Made by a program: the position numbers and the translations under genes
Shown here: piece by piece, positions 1 to 64,000 of the stretch
Layout of the letters: the number at the start of each line of letters is the position of its first letter
Position numbering within the stretch: the stretch's first letter is position 1
Source of the DNA: Inonotus obliquus
Lineage: Eukaryota; Basidiomycota; Agaricomycetes; Hymenochaetales; Hymenochaetaceae
Reading direction: 5' to 3'
DNA length: 64,000 bases
Assembly: GCA_032164295.1 (NCBI GenBank)
Contig: JAJHTX010000005.1
Span: 2,480,001 to 2,544,000 of the forward strand
The notes under the pieces: model-generated
What the model was told of the DNA's origin: nothing
Seen by the model: only the letters and a program-made list of their open reading frames with translations
The model's database searches: none

Positions 1-1061
1 ACATCAATGCTGTATTGCTGAATAATTGAAGCTTCAGTTCATATCTCTCAATACACAGAGGAGGTGAGTTACCCTGCCGGTTACCGAGTGCTCGCCCGTG
101 AAACGTTGGAACATGTTGTACGGATCAGAGTCGTACTTCCTGAACTCCTTCACAATGTCCTGACAAACATAGCTGTAATTCTCCTTAACCTTGCTCGCAA
201 CACGCAACTGATCCTCGGGCGGGATATTTGCAGTCTCACCGCGCTCACGCATGAGCGTCAGGACAAACTGCGTGATGTCACGCCCAGCGATGGGAATGTG
301 CTTAATAGCGCTACCAATTACATAACCCTCCGCGCATGGAATAACGTGGGTAACACCATCACCAGAGTCAATGACAGTGCCGGTCAGTGTCCGATCGGTG
401 ACCTTGTTTGATGACCATGACGCGGCTAAAGCAAGTACTGCTTGCACGGCAATGTATAAACCCTTGATGTTGAAAGACTCGAAGAATATCTCAGCGGTCT
501 GCTCGCGGTTCTCCGGAGCATTTAACGGTGGTTCCGTCTGCGTGATAGCGGTTTAGTAGCGCATAGATAAATAATAGCGATATACGTACGAGAAGGAAGT
601 AATGGTCCTCCGGTTCAGCACGCAAATACTTAAATATCGTCTGCTCCCAGTACCGTTCCATGTGATCCCAGTTGTCTATCATACCGTGACGAACTGGGTA
701 GTGCACGCCGTAGCCGGGTGTCTTTTGATTCGCGATAGCCTCATCTCCGATAAAGAAATCGAGGTCCTCCACTCCACGTTTGGAGGCAAGATTACCTGGC
801 TTTGATGGGATTGGCGGTCCGGCGCGAGTTGATTGAGCGGTAGCACCACCACGAGTGGCTATAGCGGTTGGGAAGACACTACGAATAATGAGGCAGCATT
901 TGGGGAAAGATACACGCTGCATTCAACTTACAATGATGGGTCCGAGTTGCCGGCGAAGCTGTGAACAATCAGAGCTTGAAATCTCCAGACATAGAGTATG
1001 CATACCCGATTTTTGAGAAACCTGTTCCATTGTCACTGATAATGGGGGCGAGCAGCGACAT
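1..1061 (-). CDS. ARP3: Actin-related protein 3 (Arp2/3 complex), 5' part
   Basis: Arp3 is the actin-like subunit that, with Arp2, nucleates branched actin filaments at cortical patches. Exons seen: 1061-1006, 958-932, 878-590 and 537-73, in phase. Exon 1 gives the nucleotide-binding loop [10 protein letters not shown]; exon 3 has [10 protein letters not shown] and the family signature [16 protein letters not shown]; exon 4 has ALAASW, the second phosphate loop [12 protein letters not shown] and [10 protein letters not shown]. The 279 codons present match the first two thirds of the roughly 420-residue family. After VTGR at position 73 a GTAACT donor opens an intron that runs off the window, so the 3' end is missing. 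Start at 1061 is chosen because it sits eight codons before the DNGTG loop. Recognition is by motif and is firm. Confidence 0.95.
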
Positions 1062-1537
1062 GATGTTTCGTGTGCAAAGTTACAAGTAAACAGCGCGAGC
1101 GCAGTACGGGTACTAAGGTAGGCACTGCGATGTTATCACGTCACGCTCCTCTCGGAGCTTTCCGAGAGACCGAACATCTCATATCTTTTCACATTTAAAT
1201 TCAACTTATGCTTCATCGACCACCACCAAGAAATTACCCCCCTTATGCTGTTTTTACTAAAGTAAGACCGTAATCTGGAATTCTTCAGAAGCTGTTATTT
1301 GGCTTGTCTTTCTCTGTCTCATGTCACTGTGTAATTCTTTGTGGTTTATGGATACTACGTCGCGTATAAATCAAAGTATCTCAACGCTAGGATTCAACGC
1401 TAGGATTCGATCAACTTCCTCTTGCCTCACAAGCCGACGTATCGGCTCGACGGCCGCATACTTCTTTTTACTTGAAATGCCATATCAGCCGGGATATTGG
1501 AAGTACGTATAGTCACTGACAACATACCTTCATCGAA
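1062..1537. other. Intergenic, ARP3 5' side / peptide gene 3' side
   Basis: 476 bp holding the ARP3 upstream region and the 3' side of the first peptide gene. Both neighbours are on minus. Short open frames here have no family resemblance. No repeat or RNA gene seen. Confidence 0.5.
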
Positions 1538-1702
1538 TCATGATGACGTGCGACAAGGGCAGACAACGGTTTCCGTCGGAGTGCCCGAAACCGTAATGGT
1601 CTCAACGATACAGATGTCTGGGCAAGGGTGTACAACCGGCTCGGGCGCAGCTGCTGCCACAGCGACGAGAGCGAGGACAGTAGCGATGAGGTACGAACGC
1701 AT
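1538..1702 (-). CDS. Small secreted cysteine peptide, member 1
   Basis: 54-residue single-exon ORF. Residues 3-19 form a hydrophobic signal peptide ending in an alanine run, with likely cleavage near residue 19. The mature part is about 35 residues with four cysteines at 27, 31, 48 and 50, giving C-x3-C and a terminal C-P-C followed by RTSS. The spacer is rich in Thr/Val. A GATAAAAG box lies about 60 bp upstream. A GTATGT donor occurs 10 bases after the stop, so the transcript may carry an intron in its 3' UTR, as in other members. Same plan as the ORFs at 2315, 2882, 3684, 4985, 6187, 6952 and 47357. Function unknown; an extracellular signalling or interaction peptide is only an inference. 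Confidence 0.7.
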   Translation of the reverse strand: MRSYLIATVLALVAVAAAAPEPVVHPCPDICIVETITVSGTPTETVVCPCRTSS

Positions 1703-1761
1703 AACTACTTTGGTGGGAGATTTTAGTTCGGAGACTGGTGACTAACAGCCTGCAAGTCCTC

Positions 1762-1769
1762 CTTTTATC
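1762..1769 (-). promoter_or_regulatory. TATA-like box of peptide member 1
   Basis: GATAAAAG read on minus, about 60 bp before the ATG at 1702. Position and sequence fit a core promoter. Confidence 0.45.
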
Positions 1770-2314
1770 CTCTTTGGATCCGTGACATCGATTATAGTAC
1801 CCGTACTTTCTTCACGAGCGGTCTCGTCGACCTTCTGGACTCGGACCGAGCTCATTCTGAATTTGAATCTGATATAGCACGGCCTGAAACACCAGTCTAA
1901 CGCTCGGTAGCGGCTTACCAGAGGGGCATCAACTTCAGCCGCAGCGATGTCCCATTGATACAAATAACTTGCGCCGTGATCGGCCTAAACGTACGCATTT
2001 CGGTCGCACCATCGGCAGATGCTAGAAGAGATGCGGTCCTGAATTGATTATTATGCAGAGACCGTGAATTTTGTTGGCGTGACATCCAGGCATTCAGTTC
2101 TTGTTTACATGGATACGGCAATCAAACTCAGGTAATGTTTTCCTAAACGAGTCTCGCCCTTCCAGTCAACACTGCCTACATCCGCTATTCCCGTTACTTT
2201 TGTCCCTTCGCCGCGATGATCGTAACGCATACGAATCGTATCGGCTTTCGGAGGAAGCCTATGCTAAGTTCCGCGAACATCTCAAACTCGAGAAACAGCA
2301 CCACTTACAGTCAG
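1770..2314. other. Intergenic between peptide members 1 and 2
   Basis: About 550 bp. Upstream region of member 1 and 3' side of member 2. A GTAAGT donor follows the member 2 stop at about 2308 and may start a 3' UTR intron. Nothing else supportable. Confidence 0.4.
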
Positions 2315-2485
2315 CTAGTCGCAGGCACATTGTCCACGCCCTGGGCTTGGATTACGTCTGAATATCCCATCTATATCTGTACAAGGCGGGCATTCGATCG
2401 GATCAGCAACTGAGGCTGCAGCGGCCGACACCACGATGGCGAAGACAAAGGCGGCGATGATTGATCTAAGGTTTGTAAACTGCAT
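2315..2485 (-). CDS. Small secreted cysteine peptide, member 2
   Basis: 56-residue single-exon ORF. Residues 9-26 are hydrophobic with an Ala-rich cleavage region, so a secreted precursor is expected. Four cysteines sit at 32, 35, 53 and 55: C-P-P-C then a terminal C-A-C-D. This is the divergent form of the family, with C-x2-C instead of C-x3-C and Asp replacing the usual terminal Pro. The spacer carries RR, a possible dibasic processing point. Six bases after the stop is a GTAAGT donor, like the intron that follows the last cysteine codons in members 6 and 7. Function unknown. Confidence 0.65.
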   Translation of the reverse strand: MQFTNLRSIIAAFVFAIVVSAAAASVADPIECPPCTDIDGIFRRNPSPGRGQCACD

Positions 2486-2881
2486 GTCTTCTTAGCGAGG
2501 TGGGTGTTTGTTCCTTTCACCATTTCACGCTGAGGCTTAAGTACCTTTCTCCATTACTGACGCTGTAGGCTGACTGCCATTCCGTCTCGTCCCCAACCGG
2601 AAACTTGTTTCAACAGTAATGCACTTGGGATTTACAATTTCGCTCGCTTCGGCGCAAGAATCAAACAAACATTCCGAACTTTCTACATTCCCCTAACTCT
2701 CTTGCAATTCTCCGTCACAGCTCTCTTTACTACTCTGGCTCCCTTCGAAGTTATGAACTAATTCTGAACTAAGGTAACTTAGTTCTGATTTAGGAAGTAC
2801 CGAGCATTGATCGGACTCACCTCACGAAACACCTCAATTGAAAGGATCCGCGCTCCCAAGCTCCCCGTGATTATCCGTCTT
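2486..2881. other. Intergenic between peptide members 2 and 3
   Basis: Upstream region of member 2 and 3' side of member 3. No coding or repeat signal seen. Confidence 0.4.
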
Positions 2882-3082
2882 CTACACTGGGCATAAGCAA
2901 CCCGTGCGTTTCTCATATTCAATTATCTCATCTCGTTTGATTGTAGCGCCGCCGCCCGGTAGAGGTGGGCAAGTACCCGTACACCCGGTGGGGATAGGCC
3001 TCCGAGCAGTAAGAATGTACGCATTAGTGAGTGCTACGGTGCCTGCAAGAATGCAGAGGACGGAGAAAAGTGCGAAGCGCAT
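2882..3082 (-). CDS. Small secreted cysteine peptide, member 3
   Basis: 66-residue single-exon ORF. Signal peptide residues 4-21 with cleavage likely near Asn20-Ala21. The mature peptide has four cysteines at 34, 38, 62 and 64: C-T-G-T-C, a longer spacer with a charged stretch (IKRDEIIEYEKR), then C-L-C-P-V. It keeps the C-x3-C...C-x-C-P plan but adds one residue after the proline. The spacer contains KR and KR pairs that could be processing sites. A canonical TATAAAA lies 71-77 bp upstream of the ATG. Function unknown. Confidence 0.72.
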   Translation of the reverse strand: MRFALFSVLCILAGTVALTNAYILTARRPIPTGCTGTCPPLPGGGATIKRDEIIEYEKRTGCLCPV

Positions 3083-3152
3083 TTCAATTCGAGTAAAAGA
3101 AGGTTGGACGCGGAAGAAATGTTCTGGAGAATCTAGTGGATTTCATGGGAGA

Positions 3153-3159
3153 TTTTATA
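3153..3159 (-). promoter_or_regulatory. TATA box of peptide member 3
   Basis: TATAAAA on minus, about 75 bp before the ATG at 3082, matching the spacing in the plus-strand members. Confidence 0.6.
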
Positions 3160-3683
3160 CGATGCAACACTCTTGCCAAGAAACTCCGTCCATCAGCACA
3201 AACAGCGCTCAGCCTCTGCGACAACGCCGGTACGGCTGTGGTGGCTTATAATCGCCCAAAAATAGTCTGACGTACAAAGACAGGGGAAGGACGGAGCAAG
3301 AAAACATAGGAACCATCATTTGTTTCCGCCCGCAGAATTCTTCCGGAGCTGTGCAAATCCAAGTCTAGAATGTGAACGACACGGAGTCATACGCTTTTTT
3401 TTGCGCGTCCAGTTTTGTTCGCCATACTCAAAACAGTACTCTGTATGTTTACTGGCCGCAACTGCGCTATGTCTCACGATGTTCAATTGATTACTCGTTT
3501 TCTCAATGATAATTCCTATTATAAGTAGGTATCCATCACTCTCAAGGACGTCCCCAGACTAGATACAACACTGCAGCATAATACATTCAACCAGCGGGAC
3601 TCAATCGTTATTGTAACCTGTCATGCTACATATCAGATCAAATCCCAAATGGTAAACCCAGAACTCTCACAGATTCATACTCT
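3160..3683. other. Intergenic between peptide members 3 and 4
   Basis: About 520 bp with a T-rich run near 3395. Holds the member 3 upstream region. No gene supported. Confidence 0.4.
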
Positions 3684-3854
3684 TCACGGACAGCCACAAC
3701 CGCACCCTGGCGGAAATCCACTTCTCACCGTCGTCGTCGTCGTTGCACATGCGTCGGGAGGGAGTGGGACACATGGCGGGCAGCCTCCGATGGGCGTGCT
3801 GGCTGCTAAGCTAGCAAGAGCAACGAGTACGGCAGAGAGGATGACAACTTTCAT
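3684..3854 (-). CDS. Small secreted cysteine peptide, member 4
   Basis: 56-residue single-exon ORF. Signal peptide residues 2-19, cleavage likely near Ala18-Ser19. Mature part: C-P-P-C at 25/28, an extra Cys at 36, five consecutive Thr encoded by a (ACG)5 microsatellite, then C-G-C-G-C-P at 51/53/55. With six cysteines it is the most cysteine-rich member, but it ends in C-x-C-P like the others. The ACG run is a likely length polymorphism. A TATAATC box lies about 60 bp upstream. Function unknown. Confidence 0.7.
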   Translation of the reverse strand: MKVVILSAVLVALASLAASTPIGGCPPCVPLPPDACATTTTTVRSGFPPGCGCGCP

Positions 3855-3910
3855 GGCTAGTTCTTTGGTTTGGTATGTTGTCCTGTTTCAACTGACCTCT
3901 AGCTTATGTA

Positions 3911-3917
3911 GATTATA
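3911..3917 (-). promoter_or_regulatory. TATA-like box of peptide member 4
   Basis: TATAATC on minus about 57-63 bp before the ATG at 3854. Confidence 0.4.
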
Positions 3918-4877
3918 GCACCGTCCAGAAAGCGGTGAAGCGGCTTTTTCAGAATAAGAGTGTTTCGACCCAAAGGCTCCGTACGGACATAATCGTTCAA
4001 ATGAGGACGACATCAAGCGAGCCTTGAAACTTCAAACGCAGTTCAGGTGATCCAACCATTCCGGGTCCCGCTAGCATTTAGTTCGAATTGAGTGCGAGCC
4101 GAACGAGTGGCATCCTGTCCGCAAAGGGCAAGCAAGATCATCTCAAACTCAGCAATGGAGTTGAGACCCAGAGGCAAAGAGTCACCGTCTCGGGATAGCC
4201 GACGAGCGGGATGATGCCGCGAAGTAACTCAGTCGCCAAAGGATTATCCGGAACTAGCTCTGCACGATGGCTTCGTCACTATGATCCGGAAGCACTGCGG
4301 ACAATAGTATTAATTCTCACAAGGAAGCGGCGTTCATGACCGTAGGGTAGGTACGTAAGCAGAGTCTCTTTGGTTCCTTGATAAAAATAGATCAGCCCGA
4401 CGGCACCGACAATTTCCAAATGTTCCAGGCACACTGTTCATTCCAATCAATTATCAATTACTCATATTTACTCAAATCGTCGTCGGTAGTCGGTGGATGA
4501 TGATGTACCGCTGATAGCACTTGGGCGCTGTGGATCTTGTGTTCAACAATGACCCGCGCAGGTCATAAATAACTGGCCGAGCCAATGAGCGTAGTTCTCC
4601 CAGTCGCGGGAGCTAGCGTATGATCACCCGAATGATTATTGTGAATTACTCCGGATGGGCGCGCGTTTCAATAACAGCGAGAGGCACGGTAACTGACTAG
4701 AACAGTACGGCTGCGGACTCAAAGTCTGGGAAAACCCCGATGTTCAACGCTGTCTTCGGTAGTCTGCTGTTTGTGTTCGGCGCAGTGCCTAGATGCCGCC
4801 TAGGAACAAACGTGTTGTGCCCGTCAAAAAACGGCAGAGCTCGCAGAAATCGTGAGTTACTCCAGGACTGTGCAGGG
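3918..4877. other. Divergent promoter spacer inside the peptide cluster
   Basis: About 960 bp separating the minus-strand peptide genes (members 1-4) from the plus-strand genes (members 5-7). No coding feature supported. It must contain the upstream controls of both arms. Confidence 0.45.
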
Positions 4878-4885
4878 TATAAAAG
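4878..4885 (+). promoter_or_regulatory. TATA box of peptide member 5
   Basis: TATAAAAG about 100 bp before the ATG at 4985. Confidence 0.6.
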
Positions 4886-4984
4886 AGAGGACTGAAAGCT
4901 GGAGAATGAGTTCAGTTCAAACTTCACTTACTGCTCAACCAAACAAAAAGCATTTCCAACTCATTCTTAGCCACTCGAATAACA

Positions 4985-5167
4985 ATGCGCGCTGCATCAA
5001 TCGCTCTCTCCGTCCTTGCTCTTGCTGCAAGCTTCGTAGCTGCCATCCCAGCCGACACTACGACTTCCGCTCCTCCAGCTGAGAGCTCACTCGTTTTCAG
5101 ATGCGACTTTGTATGCCCTCCCGGAGTGCACATCGGTTCCGAGGGAGGCATCTGCCACTGCCCTTGA
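4985..5167 (+). CDS. Small secreted cysteine peptide, member 5
   Basis: 60-residue single-exon ORF. Residues 3-20 are a clear signal peptide (cleavage near Ala19-Ala20); residues 22-36 are Thr/Ser/Pro/Ala-rich and may be a propeptide or O-glycosylated linker. The C-terminal 21 residues carry the four cysteines at 40, 44, 57 and 59: C-D-F-V-C, then terminal C-H-C-P-stop. A GTCAGT donor begins one base after the TGA and an ACAG acceptor follows at about 5221, so a 3' UTR intron is likely at the place where members 6 and 7 have an intron overlapping the stop. First of the plus-strand arm. Function unknown. Confidence 0.75.
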   Translation: MRAASIALSVLALAASFVAAIPADTTTSAPPAESSLVFRCDFVCPPGVHIGSEGGICHCP

Positions 5168-5221
5168 GGTCAGTAATCGCATAAAGTAAAACTCCTGAGA
5201 CGTTCTGACCGATCGCATACA

Positions 5222-6107
5222 GTCACTAACCCTGCCGTAATCAACGCCGTTTGACGGTATTGGTTGAGGAAGTGCTCAGTAGCAACCGTGAGGATTTCGT
5301 GACATCAATTGAGGGAACCATAGCTCACTGACAATGTAGAATTTTCTTGCATCATCGTATATATTGTAGCCTGCATAGGAATTCACGTTGCAGTAATAAT
5401 ATGTTCTGAAAAATATTGAGAGATTAGACATACACAATGATAATGACGATGTCAACGTTCCCAGCGGAGGTTGGCCCTCTTGGAGACTGTCAGTCTGCTG
5501 AGAGTATCCTGCCGTTTATTTCTCATCCCGTTCACGCTTGAGCCAGCTGTTGCCGATGTCGGCATTATTTTTTGAATCTAGCTGAATACTGCCCGAGCGG
5601 TGGGTTCACAGCATGTCATGATGTCACGGTAAATCTTTACATCATATTAGACGTTCACTTACTCTTTCGGACCTCTGAGGAGTAACCCACTTCGCCTTTA
5701 CGTTGTATTGTTGGCAGATCATTCGCCCTCAGATGGTGGCGGCAGCTAGTTGTCAGAGATCCTCAGTTCCTCTGCATTGTATGTCACCTAGCTTACTCAC
5801 CTAAAATTAACCTGGCATTCAGAGTTATGATATCTTTTCGGTTCATGTATCGCGTGCCGTCAATGTATCAGAAGTTTTCCGAATGGAGTGTGCCTGGAAC
5901 AATAGTTCTAACGTCTTCCCGGCAGGATCAATAGGCCCGCTATACGGGCTATGAGATCTACGATGAAGAAAAACAAAATTCGCGCCCAATTTTCGATTAA
6001 AACCTCACAGGGTGAGGAATAGCCGCAGATTATGGTTCCGCTCTACAGTGAGTTTAGAAACGGTTTTTTAGAATCTCCAATTGGGAAGATGACCTTGAGG
6101 TGAACAG
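5222..6107. other. Intergenic between peptide members 5 and 6
   Basis: About 890 bp, AT-rich. I searched it for another signal-peptide/CxCP ORF and found none. No RNA gene or repeat seen. Confidence 0.4.
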
Positions 6108-6115
6108 TATAAGAA
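6108..6115 (+). promoter_or_regulatory. TATA-like box of peptide member 6
   Basis: TATAAGAA, 79 bp before the ATG at 6187. Confidence 0.5.
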
Positions 6116-6186
6116 GGCTGAAGATTCGAACTTGACTATCAGCACTCACAAATCACTCCGATTAACACACACTCTGAACAACCACG

Positions 6187-6431
6187 ATGAAACTCACGTA
6201 CATCTCATTCTTGCTCGCCACCCTCTTCGCTGGAGCGGCTCTTTCCAGTCCCGACGCAACGACAACCATCGACTGCTCGGTCATCTGCCAGAACATTGGC
6301 AGCGGCGGTACAACGACTATCAGTACTGGTGATGGTCCGGTAATCTGTCACTGCCCGTAAGTGAGACTCATAACCGTCGTTTCTCAGTCGGACTGACTTA
6401 TTTCCGTAGGATCCAAACGATTGCGGCTTAG
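6187..6431 (+). CDS. Small secreted cysteine peptide, member 6 (two exons)
   Basis: Exon 6187-6356, intron 6357-6409 (GTAAGT..TAG), exon 6410-6431. Residues 3-20 are a signal peptide. Cysteines at 30, 34, 54 and 56: C-S-V-I-C, a Gly/Thr spacer, C-H-C-P. The splice donor overlaps an in-frame stop (CC|G TAA GT). Unspliced RNA therefore ends at C-H-C-P (57 residues), and spliced RNA continues with IQTIAA before TAG. Member 7 has the same arrangement with IQTTSA. Which product is made cannot be told from sequence, but two paralogs with matching 6-residue tails argue that splicing is real. Function unknown. Confidence 0.72.
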
Positions 6432-6859
6432 GGTGTTTTCATCCGATGATGAGAATGTAGAGATGGGGTAGAAGAAAAGTTATGTAACCACCCGCTCTGG
6501 CGGACCGAACCTGTATCAAATAGCTTTTCGGGATGAACAGAGCGTGCTGCTAAAAATACTTGAACTCTGGTGGATTCACGGTAGCTGATGCGACTTTCTA
6601 TTATTAGTGAGGAATATTAGATACCTGAAACGACCAGAAATGAATCCACGGTTCTTACCTAAACACCGCTGAAATCTCTAAACACACGTTGGAGGAAATA
6701 CACCGCTCACTGCTCGCTAAATAGAATAAAAAAGTACCAATTAAGTCCCGAAGCAGCAGCGTAAGATGGACATCGGAAGAATGTGCCTGTCACTTAAAAA
6801 ACGCACCTTTTGAGTCTCCGAGACGCCACGCTTTCGAGTTTGCCGAGGAAGAGATATCA
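6432..6859. other. Intergenic between peptide members 6 and 7
   Basis: About 430 bp; 3' flank of member 6 and upstream region of member 7. No gene seen. Confidence 0.4.
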
Positions 6860-6866
6860 TATAAAG
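6860..6866 (+). promoter_or_regulatory. TATA box of peptide member 7
   Basis: TATAAAG 92 bp before the ATG at 6952. Confidence 0.55.
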
Positions 6867-6951
6867 GCCCTGTAAAATGCAAGTAAGACTCAACACTTCC
6901 AACACCATCCAAAAAGCTGCACTGCTTTCTTGAATCTCCACGCTAGTCGCA

Positions 6952-7211
6952 ATGAAATTCACTTCCATGGCAGTCGTCTTCGCCGTATTCTTCGCCGGCA
7001 GCGCTGTTGCCGCTCCTTCTCCCCAGACAATTTTTGACCCATCGCATATCCAATGCAAATTCATTTGCCCAAACGCTGGCACAACAGCAACAGCTACTGC
7101 GACGAGCATCGAGACGACAGGCGTTGTGTGCCACTGCCCGTGAGTATCCAGATATTTTTGGTTTGAACCCAGCTAAACGCCGACAGTAGGATCCAAACCA
7201 CCTCTGCGTAA
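6952..7211 (+). CDS. Small secreted cysteine peptide, member 7 (two exons)
   Basis: Exon 6952-7139, intron 7140-7189 (GTGAGT..TAG), exon 7190-7211. Signal peptide residues 3-20. Cysteines at 35, 39, 60 and 62: C-K-F-I-C-P, an Ala/Thr-rich spacer, C-H-C-P. As in member 6 the donor contains the in-frame stop (CC|G TGA GT). Retention gives a 63-residue product ending C-H-C-P; splicing adds IQTTSA. Members 6 and 7 are neighbours in the same orientation and look like the most recent duplicates. Function unknown. Confidence 0.72.
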
Positions 7212-7626
7212 TCATTCGCACGAGCAGGCGAAGACATACCGAGGATGCAATAGAATGCTCTATATGAGATTGTTCCGTTGTTGTCGAGATGTAGATAAAC
7301 TGGATAGCGTATCCTTATATAATGCCCATGTACAATCACATAAGCGGTAGCAGAACACAAGGGGCAGCATTATACGGACGAGCAGAGGCAAGGTTGCTCA
7401 ACCAGAAGATTCGAGAATTACGGTGATAACTCTCAACATGGAGACTTCACGTCGGCACGGAGCCTCTGAGCCCCAGGAAAATGACGAGCAAATGGTTGAT
7501 ATGTACTGGGAAGGAATCTCGCTCCAACCATACTCCTCGAGAGCGAGACGATGTATTGATGAGTTTCTCCAGTGATACAAGTCAATGTACAGAAGATGGA
7601 TCAGCTAGGCGAAAGAACGTGAGGCT
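7212..7626. other. Convergent intergenic region
   Basis: 415 bp between the 3' ends of peptide member 7 (plus) and the LYR gene (minus); presumably 3' UTRs and polyadenylation signals. Nothing else seen. Confidence 0.4.
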
Positions 7627-8091
7627 TCATGTTGGACGTGACGCGTCCGATGGAGGGTCTGCAAGCGGTGGATACGACCGCCGCAGGTGTCGATATTTGC
7701 TCAGTTTTATCAGCGCGAGAGTTTCTACGCGATTCTGAGTAGAGAAGCGGATACACGAGAAATAGTACACACCATTGCGGATGAATTCTCCGAATTGCAG
7801 TGCCCGTTCGATATCTTCAGGATCAGTGAGGTTTCTGTTTTCTTCACTCGAAGAAAGCATTGGCGAGACCATTAGTGAAGGATGCCACCCTGCGCCCGAC
7901 CATAACTGACTTTCATACATTCTCCGCAACTTTCCATGGAAATCATATCTAATCAAAGTAGGAATAATGAGCAATGTCTCCAGGAGGAAAGTAAGACAAA
8001 GGACTCAAGATGGATCCGGGTAATCGCGTCCGAGTCTGCGTAGTTCTTTGTATAGCACGATGGCTCTTAATCGCGTCGCTGTCGTTGCCAT
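7627..8091 (-). CDS. LYR-family protein, ETFRF1/LYRM5-like
   Basis: Exons 8091-8009, 7948-7919, 7846-7773 and 7724-7627 give 94 residues. The family marks appear in order: LYKELRRLGRDYP (LYR motif plus GRDYP), FHGKLRR, ENRNLTDPEDIERALQFGEF, and a tail ending LIKLSKYRHLRRSYPP. Vertebrate ETFRF1/LYRM5 shows the same GRDYP...GEF...KYR plan and acts in the mitochondrial matrix on electron-transfer flavoprotein. The first intron junction is odd: the only phase-compatible donor reads TTGAGT where GTGAGT is expected (8008-8003). A canonical donor would lie beyond an in-frame TGA. Either a base change has damaged splicing or the intron is non-canonical. Third-exon acceptor is the least certain boundary. 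Confidence 0.75.
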
Positions 8092-8322
8092 TGAGACTCG
8101 CGGAGGATGGAGGCGTCGGTATCGCGGTGACTGGTGACTGGTACACGTGATATCGTGGTGACGTAGCGTGACGCGGGTTTATGTTGGTAGCCGGCAGCCT
8201 AGATGACGTCCATCCTGAATTGGTCACTGCGGTAGCGGAGGGTAGCGGTAGTTTTGATCTCACACTTTCACCTCGCCACTCAATTTCAAGACTTTCTTCA
8301 TACCCTTTGAACTCTGTCAGGC

Positions 8323-9619
8323 ATGGGGGCCTTTTCTCGTCTTCTGCCGCCTCTTGTAAGCGCTTATGGGCTTCAGACACGTTAGTATTTGATGTTTCAA
8401 CGCAAACTAGGCGACTGAGTGATTCTGTAGTCTTCGCTTTGATATTTGTTCCCCAGAAGAATGAAATGTTCTACGACTTTGGAGGAGCGCTGGGTTTTTT
8501 CTCTACGACATTCGTTTCCTTATATTATCCTGCGCTTCGCGAGAAATACATTCTCGGAAGAGACGTACCGCTCCCGAGACCGTCATCTTTTGCCTCGCGG
8601 CAGCTTCTCCTCAGTGGTTGCTTGGTGCTATGGAGTACGAGACTCGGAACGTTCCTATTGAGCGTAAGGTGTAATCTTCATACATCTTCTCATTTGCTAA
8701 TGTGCCACCGAGATAGCGGGCATTGAAATCTGGAGGCGATTCGCGTTTCGATAAAGTGAAGCACCAGCCTGCCAAGTTTACCTTCTTCTGGATGGCTCAA
8801 GGTTCATCATACGTCGCTATTAGCGATCGCTGAACTAAACTATCCACTTGTAGCGACGTGGATATTTCTCGTCGGACTACCCGTCTATATGGTACGTGCT
8901 TCGTATCCTACATGAAAGCAGCGCATTGAAGTCTGAACTAGGTTAATACTATGCCATCGCATTTGCACCCTGCGCTTCGCCCAAGAGATTATCTTTCCCT
9001 GGGCTTATTTGCCTGCTCATTCTTGTTCGAAATAGTAGCAGACCACCAGAAGACGGCATGGAGAAAGGAGAAAGCCGAAAAGAAGCATGAAGAACAGTTC
9101 ATTAGTAGCGGCCTCTGGGGTATTAGCAGACACCCCAAGTACGCACTGGACTGATCTGCCATTATGATGACATAAATTAATTATCACGACCAGTTATGTC
9201 GGTGAAGTGGGATTGTGGACAGGTATCTGGGCGCTCTCGACGTCTTCGTTGCGAACCCCCTACTTTCCCACACTCGCACCAGTCATTGCGGCAGCGAGTC
9301 CGATTGTCACTTATCTTCTCATCAGAAAGGTGAGTTAGAGTCTTCCTCATCATATACCATAATTGACCCATAACTCAGGTCTCCGGTGTTCCACCTCTTG
9401 AGGTAATTGAGATAACTTTAACATATTACACGTGGCTCACTCCTTTTGATCAACAGAAATCTGGCGACAAGAAGTTTGGTAACGATCCGAAATGGCAAGA
9501 ATACAAGAAGTGAGTAGATTCTCTCGACATACTGCTTAATTTGATGCCTGATGGCCCTGATCCACCAATCATCGCCAAGGACTGTCCCTGTCTTCTGGCC
9601 GTGGGGTCCGATGAACTAA
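8323..9619 (+). CDS. DUF1295 family integral membrane protein
   Basis: Nine exons (8323-8380, 8431-8663, 8717-8801, 8854-8891, 8942-9138, 9194-9329, 9379-9402, 9457-9509, 9580-9619) join in phase to 287 residues. Landmarks: FYDFGGALGF, SFASRQLL, LWSTRLGTFLL, GGDSRFDKVKHQPAKF, several membrane segments, then FLFEIVADHQK, SGLWGISRHPNYVGEVGLW and a tail ending TVPVFWPWGPMN. This is the layout of the DUF1295/steroid 5-alpha-reductase C-terminal-like family of membrane proteins, related to isoprenylcysteine methyltransferases. The substrate is unknown in fungi. HPNY and GE are conserved as in the family. The start at 8323 gives the hydrophobic MGAFSRLLPPLVSAYGL lead. The gene is divergent from the LYR gene with about 230 bp between starts. 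Confidence 0.88.
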
Positions 9620-10134
9620 ACGGAGTGAAGTGAGACATACTAGTGCTTTTTTCAGTCAATACCGGCCAATAGAGTCATAGGTTAATAGAGCAACAGAGAC
9701 AATCTGTACAGTAGTGAAGCAAATGCAAATGTGTACATGGACCGTAGAGAATCGCGCAATGCACATTGAACGAGACTGTTCCGGCGCAAACCGCCTACTA
9801 AACACGCAGATGGTGTGATCGTCTTTTTATGAAATGGGTAGGATCGGGAGTAGCGTTTGGGTGGCATCACTTTTATCTTGGACTGTGGCTTCTGAGACGA
9901 GAGCAAGGACCGATCCGGGGACTTAGTCTTGGATAGGAAAGTGACGTAATGAGATTTTATCTTATCAGCATGCTTGGTCAGCAATTTTTAACAATGTTGC
10001 ACGACTTCGAGGAATTTAAATAGTCGGGTCCTCCATCATCGTGCCCCATCCATTCCTTGGCCGTCGCGCTCACTCACTGCCTTCAGCCTCGTCTCTCTCT
10101 TCCAGTCGTTGGGTACTGGCTTCTACTCCCCGGA
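9620..10134. other. Intergenic upstream of ERG3
   Basis: 515 bp between two plus-strand genes; contains the ERG3 promoter. No gene supported. Confidence 0.4.
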
Positions 10135-11274
10135 ATGGACCTTGTTCTCGAGCTCTGCGATGACCTCTTCTTGGACCAAGTTTGGGCAAAGATTATCCCA
10201 CTCTCTGCCTTCTCCGATCCCACTGGTTCAGAATCACTCTACTCTCTTAACAGCTCGATACCACTAAAGTTCTCTCATGGCTCCTCGCTGAGCTCGTCAT
10301 GGTCCCATCTTATTGGCTTCGCTCACATCCCACACCCGCAATTACCTAGCGCCAACCTTTCTCAGTCTCTCGTCGACGCCACTTCTATATCCGCCTGGCC
10401 ACGCGACTACGTTCCACGACAGATGATCTCTCTCAGCGTCGTAACGATGATTGGGATTCACATCATGTACTTCCTTTTTGCTGGGTTTTCGTATTACTTC
10501 GTCTTCAACCATGACATGATGCGTCATCCGCGTTTCCTCAAGAATCAAGTCCGACTAGAGATCCAAACCAGCCTACGCGCCTTCCCTGGCTTACTGGCCC
10601 TCATGTTACCACTCTTCCAGGCTGAGGTGATGGGGTATACGAGGTTGTACAACGATCCGGAGAAGTACGGTTGGCCGTATTTCTTTTTTTCGATCCTATG
10701 GTATGTTATTTGAAATATGACTGCAGTTCACCGCCGCTTACTATCTAATAGGTTCCTCTTCTTTACCGATTTCTGCATCTATTGGATTCATCGCTGGCTA
10801 CACATTCCGTTTATTTATAAGCGATTGCACAAACCACATCACAAGTGGATAGGTTCGTTCTGACAGTTTATACTTTATCTGACCTCCAGGCTCACACGAC
10901 CGATAGTTCCGACTCCATTTGCCTCCCACGCATTCCACCCTGTTGATGGCTTCGCTCAAGCCTTCCCCTACCATCTATTCATCTTCCTCTTCCCGATGCA
11001 AAGACATCTCTACCTTGGACTTTTCGTCGCCGTCAACGTGTGGACCATCTTTATTCACGACTCGGACATGATCACCGGACATCCACTTGAACACATCATT
11101 AATGGCCCTGCTCACCACACATTACACCATATCTATTTCACCGTCAACTATGGTCAGTACTTCACTTGGGCAGACCGAGCAGGCAATTCATATCGCCACC
11201 CTGCGAAGGAGCTTGATCCCCTGTTGGAGGTACAGATGGCAGATCGCATGAAGGAAGAGAAAAAGAAGCTGTGA
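10135..11274 (+). CDS. ERG3: Sterol C-5 desaturase
   Basis: Exons 10135-10700, 10752-10852 and 10907-11274 give 344 residues. ERG3 is the ER-membrane di-iron oxygenase introducing the C5-C6 double bond in ergosterol synthesis. The histidine boxes are visible: HRWLH in exon 2, HKPHH at the exon 2 end, and HHTLHH in exon 3 after [12 protein letters not shown]. Hydrophobic segments flank them, and the N-terminus includes [25 protein letters not shown], typical of fungal Erg3. The tail is charged and ends KKKL, an ER-retrieval-like dilysine. Start at 10135 ([10 protein letters not shown]) is taken over the upstream in-frame codon at 10057 because it matches the usual Erg3 N-terminus. Intact. Confidence 0.95.
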
Positions 11275-11661
11275 ATTCATCTAACGTATTTGATTTAAGA
11301 ATCTATAGTATACATGGGCGAATCTTCACTTACAATACTATCGTCTTATTATATATCCTTGTGGACCAGGAGTAATTTATGTTTGCCTATTCGTCTTCGC
11401 AGTTGTGTTATTCTCATTATTTAGTTCTATGTGTTGTGTAGCAGAATTAGTATCGGCGGAAACAAACTACAATCACTCCACTCACTCGTTTTCACGACCA
11501 AAGAAAAACAATATCGCTGACGTAATGAACGCGTGTCTTGTCTTCGAGTCACGTACTCTCCTCTCGACGATTCGCGTTGTGCGTGGACGAACACCTGTTG
11601 AGTTGACAAGCCACCATCACCCCACCACCACTGCCTCTAAGTTTCTTTCGGTTATTGACCA
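11275..11661. other. Intergenic between ERG3 and RAE1
   Basis: 387 bp: ERG3 3' UTR, then the RAE1 promoter. Nothing else seen. Confidence 0.4.
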
Positions 11662-13179
11662 ATGTCTTTCTTCGGAGGTGCGGGCGCGACGACCTCTGCG
11701 TTGAGCGGAACAAATGCGAATGAACCGAAGGATGTCGAAGTTTCGGACCCGCCAAATGATTCCATTAGTTCAGTTTCTTTCTCCTCCGCTGGCGAGTATC
11801 TTGCGCTCGGGAGTTGGAATAACGAGGTGAGTGCATATCTACTCTCACCCGTTAATGAGAACAGCGAAGCTTGGGACGAGGAAACTGATTTGTGGTGACG
11901 TTTATAGGTCCGAATTTATGAGGTTAATCCACAAGGTGGACAAACGCAGGGAAAGGCGATGTACACGCATCAAGGGCCGGTACTCGATGTCTGCTGGAAC
12001 AAAGTATGTTGGGATCGTTTGTAATTCTTCGCACATCTTCCTTATTACTCGTTACTTCACTGTTGTAGGAGGGCAACAAAGTGATTTCGTGCGGTGCGGA
12101 CAACGCTGCTCGGATGTACGACTTGCAGACCGGCCAAAGCACGCAAGTTGCGCAACACGACGCTCCTGTGAAATGCGTGAGGTGGATCGAAACACCACAA
12201 GGTGGTATTCTTGCTACGGGAAGTTGGGATAAAACCCTCAAGGTAAGCCTTTGAATCTTGGCAATTGGTTGTGATTGCTGACATGCTTACGCGAAAAGTA
12301 CTGGGACACACGCTCGTCTAATCCTATTTCGACTGTTACATTGCAGGACCGATGTTACACCATGGATGTTGTGTATCCGCTCTTGGTCGTTGGCACAGCC
12401 GAGCGACACATCCAAATTTTCAACCTCACGAACCCAACTACGCCATACCGAGTGAGTCATGTGTTATGTTATGAATTAGTCATACTTGAGGCTGAGATTT
12501 TGGCACTCATCAGACAACGGCGTCACCATTGAAGTGGCAAACGCGTGTTGTTAGCTGTTTCCCCTCCGCGGACGGATATGCTGTAGGGAGTATCGAAGGC
12601 AGAGTGGCCATCCAGTACGTTCTCCCCTGATGCACTGTTTCCTTAACTAAGCGCGCCTGTTACTCTACTAGATACGTAGAAGAGTCAAAATCTGGGTAAG
12701 TTTTAGCACGCAAGAGCCGCCAAAGATCCCAATACGCTGACTCGTTCGCCCAGCCAAAACTTCTCTTTCAAATGCCACCGCAAGGAACAATCTCCGGCTT
12801 CGAAGGACCAGACGTTGGTCTTCTCTGTGAACGATATAACTTTCCATCCTGTGCACGGCACGTTCTCCACTGCGGGATCAGACGGTACCGTCAACTTCTG
12901 GGATAAGGACGCGCGAACGCGATTGAAGAGTACGCTTCCTTCTTATCTGTCTCTGCGTCTTTTAACAATTGATTCTCCCTCCCCCCTCTTTTAGCTTTTG
13001 ATGCTGCTCCTGGACCGGTCACTTCGACTGCCTTCAACCGTAACGGGTCCATTTTCGCATACACTGTAACGTACGACTGGTCGAAGGGATACACAGGTAT
13101 GACTCCGGGCCATCCGAACAAGGTCATGCTTCATGCATGTAAGGAAGAGGAGGTGAAGAAGCGTGCAACCAGGAAATAA
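11662..13179 (+). CDS. RAE1: mRNA export factor Rae1/Gle2, WD40 beta-propeller
   Basis: Eight exons (11662-11826, 11908-12003, 12069-12242, 12299-12451, 12514-12614, 12672-12695, 12754-12929, 12995-13179) give 357 residues, the usual length. Rae1/Gle2 binds the GLEBS motif of Nup98-type nucleoporins at the nuclear pore and assists mRNA export and spindle assembly. Diagnostic stretches: [70 protein letters not shown], a [21 protein letters not shown] segment, [38 protein letters not shown] and DWSKGYTG. All introns are short and in phase. Intact; strong call. Confidence 0.96.
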
Positions 13180-13812
13180 GGGTGATCTTTTGCATTTTTC
13201 CCTGATCGGCTTCGCTTCTTTTTTGCTTCTCACTACATAATCGCGCACTATCTGGTTTTTCATCATCCATGTAGCTCTATCATCTTCGTATGTCAGTTCT
13301 TTCTCCTGCTATTCTCGTGGCGTTGGAGGCATGATAGCCTCGCTTGGTGAAATCCACGGATTTTCTGCTCCTGCCATCAGACCGGCAACATGCACAACCT
13401 CCGGAGTCTCCAAACCCTCAGCAGTCCCTTCTTGAACATCTTATTTCGTCTTCCTTGCTGGCAACTTGGGGGCTTGACCCGAATCATCCCGCCCTGGTCT
13501 CAGAATGATCACCAAACCACTCGGTTAGTCCGTCCTGCAATGCCGGAGGAACGTCCAACTTGAAACATCATAGGTTATGCAAGGGTCATCACGTCTTTCC
13601 GGTCGAACCCTTTGCTAAAGCCGATGATCAAAGCGGGTCTGTTATAACTGGATGAATCCCAACGCGACAACCTAATGTTAAGATATGTATTGGTATAGCA
13701 AAGCGGATTACATCTAACATACAACAGGAAAGCGATTGGGACAGCGAATATGAATACATCCAAAGCACGAATTAGTTTCCAAAATCACAATGAGTAGGAC
13801 GAGAACACTCGG
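13180..13812. other. Convergent intergenic region RAE1 / kinase A
   Basis: 633 bp between two 3' ends. No coding feature is supported; it marks the left edge of the tandem duplication. Confidence 0.4.
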
Positions 13813-15530
13813 TTATAATAGCTTGGCAATCCTGCAGCGAGCTTCGAATTCCGTGCACTCGTGTGCAATACAATCGTCCATGTCTGTGAATGATCGAGGA
13901 CAGTGTAGCCACTTGCATTTGTATGCTAGGGAGCTCGACTCGGGAATATGTGCGCCTTGTTGTGAAGGTATTACCACGTCAAATCTGCCCTCCAGAATGT
14001 GCGATACGGCGTCCGAACTGAGAATGTCACCACGACCACGGATAATATCCAGTACTAGGCCGACGTGTCGAGCATCTGGGCGAGCGCTAGGTTCCTTGCG
14101 CCAGCAATACTCCAGAAGCGTCCAAATAGCGTCACTTATGAAAGGGGGTCTGTTTGGTCGTGACTTGTTGATAAGAACGGAAGAGAAAACAATGACGTCC
14201 TGAGGTATCTCGGCAAATGGGCGCTTGCTTGTTAAGATCTGCGAACATGGTCATCCTTCCACAAGACCTAGAGTAGATTAGAGACCCACCTCCAAGATTG
14301 TCATTGCAAATGCCCAGATGTCCGATTCAATAGTTGTACAATGTGGCCTGTTCCGATCGTCTACGGTAAACAGCTCCACCGCCATCCAACGTAGTGAACC
14401 CAAGATACTCTCCGTTGTGAACCCTTTAATCTCACAGACACGAGAAAGACCAAAATCGGTGAGAAGGGCATTCCCGTCATCACCAACGAGAATGTTTGCC
14501 TGTGGGGTATCAACTTGAATCAGGGCATGAATAAGGTATAATAAGAACGTAAACCCGTACCGCTTTGATGTCGCCATGCACCACAGGAGGTGAAGATGTG
14601 TGTAATGCAAATAACGCAGCAGCAGTACCACATAGCTATAAAAGTACTGAGCACCCTCCAAAAGAGGGCAGCTGAGATACGTACAACTCGCAAACGATCG
14701 TCCATAGTTCGGTGATTACTGAGGATATACTTCATGGCATCTCCGTTGGCACAGTAAGGCACGACAATTCCAACGAGCTCCCTATACTGATCATCGGGAT
14801 TCTTGCAATAACCGAGGAATGGCAGGATGTTTGGGTGCGAAACCTTTTGGCCAGCTTTGATCTCACGTCGCCAGCGCTAACAAGTCAATTTCAATACCGA
14901 AAACAAGATTGAAAAAGATCCAGAAACGCTACTTCTTCCAGTTTTAATAGTTCATCGTTGGATCTGATGCGCCTGGTATTCGGAAATTTCACTGCGATGT
15001 GGACCTGTTGATTAGGGGGGTGAGTCTATCTTTTTTTGGCTTGTGCATAGGTCATGGCGCATAAGGCAGTGGCAACAATATTCTCAAGGACCTGTTGCCT
15101 TGCATACAAGCGGGTGTGTAGGTAGCAGTGTCTAAGATAGCACATTACCCCACGCTGATAGGCAATTCAAAATCTGGTGCAATCGCCACCAGACTTCGTC
15201 TGGCAAAGCATCATCCAATCAAAAACGGAGCTTCGGCATTTACACCGGGCCGTAGACCGGGCCGGTGCTTAACTGATTAACTCTCTGACGCTCACACTGT
15301 CACAGGGCAAGGAACGTGGCCATGATGAGGCCGAGTACAGTCACGTGATTCTCTGCCTTTCCAAAAAGAGAAATCGCTGCCGACCGCATTCACAATACGG
15401 ATAACGGGCTTACCTCATCGCCTTGTACACCTTGTTGGAGACACAAGAGTCCTCTCCGAAGCACCGCAAACCCTCCTTGCGCAAACTCGCGCCGTTCCAG
15501 GTCTGCAATGCGTGCAGTGATGTCTTCCAT
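13813..15530 (-). CDS. TKL-like protein kinase with Cys/His tail, copy A
   Basis: Six exons: 15530-15414, 15004-14933, 14876-14685, 14635-14561, 14499-14290, 14238-13813 (363 residues). Kinase landmarks: glycine loop region AQGGFAVLRRG, VAIK-type lysine in HIAVKFP, HPNILPFLGYC, hinge VPYCANGDAMKY, catalytic loop HGDIKAANIL, DFGLSR, activation segment end SLRWMAVEL, then DIWAFAMTILE and EPSARPDA. The HRD arginine is Gly, so it is a non-RD kinase. After the kinase core is a tail with C-x4-C-x9-C-x2-H-x-C (YKCKWLHCPRSF..), resembling a small zinc-binding unit. Intron positions match copy B exactly, and exons 4 and 5 have the same length in both. Intron 1 is about 409 bp, far longer than its counterpart. 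Probably catalytically competent; substrate unknown. Confidence 0.85.
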
Positions 15531-16559
15531 GGTGATGCTAGGTGATGTTACGGATGAGAGAATATATTTGAAGAATATCTAGTATTTACCTGCGTTTTCA
15601 GCGATGATAGCCTTATGTAATAGAATTATGTAACCGATTCGAGCTTGGTACATTGTACAACTTGAAAACAGGTGAAATAATTTACACAACATATATTTCT
15701 CACCTTAGAAATGGTTTTTGAATGTATGAACCTTCCAAGAAACAAGATCACGGATCGACTCGGTGGAGAGATATACTAGTACTATTTTATGTATGTTACA
15801 TCGTATGAACTAGCACTTCCTTCGTGTTTTTAAAGTAACAAATAAAACCTATGAGTGCGTCGAAAGAGGTCAAAATCTAAGTCATGTGAAGGGGATAAGA
15901 GAATATGGTGCTGTATAGAACGACTCGCGTGCGAATGAATCTCGACTTCAAGCGCGTACCTTGGTAAACTGAGAATCCTTTCTACTAGTTACGGGCGTTA
16001 GCTTGGTAAGTGCTCGACAATTCCTGCATGGGTTCTAAGAACGCTGACACCTTCATTTGTTCTTGCCGCTTAAGGTATAAAATATCAAAATGCACTGATG
16101 GACTAAGGAGAAACATTTCACAGCAATATTGTGCCATTCCTCGATCATGTTGCCACTGTCCGGGGCATTTCTGTACAGCAACAAAGGAGTCGAGCAATTG
16201 GATGGTTCAGTGGACCACTACGGCCCCAAAGAGGGATATTTAGGTACCAGTATCTTACTTATCGGAGGCTCTAGCATTACGTACGTCCTGCGTTTTTCAA
16301 CCATGCGCCTCTTTCACTAGAAAGAACTGCCACGATACATAGCGCATGATGTATCGAACGAATGCTTCAAAAGGTGTGTCATGAAGAAAGCGACTGAGAC
16401 AAGACGATGCGTTTGTTGACCATGCATAGACCAGCTATTAATTATGCATCGGGAGATTAGTCACAATCCGTTGTACTACAGTTTAAACCGCAGTCTTTCG
16501 TGCGCTTTCCCCAGGACCTCGCGTCAGCCAATGACCAAATGCTAATCACAGCTGAGGAC
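15531..16559. other. Intergenic, copy A of the duplicated module
   Basis: About 1 kb. The stretch around 16405-16450 resembles 20800-20850 in copy B (shared TTGACCATGCATAGA), so it belongs to the duplicated unit. Short ORFs at 15985-16320 lack support. Confidence 0.5.
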
Positions 16560-17123
16560 TTACACAACGCTCGCCATTGATCCATCGTAGTCATATCTGT
16601 CGCCGAGCTCCCTAAACCGGACGCGACGCTCTTTAGGCATTTGTTGAGAGTTTTTCGCATCCAGCCGTCTGACTCTTAAGCAGCCAGGGCGCGGCTCACC
16701 ACCGATGTTAGTGCCCTCGCAACTGATCTTGCCAGGTGCCTCCCGACACATGTTATCGTGGACCAGAGGTTTCTTGTCACTATTATCCGTGCGATCCCGA
16801 TTTCCCTGGTTCCGACGTTGAGCGTTTCGCCTCTTCAACTCATGCCCGCCATGGTAATTTGACAGACATTGAAACTCGCCAATAGTATAAGTAGCTTGTT
16901 GTGGTCGGTTTGGAAGAGGTGTGGGCAGTTGTGACTGTCGACGTGGTTTCCATTGAGGCTGCTGTACCTGTCGCGGCGGCTGTGGAATCCGCATAGGTCG
17001 AAGCGGACGCGGATATCCGATGCGGGGAACGGAGATGGGATTAGGCTTCCCCGAAGAATTGACAATCGTCTGGGTGTCTTTGCCCCGCTTCTCCACGAGT
17101 GACTTGAGGAAGTTTAAAGGCAT
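16560..17123 (-). CDS. Basic proline-rich protein of unknown function, copy A
   Basis: 187-residue ORF starting at 17123. The first about 40 residues are closely related to copy B (21538-20987): LNF..SL..KR.K.TQ.IV..SGKPN...VPRIG. A Pro/Arg/Gln-rich middle (RPLRPMRIPQPPRQ) follows, and then NYHGGHELKRRNAQRR, matching GNELKRRKARR in copy B. The C-termini differ. No domain recognised; probably disordered. An upstream in-frame extension to 17291 exists, but the shared start MxLNF suggests translation begins at 17123 with the conserved upstream stretch as leader. Could be scaffold-like; no function is assigned. Confidence 0.55.
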   Translation of the reverse strand: MPLNFLKSLVEKRGKDTQTIVNSSGKPNPISVPRIGYPRPLRPMRIPQPPRQVQQPQWKPRRQSQLPTPLPNRPQQATYTIGEFQCLSNYHGGHELKRRNAQRRNQGNRDRTDNSDKKPLVHDNMCREAPGKISCEGTNIGGEPRPGCLRVRRLDAKNSQQMPKERRVRFRELGDRYDYDGSMASVV

Positions 17124-17169
17124 TCTACAGCTTAAATGTAAGCTGGAACCCTTCGCATAAGTGGGGGAA

Positions 17170-17405
17170 ATTACGGACCTGGTACGTAGTTGCCGATCGA
17201 AAATGGAAAGAACAAAAGGACGTGGAATTATTAGGACGCGCAGCGGCCTGTGCACGAGTGATGGTGAGGAATGCCGGACTCGAGAGATCATTGGGAAAGA
17301 GGGCTTACCTATGAAGAACGAGAAGTGGAAAGTAGGATCAGAGCAGAAAGGAGCGTACGTCTCGGATATCGTATCCGAGAAGAGAGTTTGCGATGATATA
17401 GTTGG
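17170..17405 (-). promoter_or_regulatory. Conserved leader of proline-rich gene A with inverted repeat
   Basis: Nearly identical to 21590-21812 upstream of copy B, apart from small indels and scattered substitutions. Includes CTCGGATATCGTATCCGAG at 17361-17379, a perfect 8-bp inverted repeat around TCG. Copy B has the same element with one mismatch at 21772-21790. Likely promoter/5' UTR. Confidence 0.5.
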
Positions 17406-17599
17406 AGGCTACCTTTAATATTCCCCAAAGAGCCTGTGGCTTGGGCCACAAAGCTTATGTAACGGTGTGGAAGATGGGTGGATAAGAATCAGCCTTGGCC
17501 AGGTCTTGATTAGGGGGTAAAAGTGTAAGCCACAGGAGATTTTCGTGTGGTCGGATGACTAGGTATCAATCTATTTATCCTCCTTCGCCTTGCTTGTTA

Positions 17600-18440
17600 T
17601 CTTATATACTAGTAAGTGTGAGGAAGAAATCCAACACGGTTCTCTCCATTGCGAACAACGACCACGGCGAGGCCGTCAAGCAAAGCAACCTCTGCTCTTC
17701 TACCAGGGCTGAGAACAAACTTCAGAAATCTCCTGAGAAATCGATCTCTGTATTGAGATTGATACCGGGAGCTAACCCACTCACTTTCAAAACTTTTTTC
17801 GTCCTGTGGATTCCGATTTCAAATGACCAATGAGGCTTTCAGTTCGACGAAGGTATTTGGTTGTCGAGTGCGTTTGATCGAGGGAGCTTGTTAGCAGAGC
17901 TCCGGACCAATCAAGCTAACAGTAGACTAGCGCTTCGACACAGTCGACTTCACCACCTATAGTGAGTCTAAGATTTTGGACAATGATACACCGCTGGCGG
18001 CTGGACGTTGGCGTTGACATTCCCTCTCTGCCATTGGGTAGTCTATCAGGGTTGTGTCTTGCATCTGCAGTTGAAGCCGTGCAGTACGACAGCTACGGGA
18101 GTGAGACTGAAGGCAATTGCGAGATGTCTTGTTCTCGCTAGCTCGGGACCAGAGAGAATATGACCATTCGTACATAGTATCGCAAAGCGTAATTTTCCAG
18201 TTCAAGCCTTCTGAAATGGGTGCGACCGAAGATGATAAGTCGGTCAGGATATTGAAACGCAGGTGCCGGTTCTTGAGACGCTATTTCGGAGTGGTGTAGT
18301 TGTATTACCCGGGTTTCTCCCGTCCAACTGTATCTGACGACTGGCGGTACATCATGTGCATCAGAGTCGACCTGCACTTGGTTCAACCTGCGCTTTCTCC
18401 CGATGATCAGAGTTGTTGAAATGGTGTGGATCAAATGTTT
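17600..18440 (-). pseudogene. RAI1/DXO-like relic, copy A
   Basis: Pieces of the intact RAI1 gene at 21967-23584 occur here in order on the same strand. They include the N-terminal block with FQYPDRLIIF and LRYYV; a jump straight to the RNCLQS block with a degraded middle; the stretch around 17925-17990 that flanks the active-site exon; SGLDP-type intron border sequence near 17770; and the PGR.AE.ALLD..AV.. segment near 17690. Two internal deletions are evident: most of the exon 1 end through exon 2, and most of exon 6 including the PRLIRGKPGAWDP region. Frames shift between pieces, so no full product is possible. Clearly a decayed duplicate. Confidence 0.75.
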
Positions 18441-18506
18441 AGTGCTTGCCGCTGCGACGAACGTCGGGTCACGCGACACGCATTCTTTCTGCGAGACTTT
18501 CTTCAT

Positions 18507-18967
18507 TCACAAAGAAACTGAATCAAGTACTTATGTTATGATTTTCTATTGGGCATCCGCCACTTTCATCATCCATGCTTGAGCTATGAGTTCTTATTTT
18601 CACTCTCAAGCTGAAATATAGGGAGGGGAGCTAGATGCATCAAAGTACCATATTACACGGTGGGTAGGCAACCCTCTGGCGAATTGAGAGAGCTTCTGTC
18701 CGTCCAAGCAATGACTTGTTGCTGCTGAAGCGACATGACCAACCTTCTATAGTTGTAAGTGCATTCATTCCCCATCGCCGCGTGAAGACCATCAGCGCGA
18801 CAATCAAATACTTTAACTAAATACTAATCGGTACAAGGTACAAGGTACAACAAATCAAGGAAAGCATCCAGGAATGAAAATACAAAATAACGAGCAGCCA
18901 GAGATACATCCATCCAACTCTTACGAGTCGCCCAGGCGAAAATACTTTTATATAGGATCAGCGACGA
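18507..18967. other. Boundary between tandem module copies
   Basis: About 460 bp with short direct repeats: GTACAAG units near 18832-18848 and a duplicated GCGACGATTA overlapping the end of the kinase B gene near 18961-18980. No gene. Confidence 0.4.
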
Positions 18968-20345
18968 TTAGCGACGATTAGCGATCAAAAGGCGTCTCTC
19001 GAATTCAGCGCACTCATGTACGATGCATTCGTTCATGAACATGAATGACTGAGGGCAGTGCAACCATTTGCATTTGTATGGCAAAGAATCCGACCTAGCG
19101 GGCGGAACCTGCCCTGGACGAAGGCGCATGTCAAACTTGCCGTCCAGAATTTCCAACACCGTGCGTGCTTCGAGGGTGATTCTCGGACGACCGTACATAA
19201 TGTCAAGAACCAGTCCGACGTGCCTCGCGTCTGGACGAGCACTTGGTTCCTGTTGCCAACAACGCTGGAGGAGCGCCCAGATCGCATCTGTGACATTCGG
19301 ATGATAAGGCCTCTTGGGTCGTTCTCCTCTCACAACGACCGCTGGCAGAACAGCGTAAGAATTCTTTATCTCAGCATACGGGTGGTCCCTAGTCAATAAC
19401 TACGTGGTGGAGGACTTGAATTTCTTGAATATATTTTGACGACTATTGACTACTCACCTCCAGGATTGTCATTGCAAAACCCCACACATCCGCAGCAGCT
19501 GTAGTACGTAAAGCCCGGTCCTCATAGATTGCCTTGAGCATCTCTTCGGCCATCCAGCGGTGCGATCCATACATGCTCTCCGTCGTGAACCCTCTGATAT
19601 CACAGATGCGAGAGAGCCCGAAATCAGCCACCAAGGCTTGACCGCCGTCGCTGATGAGTATGTTATTCTGCAGACGACGATGAGAAAACAATAATAGGAC
19701 CAATCAGCACAATCTACGCACTGCCTTGATGTCGCCATGAATAACCGGAGGTGAAGACGTGTGCAAAGCAAACAAAGCAGCTGCAACACCACACAACTGT
19801 GGATAACCTGAGTGAAATCTACTACGAGTATTCCAGAACAAAGCGTACAATTTGGAAACCATCAGCATCAAGATGTTTATGGATATAATTCCAGGCATCT
19901 CCATTGGTGCAGTAAGGCAGAACAATGCCCTTGAGAGGTTTGAAGCGTCCATCTGGGTTATCGCAGAGGCCTAAGTGATGCAGGATGTTTGGATGCAAGA
20001 CACGTCGTCCGGCTTTGACTTCACGTCCCCAGCGCTTTCAAGAGTCAATACTCATGACCAGCGGTATCGCAGTGGGCTACATACCTTGGCGAGCTTTCTA
20101 AGCCCACCATCATCCGTACTGTCTGGGTATGTGATGCTAGATACCTTTGGGAACTTCACGATCACGATGACCTGTCGGAGGGGAGGGTGAGCTGGCGGCG
20201 ACTACCCAATTTGGACCCATACCATTTCTGGACATCCTGCCGTTTTCGGCAATACCTGTAATTGCGCTTTGCGTATCACACCAAAACCACCTTCTGCGCA
20301 TGCGTTGTCGCCGATAAATACAAGATAATCAGTGAGATTCTCCAT
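18968..20345 (-). CDS. TKL-like protein kinase with Cys/His tail, copy B
   Basis: Six exons: 20345-20256, 20171-20085, 20034-19849, 19796-19722, 19667-19458, 19399-18968 (359 residues). Motifs: EGGFGVIRKA glycine loop, VIVIVKFPK with the ATP-anchoring Lys, HPNILHHLGLC, VLPYCTNGDAW, HGDIKANNIL (Gly for Arg of HRD), DFGLSR, RWMAEEM, DVWGFAMTILE and EPSARPDARHVG. The C-terminal tail again has C-x4-C-x9-C-x2-H-x-C in YKCKWLHCPQSFMFMNECIV-HEC. It is a paralog of copy A about 5.15 kb away with identical intron phases. Such kinases are expanded in agaricomycetes; the substrate is unknown. Intact by sequence. Confidence 0.87.
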
Positions 20346-20986
20346 AGACTGAAGGAAAGGTGGTAAGGGTAAGGGTACAGGGGTTGCACCGTCAATTCGA
20401 TTCGTGAGGACGGCAGTTTCCGACTATTGATGACCAATTGTGAGTTGCTTAGGTAAGAGATCAGAAAAAAATACAATAATAAACAAAAATACCTTGTGCT
20501 ACGACTAGTAAGTACTCTCTGATATACAAATGCTGACGCTGAGTGTTACCTGCTGCGACTTCAACGCTGAAAGTAGCTATGAACGCCCCCAACAATGGCT
20601 TTGTTATCTAACAATACTACTTCACTAATACCTCATTCGTTGTTGCATGCCGGGTTGCTTAGGTGCTTAGGATCCGTTTGCCAACATCCGGCCTTTCGCT
20701 CGCCTATCTTACCAGATCCCCAACGATGGTAGCGCATGGAATATCGAATAGATAGTTTCAACTCTGTGAAGGGGGCGCACAATGAATTCAGACAAAAAGG
20801 TGCGTTTATTGACCATGCATAGAACCAGCTATCCATTACTTCTAATTACACAATGCGAGCGCCACAAATTACCGACAGATAATACAACCTAATCACGCGT
20901 CCCCTTTCATGAGAACTTGGTAGACATCCGTCACCGGGAAGCATTTCGAAAGCGTACCACATCCCGCCGACAGAACGTGAAGTGGC
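20346..20986. other. Intergenic, copy B of the module
   Basis: 641 bp, carrying the counterpart of the copy A spacer (20800-20850). A small frame at 20893-21177 lies out of frame under the proline-rich gene and is not supported. Confidence 0.4.
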
Positions 20987-21538
20987 TTATAGCAGTCCCA
21001 AGAGTGCCCATGGGCGCCCACCACGTCGGGCTTTCCGTCGTTTAAGTTCGTTTCCAGGTCGGTGATCCGGGAAGTTCTCAAACTCCACCATCGTAGAATT
21101 GGCTTGTTGTGCCCCTTGAGGTAGAGGCGGTAGAGGACGATACTGTCGTCGCATATCCGGTTCCGATTTTTGCGCATGCTGAGGCAGCTTTGGGAGAGGT
21201 CTCGGATAGCCTTCGCGCATCGGCTGTGAGGGCGGTTGCTGTGGTTGTGTCGGTTGCGGCAACTTCGGGAGCGGTCGCCAATATCGTTCGGGCAACGGGT
21301 GTAGGAGCGGTCCCGACTGCTTTACCTGCAGCCGCTTCGACCCAGGCGGAGGTGGATTGCCGATGCGTGGGACGAAGGGTTTGTGCTTCTCCGGATAAAA
21401 AATAATCTCCTGAGCATCTCCTTCCTCGTGTCCGATACGGGGAACGTAGTTGCGGTTGGGCTTCCCGGAATAATAGACAATCGCCTGGGTGCCTTTGTCC
21501 CGCTTGTCCGCGAGTGACTCGGAGAAGTTTAAAGACAT
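20987..21538 (-). CDS. Proline-rich protein with repeated SH3-ligand-like motifs, copy B
   Basis: 183 residues, single exon. N-terminal MSLNFSESLADKRDKGTQ and two PRIG motifs resemble copy A. The middle carries RPLPKLPQ twice and RPLPPLPQ once, each fitting the class I SH3 ligand pattern [RK]xxPxxP, separated by Gln/Pro-rich linkers. Near the C-terminus is GNELKRRKARRG, shared with copy A. No catalytic domain; probably disordered. Sits between the kinase and RAI1 in the same orientation. An adaptor role is an inference from the motifs only. Confidence 0.6.
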   Translation of the reverse strand: MSLNFSESLADKRDKGTQAIVYYSGKPNRNYVPRIGHEEGDAQEIIFYPEKHKPFVPRIGNPPPPGSKRLQVKQSGPLLHPLPERYWRPLPKLPQPTQPQQPPSQPMREGYPRPLPKLPQHAQKSEPDMRRQYRPLPPLPQGAQQANSTMVEFENFPDHRPGNELKRRKARRGGRPWALLGLL

Positions 21539-21589
21539 TCTGTAGCTTAAATATAAGCCGAAACCCTTCGCAAAGTTGGGGAAGAAACG

Positions 21590-21812
21590 GACCTGGTATG
21601 TAGTTGTCGGTCGAAAATGGAAAGAACAAAAGAAGGTCGTGGAGTTAGTAGGACGCGCAGCGGCCTGTGCACGAATGGTGGTGAGGAATGCCGGACTCGG
21701 GAGACCATTGAGGGCTTACCTATGAAGAACGAGAAGTGGAAAGTAGGGATAGAGCAGAAAGGAGCGTACGTCTCGGGTATCGTATCCGAGAAGAGAGTTT
21801 GCGATGATTAAG
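21590..21812 (-). promoter_or_regulatory. Conserved leader of proline-rich gene B with inverted repeat
   Basis: Counterpart of 17170-17405. The inverted repeat is at 21772-21790 (CTCGGGTA TCG TATCCGAG). Conservation here looks higher than in the neighbouring coding sequence. Confidence 0.5.
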
Positions 21813-21966
21813 ACGGAAAGAGTGGAAAAGGAGGCCGATTTATATACCCCTTCAAGAGCCTGCGGCTTTAGGCCACGAAGCTTATATAACGGCGTGGCAC
21901 TAGCTTTGGCCATGCCTGCTTGGGGGCAAAAGTGCAAGCCACATGGGCTTCTTATGTTAATGATGG

Positions 21967-23584
21967 TCAATCGTCGCGCTCCGTGGCTGGGATCTCTTTC
22001 TCGAGACCTTCGTCCTCCTTCGCCTTGCTTGTTACTTTGTCCCAGTAACGGCGGGGAAGAAATCCAACACGATCCTCCCCGTTGCGAACATCGGCCACGG
22101 CGAAATCATCAAGTAAAGCCACCTCTGCGCCTCTACCAGGGTGAAATGTGACCCTCCAGACACGTTCTTCCTTTGGCTGGTGGCCCCATTCCTGGGAAGC
22201 CTCTGTGGCGCCTTGTATTTTTGATGGGGGACTATCGCTCTGTCTCACCGGACTCCGTCTTTGGTCCCAGTCTCGAATTGTGGCTCGAAGGAAGGTAAGG
22301 AACTGAGCGCCCCATTGTAGACAGAGATTCGGATCCCAAGCACCAGGTTTTCCACGGATAAGCCTCGGTATCTGGACCGTTTTGAAAGATTGTAGGTTTG
22401 CAAGACGTCCTGCAGGTGTCCTGAATCCGACTTTGATTTCCTGAAGAATTAGTTGAGTGATCGTCAAAGATCTGGTTTGTCCTGTTGGTACGAACCGGAA
22501 CACCCAATAGAAAGGATTGAAAGTAAAACTTGAGAAGTTTTCTGGGAAATTGAAGTCAGTAATGAGATTGATGTCAGGATCTAACCCACTCACTTTTCGA
22601 ATCTTATTCCGTCCTGTGGATTCCGGTCTCGAATGACCATCGAGGTTTTCAGTTCGACATAGGTATTTGGCTGTCCAGTGTATTTGCCTGAGGAAGCTTG
22701 TTAGAAGTGTTCCGGATCAGTCAAGCAAAAAGTAGACCAGACCTTCGACACAGTCAACTTCACCACCTATTATGAGTCTAATATTGTTAAGCTTGGTCTT
22801 TGCAATGCTACACCACTGAATATTGGTGTTTACATTCCCGCTCCACCCATTGGGTAGTTTATCAGGGTCGTGTCTTGCGTCTGGAGTTGAAGCTGTGCAG
22901 TACGACTCGAAAGCGTAGCCGTAGTACGACTGAAGGCGATTGCGAGGTGTCATATTCTCTCTACTCGTACATGAGTGGCATGAATTATTCATACCGTTGA
23001 CGACTTACTTTTCTTTCAATTTGGCATCATCGATATGTTCTTCAAAATACAATGTATCATCCACACACATGACATTGAGAGTCCAGCTCTCTCTGTCTTC
23101 GTAAGGGGCTGTCAATATTCTCTCTCGCATTTAGTATCAATACAAAATTCAGATGAACTTCAAGGACGTCTCACTTTGTCATCACGCCTCTCCACGAGAT
23201 CACATTGGCTCTATTCCTCTCGGAAACCACCTCATCCCTCAAGCAAGCTGTGAGCAAACCATCCAATCGTCCTCTCTCTTCCGGTCTTTTGATCCAATGT
23301 TCGTACGCGTAGTTGAGATCTGCATTAAACGGAGGTTGCACATAATATTTCATAGAGGAGTTCGTGAACTCGAGCTCCCGAGAAGGGGTATAAGAAAAAG
23401 TGATAAGCTGGTTTGGATATTGAAACGTGGGTGTTGGTCCTTGAGACGAGTTCGCTGGATAGCTAATTCGGAGTGGTACAGTTGAATCATCCGGTTCTCC
23501 CGCGTCTAATCGCCTCCTGGAGACTGGTGGTGTATCTTGTGCATCGACTTGCAGTTGGTCCAACTGGCGCTTCCTGGTGCTCAT
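21967..23584 (-). CDS. RAI1: Decapping/pyrophosphohydrolase Rai1 (DXO family)
   Basis: Exons 23584-23175, 23119-23009, 22960-22743, 22687-22594, 22541-22496, 22440-21967; 450 residues. Rai1/DXO enzymes remove incomplete or unmethylated caps and, in yeast, stabilise the nuclear exonuclease Rat1. Family blocks in order: FQYPNQLITFSYTP, ADLNYAYEHWIKRPEERGRLDGLL, VISWRGVMTKILTAPYE, LYFEEHI, YYGYAFESYCT, the metal-binding GGEVDC, TYVELKTS (E-x-K), KLLKFYFQSFLLGVPEIKVGFR and IPRLIRGKPGAWDPNLCLQW. Acidic and lysine active-site residues are present. The tail after FLRATIRD is longer than in yeast and charged. Start at 23584 precedes the RKRQLDQLQVD block also seen in the relic copy; an upstream in-frame ATG at 23650 is possible. 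Confidence 0.92.
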
Positions 23585-23721
23585 GGCAGCTAGAGTCAAT
23601 ACAATTTGAACTTGACGCGACGAAAAACGGCGAGAAATCATGATGGTCACGCGTTCTGCGAGCCTTTCTTCAAAACGATCGTCGACTCAAAGCCCTAGCT
23701 CAGGCTTGTCTTTCACCCTCC

Positions 23722-26489
23722 ATGTCGCGTGTACCACGTCCAGCTGTCTCTAATGGCAATTTACGTACACAGTACCGCGCTCCCGCGGCATTGACCCCAA
23801 GGACCAGGAAGGTTTCTTCACCAGCCAACCCTAGCTCGACTCCTAGACTTCGTCCACCAACTGCTTCTCCCGTCAAATCGAGGCCAACATCTCCGAGTAA
23901 ACATGTTGAGGAGAAAACTGAACCACCAAAGCCGAAGTTGAGTCTAAAGGAGCAGATCGCACTAAGGAGGGCAGAAGCGAAAAAGGCACAAGAGAAGAGC
24001 AATGGGTCGTTTCTGAATGATAGTCCAGATCTAACACACATAAACGTACAAAAAGCAGACGAGGATGTGGTCGAGATAGGCAGATGGGGGGTGCGAGAAA
24101 CTATCGAGCGTGCCCGGAATACAGGTCTGTAAGTTTAGTGTCAATGATTGGAGATAGTAACTTTATTGACACTTGGCCTTTCAGGCAATCTCAATCTTTC
24201 TTCCCGATCTCTACCATGCATTCCATCATGTTTATTCGAGATCCACCTTTCTGTGAAGCCCGGGCCGCTTGACTCAGTCACTGAACCTGATTATCCTGCC
24301 GACAATACACCCAAACGGAACAGACCGAATAGACAACAAGCGTCATGGTTTGAAGCACAGGACCTTGTAGTTCTAAAAGCACGAACCAACGAAATAGTTG
24401 CTCTCCAGCCCGAACTGGCGCTTTTCGGTAGTCTGAAGGTCCTAGATGTGAGCTACTCCATGTTTCCACTTTTCTCCAGCTCTTTATCATAATGTTCAAG
24501 TAGCTTCACAGCAACCGATTGACAACGTTGCCCGCATCGCTAGCTATACTGGCCTCACTGACAAACCTGGATGTGTCGAATAACAACTTGACGGAGATAC
24601 CTCCAGCCTTGTTCTCGCTTCCGGCTCTTGCAACCCTCAACGTTTCATATAACCAATTGACGTCTTTACCGTTTTCACGATTTAACGATCCTTTACAACT
24701 TCCGAAGTCTCTCAGTATTGTCGGATTTTACCAGCCTGAAGTCAGCCGAGCTGTTGAACCACTTCCGAACTTGTATGCGTTCGACGTTGGGCACAACAAG
24801 TTGACTGCGGAAGCTATCGATGCCTCGCATCTGCCACGTGGAATTACCCGTGTCACACTGTCCCACAACCCTCTCGGGCCCTCGCGGAATCTTATTTCGG
24901 CCCTTGCGAAGCTCGACCATCTTCAAGAGGCGATCTTGGATCATGCATCAATCAAGGACGAGTCTCTCTTGGAGCCCGCCGAAGGCAGCTTTCCAAAGTT
25001 GCAAATACTGAATCTCACCGAGACTCAAGTCACAGAAGGAGCTATACGGTCGTACTTTGCGAATTCTTCGCGGAGTGGTGCGCTGAATTTCGAGCCGTCA
25101 ACGAACCCTCCGAGTCCTGGCGAGCTGCGAGTGTCAGTTGGGAAGAAAATTATCAAAGAAACCTGGGAGATCGAGGCAGAACAGCGATACCTAAAGAAAA
25201 AGAAGAGCACAGTTAACATAAGCGCTAAGAAGGATGAAGAGCCAAAGGAAGTAGTAAAGGATCCTTGGGAAGTGGAGGCTGAACAGGGACTGGCAACAGA
25301 GGGAGGACGCAGACGAGCCCGTGTGGCTCAAGCTGCAGTCGCAGCGACAACCTCATCCACTTCGTCACCCAAACCGCGAACACCGATACCTCCCAAGACA
25401 GATCCCCCCAAGCCTGTTGAAAAGGAAGAATGGGAGATCGAAGCAGAGCAAGGTCTATTAACGGAAGGCGGTCGACGACGTTTAAGAGCTCAACAAGCAG
25501 CCTCCGCGGCAAAAGTGACAGTCGAGAGACCGCGCAAGTTGAGTTCACCAAGCAGTTCTTCCTCCCTTTCAAGTTCAAAATACTATTCTGCATCGACTTT
25601 GACGTTGACACTACCACCATCCGCACCGCCTAATCGCTCTCACGTTCGAGCATTTTCAACTCTTGCTATGCCGCAGAACGATAGAAACGCCGAGGATTTA
25701 CTCGTTCCTGTGCCGACCTTACCTCTTTCGGCGATAATGAAACAAGAATTTGCTGCAAAGCTTCAAGTGCTGACTCTCAGCAGTCGTCGCGCAGATCCAA
25801 CTTTCAGTTTCCCTTCCGCCTCATCTCTATCGTCTGCACAGACATCTGGAGGCATTCTTCCTCGTTTAAACGAGCTCATCCTTGATGGGTGCTCCCTAGG
25901 GAGCATGGTCTCAGTAACGCACGAATCAGACGAAAGCGACGTGGCAACGATTCAGAAACGTGGCCTACTCGAAGTCATCGCAGAGACCTTTCCATGGCTC
26001 ACTGTCCTGGACCTCTCGTATAACAACATAACATCCGACGGAATATCTCCGAGTGTTATAGAGCATCTCCTGGTTCCTTCCGAAGGTAGGAAAGGACTGA
26101 AAGTTTTGCGCTTGAGAGGGAATAAGTTAGTTTCGCTCGAAGCGTTTGAGCAGGTCGCTGGACTGTTTCGTGGGAATAGACAAGTTTCAGAATGGGGATT
26201 TGAAGAGCTGGATGTTCGTGACAATGAGATTTCGAAACTCCCACCTTTGCTTGGGTTGATTCCGATGGACGTTTGTTTGGTAGATGGGAATCTGTAAGTT
26301 GGTTTTCTTCGTCAGCTTCACACTCGTTACGACTAACCGTTTATCATCTAGGTTCCGAGTGCCACCCAGGAAAGTTTGGGAAAGGGAAGGTAAGAGATGC
26401 ACAACTAGGTTCACAACAAACGTTGCCTGACTCTCCTACCACCAGGGACGAAAGGGCTTCTCAGTTGGCTGCGTGGACGCATCGAGTAA
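23722..26489 (+). CDS. Leucine-rich-repeat protein, LRRC40-like
   Basis: Exons 23722-24124, 24185-24447, 24504-26293, 26353-26390, 26446-26489; 845 residues. The N-terminus is basic and low complexity, with a KLSLKEQIALRRAEAKKAQ helix. LRRs run through exons 2-3 (LDLHSNRLTTLPASLA, LDVSNNNLTEIPPALF, LNVSYNQLTSLP) and resume near the end (LDLSYNNITSDG, LRLRGNKLVSLEAF, LDVRDNEISKLPP). Between the LRR blocks is a long Ser/Pro/Lys-rich linker with three copies of a W-E-(I/V)-E-A-E-Q motif, two followed by TEGGRRR. The final exon gives FRVPPRKVWEREGTKGLLSWLRGRIE. Probably cytosolic protein-protein interaction; the partner is unknown. Head-to-head with RAI1 (about 140 bp apart), suggesting a shared promoter. 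Confidence 0.88.
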
Positions 26490-26660
26490 TGCCAATGATC
26501 TATTGTCTCGTCCATGGATCTAGATAACATGGGACTTGTAGAAGAGTGGTGATATACAGGTAAAGCTAAACAGGAATACATGTAGAACTGCAAGAATGAA
26601 GGTTGCCTATGACTTAAAATAGTGATGCGATGTAGTGGACTACTGTGTCAGAATACAGTG

Positions 26661-29327
26661 TTATCTCCTTCCATTTGCTCCGTTACTCGGGATTTTCTGT
26701 ATCTCTTCAATGTCAGACTCCTCATCGGCGTCTTCCTCTTCGTTTTCTTCACTGCTCTGAGGTTCATGCTTGTGGAAAGTCTGCTCGATCCACATGGTGT
26801 GATATAACCCGTTTTTCTCGAGCAGTCCTTGATGAGTACCTTGCTCGACGATCTCTCCATGGCTAAAGACGAGGATGAGGTCGGCTTCGACGACAGTACG
26901 TAACCTATGCATTGCAGAGATGTTAATGGGCGGAACCAGCAAGAATGAAGATTGTGACGAACCGATGGGCTATGAAGATACTGGTACGACCTTTGTCCAG
27001 GAGGATGCTATTGATGTTCCTCATCAGTTCTATCTCTGTGCGTGCATCAAGAGCGGAAGTCTGCAGAGATTACTGTCAGCATTTTCTTTCTGAGGAAGGC
27101 AGAGACTATAGCATACAGCTTCATCAAAGAAAAGAATCGGAGGATCCTTCAAAAGCACTCGTGCAACAGCCAAGCGCTGTTTCTCACCACCCGAAATCAT
27201 CAATCCACGTTCCCCGACTGTAGTCTTATACCCTTCAGGTAATCGACTAATCGTCTCATGAACATGAGCCCTCTTCGCCGCCTCAATAACTTCCTCATCA
27301 CTAGCATCGATCCTCCCATACCGAATGTTATGCATAATATCCGCATGGAACATTGGTGTATCTTGTGGCACTACACCAATCGCCTTACGCAAACTATCAA
27401 GTTTGAGATCGTGGATATCTTGATCGTCGATTAAGATTCGTCCAGAAGCGGGATCGTAGAAACGGAATAGTAAACGGAAGACGGTTGATTTGCCGCACCC
27501 GGATGGACCAACGAGTGCGACTTTTTTGCCGGCTGGGATGGCGAAGGAAAGGTTTCGGAAGATCGGCCGATCGGGGTGGTACCCGAAGTTGACGTTTTCG
27601 AAGCGGATTGAGCCGCCTTTGAGTGCGAGTGGCTTCGCATCTGGTCTGTCCTGCAGAAAATCATTATTTCAGTTCACGTTTTCTGAGCCAAGTAGCTAGC
27701 AGACGCACAGGAGGCGGGGTATGCCGTGTCTGGAGGTTGAATAACACCTCCATATCTAGCAAACTCTGTCGCATCTCTCGATAAATCGTTCCGAGGAAGT
27801 TGAGGGGTAAGGAGAGCTGGAATACAAGTTGGTTGACCATAACCAAATCACCAATCGTCATCGTGCCATTGATGACTCCTTGCGCAGCCATGACCATCAT
27901 GAGCGTGAGAGCGCTGGAGTAAATCGCGTTTTGCCCAGAGTTCAAGAATGCCAGTGACGTGGAAATCTTTACGGATTGCTTCTCGTATTCCGCAAGGTGC
28001 TTATCGTACTGCGAGATTTCAAATTTCTCATTATTGAAGTTCTGTGCTTGGAATTAGCGAGGCATTTCAATGTTGAGCTGATATTTTGACCACCTTCACT
28101 GCTTCAAAGTTGATGAGCGAGTCAACTGCAACTGTCGCGGCCCTATTGTCGGCCTTATTGGCATCACGACGGAACTTGGTTCTGCAGAGGCAGATTGTTA
28201 CCGGAGTAATCAGCATTAGAGATGTTCTTACCTCCATGACGTCGTGCGAACGGTGAACCATGTGTATGCGATCATGGTACCCATGGTGACTGCGGCGAAA
28301 TCCCATCCGAACTTATATGTCTATAAGAGCGATCGGTAACCTGCCTTGCTTAAACTACTATGGAAGGCGAAGACTGACCAGAATTCCGCAAACCATTGAG
28401 ATTTCGAGAGCAGTCGGGACTATACGAAAGAGTACTGCCTGTAAAATGAACGTAATACCCCTAAGAGGGATGAGTAAGTTGAACACAGAGGAAAATTTTC
28501 GACCTACTTAGTGCCACGATCTATGGCCCGTGTCAAACCACCCGTCTGCCTGGAGAGATGGAATTTGAGATCCAGGTTCAAAAGATGCTCGAATGTCTCT
28601 CTCGCAACCCTCCGCACCGCCTTTTGGCCCACGCTGGCGAAAACAGCATTAAGCATTTCTGTGAATAGTGTTGCTCCCACCCGCGCGGCTCCGTCTGCAT
28701 AGTATAGTCAGATTCCCTCGTGTTTTAGGTTGACGACGATAACAAACGAACATCCCAGAATTAATGCGCCGCATATTGCCCATATTGTATTGTCTGCGGT
28801 TATCGGAATGTTCAGAGAGTCGATGATATCCTTGAATATTAATGGAACTTGAACATTCAACACCTGACACAGCTCAGCATCACGGATGATTAAACATTAA
28901 CTTTACGTACCTTGCCCCCTACCAAAAGAGCGAACCCAAGCAACACTCTGCCCCGCACGTTCCAATCACCAGGAGGCCAAATATGTATGAGTAATCTTTT
29001 GATAATTGCCCAGTCTTTCCTTCGTTGCTGTGCATTAGTAAGATGCTCTTCTGCGCTCAAGTCTTTCGCAGTCTTTGACGCGTCACTCGAATGTCGCGGT
29101 TTGGCTCCCGACTTCTCCTTAGCTACAAGTTTTTTGTCGGAGCCTGCGAGATGCGCAGAGTCACGCACGGAGATAAAGCGGTTGTGTATACGTGTTGAGG
29201 GAATTAACACTTGAAGAGATACACGTCGAGAGCGTGCTAGAGCATTATATGAGCGCGAAGCGCAGCCAGTAGCAAGACGACTTGACGGGAGCGACCTCAG
29301 CATAACAGGGCGCACGGCATTGAGCAT
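26661..29327 (-). CDS. ATM1: Mitochondrial iron-sulfur cluster ABC exporter Atm1
   Basis: Ten exons (29327-28911, 28863-28752, 28694-28508, 28460-28379, 28320-28232, 28181-28094, 28041-27709, 27650-27117, 27060-26963, 26904-26661); 727 residues. Atm1 is a half-size ABC transporter of the inner mitochondrial membrane exporting a glutathione-linked sulfur compound for cytosolic Fe-S assembly. The N-terminus is Arg/Ser-rich like a presequence. The membrane domain includes the family stretch [24 protein letters not shown]. The nucleotide-binding domain has Walker [10 protein letters not shown], the Q-loop VPQD, signature MISGGEKQR, Walker B ILFFDEATSALD and the switch His in IFIAHRLRT. An acidic tail ([15 protein letters not shown]) follows. 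All phases agree. Intact. Confidence 0.95.
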
Positions 29328-30055
29328 TCCAACGCCGTGGCGTAAGAGCTACTGCAAGAATGACGAGTCTTTCTAGCTTCGGGCCCAAGTCGAAGAGAAG
29401 AGACAAGAATGGGAGAACACTGAGCACGCGCTCGCGCAATTTCTTGCGTGCTCCGCTAATCTTATCTAGCCCCGATATAGCAATAGTTCTACACGTGACG
29501 GCCTATTAAATTTTTCCCGACTTTTGTTCGATTTTCTCTTCCTTCCTCAGTCAACTGGTCTTCCATGGCTTTGAACAACAATGAGGTGTCTGTATCAAAC
29601 ATAGTCTCCAGTGACCTATTCTTCGACTCGATACTCCCTATGCTATGAACTTCGACTAGCATGGATACCCGAGGCTTCGGCTGGCCCGTTCGAAATGATT
29701 AATCTACAAGTACTCTGACTAGAAGTACTCTTCTCGTTCCCTACAGTCGACAGATGTATCGGAGGTGATGGTCATCGATGCAGTCGGCGAACCCATCCCG
29801 TCCGTGATTCTCCACTCCTAATATTCCTAATTATATCCCCTGTCGCTTAGCGCGTGCTTCGGGAATATGTTTCAAATTCAAGTTATTCTACCGAATGTCG
29901 CGAGGCATGCTTATCCCGAAAAACACGAATACTAATATGATAATTGGGAGCCTACAAAAGCCTAGATGCGCGTAAAATCTTCATAAAACCAGAAGATCAC
30001 GCTGATTCGCCACGTCCTCTCTCTCTCCACCCCATTCCTTTAGCATCTCAATATA
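29328..30055. other. Divergent promoter region ATM1 / GH131
   Basis: 728 bp between divergent starts. Only short unrelated frames. Confidence 0.4.
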
Positions 30056-31292
30056 ATGCTGCTACGCGCAGTCAGTCCGCTCCTTACATTCGCTCTTTCG
30101 GCTTCGGCGCTGCCTACACGCAGCTTTGCACCTAGAGCTTGTAACGTTACTATTCTCTTTGACGGAAGGATTCAGAACTCGACTGTTGCCTCCGATTTCG
30201 ACGGGACTTCTAGCGCTTTCAACAACGGTGCAGTATTTGGGCAAAGTGCGTAGATCCTGGGTACCTTCAGCAGGGCCAACGACTGATAGGTGTCGCTCAT
30301 ACAGACCAGAAATGGTCGGATATCATTAAGTTCCCGGACGTTACTCCGTCTTTGGTACGTGTTGATTTTGAAACTTGGAGGAAATCTGGCTTAATAATCC
30401 ATACCTGTGGGGATCAGTTCGACATCGCTGCTGGAACGAAGCCATTCGAAGTTACTATAGGGTACGATACATCTTCATTCTCTCTGTATCAACAGTGATT
30501 CATCTTTCTCGATTCAGCGACAATTCGGTGTTTGCCCCTGGCGGCAAACCCCAGCATGGTCTCCGTCGGTCGGAGCTTATACCGGCTATTAACGACGGAA
30601 CAGATGCAACAGTTCAAGGGTTGACAACCATCCACTGGTCGCTCCGCTTAGATTCTTCAAGACCTCTCAATTTTTCTCATGAATACCAGGTACGTGTATT
30701 TGCTCACTATGTTGTCACGTTGATTAAATATGTCTCATGGTCTTTGACAGCTCGTATTCCACGAGGCATCAAACTCTTCTACCAACCAGTTCGTGCTCAA
30801 GACTGGAACCCCGCTGGGTCAGACGTTTGACGAGTCAAAGCACAGAACTCTCAGACTGGAAGGCAGACAACCAGGTGGTGCCACTCTATTCTCTACGCCG
30901 TTCGACGATAATGCCTGGCACAACTTCGCCGTCTCCGTCTCATGGAATTCAAGGTACAGTATTGATCAATCATTGGCTTCTCTTTCTCCGTAAATTCCGC
31001 GCCATAACCTCTCAATTCTCATCTAATTTCAACACAATTTCATGATTATTATTGTAGATCTATAACGATCTTCCACTCAAAGGACTTCGAACCGTTAGGC
31101 GCCGTCAACGTCACAACTGACGACAACTCCGGTCAAGGTCGACAACACTTTGGTATTAGCAAACTCCCAATAGGTGAGAACGGCATCGACGTAGCACACG
31201 AAGGATATCAAGAGACAGGGATCGATGAAGGTGTTATCTATGGGGGTATATTCATCGAGGATAGCTCGAGTGGTTGTATGACACTTTCTTGA
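30056..31292 (+). CDS. Secreted glycoside hydrolase family 131 enzyme
   Basis: Exons 30056-30245, 30305-30354, 30418-30461, 30518-30689, 30751-30953, 31058-31292; 297 residues. GH131 enzymes are fungal beta-1,3/1,6- and 1,4-glucanases with a beta-jelly-roll fold, used on plant or fungal cell walls. Residues 1-19 are a signal peptide. The mature start CNVTILFDGRIQN and later blocks (WSDIIKFPDVTPSLFD, GLRRSELIPAINDGTDATVQGLT, HWSLRLDSSRPLN, YQLVFHEASNSSTNQFVLKTG, HNFAVSVSWNSR, GVIYGGIFIEDSS) match this family by memory. It ends at SGCMTLS with no linker or CBM1 cellulose-binding module, so it is the single-domain form. Several N-x-S/T sites. Intact. Confidence 0.85.
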
Positions 31293-32583
31293 TTTCGGGA
31301 ATGTCTGTACGACTCGGGCTCGGACACGTATGGACGTTGGTTATCGTTTTCGGCAAATTAAAGTTGCTTGTTATTTCATGCTTACCTCAAGGAGGGATGG
31401 AATCACAAATACATAACCATTCTAATTCTCAAAAGAAAGATTTAAATTTTTGACAGAAAGTGTTTCGCGTGTCTTCAATATTAGTGAGCATGTTTTCATT
31501 TCATGGGTCTTTTATAATATTCTGGCATGTTATCCGAAGTTAGATTACACGTGCATACACATATCCATGGAGCACTCTCCACTCCCTCCCCGCGCCGCGA
31601 ACATCCATCCATGTCCGGCGTACTGACTCCCTCATAGTACAGCCACGAATAGCCACCGATCATAGTATACCGCAAAAGGTTGAAATGCAATAAAGGCAGT
31701 GGCGCGACCAGGGTCCAGCGTCAAAGTGTACAAGCTTTATCTGCAGTTTGAACCTGTCAAATTACAACGACCATCGATACGACTCAATAGACACACGTCT
31801 CTTACCGGTGCTTCCTAATCCTGGTACACTGCAGTAACCCCTATCCTATGAGCTTCCAATCACAGCATCCAATTATCGCATTGCCGCAAAGCCGCGAAAG
31901 TATGTACCCTCGATTGCGCGGAGCTTAAATTGATAATGAATAAAGTAAAGAATGATTCCCGCGGATACATTAACGAATGAATACATATAAACAAAACAGC
32001 GCTGTATATACACTGCCCAAGCTCTGCATTCGCAAAAGGGTCTAATAGAATCCAGTGCGCTAGTGTAATACGGGGGGAGCAAAGAGGGAGTAAAGAGGGT
32101 CCATATATGTGTGTAATAGAGATAGATAATAAAGCAGGGCCCTCTTGACGGAATATTAGATTAGGAAGAGGAAAAGAAGAGCGAAAGTGAGAAAATAATA
32201 GACGATACATTGCGTTTGTTTCGTTTCACGTTTGTTTCATAAATCACGATGGGAGTGAAATAGTTGTCTAGCTCGTGTACAAATCGCGTGAACAAAAAGC
32301 GACAGCAGCAGACATGAAAAAGGCCAAGGAAGAATGAACAAATCGAATGAAGCGCTTGCGCTGACCGAAACTGAACCGTCGGGTATTGCACACGACGGTC
32401 ATGAAGGGAAACCAGAGGAGAATGCGAAAACAATATGAACTAAGATAAGGGAAAATAGAAGCGAACCATCCGTTCGTACGATAGCATTGACAAGACGCGA
32501 TTGAAAACAGAGCGAGCGCAACCAAGAGGCCGAGAGACGAAAAGCGGCACGTCCATTTGGTGATAGTTTGAGAGTCTATAATG
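31293..32583. other. Convergent intergenic region GH131 / CRZ1-like gene
   Basis: About 1.3 kb between two 3' ends. ORFs on minus at 31860-32525 are T/F-rich and look like chance frames. Possibly a long 3' UTR of the zinc-finger gene. Nothing else supported. Confidence 0.4.
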
Positions 32584-35500
32584 CTAGACCATCACGCCGG
32601 TCGGAGGAACTGTGGGCTGCCAGCTAGCCTCAGCTTCGGTCTTCAGATTCAGCGTCCCAGTCGTTGCCCCAGTACCATTGTTACTATCGCCCTCATTCTT
32701 TATCCCTACAAGTAGAGCAGGATTGTTAGGCGTCTCTGATGTCAATATGGGCTGTCGCGCTAGACAGTCTGTTCCTGCGTCTGACCGCACTAGATAAGCA
32801 GGGGGACGTGATGAGATGACACCTTGAGCAGGGATGAGGGAGTGCACGTACAATGTCTATTGAGTGCATCCATGCGCGCAAAGGTTCGCTGACAACCTTG
32901 ACATGTATAGGGCCTAATGTTAAGGTGAAGCTGCTCATGCCGTTTGCAATCGTGTTGACGAGCAAAGCCCTTCTCGCATCCGGGCCATTTGCACTTGAAC
33001 GGTCGCTCTTCGTTGTGGGATCGCATATGACCTATTCAGACGTTAGCACAGAGAGCAGCAGCTTATTAAGGCAATCAACGAACCCTTTAGATTGAAGTGG
33101 CGTGTGAACGTACTTCCGCATTGAGGCACGGGACAAACAAAATTCGCCTCAGTGCGTCGACGCCTCTGACTAGCATCGGCGGTCGCATGTGTAGTAACGT
33201 TCTGCCGCACCACCTGAATAGGTGCTTGGCTCTGAACCGTCGGGCGCCCCTGCGCATCGTGGCTCATCACATGCACCGTAGGAGTGCTTCCTTCGTGCCT
33301 CGTTCCAGCAGTACTTGTCCCGTAGCTCGAGGTATCAGACGGATATGAGAATGGGTCTGGTAAGAGCTCATCCGCAATCACCCGCGGGCTTGCATGCGGT
33401 GAGGGGTAAGGTGAAGTACTGAGAGAGACTCGCTCGCGGGATAAGCTGCGTGAATGGCTATGGCGAGCCCCAGTATGACTTGCCGAACGCCGATGTGCTC
33501 CGCCACCTATCGCGCTAGGTCTGCCCATGCTAAAGTTGACTCCACCGAATCCGGCTGACTGGCCAGGAGTCAGGTAGGAATCAATGGAACGGTTACCAAA
33601 TTCTGGTGTTTGATAGAATGGGCTGGCTCCCATGCCACCAGATCTATCCGCGTAAATTGGTGTCATGTCCGCTGAAAGTGCGTTGCGGCGATGACCCTGG
33701 CTCTCACTGCGCGAGCGACGAAGATCAGTAGCACTGAAGTTGGTCAGTGCAGCATCCGGTGTGAGGAAATTATTGTTGGGACTCGCACTTCCCGGGATCG
33801 ATGTGCGGTCGTTATCAAACCCTGCCGGTCCCGAAATAGGAGGACCAAACGACGCTGGCATATGGTGAGGTGTGTTCAAACGCGGCAGCTGCTGTCCAAA
33901 TATACTATCACCTATATGTATGGTGGAACCCTGGTTCTGGTTCTGCATCTGGTTCTGAATTGCTTGAGAGTCATAAGCGGTATTTATCCCAACGCCCATC
34001 TCCCAGAGTTGCGGGCGAACAGCGATTGTTTCAGATTTGGAGCGCATTCTTGGGTTCGAGGGGATCAGAAGGCCACTATCGCTCAGATCTGTACCACTGC
34101 GCTCTGGGCTGGCGTCTCGTGAGAGACGAAGAGCTCCCAACGCATTGCCGGTGTCACCGTTGTTCCCTGAGAGTGATGCACTGCCACTCGACGGTGGAGG
34201 CGTCAATGCCGCGTTCGGAGGGAATGTGTATTGAGATGGAGGAGCTTGAGGTAGACGCGGAAGTGGTGAGGTACCTCGGGACTGGGAACCGACTAATTGT
34301 TGCTGACTGGATCGTGCTCCCCACGGCTGTGGCTGTGGCTGAGGACTTGCACGCCCTGGATGAAGTGAGTATCAGTACCTCCGTATCGATCCCAAAAGGA
34401 AGTATCATAAGGGGAAAACAGAATAAAAGAGCGACAAAAGGATGGGCATCATATAAAGACCGAAGCACAAGGTGTGACGGATCCTAGATCGCCGTGCACA
34501 ATCTTAAAGTCAAATCGATCCGGATATGACGCGTGGCAGATCTGCACACCATTCCATCGGATATGGAGAAGGAATACGAAAAAGATAAGGCCCTCCAAAC
34601 AAACCAAGAAGAAGAATTAAATTTAAAAAGCGGCGAAACCAATGCAAGCTTGAGAAGAAACCACTGATGAAACGTACTTTGATGCATCATATCTGCATGT
34701 TGGAAGGGACCACCCTGTAGGACACCGGCGCTGATCGGAGTTGCAGGCACGATGTTAATGCCCATGCCAATTCCACCAGGTGGAAGAACGGAAGTATTAT
34801 TCTCAGAGGGGAGGGCTCGTTGGGATGGGCAGGGTGACGGTAACGGGGACGTGTGAGTAATCTCAGGAGTCTGGCCTGGTATGTAAATGTGAGGTGGTGA
34901 CTGGCCTTGTCCTAGCCCACTCGCAGCCCAGGACGGTGAATGAGTCTGGCTAGGGTTGGGTGATGCATCGAGGCGGACACCCTCAAGGCCAAACGTCCCA
35001 GAACCTTGGAAATCATTAGGCTGAGATGAGATCGAGGAACCACGGCTGCGTGCAACGTCATTTTGACGCTGGTACTCATTGTTATCGCCGTTGGATGAGG
35101 CGGGCGAACCGTGATCGAACGGCGATCCCGATCCGTAGACACCCATTGGATGATCAAGTGCGGGAATAACGGAGACAGAAACTCCATGGTTATTCGAGCC
35201 GAGCGAGGAAGTACTCAGACTCGGCGATGAGCTTTGATTCTTGGAACGGTTGTTGGCCTGTTCGTTAAGCGAGGCCATAAATTCGCTACTAAAGAAAAGA
35301 GCAGTATCTGCGGGTGCGTCGTATACAGTAGGGTCGTAATCGTCGCCCGGCAACTCGGGTGGGAGAACCGAGATACCAAACTCTTCAAAGTGGTCTCCGC
35401 CGCTGGACTCGAAGGTATTCGGGTTAGGAGAATGCTGTGGGAACTCGTTGCCTGGGATGTAGGAGATGTCGGATGCGAGGGGCGAACTATTGAATGAGCC

Positions 35501-35710
35501 GGGCTGGGCAGCAAACGAAGGAGTATAGGGTGTTGGAGGAACGCTAGGGTTTGCAGTCACACCGAGGGTATCGTCCAGAGCAGCAGAGGAGTTGAAGTCT
35601 CTGTAAGTGGTGTACGGAGAGGACAAGCCTTGGAGGTCGTTGTGGTGATGCACGTCCAAGTCGGAGAGGAAAGGGGAGCGTTGCTCAGGGAAAGACGACG
35701 GGGGTTCCAT
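32584..35710 (-). CDS. C2H2 zinc-finger transcription factor, Crz1-like
   Basis: Exons 35710-34678, 34355-33084, 33031-32852, 32789-32584; 896 residues. Crz1 factors are dephosphorylated by calcineurin on calcium influx and move to the nucleus. The long N-terminal part is Ser/Pro/Asn/Gln-rich, as expected for a regulated disordered region. Zinc fingers: FVCPVPQCGSTFTRHFNLKGH, then FKCKWPGCEKGFARQHDCKRH and a degenerate or third finger YTCQGCQRTFARMDALNRH. The VCPV..CGSTFTR...LK and GCEKGFARQHDCKRHE wording is typical of basidiomycete Crz1. A candidate calcineurin docking motif PHIYIP (PxIxIT-like) lies near 34890. The GCTGTG-rich exon 2 start encodes PQPQPQP. Exon 1/2 intron is 322 bp, long for this window. 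It could be another C2H2 factor, but Crz1 is the best match. Confidence 0.82.
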
Positions 35711-38700
35711 GGCTGGTGCTAAACCGCTTTCCTTATATATTGAAGAGGTGCAGGGAGAGAATGGAGAAGGATCAGTTGGGAGTTTTGGATGTGAGAGTGC
35801 TTATGATGTCTGTCTGTATGCCTCTGCTCGTCCGTGTGTGTCTTCCTGTTGCGGTAGCAAATCACGGACCTATCGTCGCGTGGAAAGGCGGTGTTCACCG
35901 GTGGTGGACGACGATTGCAGCGAGGCTGTGAGACGAGAGGCGGAAGGGGAATGCGGGGCGACGAAAGGACGGAGGAGGATGTGGAAGAAGAAAGAGATGC
36001 GGCTACCGGCAGAGATCGACCTTTGCCTTTGACCGACTCTGACGACGCGGCGCGTCACTTGTCTCTGGTGATTGCAACCCGCAGCCCAACAAGAACAGGA
36101 ACGACGACGACAACGACAACGACAACGAGTAGTGCCAGAGCTCACCACCCGACGATAGAGGCGAAATAACGGAAAAGAATTACGAGAACAGCCCTGAGGC
36201 GATGACTTGGTCGCTGTCTGCGTTGCGGGTGGGTTACATAGCCTTGCCAAATTCGGGAAGTCTAGGTTTGATGATTATCTAATTATTGATATCATTTTCT
36301 CTTTTCGTTTTGTTTTCTTGCTTTTTAGCCACAGAACTCCATCATGATAGAATCAAAGAGACCCTTTCCTACTACTCGCCTTGTAATCACATCCTCCTCA
36401 CGACCTTTGCGATCCGGATCCTCTACGCTGTTCCAATCTCGGCCTACTTTTAATGTTTCATCCTCCTTACTCACCAATTTCAGCTCGACCTCACTGACAA
36501 CCGACCACGAGTCCATCTGAGACAGATTGCCATCACGGTCTCCAGCTCATCTCACCAGATCCTCGGTCCATCCTATCCTCTTCGACCTCGATGGTATCTC
36601 CTCGTATCCAAGCAAACATTCTTCGCCTTGCCAGCCTGAAGTTTCAAATGTCCACAGTCTAGACGGAGCCTTGCATGCACGGATCACTCATTGAAATTCG
36701 GATACTGTGCCGAACTGTTCTTCCATACCATACACTCACGAGATTCAATCACGGATACATCCGAAATGCGTTTCGATAACGCGAAATTTAATTGTTCGCC
36801 CCGTGAGTGAGTGGCTCATGATTTACTCTGCTTCTACTCCTGAGCTCTGATTAGGGTGGATCTCCTCTCGATAGGGCTAAAGTAACGTAAAACGTCTAAA
36901 CGGAATCATCAATGTCGCGAAAAGTTCCGAGCACCCTCCTCTACGCGCAGCAGGGCGGAGTATCTACTACCTGCCTTATCACCGAGCCGTTCTCCCCGAG
37001 GGAAGCATAGCTGTCGTGATTGAAGACCTTTCGGATATCCCGAATGACTTGGAGTCGTTAGCCTTGTGTCTAGATCTCGGTTACCGACTTCTCTTCTTTT
37101 CCTTTGATTCAAGTTAGCGTCGAGAAGCGAGATCAGCCGCTGTTTCGATGCCACAGAGGAATTTCCTAAACCCATGAGGTCTTTCTCCAGCGCTATGGAA
37201 GCACATGAACCTGCACCGACTCGTGCCAGCGTACAAGGTTCTACGATACAATCTTTCTGTTGTCAAGTGTCTCTCCATCAGATCCTCATAAATACCGTTG
37301 GAAGCTTTCCCTGGCGCTTTCCTCATTCATCATGAAACTTACTTCCAAGCCGTGACACACAGTCCTTCCGGTCCAATCCGACGAGGAAATGTGGTTCGCA
37401 GGAGATTGAATCACATCACGGACAGATACTCGCGCTACCCCCGTGGATGACAGCTGAAACAGATTCATATAGATAGTCACCCAAAGCGCCGTGAGGTCAC
37501 ATAGGTATTTCTGTCCAGACCTATTTGGTACCATCGCTCGTGCTTCATTTGAAACAAGAGAATCTCATGTGGCCTTCGTGTTCACTCATGTCTTGTAAGG
37601 TGAGAACGTTCTAATCGAGCTTCATTCTTGTGCTAACATCGGACATTTGCGAGCATCGTACATCTCGTAAATCATGACTTGCGATTGATAGACCGGCGTC
37701 GTGGGATATTCGATTTGTTTTAACTTCTAGAACATGATCATCGTACACGCTATCGGCGGACAAACAACAAAAAAAAGCAGTGGTAACAACAAATCTTTTC
37801 TCAAGGCGCCTGTGGACGCCACAAATTAAGCAGACAGGTAAGAATGAAAACAATAAACCGATAATCAAAGCTCACGAGAAAATTAAATTCGCTCTATTAC
37901 GACAAGACAGGCGCCGCCGTTCGCATGGTATGGAACGAAGGCACAAGGAACAAACTACGCCGATAAGTCAATGTTAACTCTTGGGTACCTCATCTCCCGG
38001 GCCACCTCTGTTCCGAACTGTATCATACCAGTATGGATTCGCGATCTTCAACTATGACGTGCATCCTATCCATACAAACACGGCCAAACTCAAACAAACA
38101 AGCATGCAAAAAAGCACCGAGAGCGCCGCAAGCGAAATGAAACGAATCAATCGAGAAGAAATGAAATGATCACGAATCGTAAATTATTAAGGGATTTTTA
38201 AGTAAATCATAACGAATGAATGATGAAGAAAGCTCGGACCACCGAGGGGCTGCGAAGGGGGAGAAGGTGAATTAATCTAGGTGTGCCTTGGTTGATCCTA
38301 GGAGTCCTGAACTCACATGTTACACATCTCCTGTCTCTACTCTTTGGTTGGACAAGAATAAATTCGGACTTGCGTCGGAAGCGCATCGTGGCCACAAACC
38401 TTACGAATCCCAGCTAATCTACGCGGAGATGCCGCGATGGACATACCTTGTCCGTCGTACTCAATGCTACCAAAGACTAAAATAAGCCAAGTCCTTGCTT
38501 GCACTGGTTTGAAACTCCCTCGGGCATCCGGACCTTTCTCGCTTATCCGTGACCGATCAAAACAAAGGACAAAGGGAGAACACCCCGAGACCGAAAGCAC
38601 ATTCGGCTAGATTACTCAAGTCATTCAAATGTTCACTCTTCGGTCAGGGTCTAACTATCTAAGCGAATGATCATCAGTGGTCCAAGTCACCGCCATGGTT

Positions 38701-41700
38701 CAAGGTTGAGTAAGTTCTGTCATTCTCACCCCGTCTTTTCAGTTTCCTTACATGCATTACTTCTCAGGCCAAAAAAGAAAGATCAAAAGTTCGCTATGGA
38801 TAATGGCATTTGATAAGCCAGCAATACCCGCATTGTATTAGTCCTGGCAAACGGTGCATGCGCATCGCGGATGACTGATTGAGCATGTCACTCACCATTC
38901 GGCCGATCGCGTAACTGAAACACCGGACGAATCGATCACTGGCCGCTCACGTCCTTTCTTCTGCCTCGAGGTAGCTCAAGACTGAAATGTGGCAAATGTA
39001 TCTACACGGCGTATCGCAACCAGGCGGGAGAGCAATGAGTTTGTCTTGTCTTTCCGGCACGGAAGAGAGTTCCGTACATACATTCACACTTCCGCGCCAC
39101 CGCCGCTTCTTGGCACGTTCAGATTTTGCCATCCCCTCCCATGGCTCAAAACTGATACATGGAACAGGTTTACAACATTAAGAAGCTTTCTTCGAATCAA
39201 AACAAGTCATCCAGGCTATGAACACCAGTTGAACGAAATCACTTCTTCTGCGACGCATCAATGTCGTCAATGGTCATAAGGTCAATCCTCGAGGTCAGCT
39301 GTACACTAAGCGTCTAATTTTCATTTCATTTCCTTATCTCTTCTATCTTCTAGGAACTGAAAGAAGATAAGTCTATGCGGCGCAGACTCGGACACCGGTA
39401 CGAGTGCGCAAAAGCCTGTGAAGTTCTTGAAGTTCTAAATCGAGACCTCTACACAGGATCTAGGATCCTACATTATCATTAGGCGTGTTCTGTCCTGTGC
39501 TTCCACTGCACCCGCCTTGTAGTGAGCGAAGAAGAAGAAGCTTCAACGTGGTCAGATCTCGTTGAATCTACAAGAAAAAAAAGGAAGAACCAGAGCGCCC
39601 AGTTCCCGGTGCTGACGGCAAACGTCAACGGCAACATGTTTAAAAAATTTGAATAAAATTTCAAACATTGTCGACTTGATTGTTCCCCGGCGAGCGCAGA
39701 TGTAGGAAAAAGGAAAAAACGCAAAATGAAACGAAACGAAACGGAGGGGAAGATACGGGATTATTATCCCATAATATTGCAAAAGAACAACGCGAGCGGG
39801 CACGTCTCCCCGCTCTTTCTAGTGCATGGGAGGTTTCTGGTGAGTCGCTACTGGACTGGTCTCTATCTATCAAAGTCTCCATAATTTTCCCGCCACCCTG
39901 TGACAACCCGTACTAGCACCAATACGTACCGCTTATCGGCCACCAATAATACCAAATCCAACAAAAAAACGCAAACGGTGATTTCCCTTCATAACGCCGA
40001 ACATCGGAACATCCCATACACCATTCAATTTTATCACCCTGACCCTGACCCTGCCCCCCAATTCCCATTTTTCTTCCGTTCTTCCGTTAACGCCTTTGAC
40101 CCTGAAGGGTTCAAAGACTCAGTTCAGGGATACTATCGTACGAGAGACGAGGGAATCAAAAGAACAACCATCATCACAGGTTCAGTCGGGTGGGCTACGA
40201 CTGTGGAACATTTTGATATCATAGATATCATTGAAAGATTTCACATTCACGTTGCCTGTTAGACGATGCACGATGCGCCTCGCCGAGTCCGAGTCGGGCG
40301 TCTAGACGAAAGTGCTCTGTGACGCTTTTGATCCTTTCAAAGGGTCCTCCTACTTTATCATTCTGATTCGGGGTGAGATTATTCGCCGTAAAAAGAAAAG
40401 AGTGAAAAAAAACACGCCCTGATTGTCCAGCAAGCCAACGATCTCTCGACCCTGTCTCCTGTCTCGAACATGAAACCATTCAACATCAACAATCCCATTG
40501 CAAAAAAGAAACACAAACATCGACATACCAAGATCAAGTAAATTCACACCACAAACATTCAAAGTAAGTTCAAACTCCTCCCAAAAACATTGCTTACACC
40601 ACCCTACCAATATGGGATTTATACAAAACAAAACAAGCTTCATCAAATGAAAGGTCCGTCAACACCGCCTCTCCGCACCGCCTTGTAAAAAGAAGAGCCT
40701 GATCGGCGGGGAGGTCTGGAGGTGGCCCGGAATTCGCCCAAATAAGGTAGTACCCCTCATTCTAAGTCACGTCTCTAAAGGTGACATACCATTAGCTGGT
40801 CGAGGACTTTAGAGGCTTCAAAACCTTCGATGCAAAGCGACGAATCCAGAGGAACCGAGCCGCGGCACGCAGAGGTTGAGGGATCGGCTGAAATACCAAA
40901 TTTGGAAGGTTGCAGAGAAAATGATGGGTTTAGCTTTTCTCTTCGTTTCCCTATCCTATGATTGCAAAAAAAGGAATTGAGCACTAATGTGGTAGGGACA
41001 AAGAGCTGCATCAGGCGAGATGCCGTGACATGCCCGTCTCTGGTGTTGTGTGCACTTGAGATGACGAGTGTAGAGAATATTCGGAAGGACGTGGTCTGAG
41101 TTACGTAGCCGACTTGGAAGCCTTCCACGTCGCCGTATAGATAATATCCTATGACCGGGCAGTACTGTACAGCTACACGGCACACCAATACACTTGCTAC
41201 ATGTAGAATTATGTATATGTTCGTTCAGGGTCACCGAGAACAGGAAGAAAAAATAACTTTTCGCAGGCGTCTGGCAGTCTTCCCAGCCCATTCCATACAT
41301 CCGTGTTAGCCCCTGTCTGTCACTAATACCAAGCTCCGCGACTAGTCGTTTTCCATCTCTCTATCGCGGCTTCACACGCGCAAGCCGACACATCTTCCCA
41401 ACATACATACACCGTCGGGGGTAATAAGCGGTCTATTCAAGGAATGGTTATTCCTGATGGACTTCTGGACTTCGCGATTCGAGGGATAAACAATCGATAC
41501 CGACCCATCTAAAGCGAGTTGAGTGCAGAGATCTGCAAAAGCCTGCTTCTGAGCTAGAGATATGCCATATCGGCCGTAGTGACGCCGCGATCGCAGTGTA
41601 TTCTTCCGGTCACTAGCACGCGTACGACGTGACGTTCAGGTATCTTGCTTTGAATCACGAGTACCTCCCGTAAGGCGCTAGACATGCATCAGGTGTTTTG

Positions 41701-43173
41701 ATATCCAATGACTTGACTGATAGACTGATGTTAGACTCGGGTTTGTGTTCTCACCTACGGTCAACCGGGCTTCTTAAGACGAGTAATATTTACCACGGCA
41801 AAGCCTGGAAGCCGAGGCGAGTGCACAAATCATTAATCACAATCATCCCCGTCGTATTGGTAACACAGTCATGTCATCGCCAGCGTCCGATAGGTGTGCG
41901 CGGATGGAGTTTCGCATCATCCCGTCGGAAGTGTCAAGTTGCATTCCGATACGCAGGCGGCCTTTGTGTGCGTCTTCCAGCGCCTTAGAGCTATCCGCAG
42001 CCGACCAGAACAATGGTCTGCAGCTAATCATGTACGAAACTGGACGTAACCCCATCGGTTAGTCGAGCTCCAATCAACTCTATCGGAGAGGTATTATCCG
42101 GCATCCTTCCGTCCGTCCTAGGAAGTAAGGCCTCCGCTCACGGAGTAACCCGGAGTAACTCTACTTGAACCTATTCACAAAGCCGCTTCATGGCTAGACG
42201 TTTAAGAATTTTATCGAGGCGGTGATTCATGGATTATGGGCGCCGATTAGAAGCTCGGGGCAGCCCAGTATTCAATTCTAGTTTGTCACCCGCGTGTACT
42301 GCTTCTTTCACATCGGTGCACATCTCCACCAGGATTAGGTTGCGGCCCAGCCGTCCGCCGCCAGTCGGACGCGTACCATCCTGCGAACCGGCAGCATATG
42401 AGTTGTTCGTTTCAAATCGAGCTTGGTACGACTGTCCAGTTCCCCTCGAGACCAAAGGTATTGCAGCATCAGAAGAGTGGGCATCCAACATGATTGCATC
42501 TCTAACCGGAGAGACAAGAGATGATTGTACGTCCACATCAGAGGAAACAAGTCCAGGCGGTGATAGAAACTGACGATCGAGTTTCACAACCATGTGCGAG
42601 CAGTATCGCTATAGTATCGCATTCTGAGCCGCACCGAGTCGTCCGAGTCAGACGCAGCCGCAACTTGCCGCAGATATTTGAAGTGGAATCCCATCCGCAT
42701 CAAAGCGTTGGAGAGAGAAGTAATGCATCGGAAGCGGTGCACCCAGCTTTGAGTATGGAAACTCTTCTCCCGTAGTTCTCGTGGTAAAAGGAAGTCAGGA
42801 AGGCCGCTCAACCTTCCTCTCTCCAGATAAAAAGGAATCCGATGTGTCTCCCTTTCCTCAGTCCTTCTCCAAAAAGAGCGTCCGAATCACCGAGGCCTTG
42901 AAGAAGACACGAAAGACGCTCGGAAGCCCGCTCTTGAGCTCCGGCAGCATCAATAGTAAGAACGTGAGGCTGAGCACATCGCCGCCCACATGATAAAACA
43001 ATAACATTGCATAAATAGGCTGACAACGAATGATGGTGCGCTAGGGTCCATGTCAAGTGGCAACATCTCTAAGGCCCCTTCAGGACAAAAGAAAAATAAT
43101 ACACCGTTCCCGGATAAGGAGAAAACGACGGTTGTTCATCTTCAAACATCTGCTGGAATTGGAGCACCTAAGC
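35711..43173. other. Gene-poor region of about 7.5 kb
   Basis: No gene I can support on either strand. The first 500 bp are the upstream/5' leader of the Crz1-like gene and contain an (ACG)/(ACAACG) simple repeat at 36101-36128. Elsewhere all ORFs are under about 140 codons, mutually overlapping, and lack domain motifs, signal peptides or convincing splice structure. A Ser/Lys-rich frame at 42781-42993 on plus looks mildly protein-like but has no continuation. No terminal repeats, reverse-transcriptase or transposase motifs, tRNA or rRNA recognised. Could hold long non-coding transcripts or decayed elements. Confidence 0.5.
36101..36128. repeat. ACG/ACAACG microsatellite
   Basis: ACGACGACGA followed by three CAACGA-type units, upstream of the Crz1-like gene. 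Confidence 0.7.
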
Positions 43174-46046
43174 CTAAATTCCGTACGGACCAGTCCAATC
43201 GTCCGTGATCTCGAAATGGGGCCTTCTTTGTCTAGATTCGGACGAGGCAGGCTTAGATGCGTTTGATCTCCGCCTTTTGTTTACCAAAGCGGGTAGTAAG
43301 GGCAAGCCTTTTGTGAAGTACTTCTCGATAGTCGGCTTTTTCGGTGTACTGGTCTGGGAAGTGCTTGAGCCGACCTGTACGAGGGAATCAATAGAGATGT
43401 TAGGGGAGGCTGTCGGAGGCGCGTCTTGCGACGTCGCCTGGCCTGATTTCAGGTACTGAATAGGACAGATAAGAATTAATAATCTCATTTGAATGTCAAT
43501 GGCAGATGAGAACTCACATTTGCGAGTTCCGGAAGACCTCGCCAACGAGCCACAGCCTCGCAAAACCTGATTGCAGCTCGCTCAACGGGCTCTGTAGGAT
43601 ACTTGTAGGCCAGGTCTTCAAAATGCGTCGAAAGATCGGGAGTAGAGGTGGGCACTGTCAGGAACTGCTTCGTAACCCATGAGAACCACGAAACAATCAT
43701 TGGAAGAAGCACTCACTTCAGAAATACGTTGCAGCATCTCCGCCTCGTACGCAGCCTCTGGTCCATCACTCGCCTTGACCTGCCGGCACAGGTACGGGAA
43801 AAGGATCTTTGCTGCATCCGCAAGGGACGGACAGTCGTCGGGATCAAGGTGGATGAATTCATCGTCGTCAGGTTCTGTACAAGTATCAAATAATAAGCCC
43901 GTGGCCGATGTAATTAGTTGTTGATATCACCTTTTACGCCAGGTAGGAATGGCCCAAGACCTAGCCCAACGCCAAGTAAACACTCCATGCCCAATGGTCC
44001 CTTCCAGCCACGACTCAGATAACCTTCAAGTACTGCGCATGTGAGAAGACCGGCGAGTACCCCATACCATTCGCGAGTCGGACGAAAGGAGACGGAAAAC
44101 AGGTAGGGAGAGGTTTCGTACGATTTAAGAGCCGACGGCTGTTTTGGATGGCTCGACGAAGTCGTACTTGCTATCTCGTCTTCTCGATCTCGCTCTTCCT
44201 CAGTCTCTCGCTCCATTGAGGGTGCTGGCCGCTTGTCCCCTATGCGTATGGATTCATCATCCTTCTCCTTTGCTTCCCGCCCGAGTTCCACAGCGACCAA
44301 TGCGCTCAGGCGAAGGAAACGGGGGATTAGCTCAACCAACTTCCCACCCTGAGCACAGAGCCCAACGTCCTTGGCGGATGGATGTGAAGTCGCATGGTGC
44401 GAGATGGTGCGACGGCGCAGCACAGTCCCTTCAACACCTGGGCTGACAAGACCAGCTCCGATACCAGCTCCAATCTTCCACGAAGCTAGTCCAGTAGCCA
44501 CGGGTGCACTGCCTGGAAGTTTGCCCTTACCGTTGCTTCCCATAGTAATGGCAGAGCGCATCTGTTGAGGACTTCTAGGAGACGTCCCTGTAGAATAGAA
44601 GGATAGGCCGGATCCTGCTGAAAGCGTAGGAACTTGCGCAGGAGCACAAATTTGACATTTGTGGTGGAGGTGACGCGGACATCGAAGGGATGGAGGTGAG
44701 TTTGCTGTCGCTGGATCTGTGCCAGCCTCGTATAAACTAAGAACACGACCTGCGGCTCTTCGAGGGCCCGGGGGCGAAGACTGTTTTCCGGACATAGTGT
44801 CAGTAAGTATTTCAAATGCAGCAGGTTCGCTCGGAAACAAATGGGGCAACCGTGCGATTTCTCCCATATCAAATTCACGTAGATGCAATTTGAATAGGAA
44901 GAAACGAATAGCCGTTGGAATAAAATCGTATGCGAGGCATTCGCGTAGGTATGTACCCCACTCACTCCCAAACGCTTTGAAAAGATTACGCACCTGGGAT
45001 CCAGAAGCACCCTCTGGGGTTATAATGGGCGGAAGTCTGTCAGAGGTGGGACTCGTATTTGAGCGAGTAAACGACGAGAAGCTTGGTAAGGATGTTGCGC
45101 CTGCTACTGGACGGTCCGGACTAGTCGAGAAGCTTGAAATGGACGCAAGAGTGATAAGACAGGTCGGAAGGCCATTGTCGAGAATATCGTCATCCCTCCT
45201 GGCTTTCAAAGCCGGTGAAGATAACGTCATGGAGCTGGGAAGCGGCCTATTTACATTTGACACTGGTCCTACGGAGGGCGTACTTAATGGTGTCTGGGAA
45301 TTACGTGCCTGGAAGGTTGACGTGCGGGGGGACAGGGGCGTAGGGGTATCGCGAGCAAATAGGTCATTCACGAGTGTGCTCAAGGATAGACGGAAGCGAA
45401 CTCCGTTTGGAAAGAAATGTTCACCGACACCATGTATTGCAGGCGGCGTTCTCGGAGCATCTTCGTCGGAGTACGGGGGCTGAACTTCAGGCGGCTGGTC
45501 GAGCATTGCGATAAGGACCTTCTCTACTCCATCTCCGCGAAGTCGGAACGCATGTGCGAGCTGCAAATTCTGAGCCGCTTCATGTTCATCCTCCGCGGGG
45601 GAACGTTCATTCCGCTCTTGGTTCTTCGCTCCAAATTTAATATGCAGCACGTCCTCTCCGTCACTCAATAGATCCTGGTCAAGTGACGATAGGAAGCCGG
45701 AGTCTTTGTCCACATCCATTCCAGCAACCGCGCTCATTGGACTTTCTCCGATATCTGAAATGGCATCCCCGTTCACAGCCATCCCGAGTTCAGCGCGGGC
45801 CTGCTGCAGACGTGTTCTCGCATGTACCCATAGAAGGTAGTCTAGTATTAAAGTACGCGTAGACTTTTCTCGCGGCGGAATCGAGTGAAGATGATGAGCG
45901 TGTTTGTGCGCCGGCGCCTTGAACGGAGCTGGAGTCCCTGGCGGTCTTGGACGCGTGTTGATTTGGGGCGACGAGGGCGCCGAAAAGGTGTACGGAACAG
46001 GATTCGGAGCGGTCAAGACCGACGAAGAGGATGCTGCAGCCATCAC
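43174..46046 (-). CDS. Conserved-looking protein of unknown function, 901 residues
   Basis: Exons 46046-43931, 43874-43717, 43667-43518, 43455-43174, all phases closing. N-terminal Ser/Pro/Ala region, then REKSTRTLILDYLLWVHART, a helical motif likely to be structured. LQLAHAFRLRGDGVEKVLIAML, a segment with GSEWGTYLRECLAYDFIPTAIRFFLFKLH, and a His/Cys patch CPRHLHHKCQICAP that could bind metal. Near residues 660-705 a hydrophobic stretch WYGVLAGLLTCAVLEGYLSRGW reads like a membrane or buried helix. The later exons are acidic (PDDDEFIHLDPDDCPSL) and end with a basic Ser/Pro-rich tail. I do not recognise the family. The long uninterrupted frame and consistent splice sites make it a real gene. 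Confidence 0.8.
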
Positions 46047-47294
46047 TCACGTCGAGCGTCGTCAACACTAGGGTACTTTGTGGGGGAAAGAAGGGCTGCA
46101 GCAGAAATTTGCGGGGAAGTCGGTCGGGAAACGGAAACCGCAAACAGCAGTGATGGTCATGTGAACATGCATTAGGTAATCTGGCAAATCATACTTGAGA
46201 CATTTTGCACTTTTCCCTCCAACCCGCTTGCCCGTCCGTCGAATCTCTTCCGTATGGGCATATTCTACGAGGGCTCCAAATTTCTCGGTGAAGTTCAGGA
46301 TATGAAATGCATCTACAGGGCTAACTGATTTCACGCAGTACGCTATCTACACTTGCACTGTATAGTTGATTAGGTTTTGGCCGAATGATCGGACCGACTT
46401 CAGGACCACAGTAATGGTAGCCACGTTTCCCATTCCATCTTATTAGTGGATTGAGCGAACGACGCTTCCTCATCTCTCGTGACCTTTCGACTACATGAGA
46501 CGCCAAAGTGAACAATCTAGGAAGGTGTCAAGGAAACATAGAGTGATTGTGTTTAGGAGTTTCGAGCCCAGTCGCTCCTGAAGGTCAACAACTGAGTGGG
46601 CAGCATATACTTGCTCTCCGAGATGCTGAAAGGAAATCGATTTCACTATGATGAATCCGATGACAGGAGAGGTTAGTCATAAGAACTAACCACTATCGAA
46701 ATCTGCCACTTGTTTCATGTTCTGGATCAGAGCAGCACGGTCCACAGCAGGCAGTCTCTGTGCGCCGGCTGGCTATGAGATTCGGACTTCATCGGAGATG
46801 GATAGGAGACGGCCCCGGGCAGGTGCAAGGCAAATCAGGCAGGATTCGCGGACTCCACGCATGTCGGAGTTCGGTTCGTCCAGCGACCACCATATCCCAC
46901 CTCTTCGCGTTTATAAACCTGATTATATTCACACGGAGGCGGCGAAACGGCCTGAATGCCCAACCATCAAAACTCGCGTTCAATGGTATCTTCGGCAACC
47001 CGATACACCCCTAGGTCATTTTTGATGCTCTCCGATGAAATGGTCGGCAAAACAGGGCAACTCGCAAATCGTGAGTCGCGGATCATCTCTGCGTCCTTCG
47101 TCTGGCACGGAAAGATAGGTTCGTGATGATTAACGGTGCTGTGTGCCTTTCTCGTGGGGAGTTACCAATAACTGCGGGCTCTACGGAGCACGTTTCATAG
47201 TTTTTTTATACATCGAGCGGTGAAATGGAGAGGTCACTCACTAGCTGGGCGGCGACTGGTGACAATTGATTCAGGGACGCAGCATGGCGAGGGC
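46047..47294. other. Intergenic upstream of the lone secreted peptide
   Basis: About 1.25 kb between divergent genes. Overlapping short frames at 46717-47025 on both strands cancel each other. No gene supported. Confidence 0.4.
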
Positions 47295-47301
47295 TATAAA
47301 A
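47295..47301 (+). promoter_or_regulatory. TATA box of peptide member 8
   Basis: TATAAAA 62 bp before the ATG at 47357. Confidence 0.6.
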
Positions 47302-47356
47302 TCCAGAGACGTCTGAGGTCCTGTATTCAGCAAAGATACGCTAAGAAAGCCAAACG

Positions 47357-47521
47357 ATGAACTTCGCTACACTCTCAGTCTACGTCGCTGCGCTATTCGC
47401 AGGCTTAAGCCTGACTGCGGCTAGCCCTGTCGCTCAACCTGAACCTACAGTCTCGCCCATTTGCGCCATCCAGTGCATTCCTGGTGTCACCATCAGCGCT
47501 CCCGGTTGTCACTGCCCTTGA
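47357..47521 (+). CDS. Small secreted cysteine peptide, member 8 (unlinked)
   Basis: 54-residue single-exon ORF. Signal peptide residues 3-22, then a Pro/Glu linker and four cysteines at 36, 40, 51 and 53: C-A-I-Q-C, a short 10-residue spacer, C-H-C-P-stop. Belongs to the same family as the cluster at 1.5-7.2 kb but lies 40 kb away. One base after the TGA is GTAAGT, the same intron position as in members 5-7. The downstream acceptor at about 47591 is followed by GCTTGGATCC, reminiscent of the GATCCAA exon starts of members 6 and 7. Function unknown. Confidence 0.75.
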   Translation: MNFATLSVYVAALFAGLSLTAASPVAQPEPTVSPICAIQCIPGVTISAPGCHCP

Positions 47522-48237
47522 GGTAAGTTAAGTATCTGTCGTGAATCTTTGCACGAAACAATCTAACGAGATAGAAATTTAGAAATGCAGGCTTGGATCC
47601 TACCAATCCAGCTTCCGGCGAAAGAGGGCGGTGGCTCTGAGGTGGAAGAGAGAATAATATATTGATGTTGGATGTAATTCTGTGTTTGCTGCGATGGTTA
47701 ATGTGATTGCTATAACGACGTTGGAAAGGAATATTTGAGTAGAACGTAAACTTACTGTAAAGTGCAGACAAATATTGAGTGACGCGTGCGTCGCGACGCG
47801 TCGATCACATGACACGCATGAGCGCATTTCGCCGCCGCGGGTGGAGGAGGACAAGACCCAAGTCAACTGAAGGCAGATCACAAATCAAACCCTATCGCAC
47901 CTTCAACCAACCAATGTCGCTACCACCACCACCATTCCCATTTCTATCCCTTCTTAGAGGCGACTTGCCTCCTGAGTCCTGACTCCTGAGACGAAAAAAA
48001 CTTCGCAAAGGACGTACTTGAGACTTTCAATAGTAGCGAGGGAAAAGGCGTTAGTCGGGAATCGGGAATATGCTTCTGTATCCCAGAATACCAGAGAGTG
48101 TATCCTCAATTGCGTCGAAGTGCATTGAGCTGACTGCTCTGAGTGGTACGAGTAACAATACCCTAAGCACACCGAATCTACCGAGAAGTCATATTTTATC
48201 AGGCAAGACGTTCGCTTTCCGCGGGACTTGGTTAATA
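47522..48237. other. Intergenic
   Basis: 716 bp with no supportable gene; minus frame 47954-48274 lacks any motif. Confidence 0.35.
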
Positions 48238-49090
48238 ATGACAACCGAAGCTGCTGAAGAACCTGAAATGTCAACGGAGGGTAAGTCCTAACCTCCTCTT
48301 CCTAAGCCATCTTCCGCGTTTATCACCTAGCTCCACCGACTCTTTCTTTCTTTCTTTCAGGGAAGCTTGCCTTGCGATTTCCTCTCATACTCAATATGTT
48401 ATTATGGGAGGGAAGGGTACGTGTCAAGATACGAGAATATTGTTCACCGAGTACGAGTCTACGTTGATCACCGAAGGTTACTTTCTCGCTCAAGGAAATT
48501 CAAACAAAGAGAACCTCCATACATCGACCTCCGCCAATGGGCCTATTTCCCAAGCACAGAGTCAGAATCAGATCCGTAAACGTCTGCTAGACCTGGAAGA
48601 CGACTTTACAACCCCATCGGGTCCCTCCAAACCCTCCAAATCCCTTATCCAACCTCAACTACAGAAAAAGAATATATGAAATGGCTGCACAGTTTCCTCG
48701 AACAGATAGAAACTTTAACACTACTTTCTACGACCCTGCTGGTGGAGGTGATGCTGTAATGTATCTCAAGACCGTGGCGAAATCCAACTGCACTGGAAGA
48801 CCCTTGTGGCATATGATCGTAGTGGAGAAGTCTTCAGAATGCAACGTGGGAAGACTGTTGATTTATTAAGGAAGTTTGATCGGTTTTTGGCTGATTGTAA
48901 AGGAGTGAGTCGCTGTTTTGAACTTGTTTCTTACGTTTCTGATGTGGGATTTGGTTTTCTACTTTGTAGGAGTATCATATGTACTTACGAGCTTCGGCGG
49001 ATGACACTTTGGTGCTTTCTAGCTACGGAAAAAGATCTTATACACGCACCTTGGTTATACTCTCTCGCGTGTTTTGTATTCAAATCCTAG
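48238..49090 (+). pseudogene. Broken or poorly resolved gene
   Basis: Protein-like pieces occur in different frames. Exon 48238-48283 (MTTEAAEEPEMSTEG) has a GTAAGT donor and a (TTTC)n-CAG acceptor at 48360. A frame from 48404 gives a Gln/Ser-rich stretch ending QKKNI. A second frame near 48660-48750 gives TEKEYMKWLHSFLEQIETL. A third from about 48755 gives HWKTLVAYDRSGEVFRMQRG and DLLRKFDRFLADCKG. After an intron (GTGAGT..TAG, 48904-48969) it continues with YLRASADDTLVLSSYGKRSYTR. The passage between the second and third frames would need an intron of about 23 bp, which is too short, so one or two frameshifts are likely. I do not recognise the family; the tail wording looks like a genuine conserved domain. 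Confidence 0.4.
48341..48360 (+). repeat. TTTC tandem repeat in splice acceptor tract
   Basis: Several TTTC units immediately before CAG; forms an unusually regular polypyrimidine tract. Confidence 0.6.
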
Positions 49091-49423
49091 GCTTTCTTAG
49101 CATTTCTATTTAGCACTTTCTCATGTATCGACGAAGTGTCTGGGAAAAATGCATTTCGCATGTGGCGAAATGCAAAGGAACCTCATGGACTGTTACAATA
49201 TAATCACTATAACTGGATCAATACGAACAGCGAACTTGTCTGTCGCAAATCAAATACTTAATTTTGATTTACTGAGCATTCGGCAACAACAAGTTTATTC
49301 ATAAATCACTGAGTAACGAGTTACTTCATACATCTAACCTAGGCTCTACTGCTATGTGAAGCTAATCCATCTGTGCGCTTATCACTCCCAGAACGTTCGT
49401 CATAAGTGCAACCCCAGAGACAA
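49091..49423. other. Convergent intergenic region
   Basis: 333 bp of AT-rich 3' flank between the broken gene and the orphan coiled-coil gene. No feature. Confidence 0.35.
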
Positions 49424-50095
49424 CTAACCGCGATGATGAGCTGGTCGTTCCTTGTCAACTTTATTCTCAATCAACTTGCTTATCTCTTCATCCAAATTAT
49501 TCAAACTCTTTTCGTTGTCCTCGAGCATAGAATACATCCTCCGAAAAAGGCGCATCTCCGGAGCATTTATATCTCGTGGTAGATTGCCTTCACGAATCAA
49601 CGGCTGCATATCTTCCAATAAAAACATTTTTTCCCTAAATATCTCCAATTTCTTTATCAATTCCAGAACTGAGACCACGACACCAAGTGCCTGCTTGGAC
49701 CTTTGTGGGTCACGGTTGCCCAGATTATTGACCGCCCAAACAAGGAGCTTTATAATTTTCTCGTCACTTTTAGACTTGTCCTTCAGCTTCATGGCGATTT
49801 TGAGCTCTCCTTTTGCCTTATCCATTGCACGTTCCACATCCTCTCTGCGCTTACTCGTCTCTCTTCCTTGACGGGACATCATTGCAAGTGTATGTCCATG
49901 ATTTCCTGCCTCAGGAAAGTCCCTTTGAAAGTCTTCTATCTTCCTCTTGGCTTGCTCTAAAGCAGTCAGGAAATGACCTGATGGCATACTATCAATCCAT
50001 CGCTTGGCCTTATTTGAGTAGATTTCTTCTAAGTCCTTCAGAGTTCTGTCGTACTCCTCTTCAAAGGTCACTGAACTACTAGTGCCATGTGACAT
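49424..50095 (-). CDS. Orphan single-exon coiled-coil protein
   Basis: 223 residues with no intron, unusual beside its intron-rich neighbours. The protein is strongly charged and helical: FEEEYDRTLKDLEEIYSNKA, ALEQAKRKIEDFQRDFPE, KRREDVERAMDKAKGELKIA, LELIKKLEIFREKMFLLEDM, NEKSLNNLDEEISKLIENK. Heptad-like spacing suggests several coiled coils. No signal peptide, membrane segment or known catalytic motif. The open frame and amino-acid composition argue for a real gene. I recognise no family. Alternative: a retained young or horizontally acquired gene. Confidence 0.65.
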   Translation of the reverse strand: MSHGTSSSVTFEEEYDRTLKDLEEIYSNKAKRWIDSMPSGHFLTALEQAKRKIEDFQRDFPEAGNHGHTLAMMSRQGRETSKRREDVERAMDKAKGELKIAMKLKDKSKSDEKIIKLLVWAVNNLGNRDPQRSKQALGVVVSVLELIKKLEIFREKMFLLEDMQPLIREGNLPRDINAPEMRLFRRMYSMLEDNEKSLNNLDEEISKLIENKVDKERPAHHRG

Positions 50096-51316
50096 AATTT
50101 GTTTGTTCCAGAAAGGATGTGGAAGAGCAGCGGGTACGAATCTGCGGGCTGTGAGAATCTGCGGGTATGATAGTACGTAGGATGGTGGGCATTCTTATAC
50201 CATACCATTGGTACAAAGTTCTTTGCACTTTCTCACGGTCTGCATCGTCCAATAGTCTGAGAAACATGCGTCCTTTGACATTCTGCACTCACTCGGAAAG
50301 ATGAAAACGACCTAAAAGGGTCAACAACGTGATCAGTAGCAAAATAAAATCGTGCATTTCAGCTGACATAACGAGGTTTGATTCGTCCCCAATTTGCTGC
50401 CCCGACCTTTGCACGTAATTCGTACTTGCATGATTTTTTGCAGAGCTTCATCCAGATAGGCACATTTATCTAGCAGCCATATGACGAAAAATTTCGACTT
50501 GGGAGAATGTCAAAATGGCGGGCTGGATGTCGAGTAAGTCTGTTCGTGATTTCAGTCAAGTGTTAGCCAGGCAATCGTGGTCTTCCAGCCTGTTGCAAAG
50601 TCTTGGGATTCCCAACTTGCAAACGAACTTCTCCTGGCATCCTAGTGTCAATGAGTTGCGTGAGCCAAGAGCGCACGGGGGAGAGAGAGATCGGAGATAC
50701 CTCAGAAAATATCCTTCATCGTGTATGACGCGAGAATATGGTTGCCACTACACGTCTGAGAAATCCAGCCTGTTTTATGTGCAACTGGGACTGGATGACA
50801 TGGTCGTCCTTGAGAAAGCAAGGACACTTGAAACGAAGCCAGCTGATATCGATCATCTCCATGCTACCTCCCTCGGTCACAGAAATCAAAGTAGAACAAG
50901 CCTTAGGGTAGTCACCTTGATCGCATCGGTTGATCCTTGCATATCTGGAGTATTTGTGGACTCCTCGTTCGCACAACTGGTACCCTTCGCATTCTCCGGT
51001 GCAAACTCTTTGCTCACCAACGTGTTACCATTATCTCTGCTGTCGTCTGCGGAATACGGAGCAGCATCTCTATACCAAGAAGTCTCTTCCGCCCAAGTCG
51101 ACGGTAAACGAATACTATGGATCTCCTCACTCATCTCGGCGTCAGTGACAATATCGAACGCTTTCTTGTGCATTCTTGTTCACGAATATCCGTTTCGAGA
51201 AATACGAATAACAATTAGGTACAAAGCGAATAGCAGAAAGAAGCAAAGCGACCAAGTTCATCAAAATTTCGTAGCAGGGCAATCTCTCGTCAAATCACCA
51301 TCCTCGCGACAAATCC
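50096..51316. other. Ambiguous region with long overlapping ORFs
   Basis: Plus has a 319-codon frame (50515-51474) whose end runs antisense through the MFS gene. Minus has frames at 50716-50976 and 50886-51173 that could be exons of one small gene. Neither shows a domain, so no CDS is called. Confidence 0.35.
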
Positions 51317-53704
51317 CTAAACAACATGTTTGTCCTCTTTCTCTTTCTCAACGCTCCCCCGGTCATCATCCTCGACGCCAGAAACGGTCGAAACAGTCTC
51401 ACTACCATCACCCATCAATGTCGTATCCCATCCATGCGCCTCGAGATATTCACGGAACGCTCTATCCTCTTTAGCCATTCCATCGGCAGTGAGAGGGCGA
51501 ATGAAGAGTATTGTAATGATAGCGGAGAAGACCGCGAGTGCTGAACCGATCCAGAAGGGACCTGTGTTGCCCTTCGTTGTTTTTGGACCACCGAATGCTA
51601 TATGATGATAGACTTTAGCCGAAGAAGAATCGATAGGAGAAAATCGAACACAGACCATCGATCATAGGCGGGAAAGCCCATGTTCCCACGAATGCGCCAA
51701 CCTTGCCAACGGCAGCAGCGATACCGTAGTATTGTCCACGAACAGCAGTAGGCCCAGTCTTAGCAGCCAGCATTCCCAAGCAGTTACCAGGTCCTGTGAA
51801 AAATAACGTTAAGATCGTTAATGCACAAAGTACGTGGTCGTTTCGACTCACCGACTTCACCGAGACTAAGGAAAATACCGTAGACAACAGCAAAGGCTGC
51901 GACGTGTCTGGTGAGCGGGACGTAAAGTCCGCTCATGATGAATCCGATAACTGCTTGAGACAGAAGCCCGAGGACCATGGTGTACTTCGGGCCGAAATAG
52001 TCCACGATAAATGCACCACCGATCGTACCAGGCATGTAAAACAGATTGATAACAACGCCCCAGCCAAGGACGACAGTGAGCGAGTCGTTCCCTCCTGTGA
52101 TGCTAGAGTCAATAGTCAGGCCGTCATAGCTAGGGATAGATGGGTAAAAGTGATGCTAACTTATTTACCACTGTTGTGGTGTAGATACCGAACTAAGAAC
52201 AGAAAAGATACTCAGTTCCTCGAAGTGTCGTGAAGGAAAAATGGCGTACTGGATATGTGATGAAGTCATACAGGAACCAGGTGACGCAGATAGCCGAAAG
52301 GCCTTTCCAGTAGCGCTTCAAGATTAGCCAGTAAGGAATCCTAGCTCGTTTCATTGAATCTTTTCTGTAACGAGTAGGTTCCTCCATTCGCAACCGCCAT
52401 AAAAAGACAGCTGCAGCAGGAACCATACCAAGTCCGAGTGAAAGACGCCATGCAGCCCTCAGATGGTTGTCGCCGAAGCTAGTAACACCAGCATTGTATC
52501 AATGACGAATAATCGCAGGAAATGTTATTACTTACATCCAGAAAAGCACAAGGGGGACGAATGCAGAAACCACGAAGCCGAAGTCGATCATAGAATCTGG
52601 ATATGACGTCAGCATCATCATTTCCGTGTGAAAATCTACATTTGAAAAACTGACTGGTCGCTAAAGCGAACCACCGATGCTGTGCATTCTTTGCAATACC
52701 TTCCTCCTCTGTCTGTTCTGATGCAGCAACAGAGCCACAGGGATACTCCGCACCAACACCGATTCCGAGGAGGAAACTAATCAAGGAGAAATGTAAGGCA
52801 GCCAAATGAAGAGATATCTCTAGATAGCGACGCATACCGACAGGCGCTAAGCATCGCAAGCATGCCATGCAAACTATGATGCGCCCCTGAGGCAGCAGCG
52901 GAGAGGCCCGAAAAAACAAAGACGATGGCAGTTGCGGTCATCTATAAGAAAATGAATAAGTACCGGTAATGAAGAGTGCACCGGGAATCTGGAACTAGAG
53001 GACGCCCTAGATCAAATGGAACTCGAAGCGTTCTGTGAGGCGGGAGAGCTATTCAGGGCCGTCCGTCATCACTTCCTATCTCGAGGGCCTGGGAGTTTGA
53101 CTTTCTCATCTGCTTCTCAACCCCTGCCAAAGGAAATGACCTTTTGAGGCAGCAGCAGATATTCCGACTTGGACAGCCGTCTTGCCATTCCAGCTCGCGA
53201 ACGTTCATAGAAATCCCGAACTTACCATTCCGAATTTGCGACCGAGCCTATCCGACAAGTATCCAAATGTAAGCATACCGACAATCGTGCCCGCAAACGC
53301 GAGTGAGCTGAGAGTTGTCGAGTAATTATGTGCACTGATCGTTTCTGATCCATAAATCCTATTCAAAACTGTAATGAAATGATATGTCCCGTGAGGTATC
53401 CAATTAGAGAGACCAAGTGGCTTACGGGTATTGACTGTGGAGTTGCGGGTGAGTATCGCGCTGACGAATGATCCGTTTTGATCTTACTCACCTGGGCCAA
53501 TGATTCCATTTGCATAGCCTTCAAGACAGAATAAGTCAAGACCAAGTTTGGCGTTCGTATATCTCCTCACCATCGGAAAACAAGGCAGTCCCACACCTGC
53601 AAAGATTCAGTCTAGCCCTCATTCTGCCTCTGTAGCTAATTGAGAACTCACGCAAAGATCAATGAGATCTGGGACAGCCCTGGCCTTTTGACACTATTCG
53701 CCAT
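51317..53704 (-). CDS. MFS transporter, GIT1-like phosphate/glycerophosphodiester permease
   Basis: About eleven or twelve exons from [20 protein letters not shown] at 53704 to a charged tail ending EDKHVV at 51317. This subfamily (Git1, Pho84 relatives) imports inorganic phosphate or glycerophosphoinositol with protons across the plasma membrane. Visible: [39 protein letters not shown] (MFS motif A, D-R-x-G-R-K), [91 protein letters not shown] and [17 protein letters not shown]. Twelve membrane helices are expected. The wording GAEYP and FLYDF is typical of this branch. Several tiny exons at the 5' end make the first 60 codons the least sure. Confidence 0.85.
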
Positions 53705-54241
53705 CACTAACCGGGATCAGTGAACAGACAGTGAACTGAACTAGTGAAGGAGGGGAGCAACAGGGGCGCTCGGGGATAGATTCGCCAGAGGTGGTTTATA
53801 TATTGCCAGAGTGCACGCGCTTCGATAGGGACATGTTGATGCCGGAGCTGAAGCTGATCACCGAGGAGATAAAAATAGACAGACAACCACTTGGGACTTC
53901 TCGGATCAAAATTCCACTCTGTGACTGACACGCACGTTCGCCCAAAGAATAGAATAGGAGGTGTGAGAACAGAGGCCTCGGGCTGGTGATCAAGCCATCA
54001 GAGATTGGTAATCAGTGCGAAGGGCGAGGCGCAGATTCTTCGGCAGTTGTGTACGTCTACTTATCTTGAGAGGCCCCTGTTGTAGCCAATTTGATGAGAT
54101 AGGTGATGAGTTCGTGAGAGCGTGTAATCAGTAAGGAGTAAACGGAAAAGAGAAAGAGATGCCAAGACATCGTTATATATAGCGAAGTTCGATCTACATG
54201 TCCTTTCCTGGACGATGGAATACTCTTTAATTACAGCAATT
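53705..54241. other. Intergenic between two minus-strand genes
   Basis: 537 bp: promoter of the MFS gene and 3' flank of SEM1. No gene. Confidence 0.4.
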
Positions 54242-54957
54242 CTACTGTTGCATGGCGTCGGGTACCACGGATGGAATACCTGTCGTACCCTGTCCCGTCT
54301 TGATGAGCTCGCCCCTGGGAATAACGGAAGAGGCAGTAAGCGATTTGGTCAACATGTAGGGAAAGGAGGAGAGGCCAAGACATGAATTTATGATAGATGA
54401 TGAGAATCCGCAGTCACTAACTTAGCGCCAGACGACCCCGCGAATGTTACCGCCGGCAAAATAGAAACGAAAACAATAGTAACAGATGGCCAATCAAGAA
54501 TGAATGGCAATTCCACCACTTCGGGGTAGGATAACGGAAAGCACGGAATATTTACTAAGCTGCAGCACTCACCTCAGCTGAACGCTGAATTCATCTTCAA
54601 CATCGTCATCGTCCCAGTTGTCTTCCCAAAGCTTATCTCCGCCCGACTTTGCAGCACCAGGTGCTGTCCCGCCTAGATGAGCTAGATCGGTCTGCGAGTC
54701 GTCCCAGTCTTGTATTACCAGATCAGTTGCGGAAGAATCATTAGAGAGTCAAAGTTTCGGTAGTGAAGTGATAGGAGCGTCAGAGCTGCGGCCAACCGAT
54801 GCAAGGAAAGGTAGATCTTACCTTGGACTTCAAACTCTTCAAATTCATCATCCTCTTCTAGCGCGTTGAACTGCGGCTGTTTCCCCGCTGCTTTCTCATC
54901 GATTTTTGCAGCATTATTCTGGGATTCCTTCGACGAAGAAGAATCAGTCGAGGACAT
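54242..54957 (-). CDS. SEM1: 26S proteasome complex subunit Sem1/Dss1
   Basis: Exons 54957-54822, 54708-54573, 54314-54242; 114 residues. Sem1/Dss1 is a small acidic intrinsically disordered protein that stabilises the proteasome lid and also serves TREX-2 and BRCA2-type complexes. The two acidic/aromatic ubiquitin-binding strips are clear: ALEEDDEFEEFEVQDWDD and KLWEDNWDDDDVEDEFSVQL. The C-terminal helix LRGELIKTG follows and then a short extension GTTGIPSVVPDAMQQ. Length slightly above the usual 70-100 owing to a Ser-rich N-terminus. Intact. Confidence 0.93.
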
Positions 54958-55648
54958 CGTTGTCTTGGCTTGATTTGTACTTCGGTAGCTTGTATGCGAG
55001 GATTGCGTACGGAAGATATGTTCAAGTCGAGCAAGTCGAGCAGTGAGCGGTGGACATTACGCGTCGCGTATCGTGAGAAAATATTACCTCAGCGACAATG
55101 CTCATCACGACAAGAAAGGCAAAACGTCACTCTTAACTCAAATACATGTTGGCCTTCTTCCATATCATCGATGCGCCCATACCCCATTACGGGAAGGCGA
55201 AAGAGTCCTCTACGCATGATACGGATCTCTTCTAATGAACCTCGGCAGTCTACTCTGGTCTAGGGCTAAGGGTTCGTCCATCATCATCGTTGCCGCGACT
55301 CGGGACGTGTTCAGGTGGTATGAAATGCCCTGCAAGATGACACATGGGAGGTCCTTGTTCCTGCTTAGTTTAGTAGAGGAACATGCTCCACCTCCGTTTG
55401 CGATGTTACTTCTGTCTACTGCTTCTAGAGCACTTGGTTATATGAAAGCTTGCTCCGCCCACATGCGTGCCGTCGCTCATAGGCGTTAGTGATAGGATAA
55501 AGAACTGCACAGCTCTTTGGGCTCTGGGTTATACAGTTCTCTCGGGTGAACTCCACCGAGCTCTCGTTCTTCCTCGTCTATATAAAGGCAGACTTTACTC
55601 GTCCCACTACATCCCGAGAAACGTCCTTGACCAGCACACTCATGTACC
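54958..55648. other. Divergent promoter region SEM1 / NLR-like gene
   Basis: 691 bp. A TATAAAGG-like box lies near 55580 upstream of the NLR start. Short frames are unsupported. Confidence 0.4.
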
Positions 55649-58600
55649 ATGTCTTCCCGCAACGGCACACAGCTGATGAAAGATACCCAAGAGACCCTTG
55701 TCGACTCCCATGCAAGACTAAGCATGGAACCCATCACAGGTCAGTCTTTGACGTTTTCTGGCGCATTTTGCTGAAACCTCCAAAGGTAACAGAATGACCA
55801 AGCTGTGGAGACAGAGCGCTGCCTGCACCCAGCCCCAAATTCCCGAGGATAAGCACTTATCCCCTGGCATAAAGCAATTTTTGGCGAGCCCAACTTTGAC
55901 TCATGCTACTTCGCCATCTTCGAGTCCTAGCACTCCAGAAAGTACCATCACATGTATATCTTCAAGTAACTTGGCCTCGTCTCCGAAGAGCCAGAAATCT
56001 ACGATGTCGTGGTTATTTGGGAAAAGGCTTCGGAAGTCGGACGAAGACCGGTTTCAATCAATTCGCGAGACGGCCTTAGTTGCGATTCGCACCGCTCTCA
56101 ACATTGCCGAAGCTTTGGATATCCCATACCTGAAAGGAGCAGCCGGAATCGTACTCTTGATTATGGAGTCTATTGATGTAAGAACCTCCCCTCCACCTGG
56201 TGTCTCTTGAGCTGTTATGGACAACATTTCAGGATGCCGCGCTAAACAAAGAAGAATGCGCCCGTATCATCAACAAAGTATCCAATCTAACGGATGCTTT
56301 GATGAAGATAACGATGCAGTCGAAGGGAACGGACCGACAAGAAGTAGAAGATCAAGCGATCCGATTGAAAGAGTATGTAGCCCGGCGGATATAGATTATC
56401 TAATGTGATACTCACGGATCTCTTCAAAATAGAACGTCGGATGTAGTCCTGGCAACCGTCCGTCAGTTATCAGCACGCAAACGCCGCTACTTTTCCAAAC
56501 TCCTGCAAAAGGAAAGAGACAAGAAAATTATACAGAGGTGTAACACCAACTTGCAAGATGCTCTTGAATTATTTTCGGTTCGAATCTTCTTTATGCACTT
56601 TTTTTACAATAACTGCTGATCGTGTCCCGTTTCTAAATGTTAAGTTGGAGTCTAACATTGACATGCGGACAACTCTTACCAGCTTCGAGGATAAATTGAA
56701 GTTATTACATCAGCTTATCGAGGAGATTCCTTATCAATTAGGCCAGCTAGGAGCATCAGACGCATTGACGTACCTTACACTGCACGACGAGGTAAGTCTC
56801 CAGAAATTTGTATTCTATTTCAGTTCTCGCTCCGCGTGAATGGAACGAACCCCCCCCCCCCCCCCCCCACCCTGCATTCTTTCGCTATCCTCCGTCAAAT
56901 GCATGCTTTTCTTATTATTGCCAATAAAGGGACATCAAGGAACACGGAACGTTGGTGCCTACCAGAGGTAAGCTTCTATAGTATGATTTCTTTGGTTTCG
57001 CTCCTACTGAAGCCACACTCAGACTCCCTGTGACTCATGAACACGATTGTTCTGAGTTTCATCTTGTTTCCTTGCGTAGCCCGCCTGAAATTTTCCTCGG
57101 TCGGGATGAGGAACTGTGGCGACTTGTTGACAGTGTCTGTAAGTATGCAAACTCACGAATAGCCATCCTTGGACCTGGAGGAATAGGTGTGGCTCCCATT
57201 CATACTCTATGCTATGGATGATGAATAACGCGTGCCTACAGGCAAATCATCGTTGTCACTGATGCTCCTCCATCACGACTCAGTGACTGAACGCTACGGA
57301 GCCCGTCGCTTCTTTGTTTCGTGCGATTCTGCAACCTCGGTAGAAGGGCTTATCTCTGCGATCGCATCTCAGGTTGGGCTGAGTGAACAGCTCGGAGCGA
57401 ACAGTAAACAATGCGCTCGACGAGTAACAGACATCCTCGCGTTCTTGAGACAGATAAGTGAGGAAACGGCTTTGAATGGTGCCTCTATCCGTCCCACGAT
57501 ACTTGTTCTTGATAATTTCGAAACCGTTTGGGAACCGGACCGAGCCAACGTAGAAGATTTCCTCAGACGCTTAGCGACCGTGGATAACCTAACGATCGTC
57601 ATCACACTTCGGGGCATCGAGCAACCTAGTGACATGAAGTGGAACAAGTTCCTGCTTCCAGTATTGGACCGTGCAGCGGGAAGGGAGATGTTCTTGCACA
57701 TATCAAGTGCCAAGTGCGATTCCCCGTCCGATAGTGAGGCATCTGACGATTTGGACGAGCTGCTGTCTCTATGTGGTTGGCTGCCTCTCGCTATCCGCCT
57801 TATGGCGGAACTAATCGCCATCGAAGGTTGCGACGTCCGAAAAGTATTGGCGCGATGGAAGAAAGCTGCGGGCAGTATCACGATACCGAGTACAGGCGCG
57901 GACCGCGATCATAGCCTGGAAATTTCTATTAGATTGTCACTTGAAAGTCCGCGCATGAAGAAATATCCGGGCGCCATCACCCTACTAGGTCTTCTTTCAA
58001 TGATTCCGGACGGAATACGGGAGGATGATTTGGAAAGGGCAACTCCCAATCTGAAAGATCGAGAGAAGTGTCGCTTTGCGCTCAAATCGACTGCCCTTGC
58101 ATATCTCGATAAAATATCGGGCCGTTTGAAAGTTCTCGCACCCATTCGAGGTTACGTCTCGAATTCCGAGAAATATGTGGTTCGACCTCCCTTCATCAAG
58201 CCCTTGGAGGACTACTTCTGGGGGCTCGTTGTCGAGACGGGAAGTAACCAAGGAGATGTGGAAGATGTCAAGAGAGCTCTCATGGAGCTGGGAAACATCG
58301 AGAGCCTAATCGAGCGAGCGTTTTGGGACGAGCGGGTTTCTCAGGCTTCCTTCGATCCTTCTTCGGCCATCCTTGGGGCCATCAATCTTAGTCGATTCTT
58401 CCTTCGAGCCTCTCTCGGCCAGCCGCGACTGGCGCTCCTCGAGAAAGCACATGCGCTTGCCGAGCGGATGAAGAACAAGAAGTTACAAGCAGACTGTATA
58501 TATACGAAGGCCCTCGCGAACCATCGTTACATTACGAATTCCGCGAATTGCCAGAACGACTTCCGCAAGGCTTTAACCTTATACAGGAGGGTGAAGGATA

Positions 58601-59734
58601 AGGTCGGGGAAGGCAATTGTCTCAACCAGCTTGGCGCAGTGTACTATTCCTCGCGCGACTTCAAAAAGGCTAGGGACAGTGCAGGGAAGGCACTTCGCGT
58701 ACATGCAAAGGCCAGGTGGACCATCGGACAGGTTAGTCTCGCCTTCAGACTTACTTCCTGCTTATTAACTCGTAGGACAGGCCACGGCGAAGTTGTATCT
58801 TGCTCGCATCTCCTACACCATGAACGAGGCGGAAGCTGCCATAGCGTACTGCCGGGATGCTCTGACCCTGCTGCAAGAGAACAGTATTGATCGTCTGCTA
58901 GAGGCCCAATGCCTACAGTTACTCGGTTGTATACAACACGCAACTTTATGCAACTACACCGAGGCTCGTAAGTTGTTGGAAGAGTCTCTGCGCATTTACG
59001 AGGACCTATCGCTTGAAGAGTCTGCGAATTGTATGGATACAATGGTTTCGCTCGGGGAAGTCGCGGTTATATGCTCAAGGTACGAGGAAGCAAGGGATGC
59101 ATTCGCGAAGGCAGCAGAGATCTACCACAAGAAGAAGAGGCAGGATCGTGAGGCTTACGCCCGTGTTAATCTTGGCCTCACCCATCTGGGTCTGGGATCA
59201 CCTACGGAGGCTATGAGGCACATCAGAGACGGATTTACCATTTGGGAGGGAATAGACAACAAGTGGGGAATAGGCTGTAGTCATGTTGCATTCGGTGATG
59301 TAGCCAGGCACCAGAACGATCATGCACAGGCCGAATCTGAGTACAGCGAAGCCTTACGCTACTTTCAAGGCGATTCGAGTCATTGGAAACCTTACGAAGC
59401 GGAATGCCGTTTTAAGATTGGTCTTCTGAGGATGCGGACGAATCAGGATGATGAAGCTCGCCAGTACATTCAGTCCGCATTCCGCCTATACGATGAGGCA
59501 GACCGTCGGCGCGACAAAGCGAATTGCTTGCGATATTTAGCGGAATTAGACCTGGATCGGTTTGATGGTCGAGCTAGGAGGGAGGCCTTGGTCCGACTGG
59601 AAATGGCTGAACGAGAGTTCTCGATCATGGATCTTGAAGTAGAGCGCCAGGAGTGCACACTATTGATCGCGAGGACGAACGGATCCCTTGGAGAAGTGTA
59701 TCCGAAAGTTCCTGCATTGCGGACCAAGCCTTAG
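55649..59734 (+). CDS. NLR-like STAND protein: helical domain, NB-ARC-type NTPase, TPR array
   Basis: Nine exons (55649-55739, 55786-56177, 56233-56372, 56433-56577, 56645-56791, 56930-56967, 57080-57186, 57242-58731, 58781-59734); 1167 residues. After a Ser/Pro-rich leader, residues about 110-275 are a helical bundle beginning TALVAIRTALNIAEALDIPYLKG, like the MLKL/HeLo-like N-termini of agaricomycete NLRs. PPEIFLGRDEELWRLV leads into the NTPase with P-loop GPGGIGKSS, Walker B-like TILVLDNFETVWE, and LLSLCGWLPLAIRL (the GxP region). The C-terminal half is a TPR superhelix (NCLNQLGAVYYSSRDFKKAR, EAYARVNLGLTHLGLG, CSHVAFGDVARHQNDHAQAE). The P-loop is split by an intron after GIG. NLRs act in non-self recognition and regulated cell death in fungi; the trigger here is unknown. 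Exon 6 is the least certain. Confidence 0.85.
56850..56868 (+). repeat. C19 homopolymer in NLR intron 5
   Basis: Nineteen consecutive C between exons 5 and 6 of the NLR gene; prone to length change and sequencing error. Confidence 0.85.
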
Positions 59735-60367
59735 CAGACTGTTCCTTCACACTCATCGTTTGAGTCGATCGTCTCCGTTGGCATCAACCCCAGAGTTACC
59801 TGCTGTTTCCTCCTCATATTGCATACATAAGAGGCCACTAAACTTATGCCTCAATTTGACCATTTGTCGACCGTAATCCGTGACGGTGGGAGTACCTTTA
59901 ACCTTAAAAGCAAGATCGGGCGGCACTCTGGGGTCTGGAGATGAACGTGATGTCGGCGCCCATCAGCTCTTTCTACAATCCACATACAGTCAACTGGTAC
60001 TGATTTGGTCAAATCGTGTCAGCGTGAATGACACCGTATCAATGCGAATGGCACTTACTCCCCGAGAGGAGATCGACTGATTGCTGCAAACTTCTTTCTC
60101 AGCTGTATTCGGTGACAGCATTCATACATCCTTCTACTTCGTTCTCATATCTGTATTGTGATTCAAGGAATTGCGTTCCTTGCAATAATTTCTGCCACTG
60201 TTGATCATAACATCAACTGTCTGCCTCGACGCTTGCAAGACCTTTCTACCATATTTCTTTATTCACCATGAAATAGCATTTGTTCCTAATAATTTGCCTG
60301 GATGGGACGTCACTACACACATATGCTTTCATTACAATCGCGAAGAAAAGCTTCATTGAAGAGAGGG
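59735..60367. other. Convergent intergenic region NLR / F-box relic
   Basis: 633 bp; no gene supported. Confidence 0.4.
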
Positions 60368-61852
60368 CTATGGATGCCAAAGGAATTCATACATTGCTCC
60401 TTCCCCCGTCGCATCAGCCCTTTTTTCCGTATTGATAGCAATATAACCACCAATTTCGAAAAAGTGCTTCACGCGTCCGTATCTACCGAGTGAATACTCG
60501 ATACATAGGCCCGGGTAATAACGAAACCTCTCAAGGACGACCTTATTACAAGTCCCAGCGGTCTCCATGCGCGAGTCAACCATAGAAAATAAGGCATCCG
60601 TATGTTCAGTCGCCACTTCTTCAGGGAATCCCCATCCCTCCGCCTCCGTGTGAATCCAGAGATAACGCAATCGGGGGCAGAGAACCTTTTCGTCCTTGTT
60701 GGGACTGAAATGCACGCCACCCGACCTATTCGTAACCGTCAGCTCACGGAGTAAGTCAGCCGCGCCCGTGCACGAGTCAATATTTAGCTCGGCGAGAGTG
60801 GGTAGCAGGCGGAGTATCTCTAGCATGGTATCGATCGGAATGTGGGAGATCCTCAAACAGGTCAGGGGTGGGTGAGATTGTCGGATCATACTCAAAAGCG
60901 TGCGTCCTTCGCATATTTGGGTGGTGTTACTGTATTCCAGCTTCTCTAGCTCGGGTACGAGCAAATTCTCGACCACTTCCATGGATGCGTATCGTACTTG
61001 GAGAATGAGCTCTTTAACGCGATGTAATTTTGGCGGTCCGACGTCGTAAGCTGTCATTTTGTCGTCTGGTATGCTGTCCAGCGTCATACGGTGCAAATTA
61101 GGGGCAAGCTCCAGGATTTTCAAGCACATCTTCCCACTTTCAGCGTATGACACTTCCGCGTCAATATATTTTCGAAGTAGGTATTTATTCAATAGCTCGT
61201 ATGTTGAATGCTAGCCAACCTCGAGATGATAGTTACCCGAGAGGTCCAATTATTCAATCTGAGGAGAACGTCTAATGTCGATATGTACAGGATGCTCCGT
61301 AGTATTGTCCTCCCCATCGCGCGAGAAAATATCGATGTTCGAAGACAACGACTTGACAAGAGGGACATCCGAAATCTGCAGCCGCGGGAAGCCCAGGGAA
61401 ACTTCACCATGCCAAATGAGCTCAACGTTCTTCCATCGCCGTTGTTGTTCTAGAAGAGCCGAGACCATTCGCTCAACAGCGTTCCGTGGCTCTTGGTCAA
61501 GGTAACCATTTGGGTCGATACAAAGGCGAAAATTTATGGGAAAAGTATTCGTTCTTTCGAGGAATGTCAAGAGCAATTCGAGAGAATTCTGACAGTTCCG
61601 CGCGATTTCACAATCGGTGAGAGTAAGGTACGACCACAACTCGGCATACGAAAGGGCTTCCCTTCGCCAACGACGACTGACATGAGAAAGACGTCGAGGC
61701 AGCGAAATAGATTCTTCTGGAGTGACATCCGAATCTGGTTCGAATATCTTGCAAGGATACGTTGCGATAAAAATTTCACCGAGGATTTCAGATGGCAAGT
61801 CATCCACGTGAACGGGTGGTCGAGAGGAACTGGACTGATGGAGGTGAGGCAT
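60368..61852 (-). pseudogene. F-box protein gene with two in-frame nonsense codons
   Basis: One continuous frame reads from MPHLH at 61852 to a stop at 60368, broken only by TAA at 61250-61252 and, 12 codons on, a TAG. The N-terminal part has an F-box (VDDLPSEILGEIFIATYP...SLPRRLSHVSRRWRREAL...LWSYLTL). The rest is an LRR-like C-terminus (LKILELAPNLHRMTLDS, LTCLRISHIPIDTMLEILRLLPTLAELNIDSC). Between the stops the frame still reads LDLSGNYHLEVG, so the surrounding sequence is not decayed. Both stops would be Gln codons with one C-to-T change. No intron of acceptable size removes both. Upstream in-frame ATGs to 62089 exist. F-box proteins select substrates for SCF ubiquitin ligases. Either a recent pseudogene or two sequence errors. 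Confidence 0.7.
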
Positions 61853-62089
61853 GGACTGGAGATGGTTTTGGTGGAGAAAGCTGGGTGACGGTTCTCGAAT
61901 TGGTGGAGAGTCAGTGAAGAGGTATGTTGTAGTTCTACAGCTGTGCATAGTATTTGAAGAGTGCATAGTAAAAGCCACCAAAATTGAGTCGCAACTTGTC
62001 CGTCTGACGGTCATAAGCTGTGGCGAGAGCTCGTCGCATTTGTGGCACTTATCCGCGTCTCGACCTCGATCGTAAGCCGTGGCGTTCAT

Positions 62090-63560
62090 AACGATTATTC
62101 GCCGGTATAATAATATCGGTCAATAAAACTGTCAGCAAGCACGTTCGGGAGAGGCTCTAGATGATGTAAAATTAAGAAAGTCACATCATGCCTAAGGAGA
62201 GAAGTAAAAAGCGGCGATCAATCCAAAGGAGATAATTTTAACCAGAAAAGCAACCGATTTTTCTTGTGCACCAGCGTAGGGGTGTTGTGGAATAAAATTG
62301 TATGGTAGACTTACCGTACTCCAGAACGAGAAAAATCCATTGAAATACAACTGCCGGTTCTCTGAGTAATACCTTGAGTTGGACAGTAGTACCCGTTAAC
62401 GGTGAGACTTACCAGACCTGTATCCCAAGCTCGTCTACTCGCCCGAAGCTGTCCTACTCATACGTTTCATTTTTCTGCCAGTGCAACTCGTTGCAAAGTC
62501 TTGCAGGGAGAAGACTTCGCCACAACTTTTCGTAGCTATACGTCCTTCGATGTTTCCATCATTCTCGCTAGCCCTCGCATTACAAGCGACTTGTGTTCGT
62601 CTTCATTTCGTTCTGGTGAGCGGAAGACAAGGGTTTCTGTACCCTTGGAAAATGTCCTAAAGCGGCGAGGGTAAAATGAAATTGCTTACGCAACAGAACA
62701 GTGATCGGCTTTTCCCGTTGGGACATTAGTTCCAACTCCGACTGAAACCAATGATTCCGCTGCTGATACTAAGTTCACCACTGAACTCCGTCCCAAACAG
62801 ACGAGTCACCTAGCTACAGTACTCCGAGAGTCTCGAGGCGGCTAGTTGGACTGCACGTCTTGCAGAGGTGCTTTGTATCCATCGCGATATAAATACTGAT
62901 TCACCCGCACAGTACTAGTGATAGAAAACTAAATCAATTCATGCAGGCTTATCATGTATATATACTGTACAGCTGGCATGCCATACGTACTACGTAAGCG
63001 AAGAAATCCTAGGTGATATACCGCGTTGTCATTACTTGTACACACGTCTTCCGATGGACATTTGCTGTGCCGATGTCTTCGTCGTCGTCGTCGTCGTCGT
63101 CGTCGGAAATAATGGAAACCTCTTCGCCAGGCTGGAAACTTTACATCAACTCGTCAAAGCTAGTGCGTTGACGCGAATGCCACTGACAATCCATCCGGGT
63201 ACTGACTACTTGCTGCATAGTCCTTTTGATCCGGGAATGGTACTAGCATTCTAGCTCTCCCCGCATTCAATTCCATCTCTCTGAACATATCCCGTTGCAC
63301 ATGGCCGTTGTGTGGTGGCATGAAGCACAACGCTACATGGTATTAGGATGACATAATCCGGGAGTATCAAGAATATTAAGAATCGAAGACGATAACATAC
63401 GCGCCTCTACTACAACATGCATCAGGACTCCTGAGAGCGGGTCCCGATCGTCAGACATCGTCTATATGGTGACGACGTTGATGATGCAAACTGAAGCCTA
63501 TGCGATCGCTGACGGAAAATATGATGTAACGTGTTTAGGATCGGGCTGGTTTCAAAAACA
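62090..63560. other. Intergenic
   Basis: About 1.5 kb. A frame at 62402-62674 begins with GTG and has a vaguely presequence-like composition but no ATG or splice support. Contains the (TCG)9 repeat at 63079. No RNA gene recognised. Confidence 0.4.
63079..63105 (+). repeat. (TCG)9 microsatellite
   Basis: Nine perfect TCG units. Confidence 0.85.
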
Positions 63561-63568
63561 TATATAAA
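63561..63568 (+). promoter_or_regulatory. TATA box of the last gene
   Basis: TATATAAA about 90 bp before the ATG at 63656. Confidence 0.55.
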
Positions 63569-63655
63569 CTCGTCGCTCATCAGAGAGGACTCTTTAACAT
63601 CGCCCGTATTCCACACACTTCACATCACACCTCACACCACCGAATCTTGTCAGTC

Positions 63656-64000
63656 ATGGAACGCGACTCTGATTACTCTCCAAACGACTCTTTCACTCCT
63701 GAAAAGCGCGCCTACGGCGACGTCTCTGGCGGTGCCACCCGCAATGCCACTTACGAAGATCGTGAGGCACGCGAGAGCGAGAAATCTGGACGCATCTCAA
63801 AGCGTGAGTACTTGGCCCTCTCGTCCAAACTGATCTAGTCCGTCTTACATAATGCGCATTCGATTTTGGTCAGGCGAAGTAGAAGATCTCATTGAAGATG
63901 CCGGAAATGTAGGCGAAGTGAGAGGCACTCGAAACCAGGGCAAGAGTAATGATGCGTACAAGCAGGAGCGTCAGCTTGATCAAGCACTCTCCGACGAGGG
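63656..64000 (+). CDS. Unknown hydrophilic protein, 5' part
   Basis: Exon 63656-63803, intron 63804-63873 (GTGAGT..CAG), exon 63874 to the window edge; about 91 codons so far. Very polar, Asp/Glu/Arg/Asn/Gly-rich: SDYSPNDSFTPEKRAYGDVS, GGATRNATYEDREARESEK, EVEDLIEDAGNVGEVRGTRN. No hydrophobic segment, so cytosolic or nuclear and probably disordered. Composition is reminiscent of stress/hydrophilin-like proteins, but no family is recognised. A good TATA box and clean splice phase support it. 3' end beyond the window. Confidence 0.6.

Follow-up and report, generated by a model that had tools for sequence, protein, structure and literature searches.

Seven tiny ORFs lie at 1538-7143 of the window, by which we mean the whole 64,000-nucleotide stretch that was analysed; reading of the ORFs confirmed all seven (54, 56, 66, 56, 60, 57 and 63 aa) where the earlier note had placed seven ORFs of 54-66 codons. 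The first four are encoded on the minus strand and the other three on the plus strand, so that the two groups point away from each other about a midpoint near 4.4 kb. An eighth member, g8, is found outside the cluster, on the plus strand and 40 kb away. All are laid out alike, with a leader that is hydrophobic, a linker of divergent sequence and, close to the end, a C-x(2,3)-C...C-x-C core, and their size (54-66 aa as ORFs, at most 69 aa if spliced) is below the limit of 300 aa used for small secreted proteins.

g1: 1538-1702, minus strand, 54 aa; leader and C-x3-C-x16-C-x-C; ends RTSS
g2: 2315-2485, minus strand, 56 aa; C-x2-C-x17-C-x-C; ends D
g3: 2882-3082, minus strand, 66 aa; C-x3-C-x23-C-x-C; ends PV; TATA-like box 77 bp 5' of the ATG
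g4: 3684-3854, minus strand, 56 aa; six Cys; ends CGCGCP; relatives P0001 and P0002
g5: 4985-5167, plus strand, 60 aa; C-x3-C-x12-C-x-C-P end; TATAAAAG 107 bp 5' of the ATG; relative P0005
g6: 6187-6360, plus strand, 57 aa as read from the ORF
g7: 6952-7143, plus strand, 63 aa as read from the ORF
g8: 47357-47521, plus strand, 54 aa; C-x3-C-x10-C-x-C-P end; donor-like TGAG/GTAAGT adjoining the stop

The shared cysteine plan described earlier, C-x2-C or C-x3-C followed further on by C-x-C, holds in 8/8 members, g8 included, with C-x3-C in six and C-x2-C in two. The mature part contains exactly four cysteines in all members except g4, which has six with spacing 2,7,14,1,1. C-H-C-P is invariant in g5-g8 and in two outside relatives (P0004 and P0005), its His is absent in g1-g4, and g3, g5 and g7 carry a Pro immediately after their first Cys pair. 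With cleavage sites set by eye, the mature peptides measure about 32-49 residues; their net charge is -3 to 0 in seven members and +2 in g3, and most are rich in T, S and P, these residues making up just 24% in g2 and 27% in g3. The leaders of all eight satisfy a home-made rule (not SignalP) based on hydrophobicity and cleavage site, as do 28/263 ORFs of the window and 59/747 control ORFs.

The ends of g6 and g7 deserve separate consideration, as the apparent stop of each overlaps a predicted splice donor.

g6 exon 1: 6187-6356, plus strand; leader, C-x3-C-x19-C-x-C and bases 1-2 of the Pro codon
Predicted g6 intron: 6357-6409, plus strand; donor CC/GTAAGT overlaps the apparent TAA stop; by analogy to P0004
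Predicted g6 exon 2: 6410-6431, plus strand; adds (P)IQTIAA-stop
g7 exon 1: 6952-7139, plus strand; leader and C-x3-C-x20-C-x-C; Sanghuangporus sanghuang relative P0004
Predicted g7 intron: 7140-7189, plus strand; donor CC/GTGAGT overlaps the apparent TGA stop; P0004 reads CHCPIQTTSA through
Predicted g7 exon 2: 7190-7211, plus strand; adds (P)IQTTSA-stop; 6/6 tail residues as in P0004
Predicted g5 3'UTR intron: 5169-5222, plus strand; adjoins the stop; TGAG/GTCAGT ... CATACAG/TCACTAACC; from sequence only

The predicted g7 tail, IQTTSA, is identical to that of P0004, and the "stop" of g6 and g7 is probably part of a splice donor, predicted splicing adding IQTIAA and IQTTSA, respectively. Position 7211, at which the earlier note had ended the cluster, is the last base of the predicted second exon of g7. 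Its placing of C-x-C-P at the true C-terminus is probably wrong for g6 and g7, given that the apparent stop lies inside the predicted donor, and its statement that C-x-C-P is usually terminal does not stand: this is so in 4/7 ORFs, in 5/8 with g8, and in 3/8 if the two members are spliced as predicted. A donor-like site at the stop or one base past it was counted in g5, g6, g7 and g8, a count made without a chance control. One might imagine that a stop placed within the donor of a terminal intron allows splicing versus retention to switch between CHCP and CHCPIQTxxA ends, giving two forms of different activity, with g5 (4985) and g8 (47357), whose intron would lie past the stop, making the short form only; we hold this idea to be improbable. 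Upstream of the ATG, TATA-like boxes at 62-107 bp were counted in 5/8 members, likewise without a chance control, and 8-base words (one mismatch allowed) are shared by at most 5/8 regions, these being TATA-like, AATCTCC-like, ATCCAAAG and GAAATGGT; as no chance control accompanies the shared words, we claim nothing for them.

The members had been said to hardly resemble each other. This is true of the minus-strand g1-g4, for which tblastn gave no significant sequence similarity to other members, but not of g5-g8, which are recognisable paralogues: g6 and g7 (6187/6952) match at an E value of about 1e-6, g6 and g8 (6187/47357) at 0.006, and the pairs g5/g7, g7/g8 and g5/g8 (4985/6952, 6952/47357 and 4985/47357) at 0.02-0.05, with g5/g6 (4985/6187) reaching just 0.9. 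As g1-g4 are without significant similarity to the others, it is their architecture and neighbourhood that place them in the family. Protein searches of the own genome with g7, g4, g8, g1, g2, g3 and P0005 as queries, which are blind to members with an intron within the core, found no convincing members beyond the own contig. In the own genome, g1 matched only itself, g2 itself and one weak match (E 0.066), and g3 itself and one weak match with an internal stop (E 0.43); the weak matches of these searches were C13 (E 0.066), C12 (0.155) and C8 (0.43). The pattern TGYNNNTGYCCNTRAG occurs at 33 places in the genome compared to 39 for the reversed control, and among the 30/33 loci examined it follows a leader in four members on the own contig and in one further locus, L040, which was read by eye as the N-terminus of a P450.

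Four proteins from other sequences are relatives of three members, g4, g5 and g7, at 57-75% identity. P0001 and P0002 are 67% and 75% identical to g4 in the multiple alignment (66% and 73% in the search), P0005 is 57% identical to g5, and P0004 is 68% identical to g7 over 100% of the query. P0004 is the annotated hypothetical protein ACEPAF_8108 of S. sanghuang, which shares with g7 the leader, the linker, the C-x3-C...CHCP core and the IQTTSA tail; unlike the cluster, it is known as one annotated protein, with no function assigned. The searches found no relatives of g1, g2, g3, g6 and g8 in other sequences, and a scan of IMG/VR with the g4 profile gave 20 pattern stretches and no relatives. 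Similarly organised ORFs elsewhere, on whose presence the earlier note had let its case depend, therefore exist for g4, g5 and g7. Since relatives were found, one of them annotated in S. sanghuang, we conclude that at least g4, g5 and g7 are genuine genes, carried by a Hymenochaetaceae-like lineage. The expectation that gene callers drop such ORFs was borne out in part: the g7 relative is annotated, but no annotated relative was returned for the other seven.

Comparison of the four member-relative pairs by region showed that the columns kept in the Cys core were 27/33, 24/32, 18/21 and 27/35, those kept in the leader 7/19, 14/19, 10/20 and 13/20, and those kept in the linker 4/5, 3/5, 6/23 and 9/14, in the same order. 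The core is thus kept better than the leader in 4/4 pairs, clearly so in three, the remaining pair (24/32 versus 14/19) showing a one percent gap. The same is seen between P0001 and P0002, the two relatives of g4 (core 23/33, leader 6/19), and between g4 and P0001 the linker, of 5 residues, equals the core in conservation (4/5 versus 27/33). These region-wise counts point to a Cys core that is conserved between species and to a paralogy that is deep, and a core kept better than the leader argues against a putative arms race in the core. The description of the peptides as fast-evolving is accordingly only partly right.

Based on these data we propose, as the rather probable reading, that the locus encodes a lineage-restricted family of secreted, disulfide-closed peptides, effector-like or signalling, that act extracellularly. 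Signal peptidase would cleave the precursor, and export would yield a mature peptide made up of a flexible part and the Cys core, in which the N-terminal C-x2/3-C pair may be disulfide-bonded to the C-terminal C-x-C pair, closing a loop of 10-23 residues and yielding a stable extracellular peptide. The genes may have arisen by local duplication and then diverged, each member's Cys core being held under constraint, and the peptides could serve the fungus itself, in development or in the response to substrate or neighbours. The claim that these tiny, apparently secreted basidiomycete Cys peptides form a duplicated family is supported. Since seven of the eight members are anionic or neutral, a classical cationic lytic antimicrobial role is unlikely. 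AlphaFold2 models of the mature parts were poor (mean pLDDT 54.2 for g4 and 50.9 for g7), so they support no fold or disulfide pairing.

The available portions of the literature, including PMC12455214, PMC10410303, PMC5234102 and PMC7105643, gave no description of this family among the matches listed. As a kind, the peptides are a further member of the orphan small secreted proteins, which are already known. In the accessible part of PMC7105643, Ssp1 of Pleurotus ostreatus is presented as an effector-like small secreted protein of a white-rot fungus that affects development and the ligninolytic system, a precedent that we count for the effector-like reading. The Ssp1 family resembles the present one in being secreted, hypothetical, multi-copy and from a wood-decay basidiomycete, a likeness of description and not of sequence, and at about 18 kDa it contrasts with mature parts of 32-49 residues (PMC7105643, in part). 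Peptides of such small size are easily overlooked, and a short second exon escapes plain ORF reading; the locus presents a defined family, with a recognisable CHCP end and, for three members, a core conserved across species. If expressed, these compact peptides would be candidates for effector-like factors or signals that act outside the cells of wood-decay fungi.

An unlikely alternative is that they are stripped-down defensin-like (CS-alpha-beta) peptides, antimicrobial or defensin-derived, in which a helix carrying C-x3-C is bonded to a strand carrying C-x-C. Six of the eight members do have exactly C-x3-C...C-x-C in defensin order, and PMC5234102, in the part available, names both motifs as key determinants of the fold. 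However, seven members have four cysteines where the framework requires six, two have C-x2-C in place of C-x3-C, seven are not cationic, and the Pro after the first Cys pair of g3, g5 and g7 disfavours a helix; in the low-confidence models, g7 is helix-free and g4 has one short helix (14-19). A full defensin, with the order C...C-x3-C...C...C-x-C, was rejected, the six cysteines of g4 being spaced differently. A Pfam scan of g1-g7 found no family up to E 1, and a PDB sequence search with the g5-g8 profile gave 8 matches, the best at E 0.93 (an ATPase) and none meaningful, the others aligning alpha-factor constructs and enzymes to profile positions 1-32, where the leader lies. Defensin relatives with an altered framework are described in Zymoseptoria, and the text available from that source states that >70% of these peptides are net negative or neutral, with the percentages reversed in a table note (PMC5234102). 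Among them, the lambda-Zytrisins are, like the peptides of the preferred reading, small secreted Cys peptides, many of them not cationic and some encoded by adjacent genes; they are described there as derived from the C-x3-C / C-x-C framework, and have six cysteines and two conserved introns, one after the signal peptide and one in the fourth Cys codon (PMC5234102, in part), whereas the present peptides have four cysteines in 7/8 members and an intron predicted at or past the stop.

It is also hardly probable that the peptides are extracellular metal or haem binders whose C-x3-C and C-H-C-P thiols stay reduced or metal-loaded, for example with copper or haem in lignocellulose decay. The invariant C-H-C-P of g5-g8, P0004 and P0005 would suit such a role, Cys-Pro and C-x-C being known ligand motifs, but g1-g4 lack the His, and secreted thiols normally become oxidised. 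The haem-binding CFEM domain has eight cysteines and was rejected here, with 4 or 6 cysteines present and no Pfam match for g1-g7 up to E 1.

Quite improbable is a surface-active or wall-coating function of the kind served by hydrophobins. Hydrophobins and pheromone precursors are, like the members here, short fungal Cys products of multi-gene families, and the members are small, apparently secreted, duplicated and mostly T/S/P-rich. Yet hydrophobins have eight cysteines, and the count of 4 or 6 rules out this identity, as the earlier note had argued; g1-g7 have no hydrophobin Pfam match, and by eye the mature parts are not strongly hydrophobic. Basidiomycete mating pheromones carry a CaaX end, which, again as previously noted, is found neither in the ORF ends (CP, CPV, CD and CRTSS) nor in the predicted spliced ends, IQTTSA and IQTIAA.

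The leader rule combined with a Cys regex, the latter composed after the ORFs had been seen, picks 8 ORFs in the 64-kb window and none in 20 dinucleotide shuffles of the 64 kb, in 100 shuffled versions of the 6.6-kb cluster, in 127,461 bases of other DNA of the same genome, or in a larger same-genome control, which comprises 187,461 bases with 747 ATG-ORFs of 40-100 aa. Taken by itself, the Cys core pattern occurs in 1/747 control ORFs, which is leaderless, and in 9/263 ORFs of the window, 8 of them with a leader. A C-x-C at most 4 residues from the end is a weaker feature, not rare by itself (11/747 control ORFs, 2 with a leader, versus 9/263 in the window, 8 with a leader). That the ORFs are due to chance or to a reading artefact is very improbable: short ORFs abound, the window having 263 ATG-ORFs of 40-100 aa, and C-x-C near the end recurs in the control, but leader and core pattern together do not, and relatives at 57-75% identity, one annotated elsewhere, contradict a chance origin of g4, g5 and g7. 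Sequence similarity also supports g6 and g8, as apparent paralogues of members that have relatives.

The ORF reading of the window shows, at 1538-7143, all seven of the tiny ORFs that the earlier note had described as combining a leader with a C-x-C; they are 54-66 amino acids long, and each has a hydrophobic leader at the N-terminus and C-x-C at most four residues from the ORF end (7 of 7). The window corresponds to C5:2480001-2544000, and judged by the genes present the DNA is eukaryotic. Searching the fungus's own genome (36.07 Mb, 30 contigs) for C-H-C-P-stop codons, with TAA or TGA as the only stops, gave 7 places, the reversed control pattern giving 4. Three lie in the cluster, one at window position 47507 closes a further, eighth member, g8, and three are on C1, C3 and C7, where no leader-bearing ORF was found.

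Peptide ORFs (g1-g7, lower coordinates, by ORF reading; g8 by the C-H-C-P-stop search)
1538, minus strand: g1
2315, minus strand: g2
2882, minus strand: g3
3684, minus strand: g4
4985, plus strand: g5
6187, plus strand: g6
6952, plus strand: g7
47357-47521, plus strand: g8, 40 kb from the cluster

The first cysteine pair of the mature part is C-x3-C in six of the eight members and C-x2-C in two; in the seven four-cysteine members 10-23 residues follow before C-x-C, and g4 has six cysteines.

A pattern combining a home-made leader rule with a post hoc expression for the cysteine core matched 8 ORFs within the window and none in 20 window shuffles, in 100 shuffles of the cluster, or in 127,461 bases of other stretches of the genome, strict or loose. 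In 187,461 bases of control DNA (747 ORFs, about 3 kb counted twice), biased towards matches because some loci were chosen for carrying a CxCP-stop word, the core occurred in one ORF, without a leader; C-x-C near the end alone was commoner (11 of 747 ORFs, 2 with a leader). The 10-kb flanks on either side of the window yielded no extra member with this expression, which is blind to spliced genes. A 58-amino-acid ORF at 60028-60204 (plus strand) has the cysteine pattern and a CHC end and fails the leader rule; its match is probably due to chance.

A profile of the seven cluster members retrieved P0001 (E 2.3e-7) and P0002 (E 1.1e-6), from contigs of 909 and 1,111 bases, which are 67% and 75% identical to g4 in the multiple alignment (66% and 73% in the search); a third match, P0003 (E 3), was dropped, and a g4-group profile returned the same two and nothing further. 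The g5-g8 profile retrieved P0004 (E 1.6e-16; 'hypothetical protein ACEPAF_8108 [Sanghuangporus sanghuang]'), which shares 68% identity with g7 across 100% of the query. It also retrieved P0005 (E 1.1e-11), whose nearest member is g5 (57% identity). We are highly confident that real genes lie behind g4, g5 and g7, and P0004 is the single relative that may suggest a Hymenochaetaceae-like lineage of the family. The profile searches found no relatives of g1, g2, g3, g6 and g8, a weak absence because matching requires shared 5-residue words. A locus at C12:1472752-1472874 matched P0005 weakly (E 0.155); its frame has a leader, then two stops, and behind them a cysteine spacing that is CFEM-like by eye, and we judged it unrelated.

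By tblastn, with scores partly due to the leaders, g6 and g7 (6187/6952) match at E about 1e-6, g6 and g8 (6187/47357) at 0.006, the pairs g5/g7, g7/g8 and g5/g8 (4985/6952, 6952/47357, 4985/47357) at 0.02-0.05, and g5 and g6 (4985/6187) only at 0.9; judged by these similarities, g5-g8 are paralogues. None of g1-g4 has a significant tblastn match to any other member. The earlier note had proposed fast evolution, with which the cysteine core agrees poorly: its identity exceeds that of the leader in five of five pairs, in g4-P0002 by one percent only.

Identical residues by region
g4-P0001: leader 7/19, linker 4/5, core 27/33
g4-P0002: leader 14/19, linker 3/5, core 24/32
g5-P0005: leader 10/20, linker 6/23, core 18/21
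g7-P0004: leader 13/20, linker 9/14, core 27/35 (core includes tail)
P0001-P0002: leader 6/19, linker 2/5, core 23/33

In g4-P0001 the short linker is conserved to the same degree as the core. As conservation of the core above the leader favours constraint over rapid change, the alignments speak for a constrained cysteine core.

P0004 continues past CHCP as CHCPIQTTSA. In g7, the canonical donor GTGAGT comes after TGC CC and supplies the TGA that is read as the stop, and the predicted second exon encodes a tail identical to that of P0004 in 6 of 6 residues; we infer splicing here, since P0004 is a gene model and not a transcript. For g5 and g8, the donor-like sequence TGAG|GTNAGT sits a single base past the stop, and the intron would therefore fall in the 3'UTR.

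Predicted introns and exons (all plus strand)
7140-7189: g7 intron, donor GTGAGT, acceptor GTAG ending at 7189
7190-7211: g7 exon 2, encoding IQTTSA-stop
6357-6409: g6 intron, donor CC|GTAAGT
6410-6431: g6 exon 2, encoding IQTIAA
5169-5222: g5 intron, just behind the stop
from 47523: g8 intron, just behind the stop

Four paralogues have a predicted intron at or just behind the stop, exon 2 being coding in two and apparently untranslated in two. If g6 and g7 are spliced as predicted, C-x-C-P stands at the very C-terminus in only three of the eight members (g4, g5 and g8), and is not the usual ending it had been taken for. Donor-like sites (no chance control) also lie six bases behind the g2 stop and ten behind that of g1.

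Our search of the open-access literature found no description of this peptide family. The family is new; its presumed general class, small secreted proteins, is already known and is given in PMC10410303 as 31.6-62.2% of the secreted proteins of 31 Hymenochaetales. With cleavage sites set by eye, threonine, serine and proline make up 24-43% of the mature parts, whose net charge is -3 to 0 in seven of the eight members and +2 in g3. The two cysteine pairs of a secreted peptide would most simply be closed by two disulfides, which AlphaFold2 models of mature g4 and g7 (mean pLDDT 54.2 and 50.9) neither reveal nor exclude. The lack of a cationic charge speaks against a lytic antimicrobial of the classical type and so favours an effector-like or signalling role. 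It is possible that the family derives from defensins, as PMC5234102 names C-x3-C and C-x-C as determinants of the defensin fold and describes altered defensin relatives, but the fold needs six cysteines and seven of the eight members have four. We propose, with modest confidence, that the peptides may serve the fungus as small secreted proteins of an effector-like or signalling kind, and take as a model for the effector-like role the Ssp1 proteins of Pleurotus, described in PMC7105643 as effector-like small secreted proteins.

On its left the cluster directly adjoins one gene:
37-922, minus strand: Actin-family gene, two ORFs (Pfam Actin, PF00022; Arp3-like by eye)

A Pfam scan of 54 of the 90 window ORFs of at least 110 codons matched 24 families, including ABC transporter, GH131, RAI1, TPR and LRR, none of which points to the function of the cluster. 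Ten ORFs were scanned singly, including the cluster's nearest neighbours on the right and those surrounding g8; the Actin ORF alone scored above its cutoff. An ORF at 8951-9154 (plus strand) resembles, by eye, steroid-reductase-like (DUF1295) proteins in their C-terminal part.
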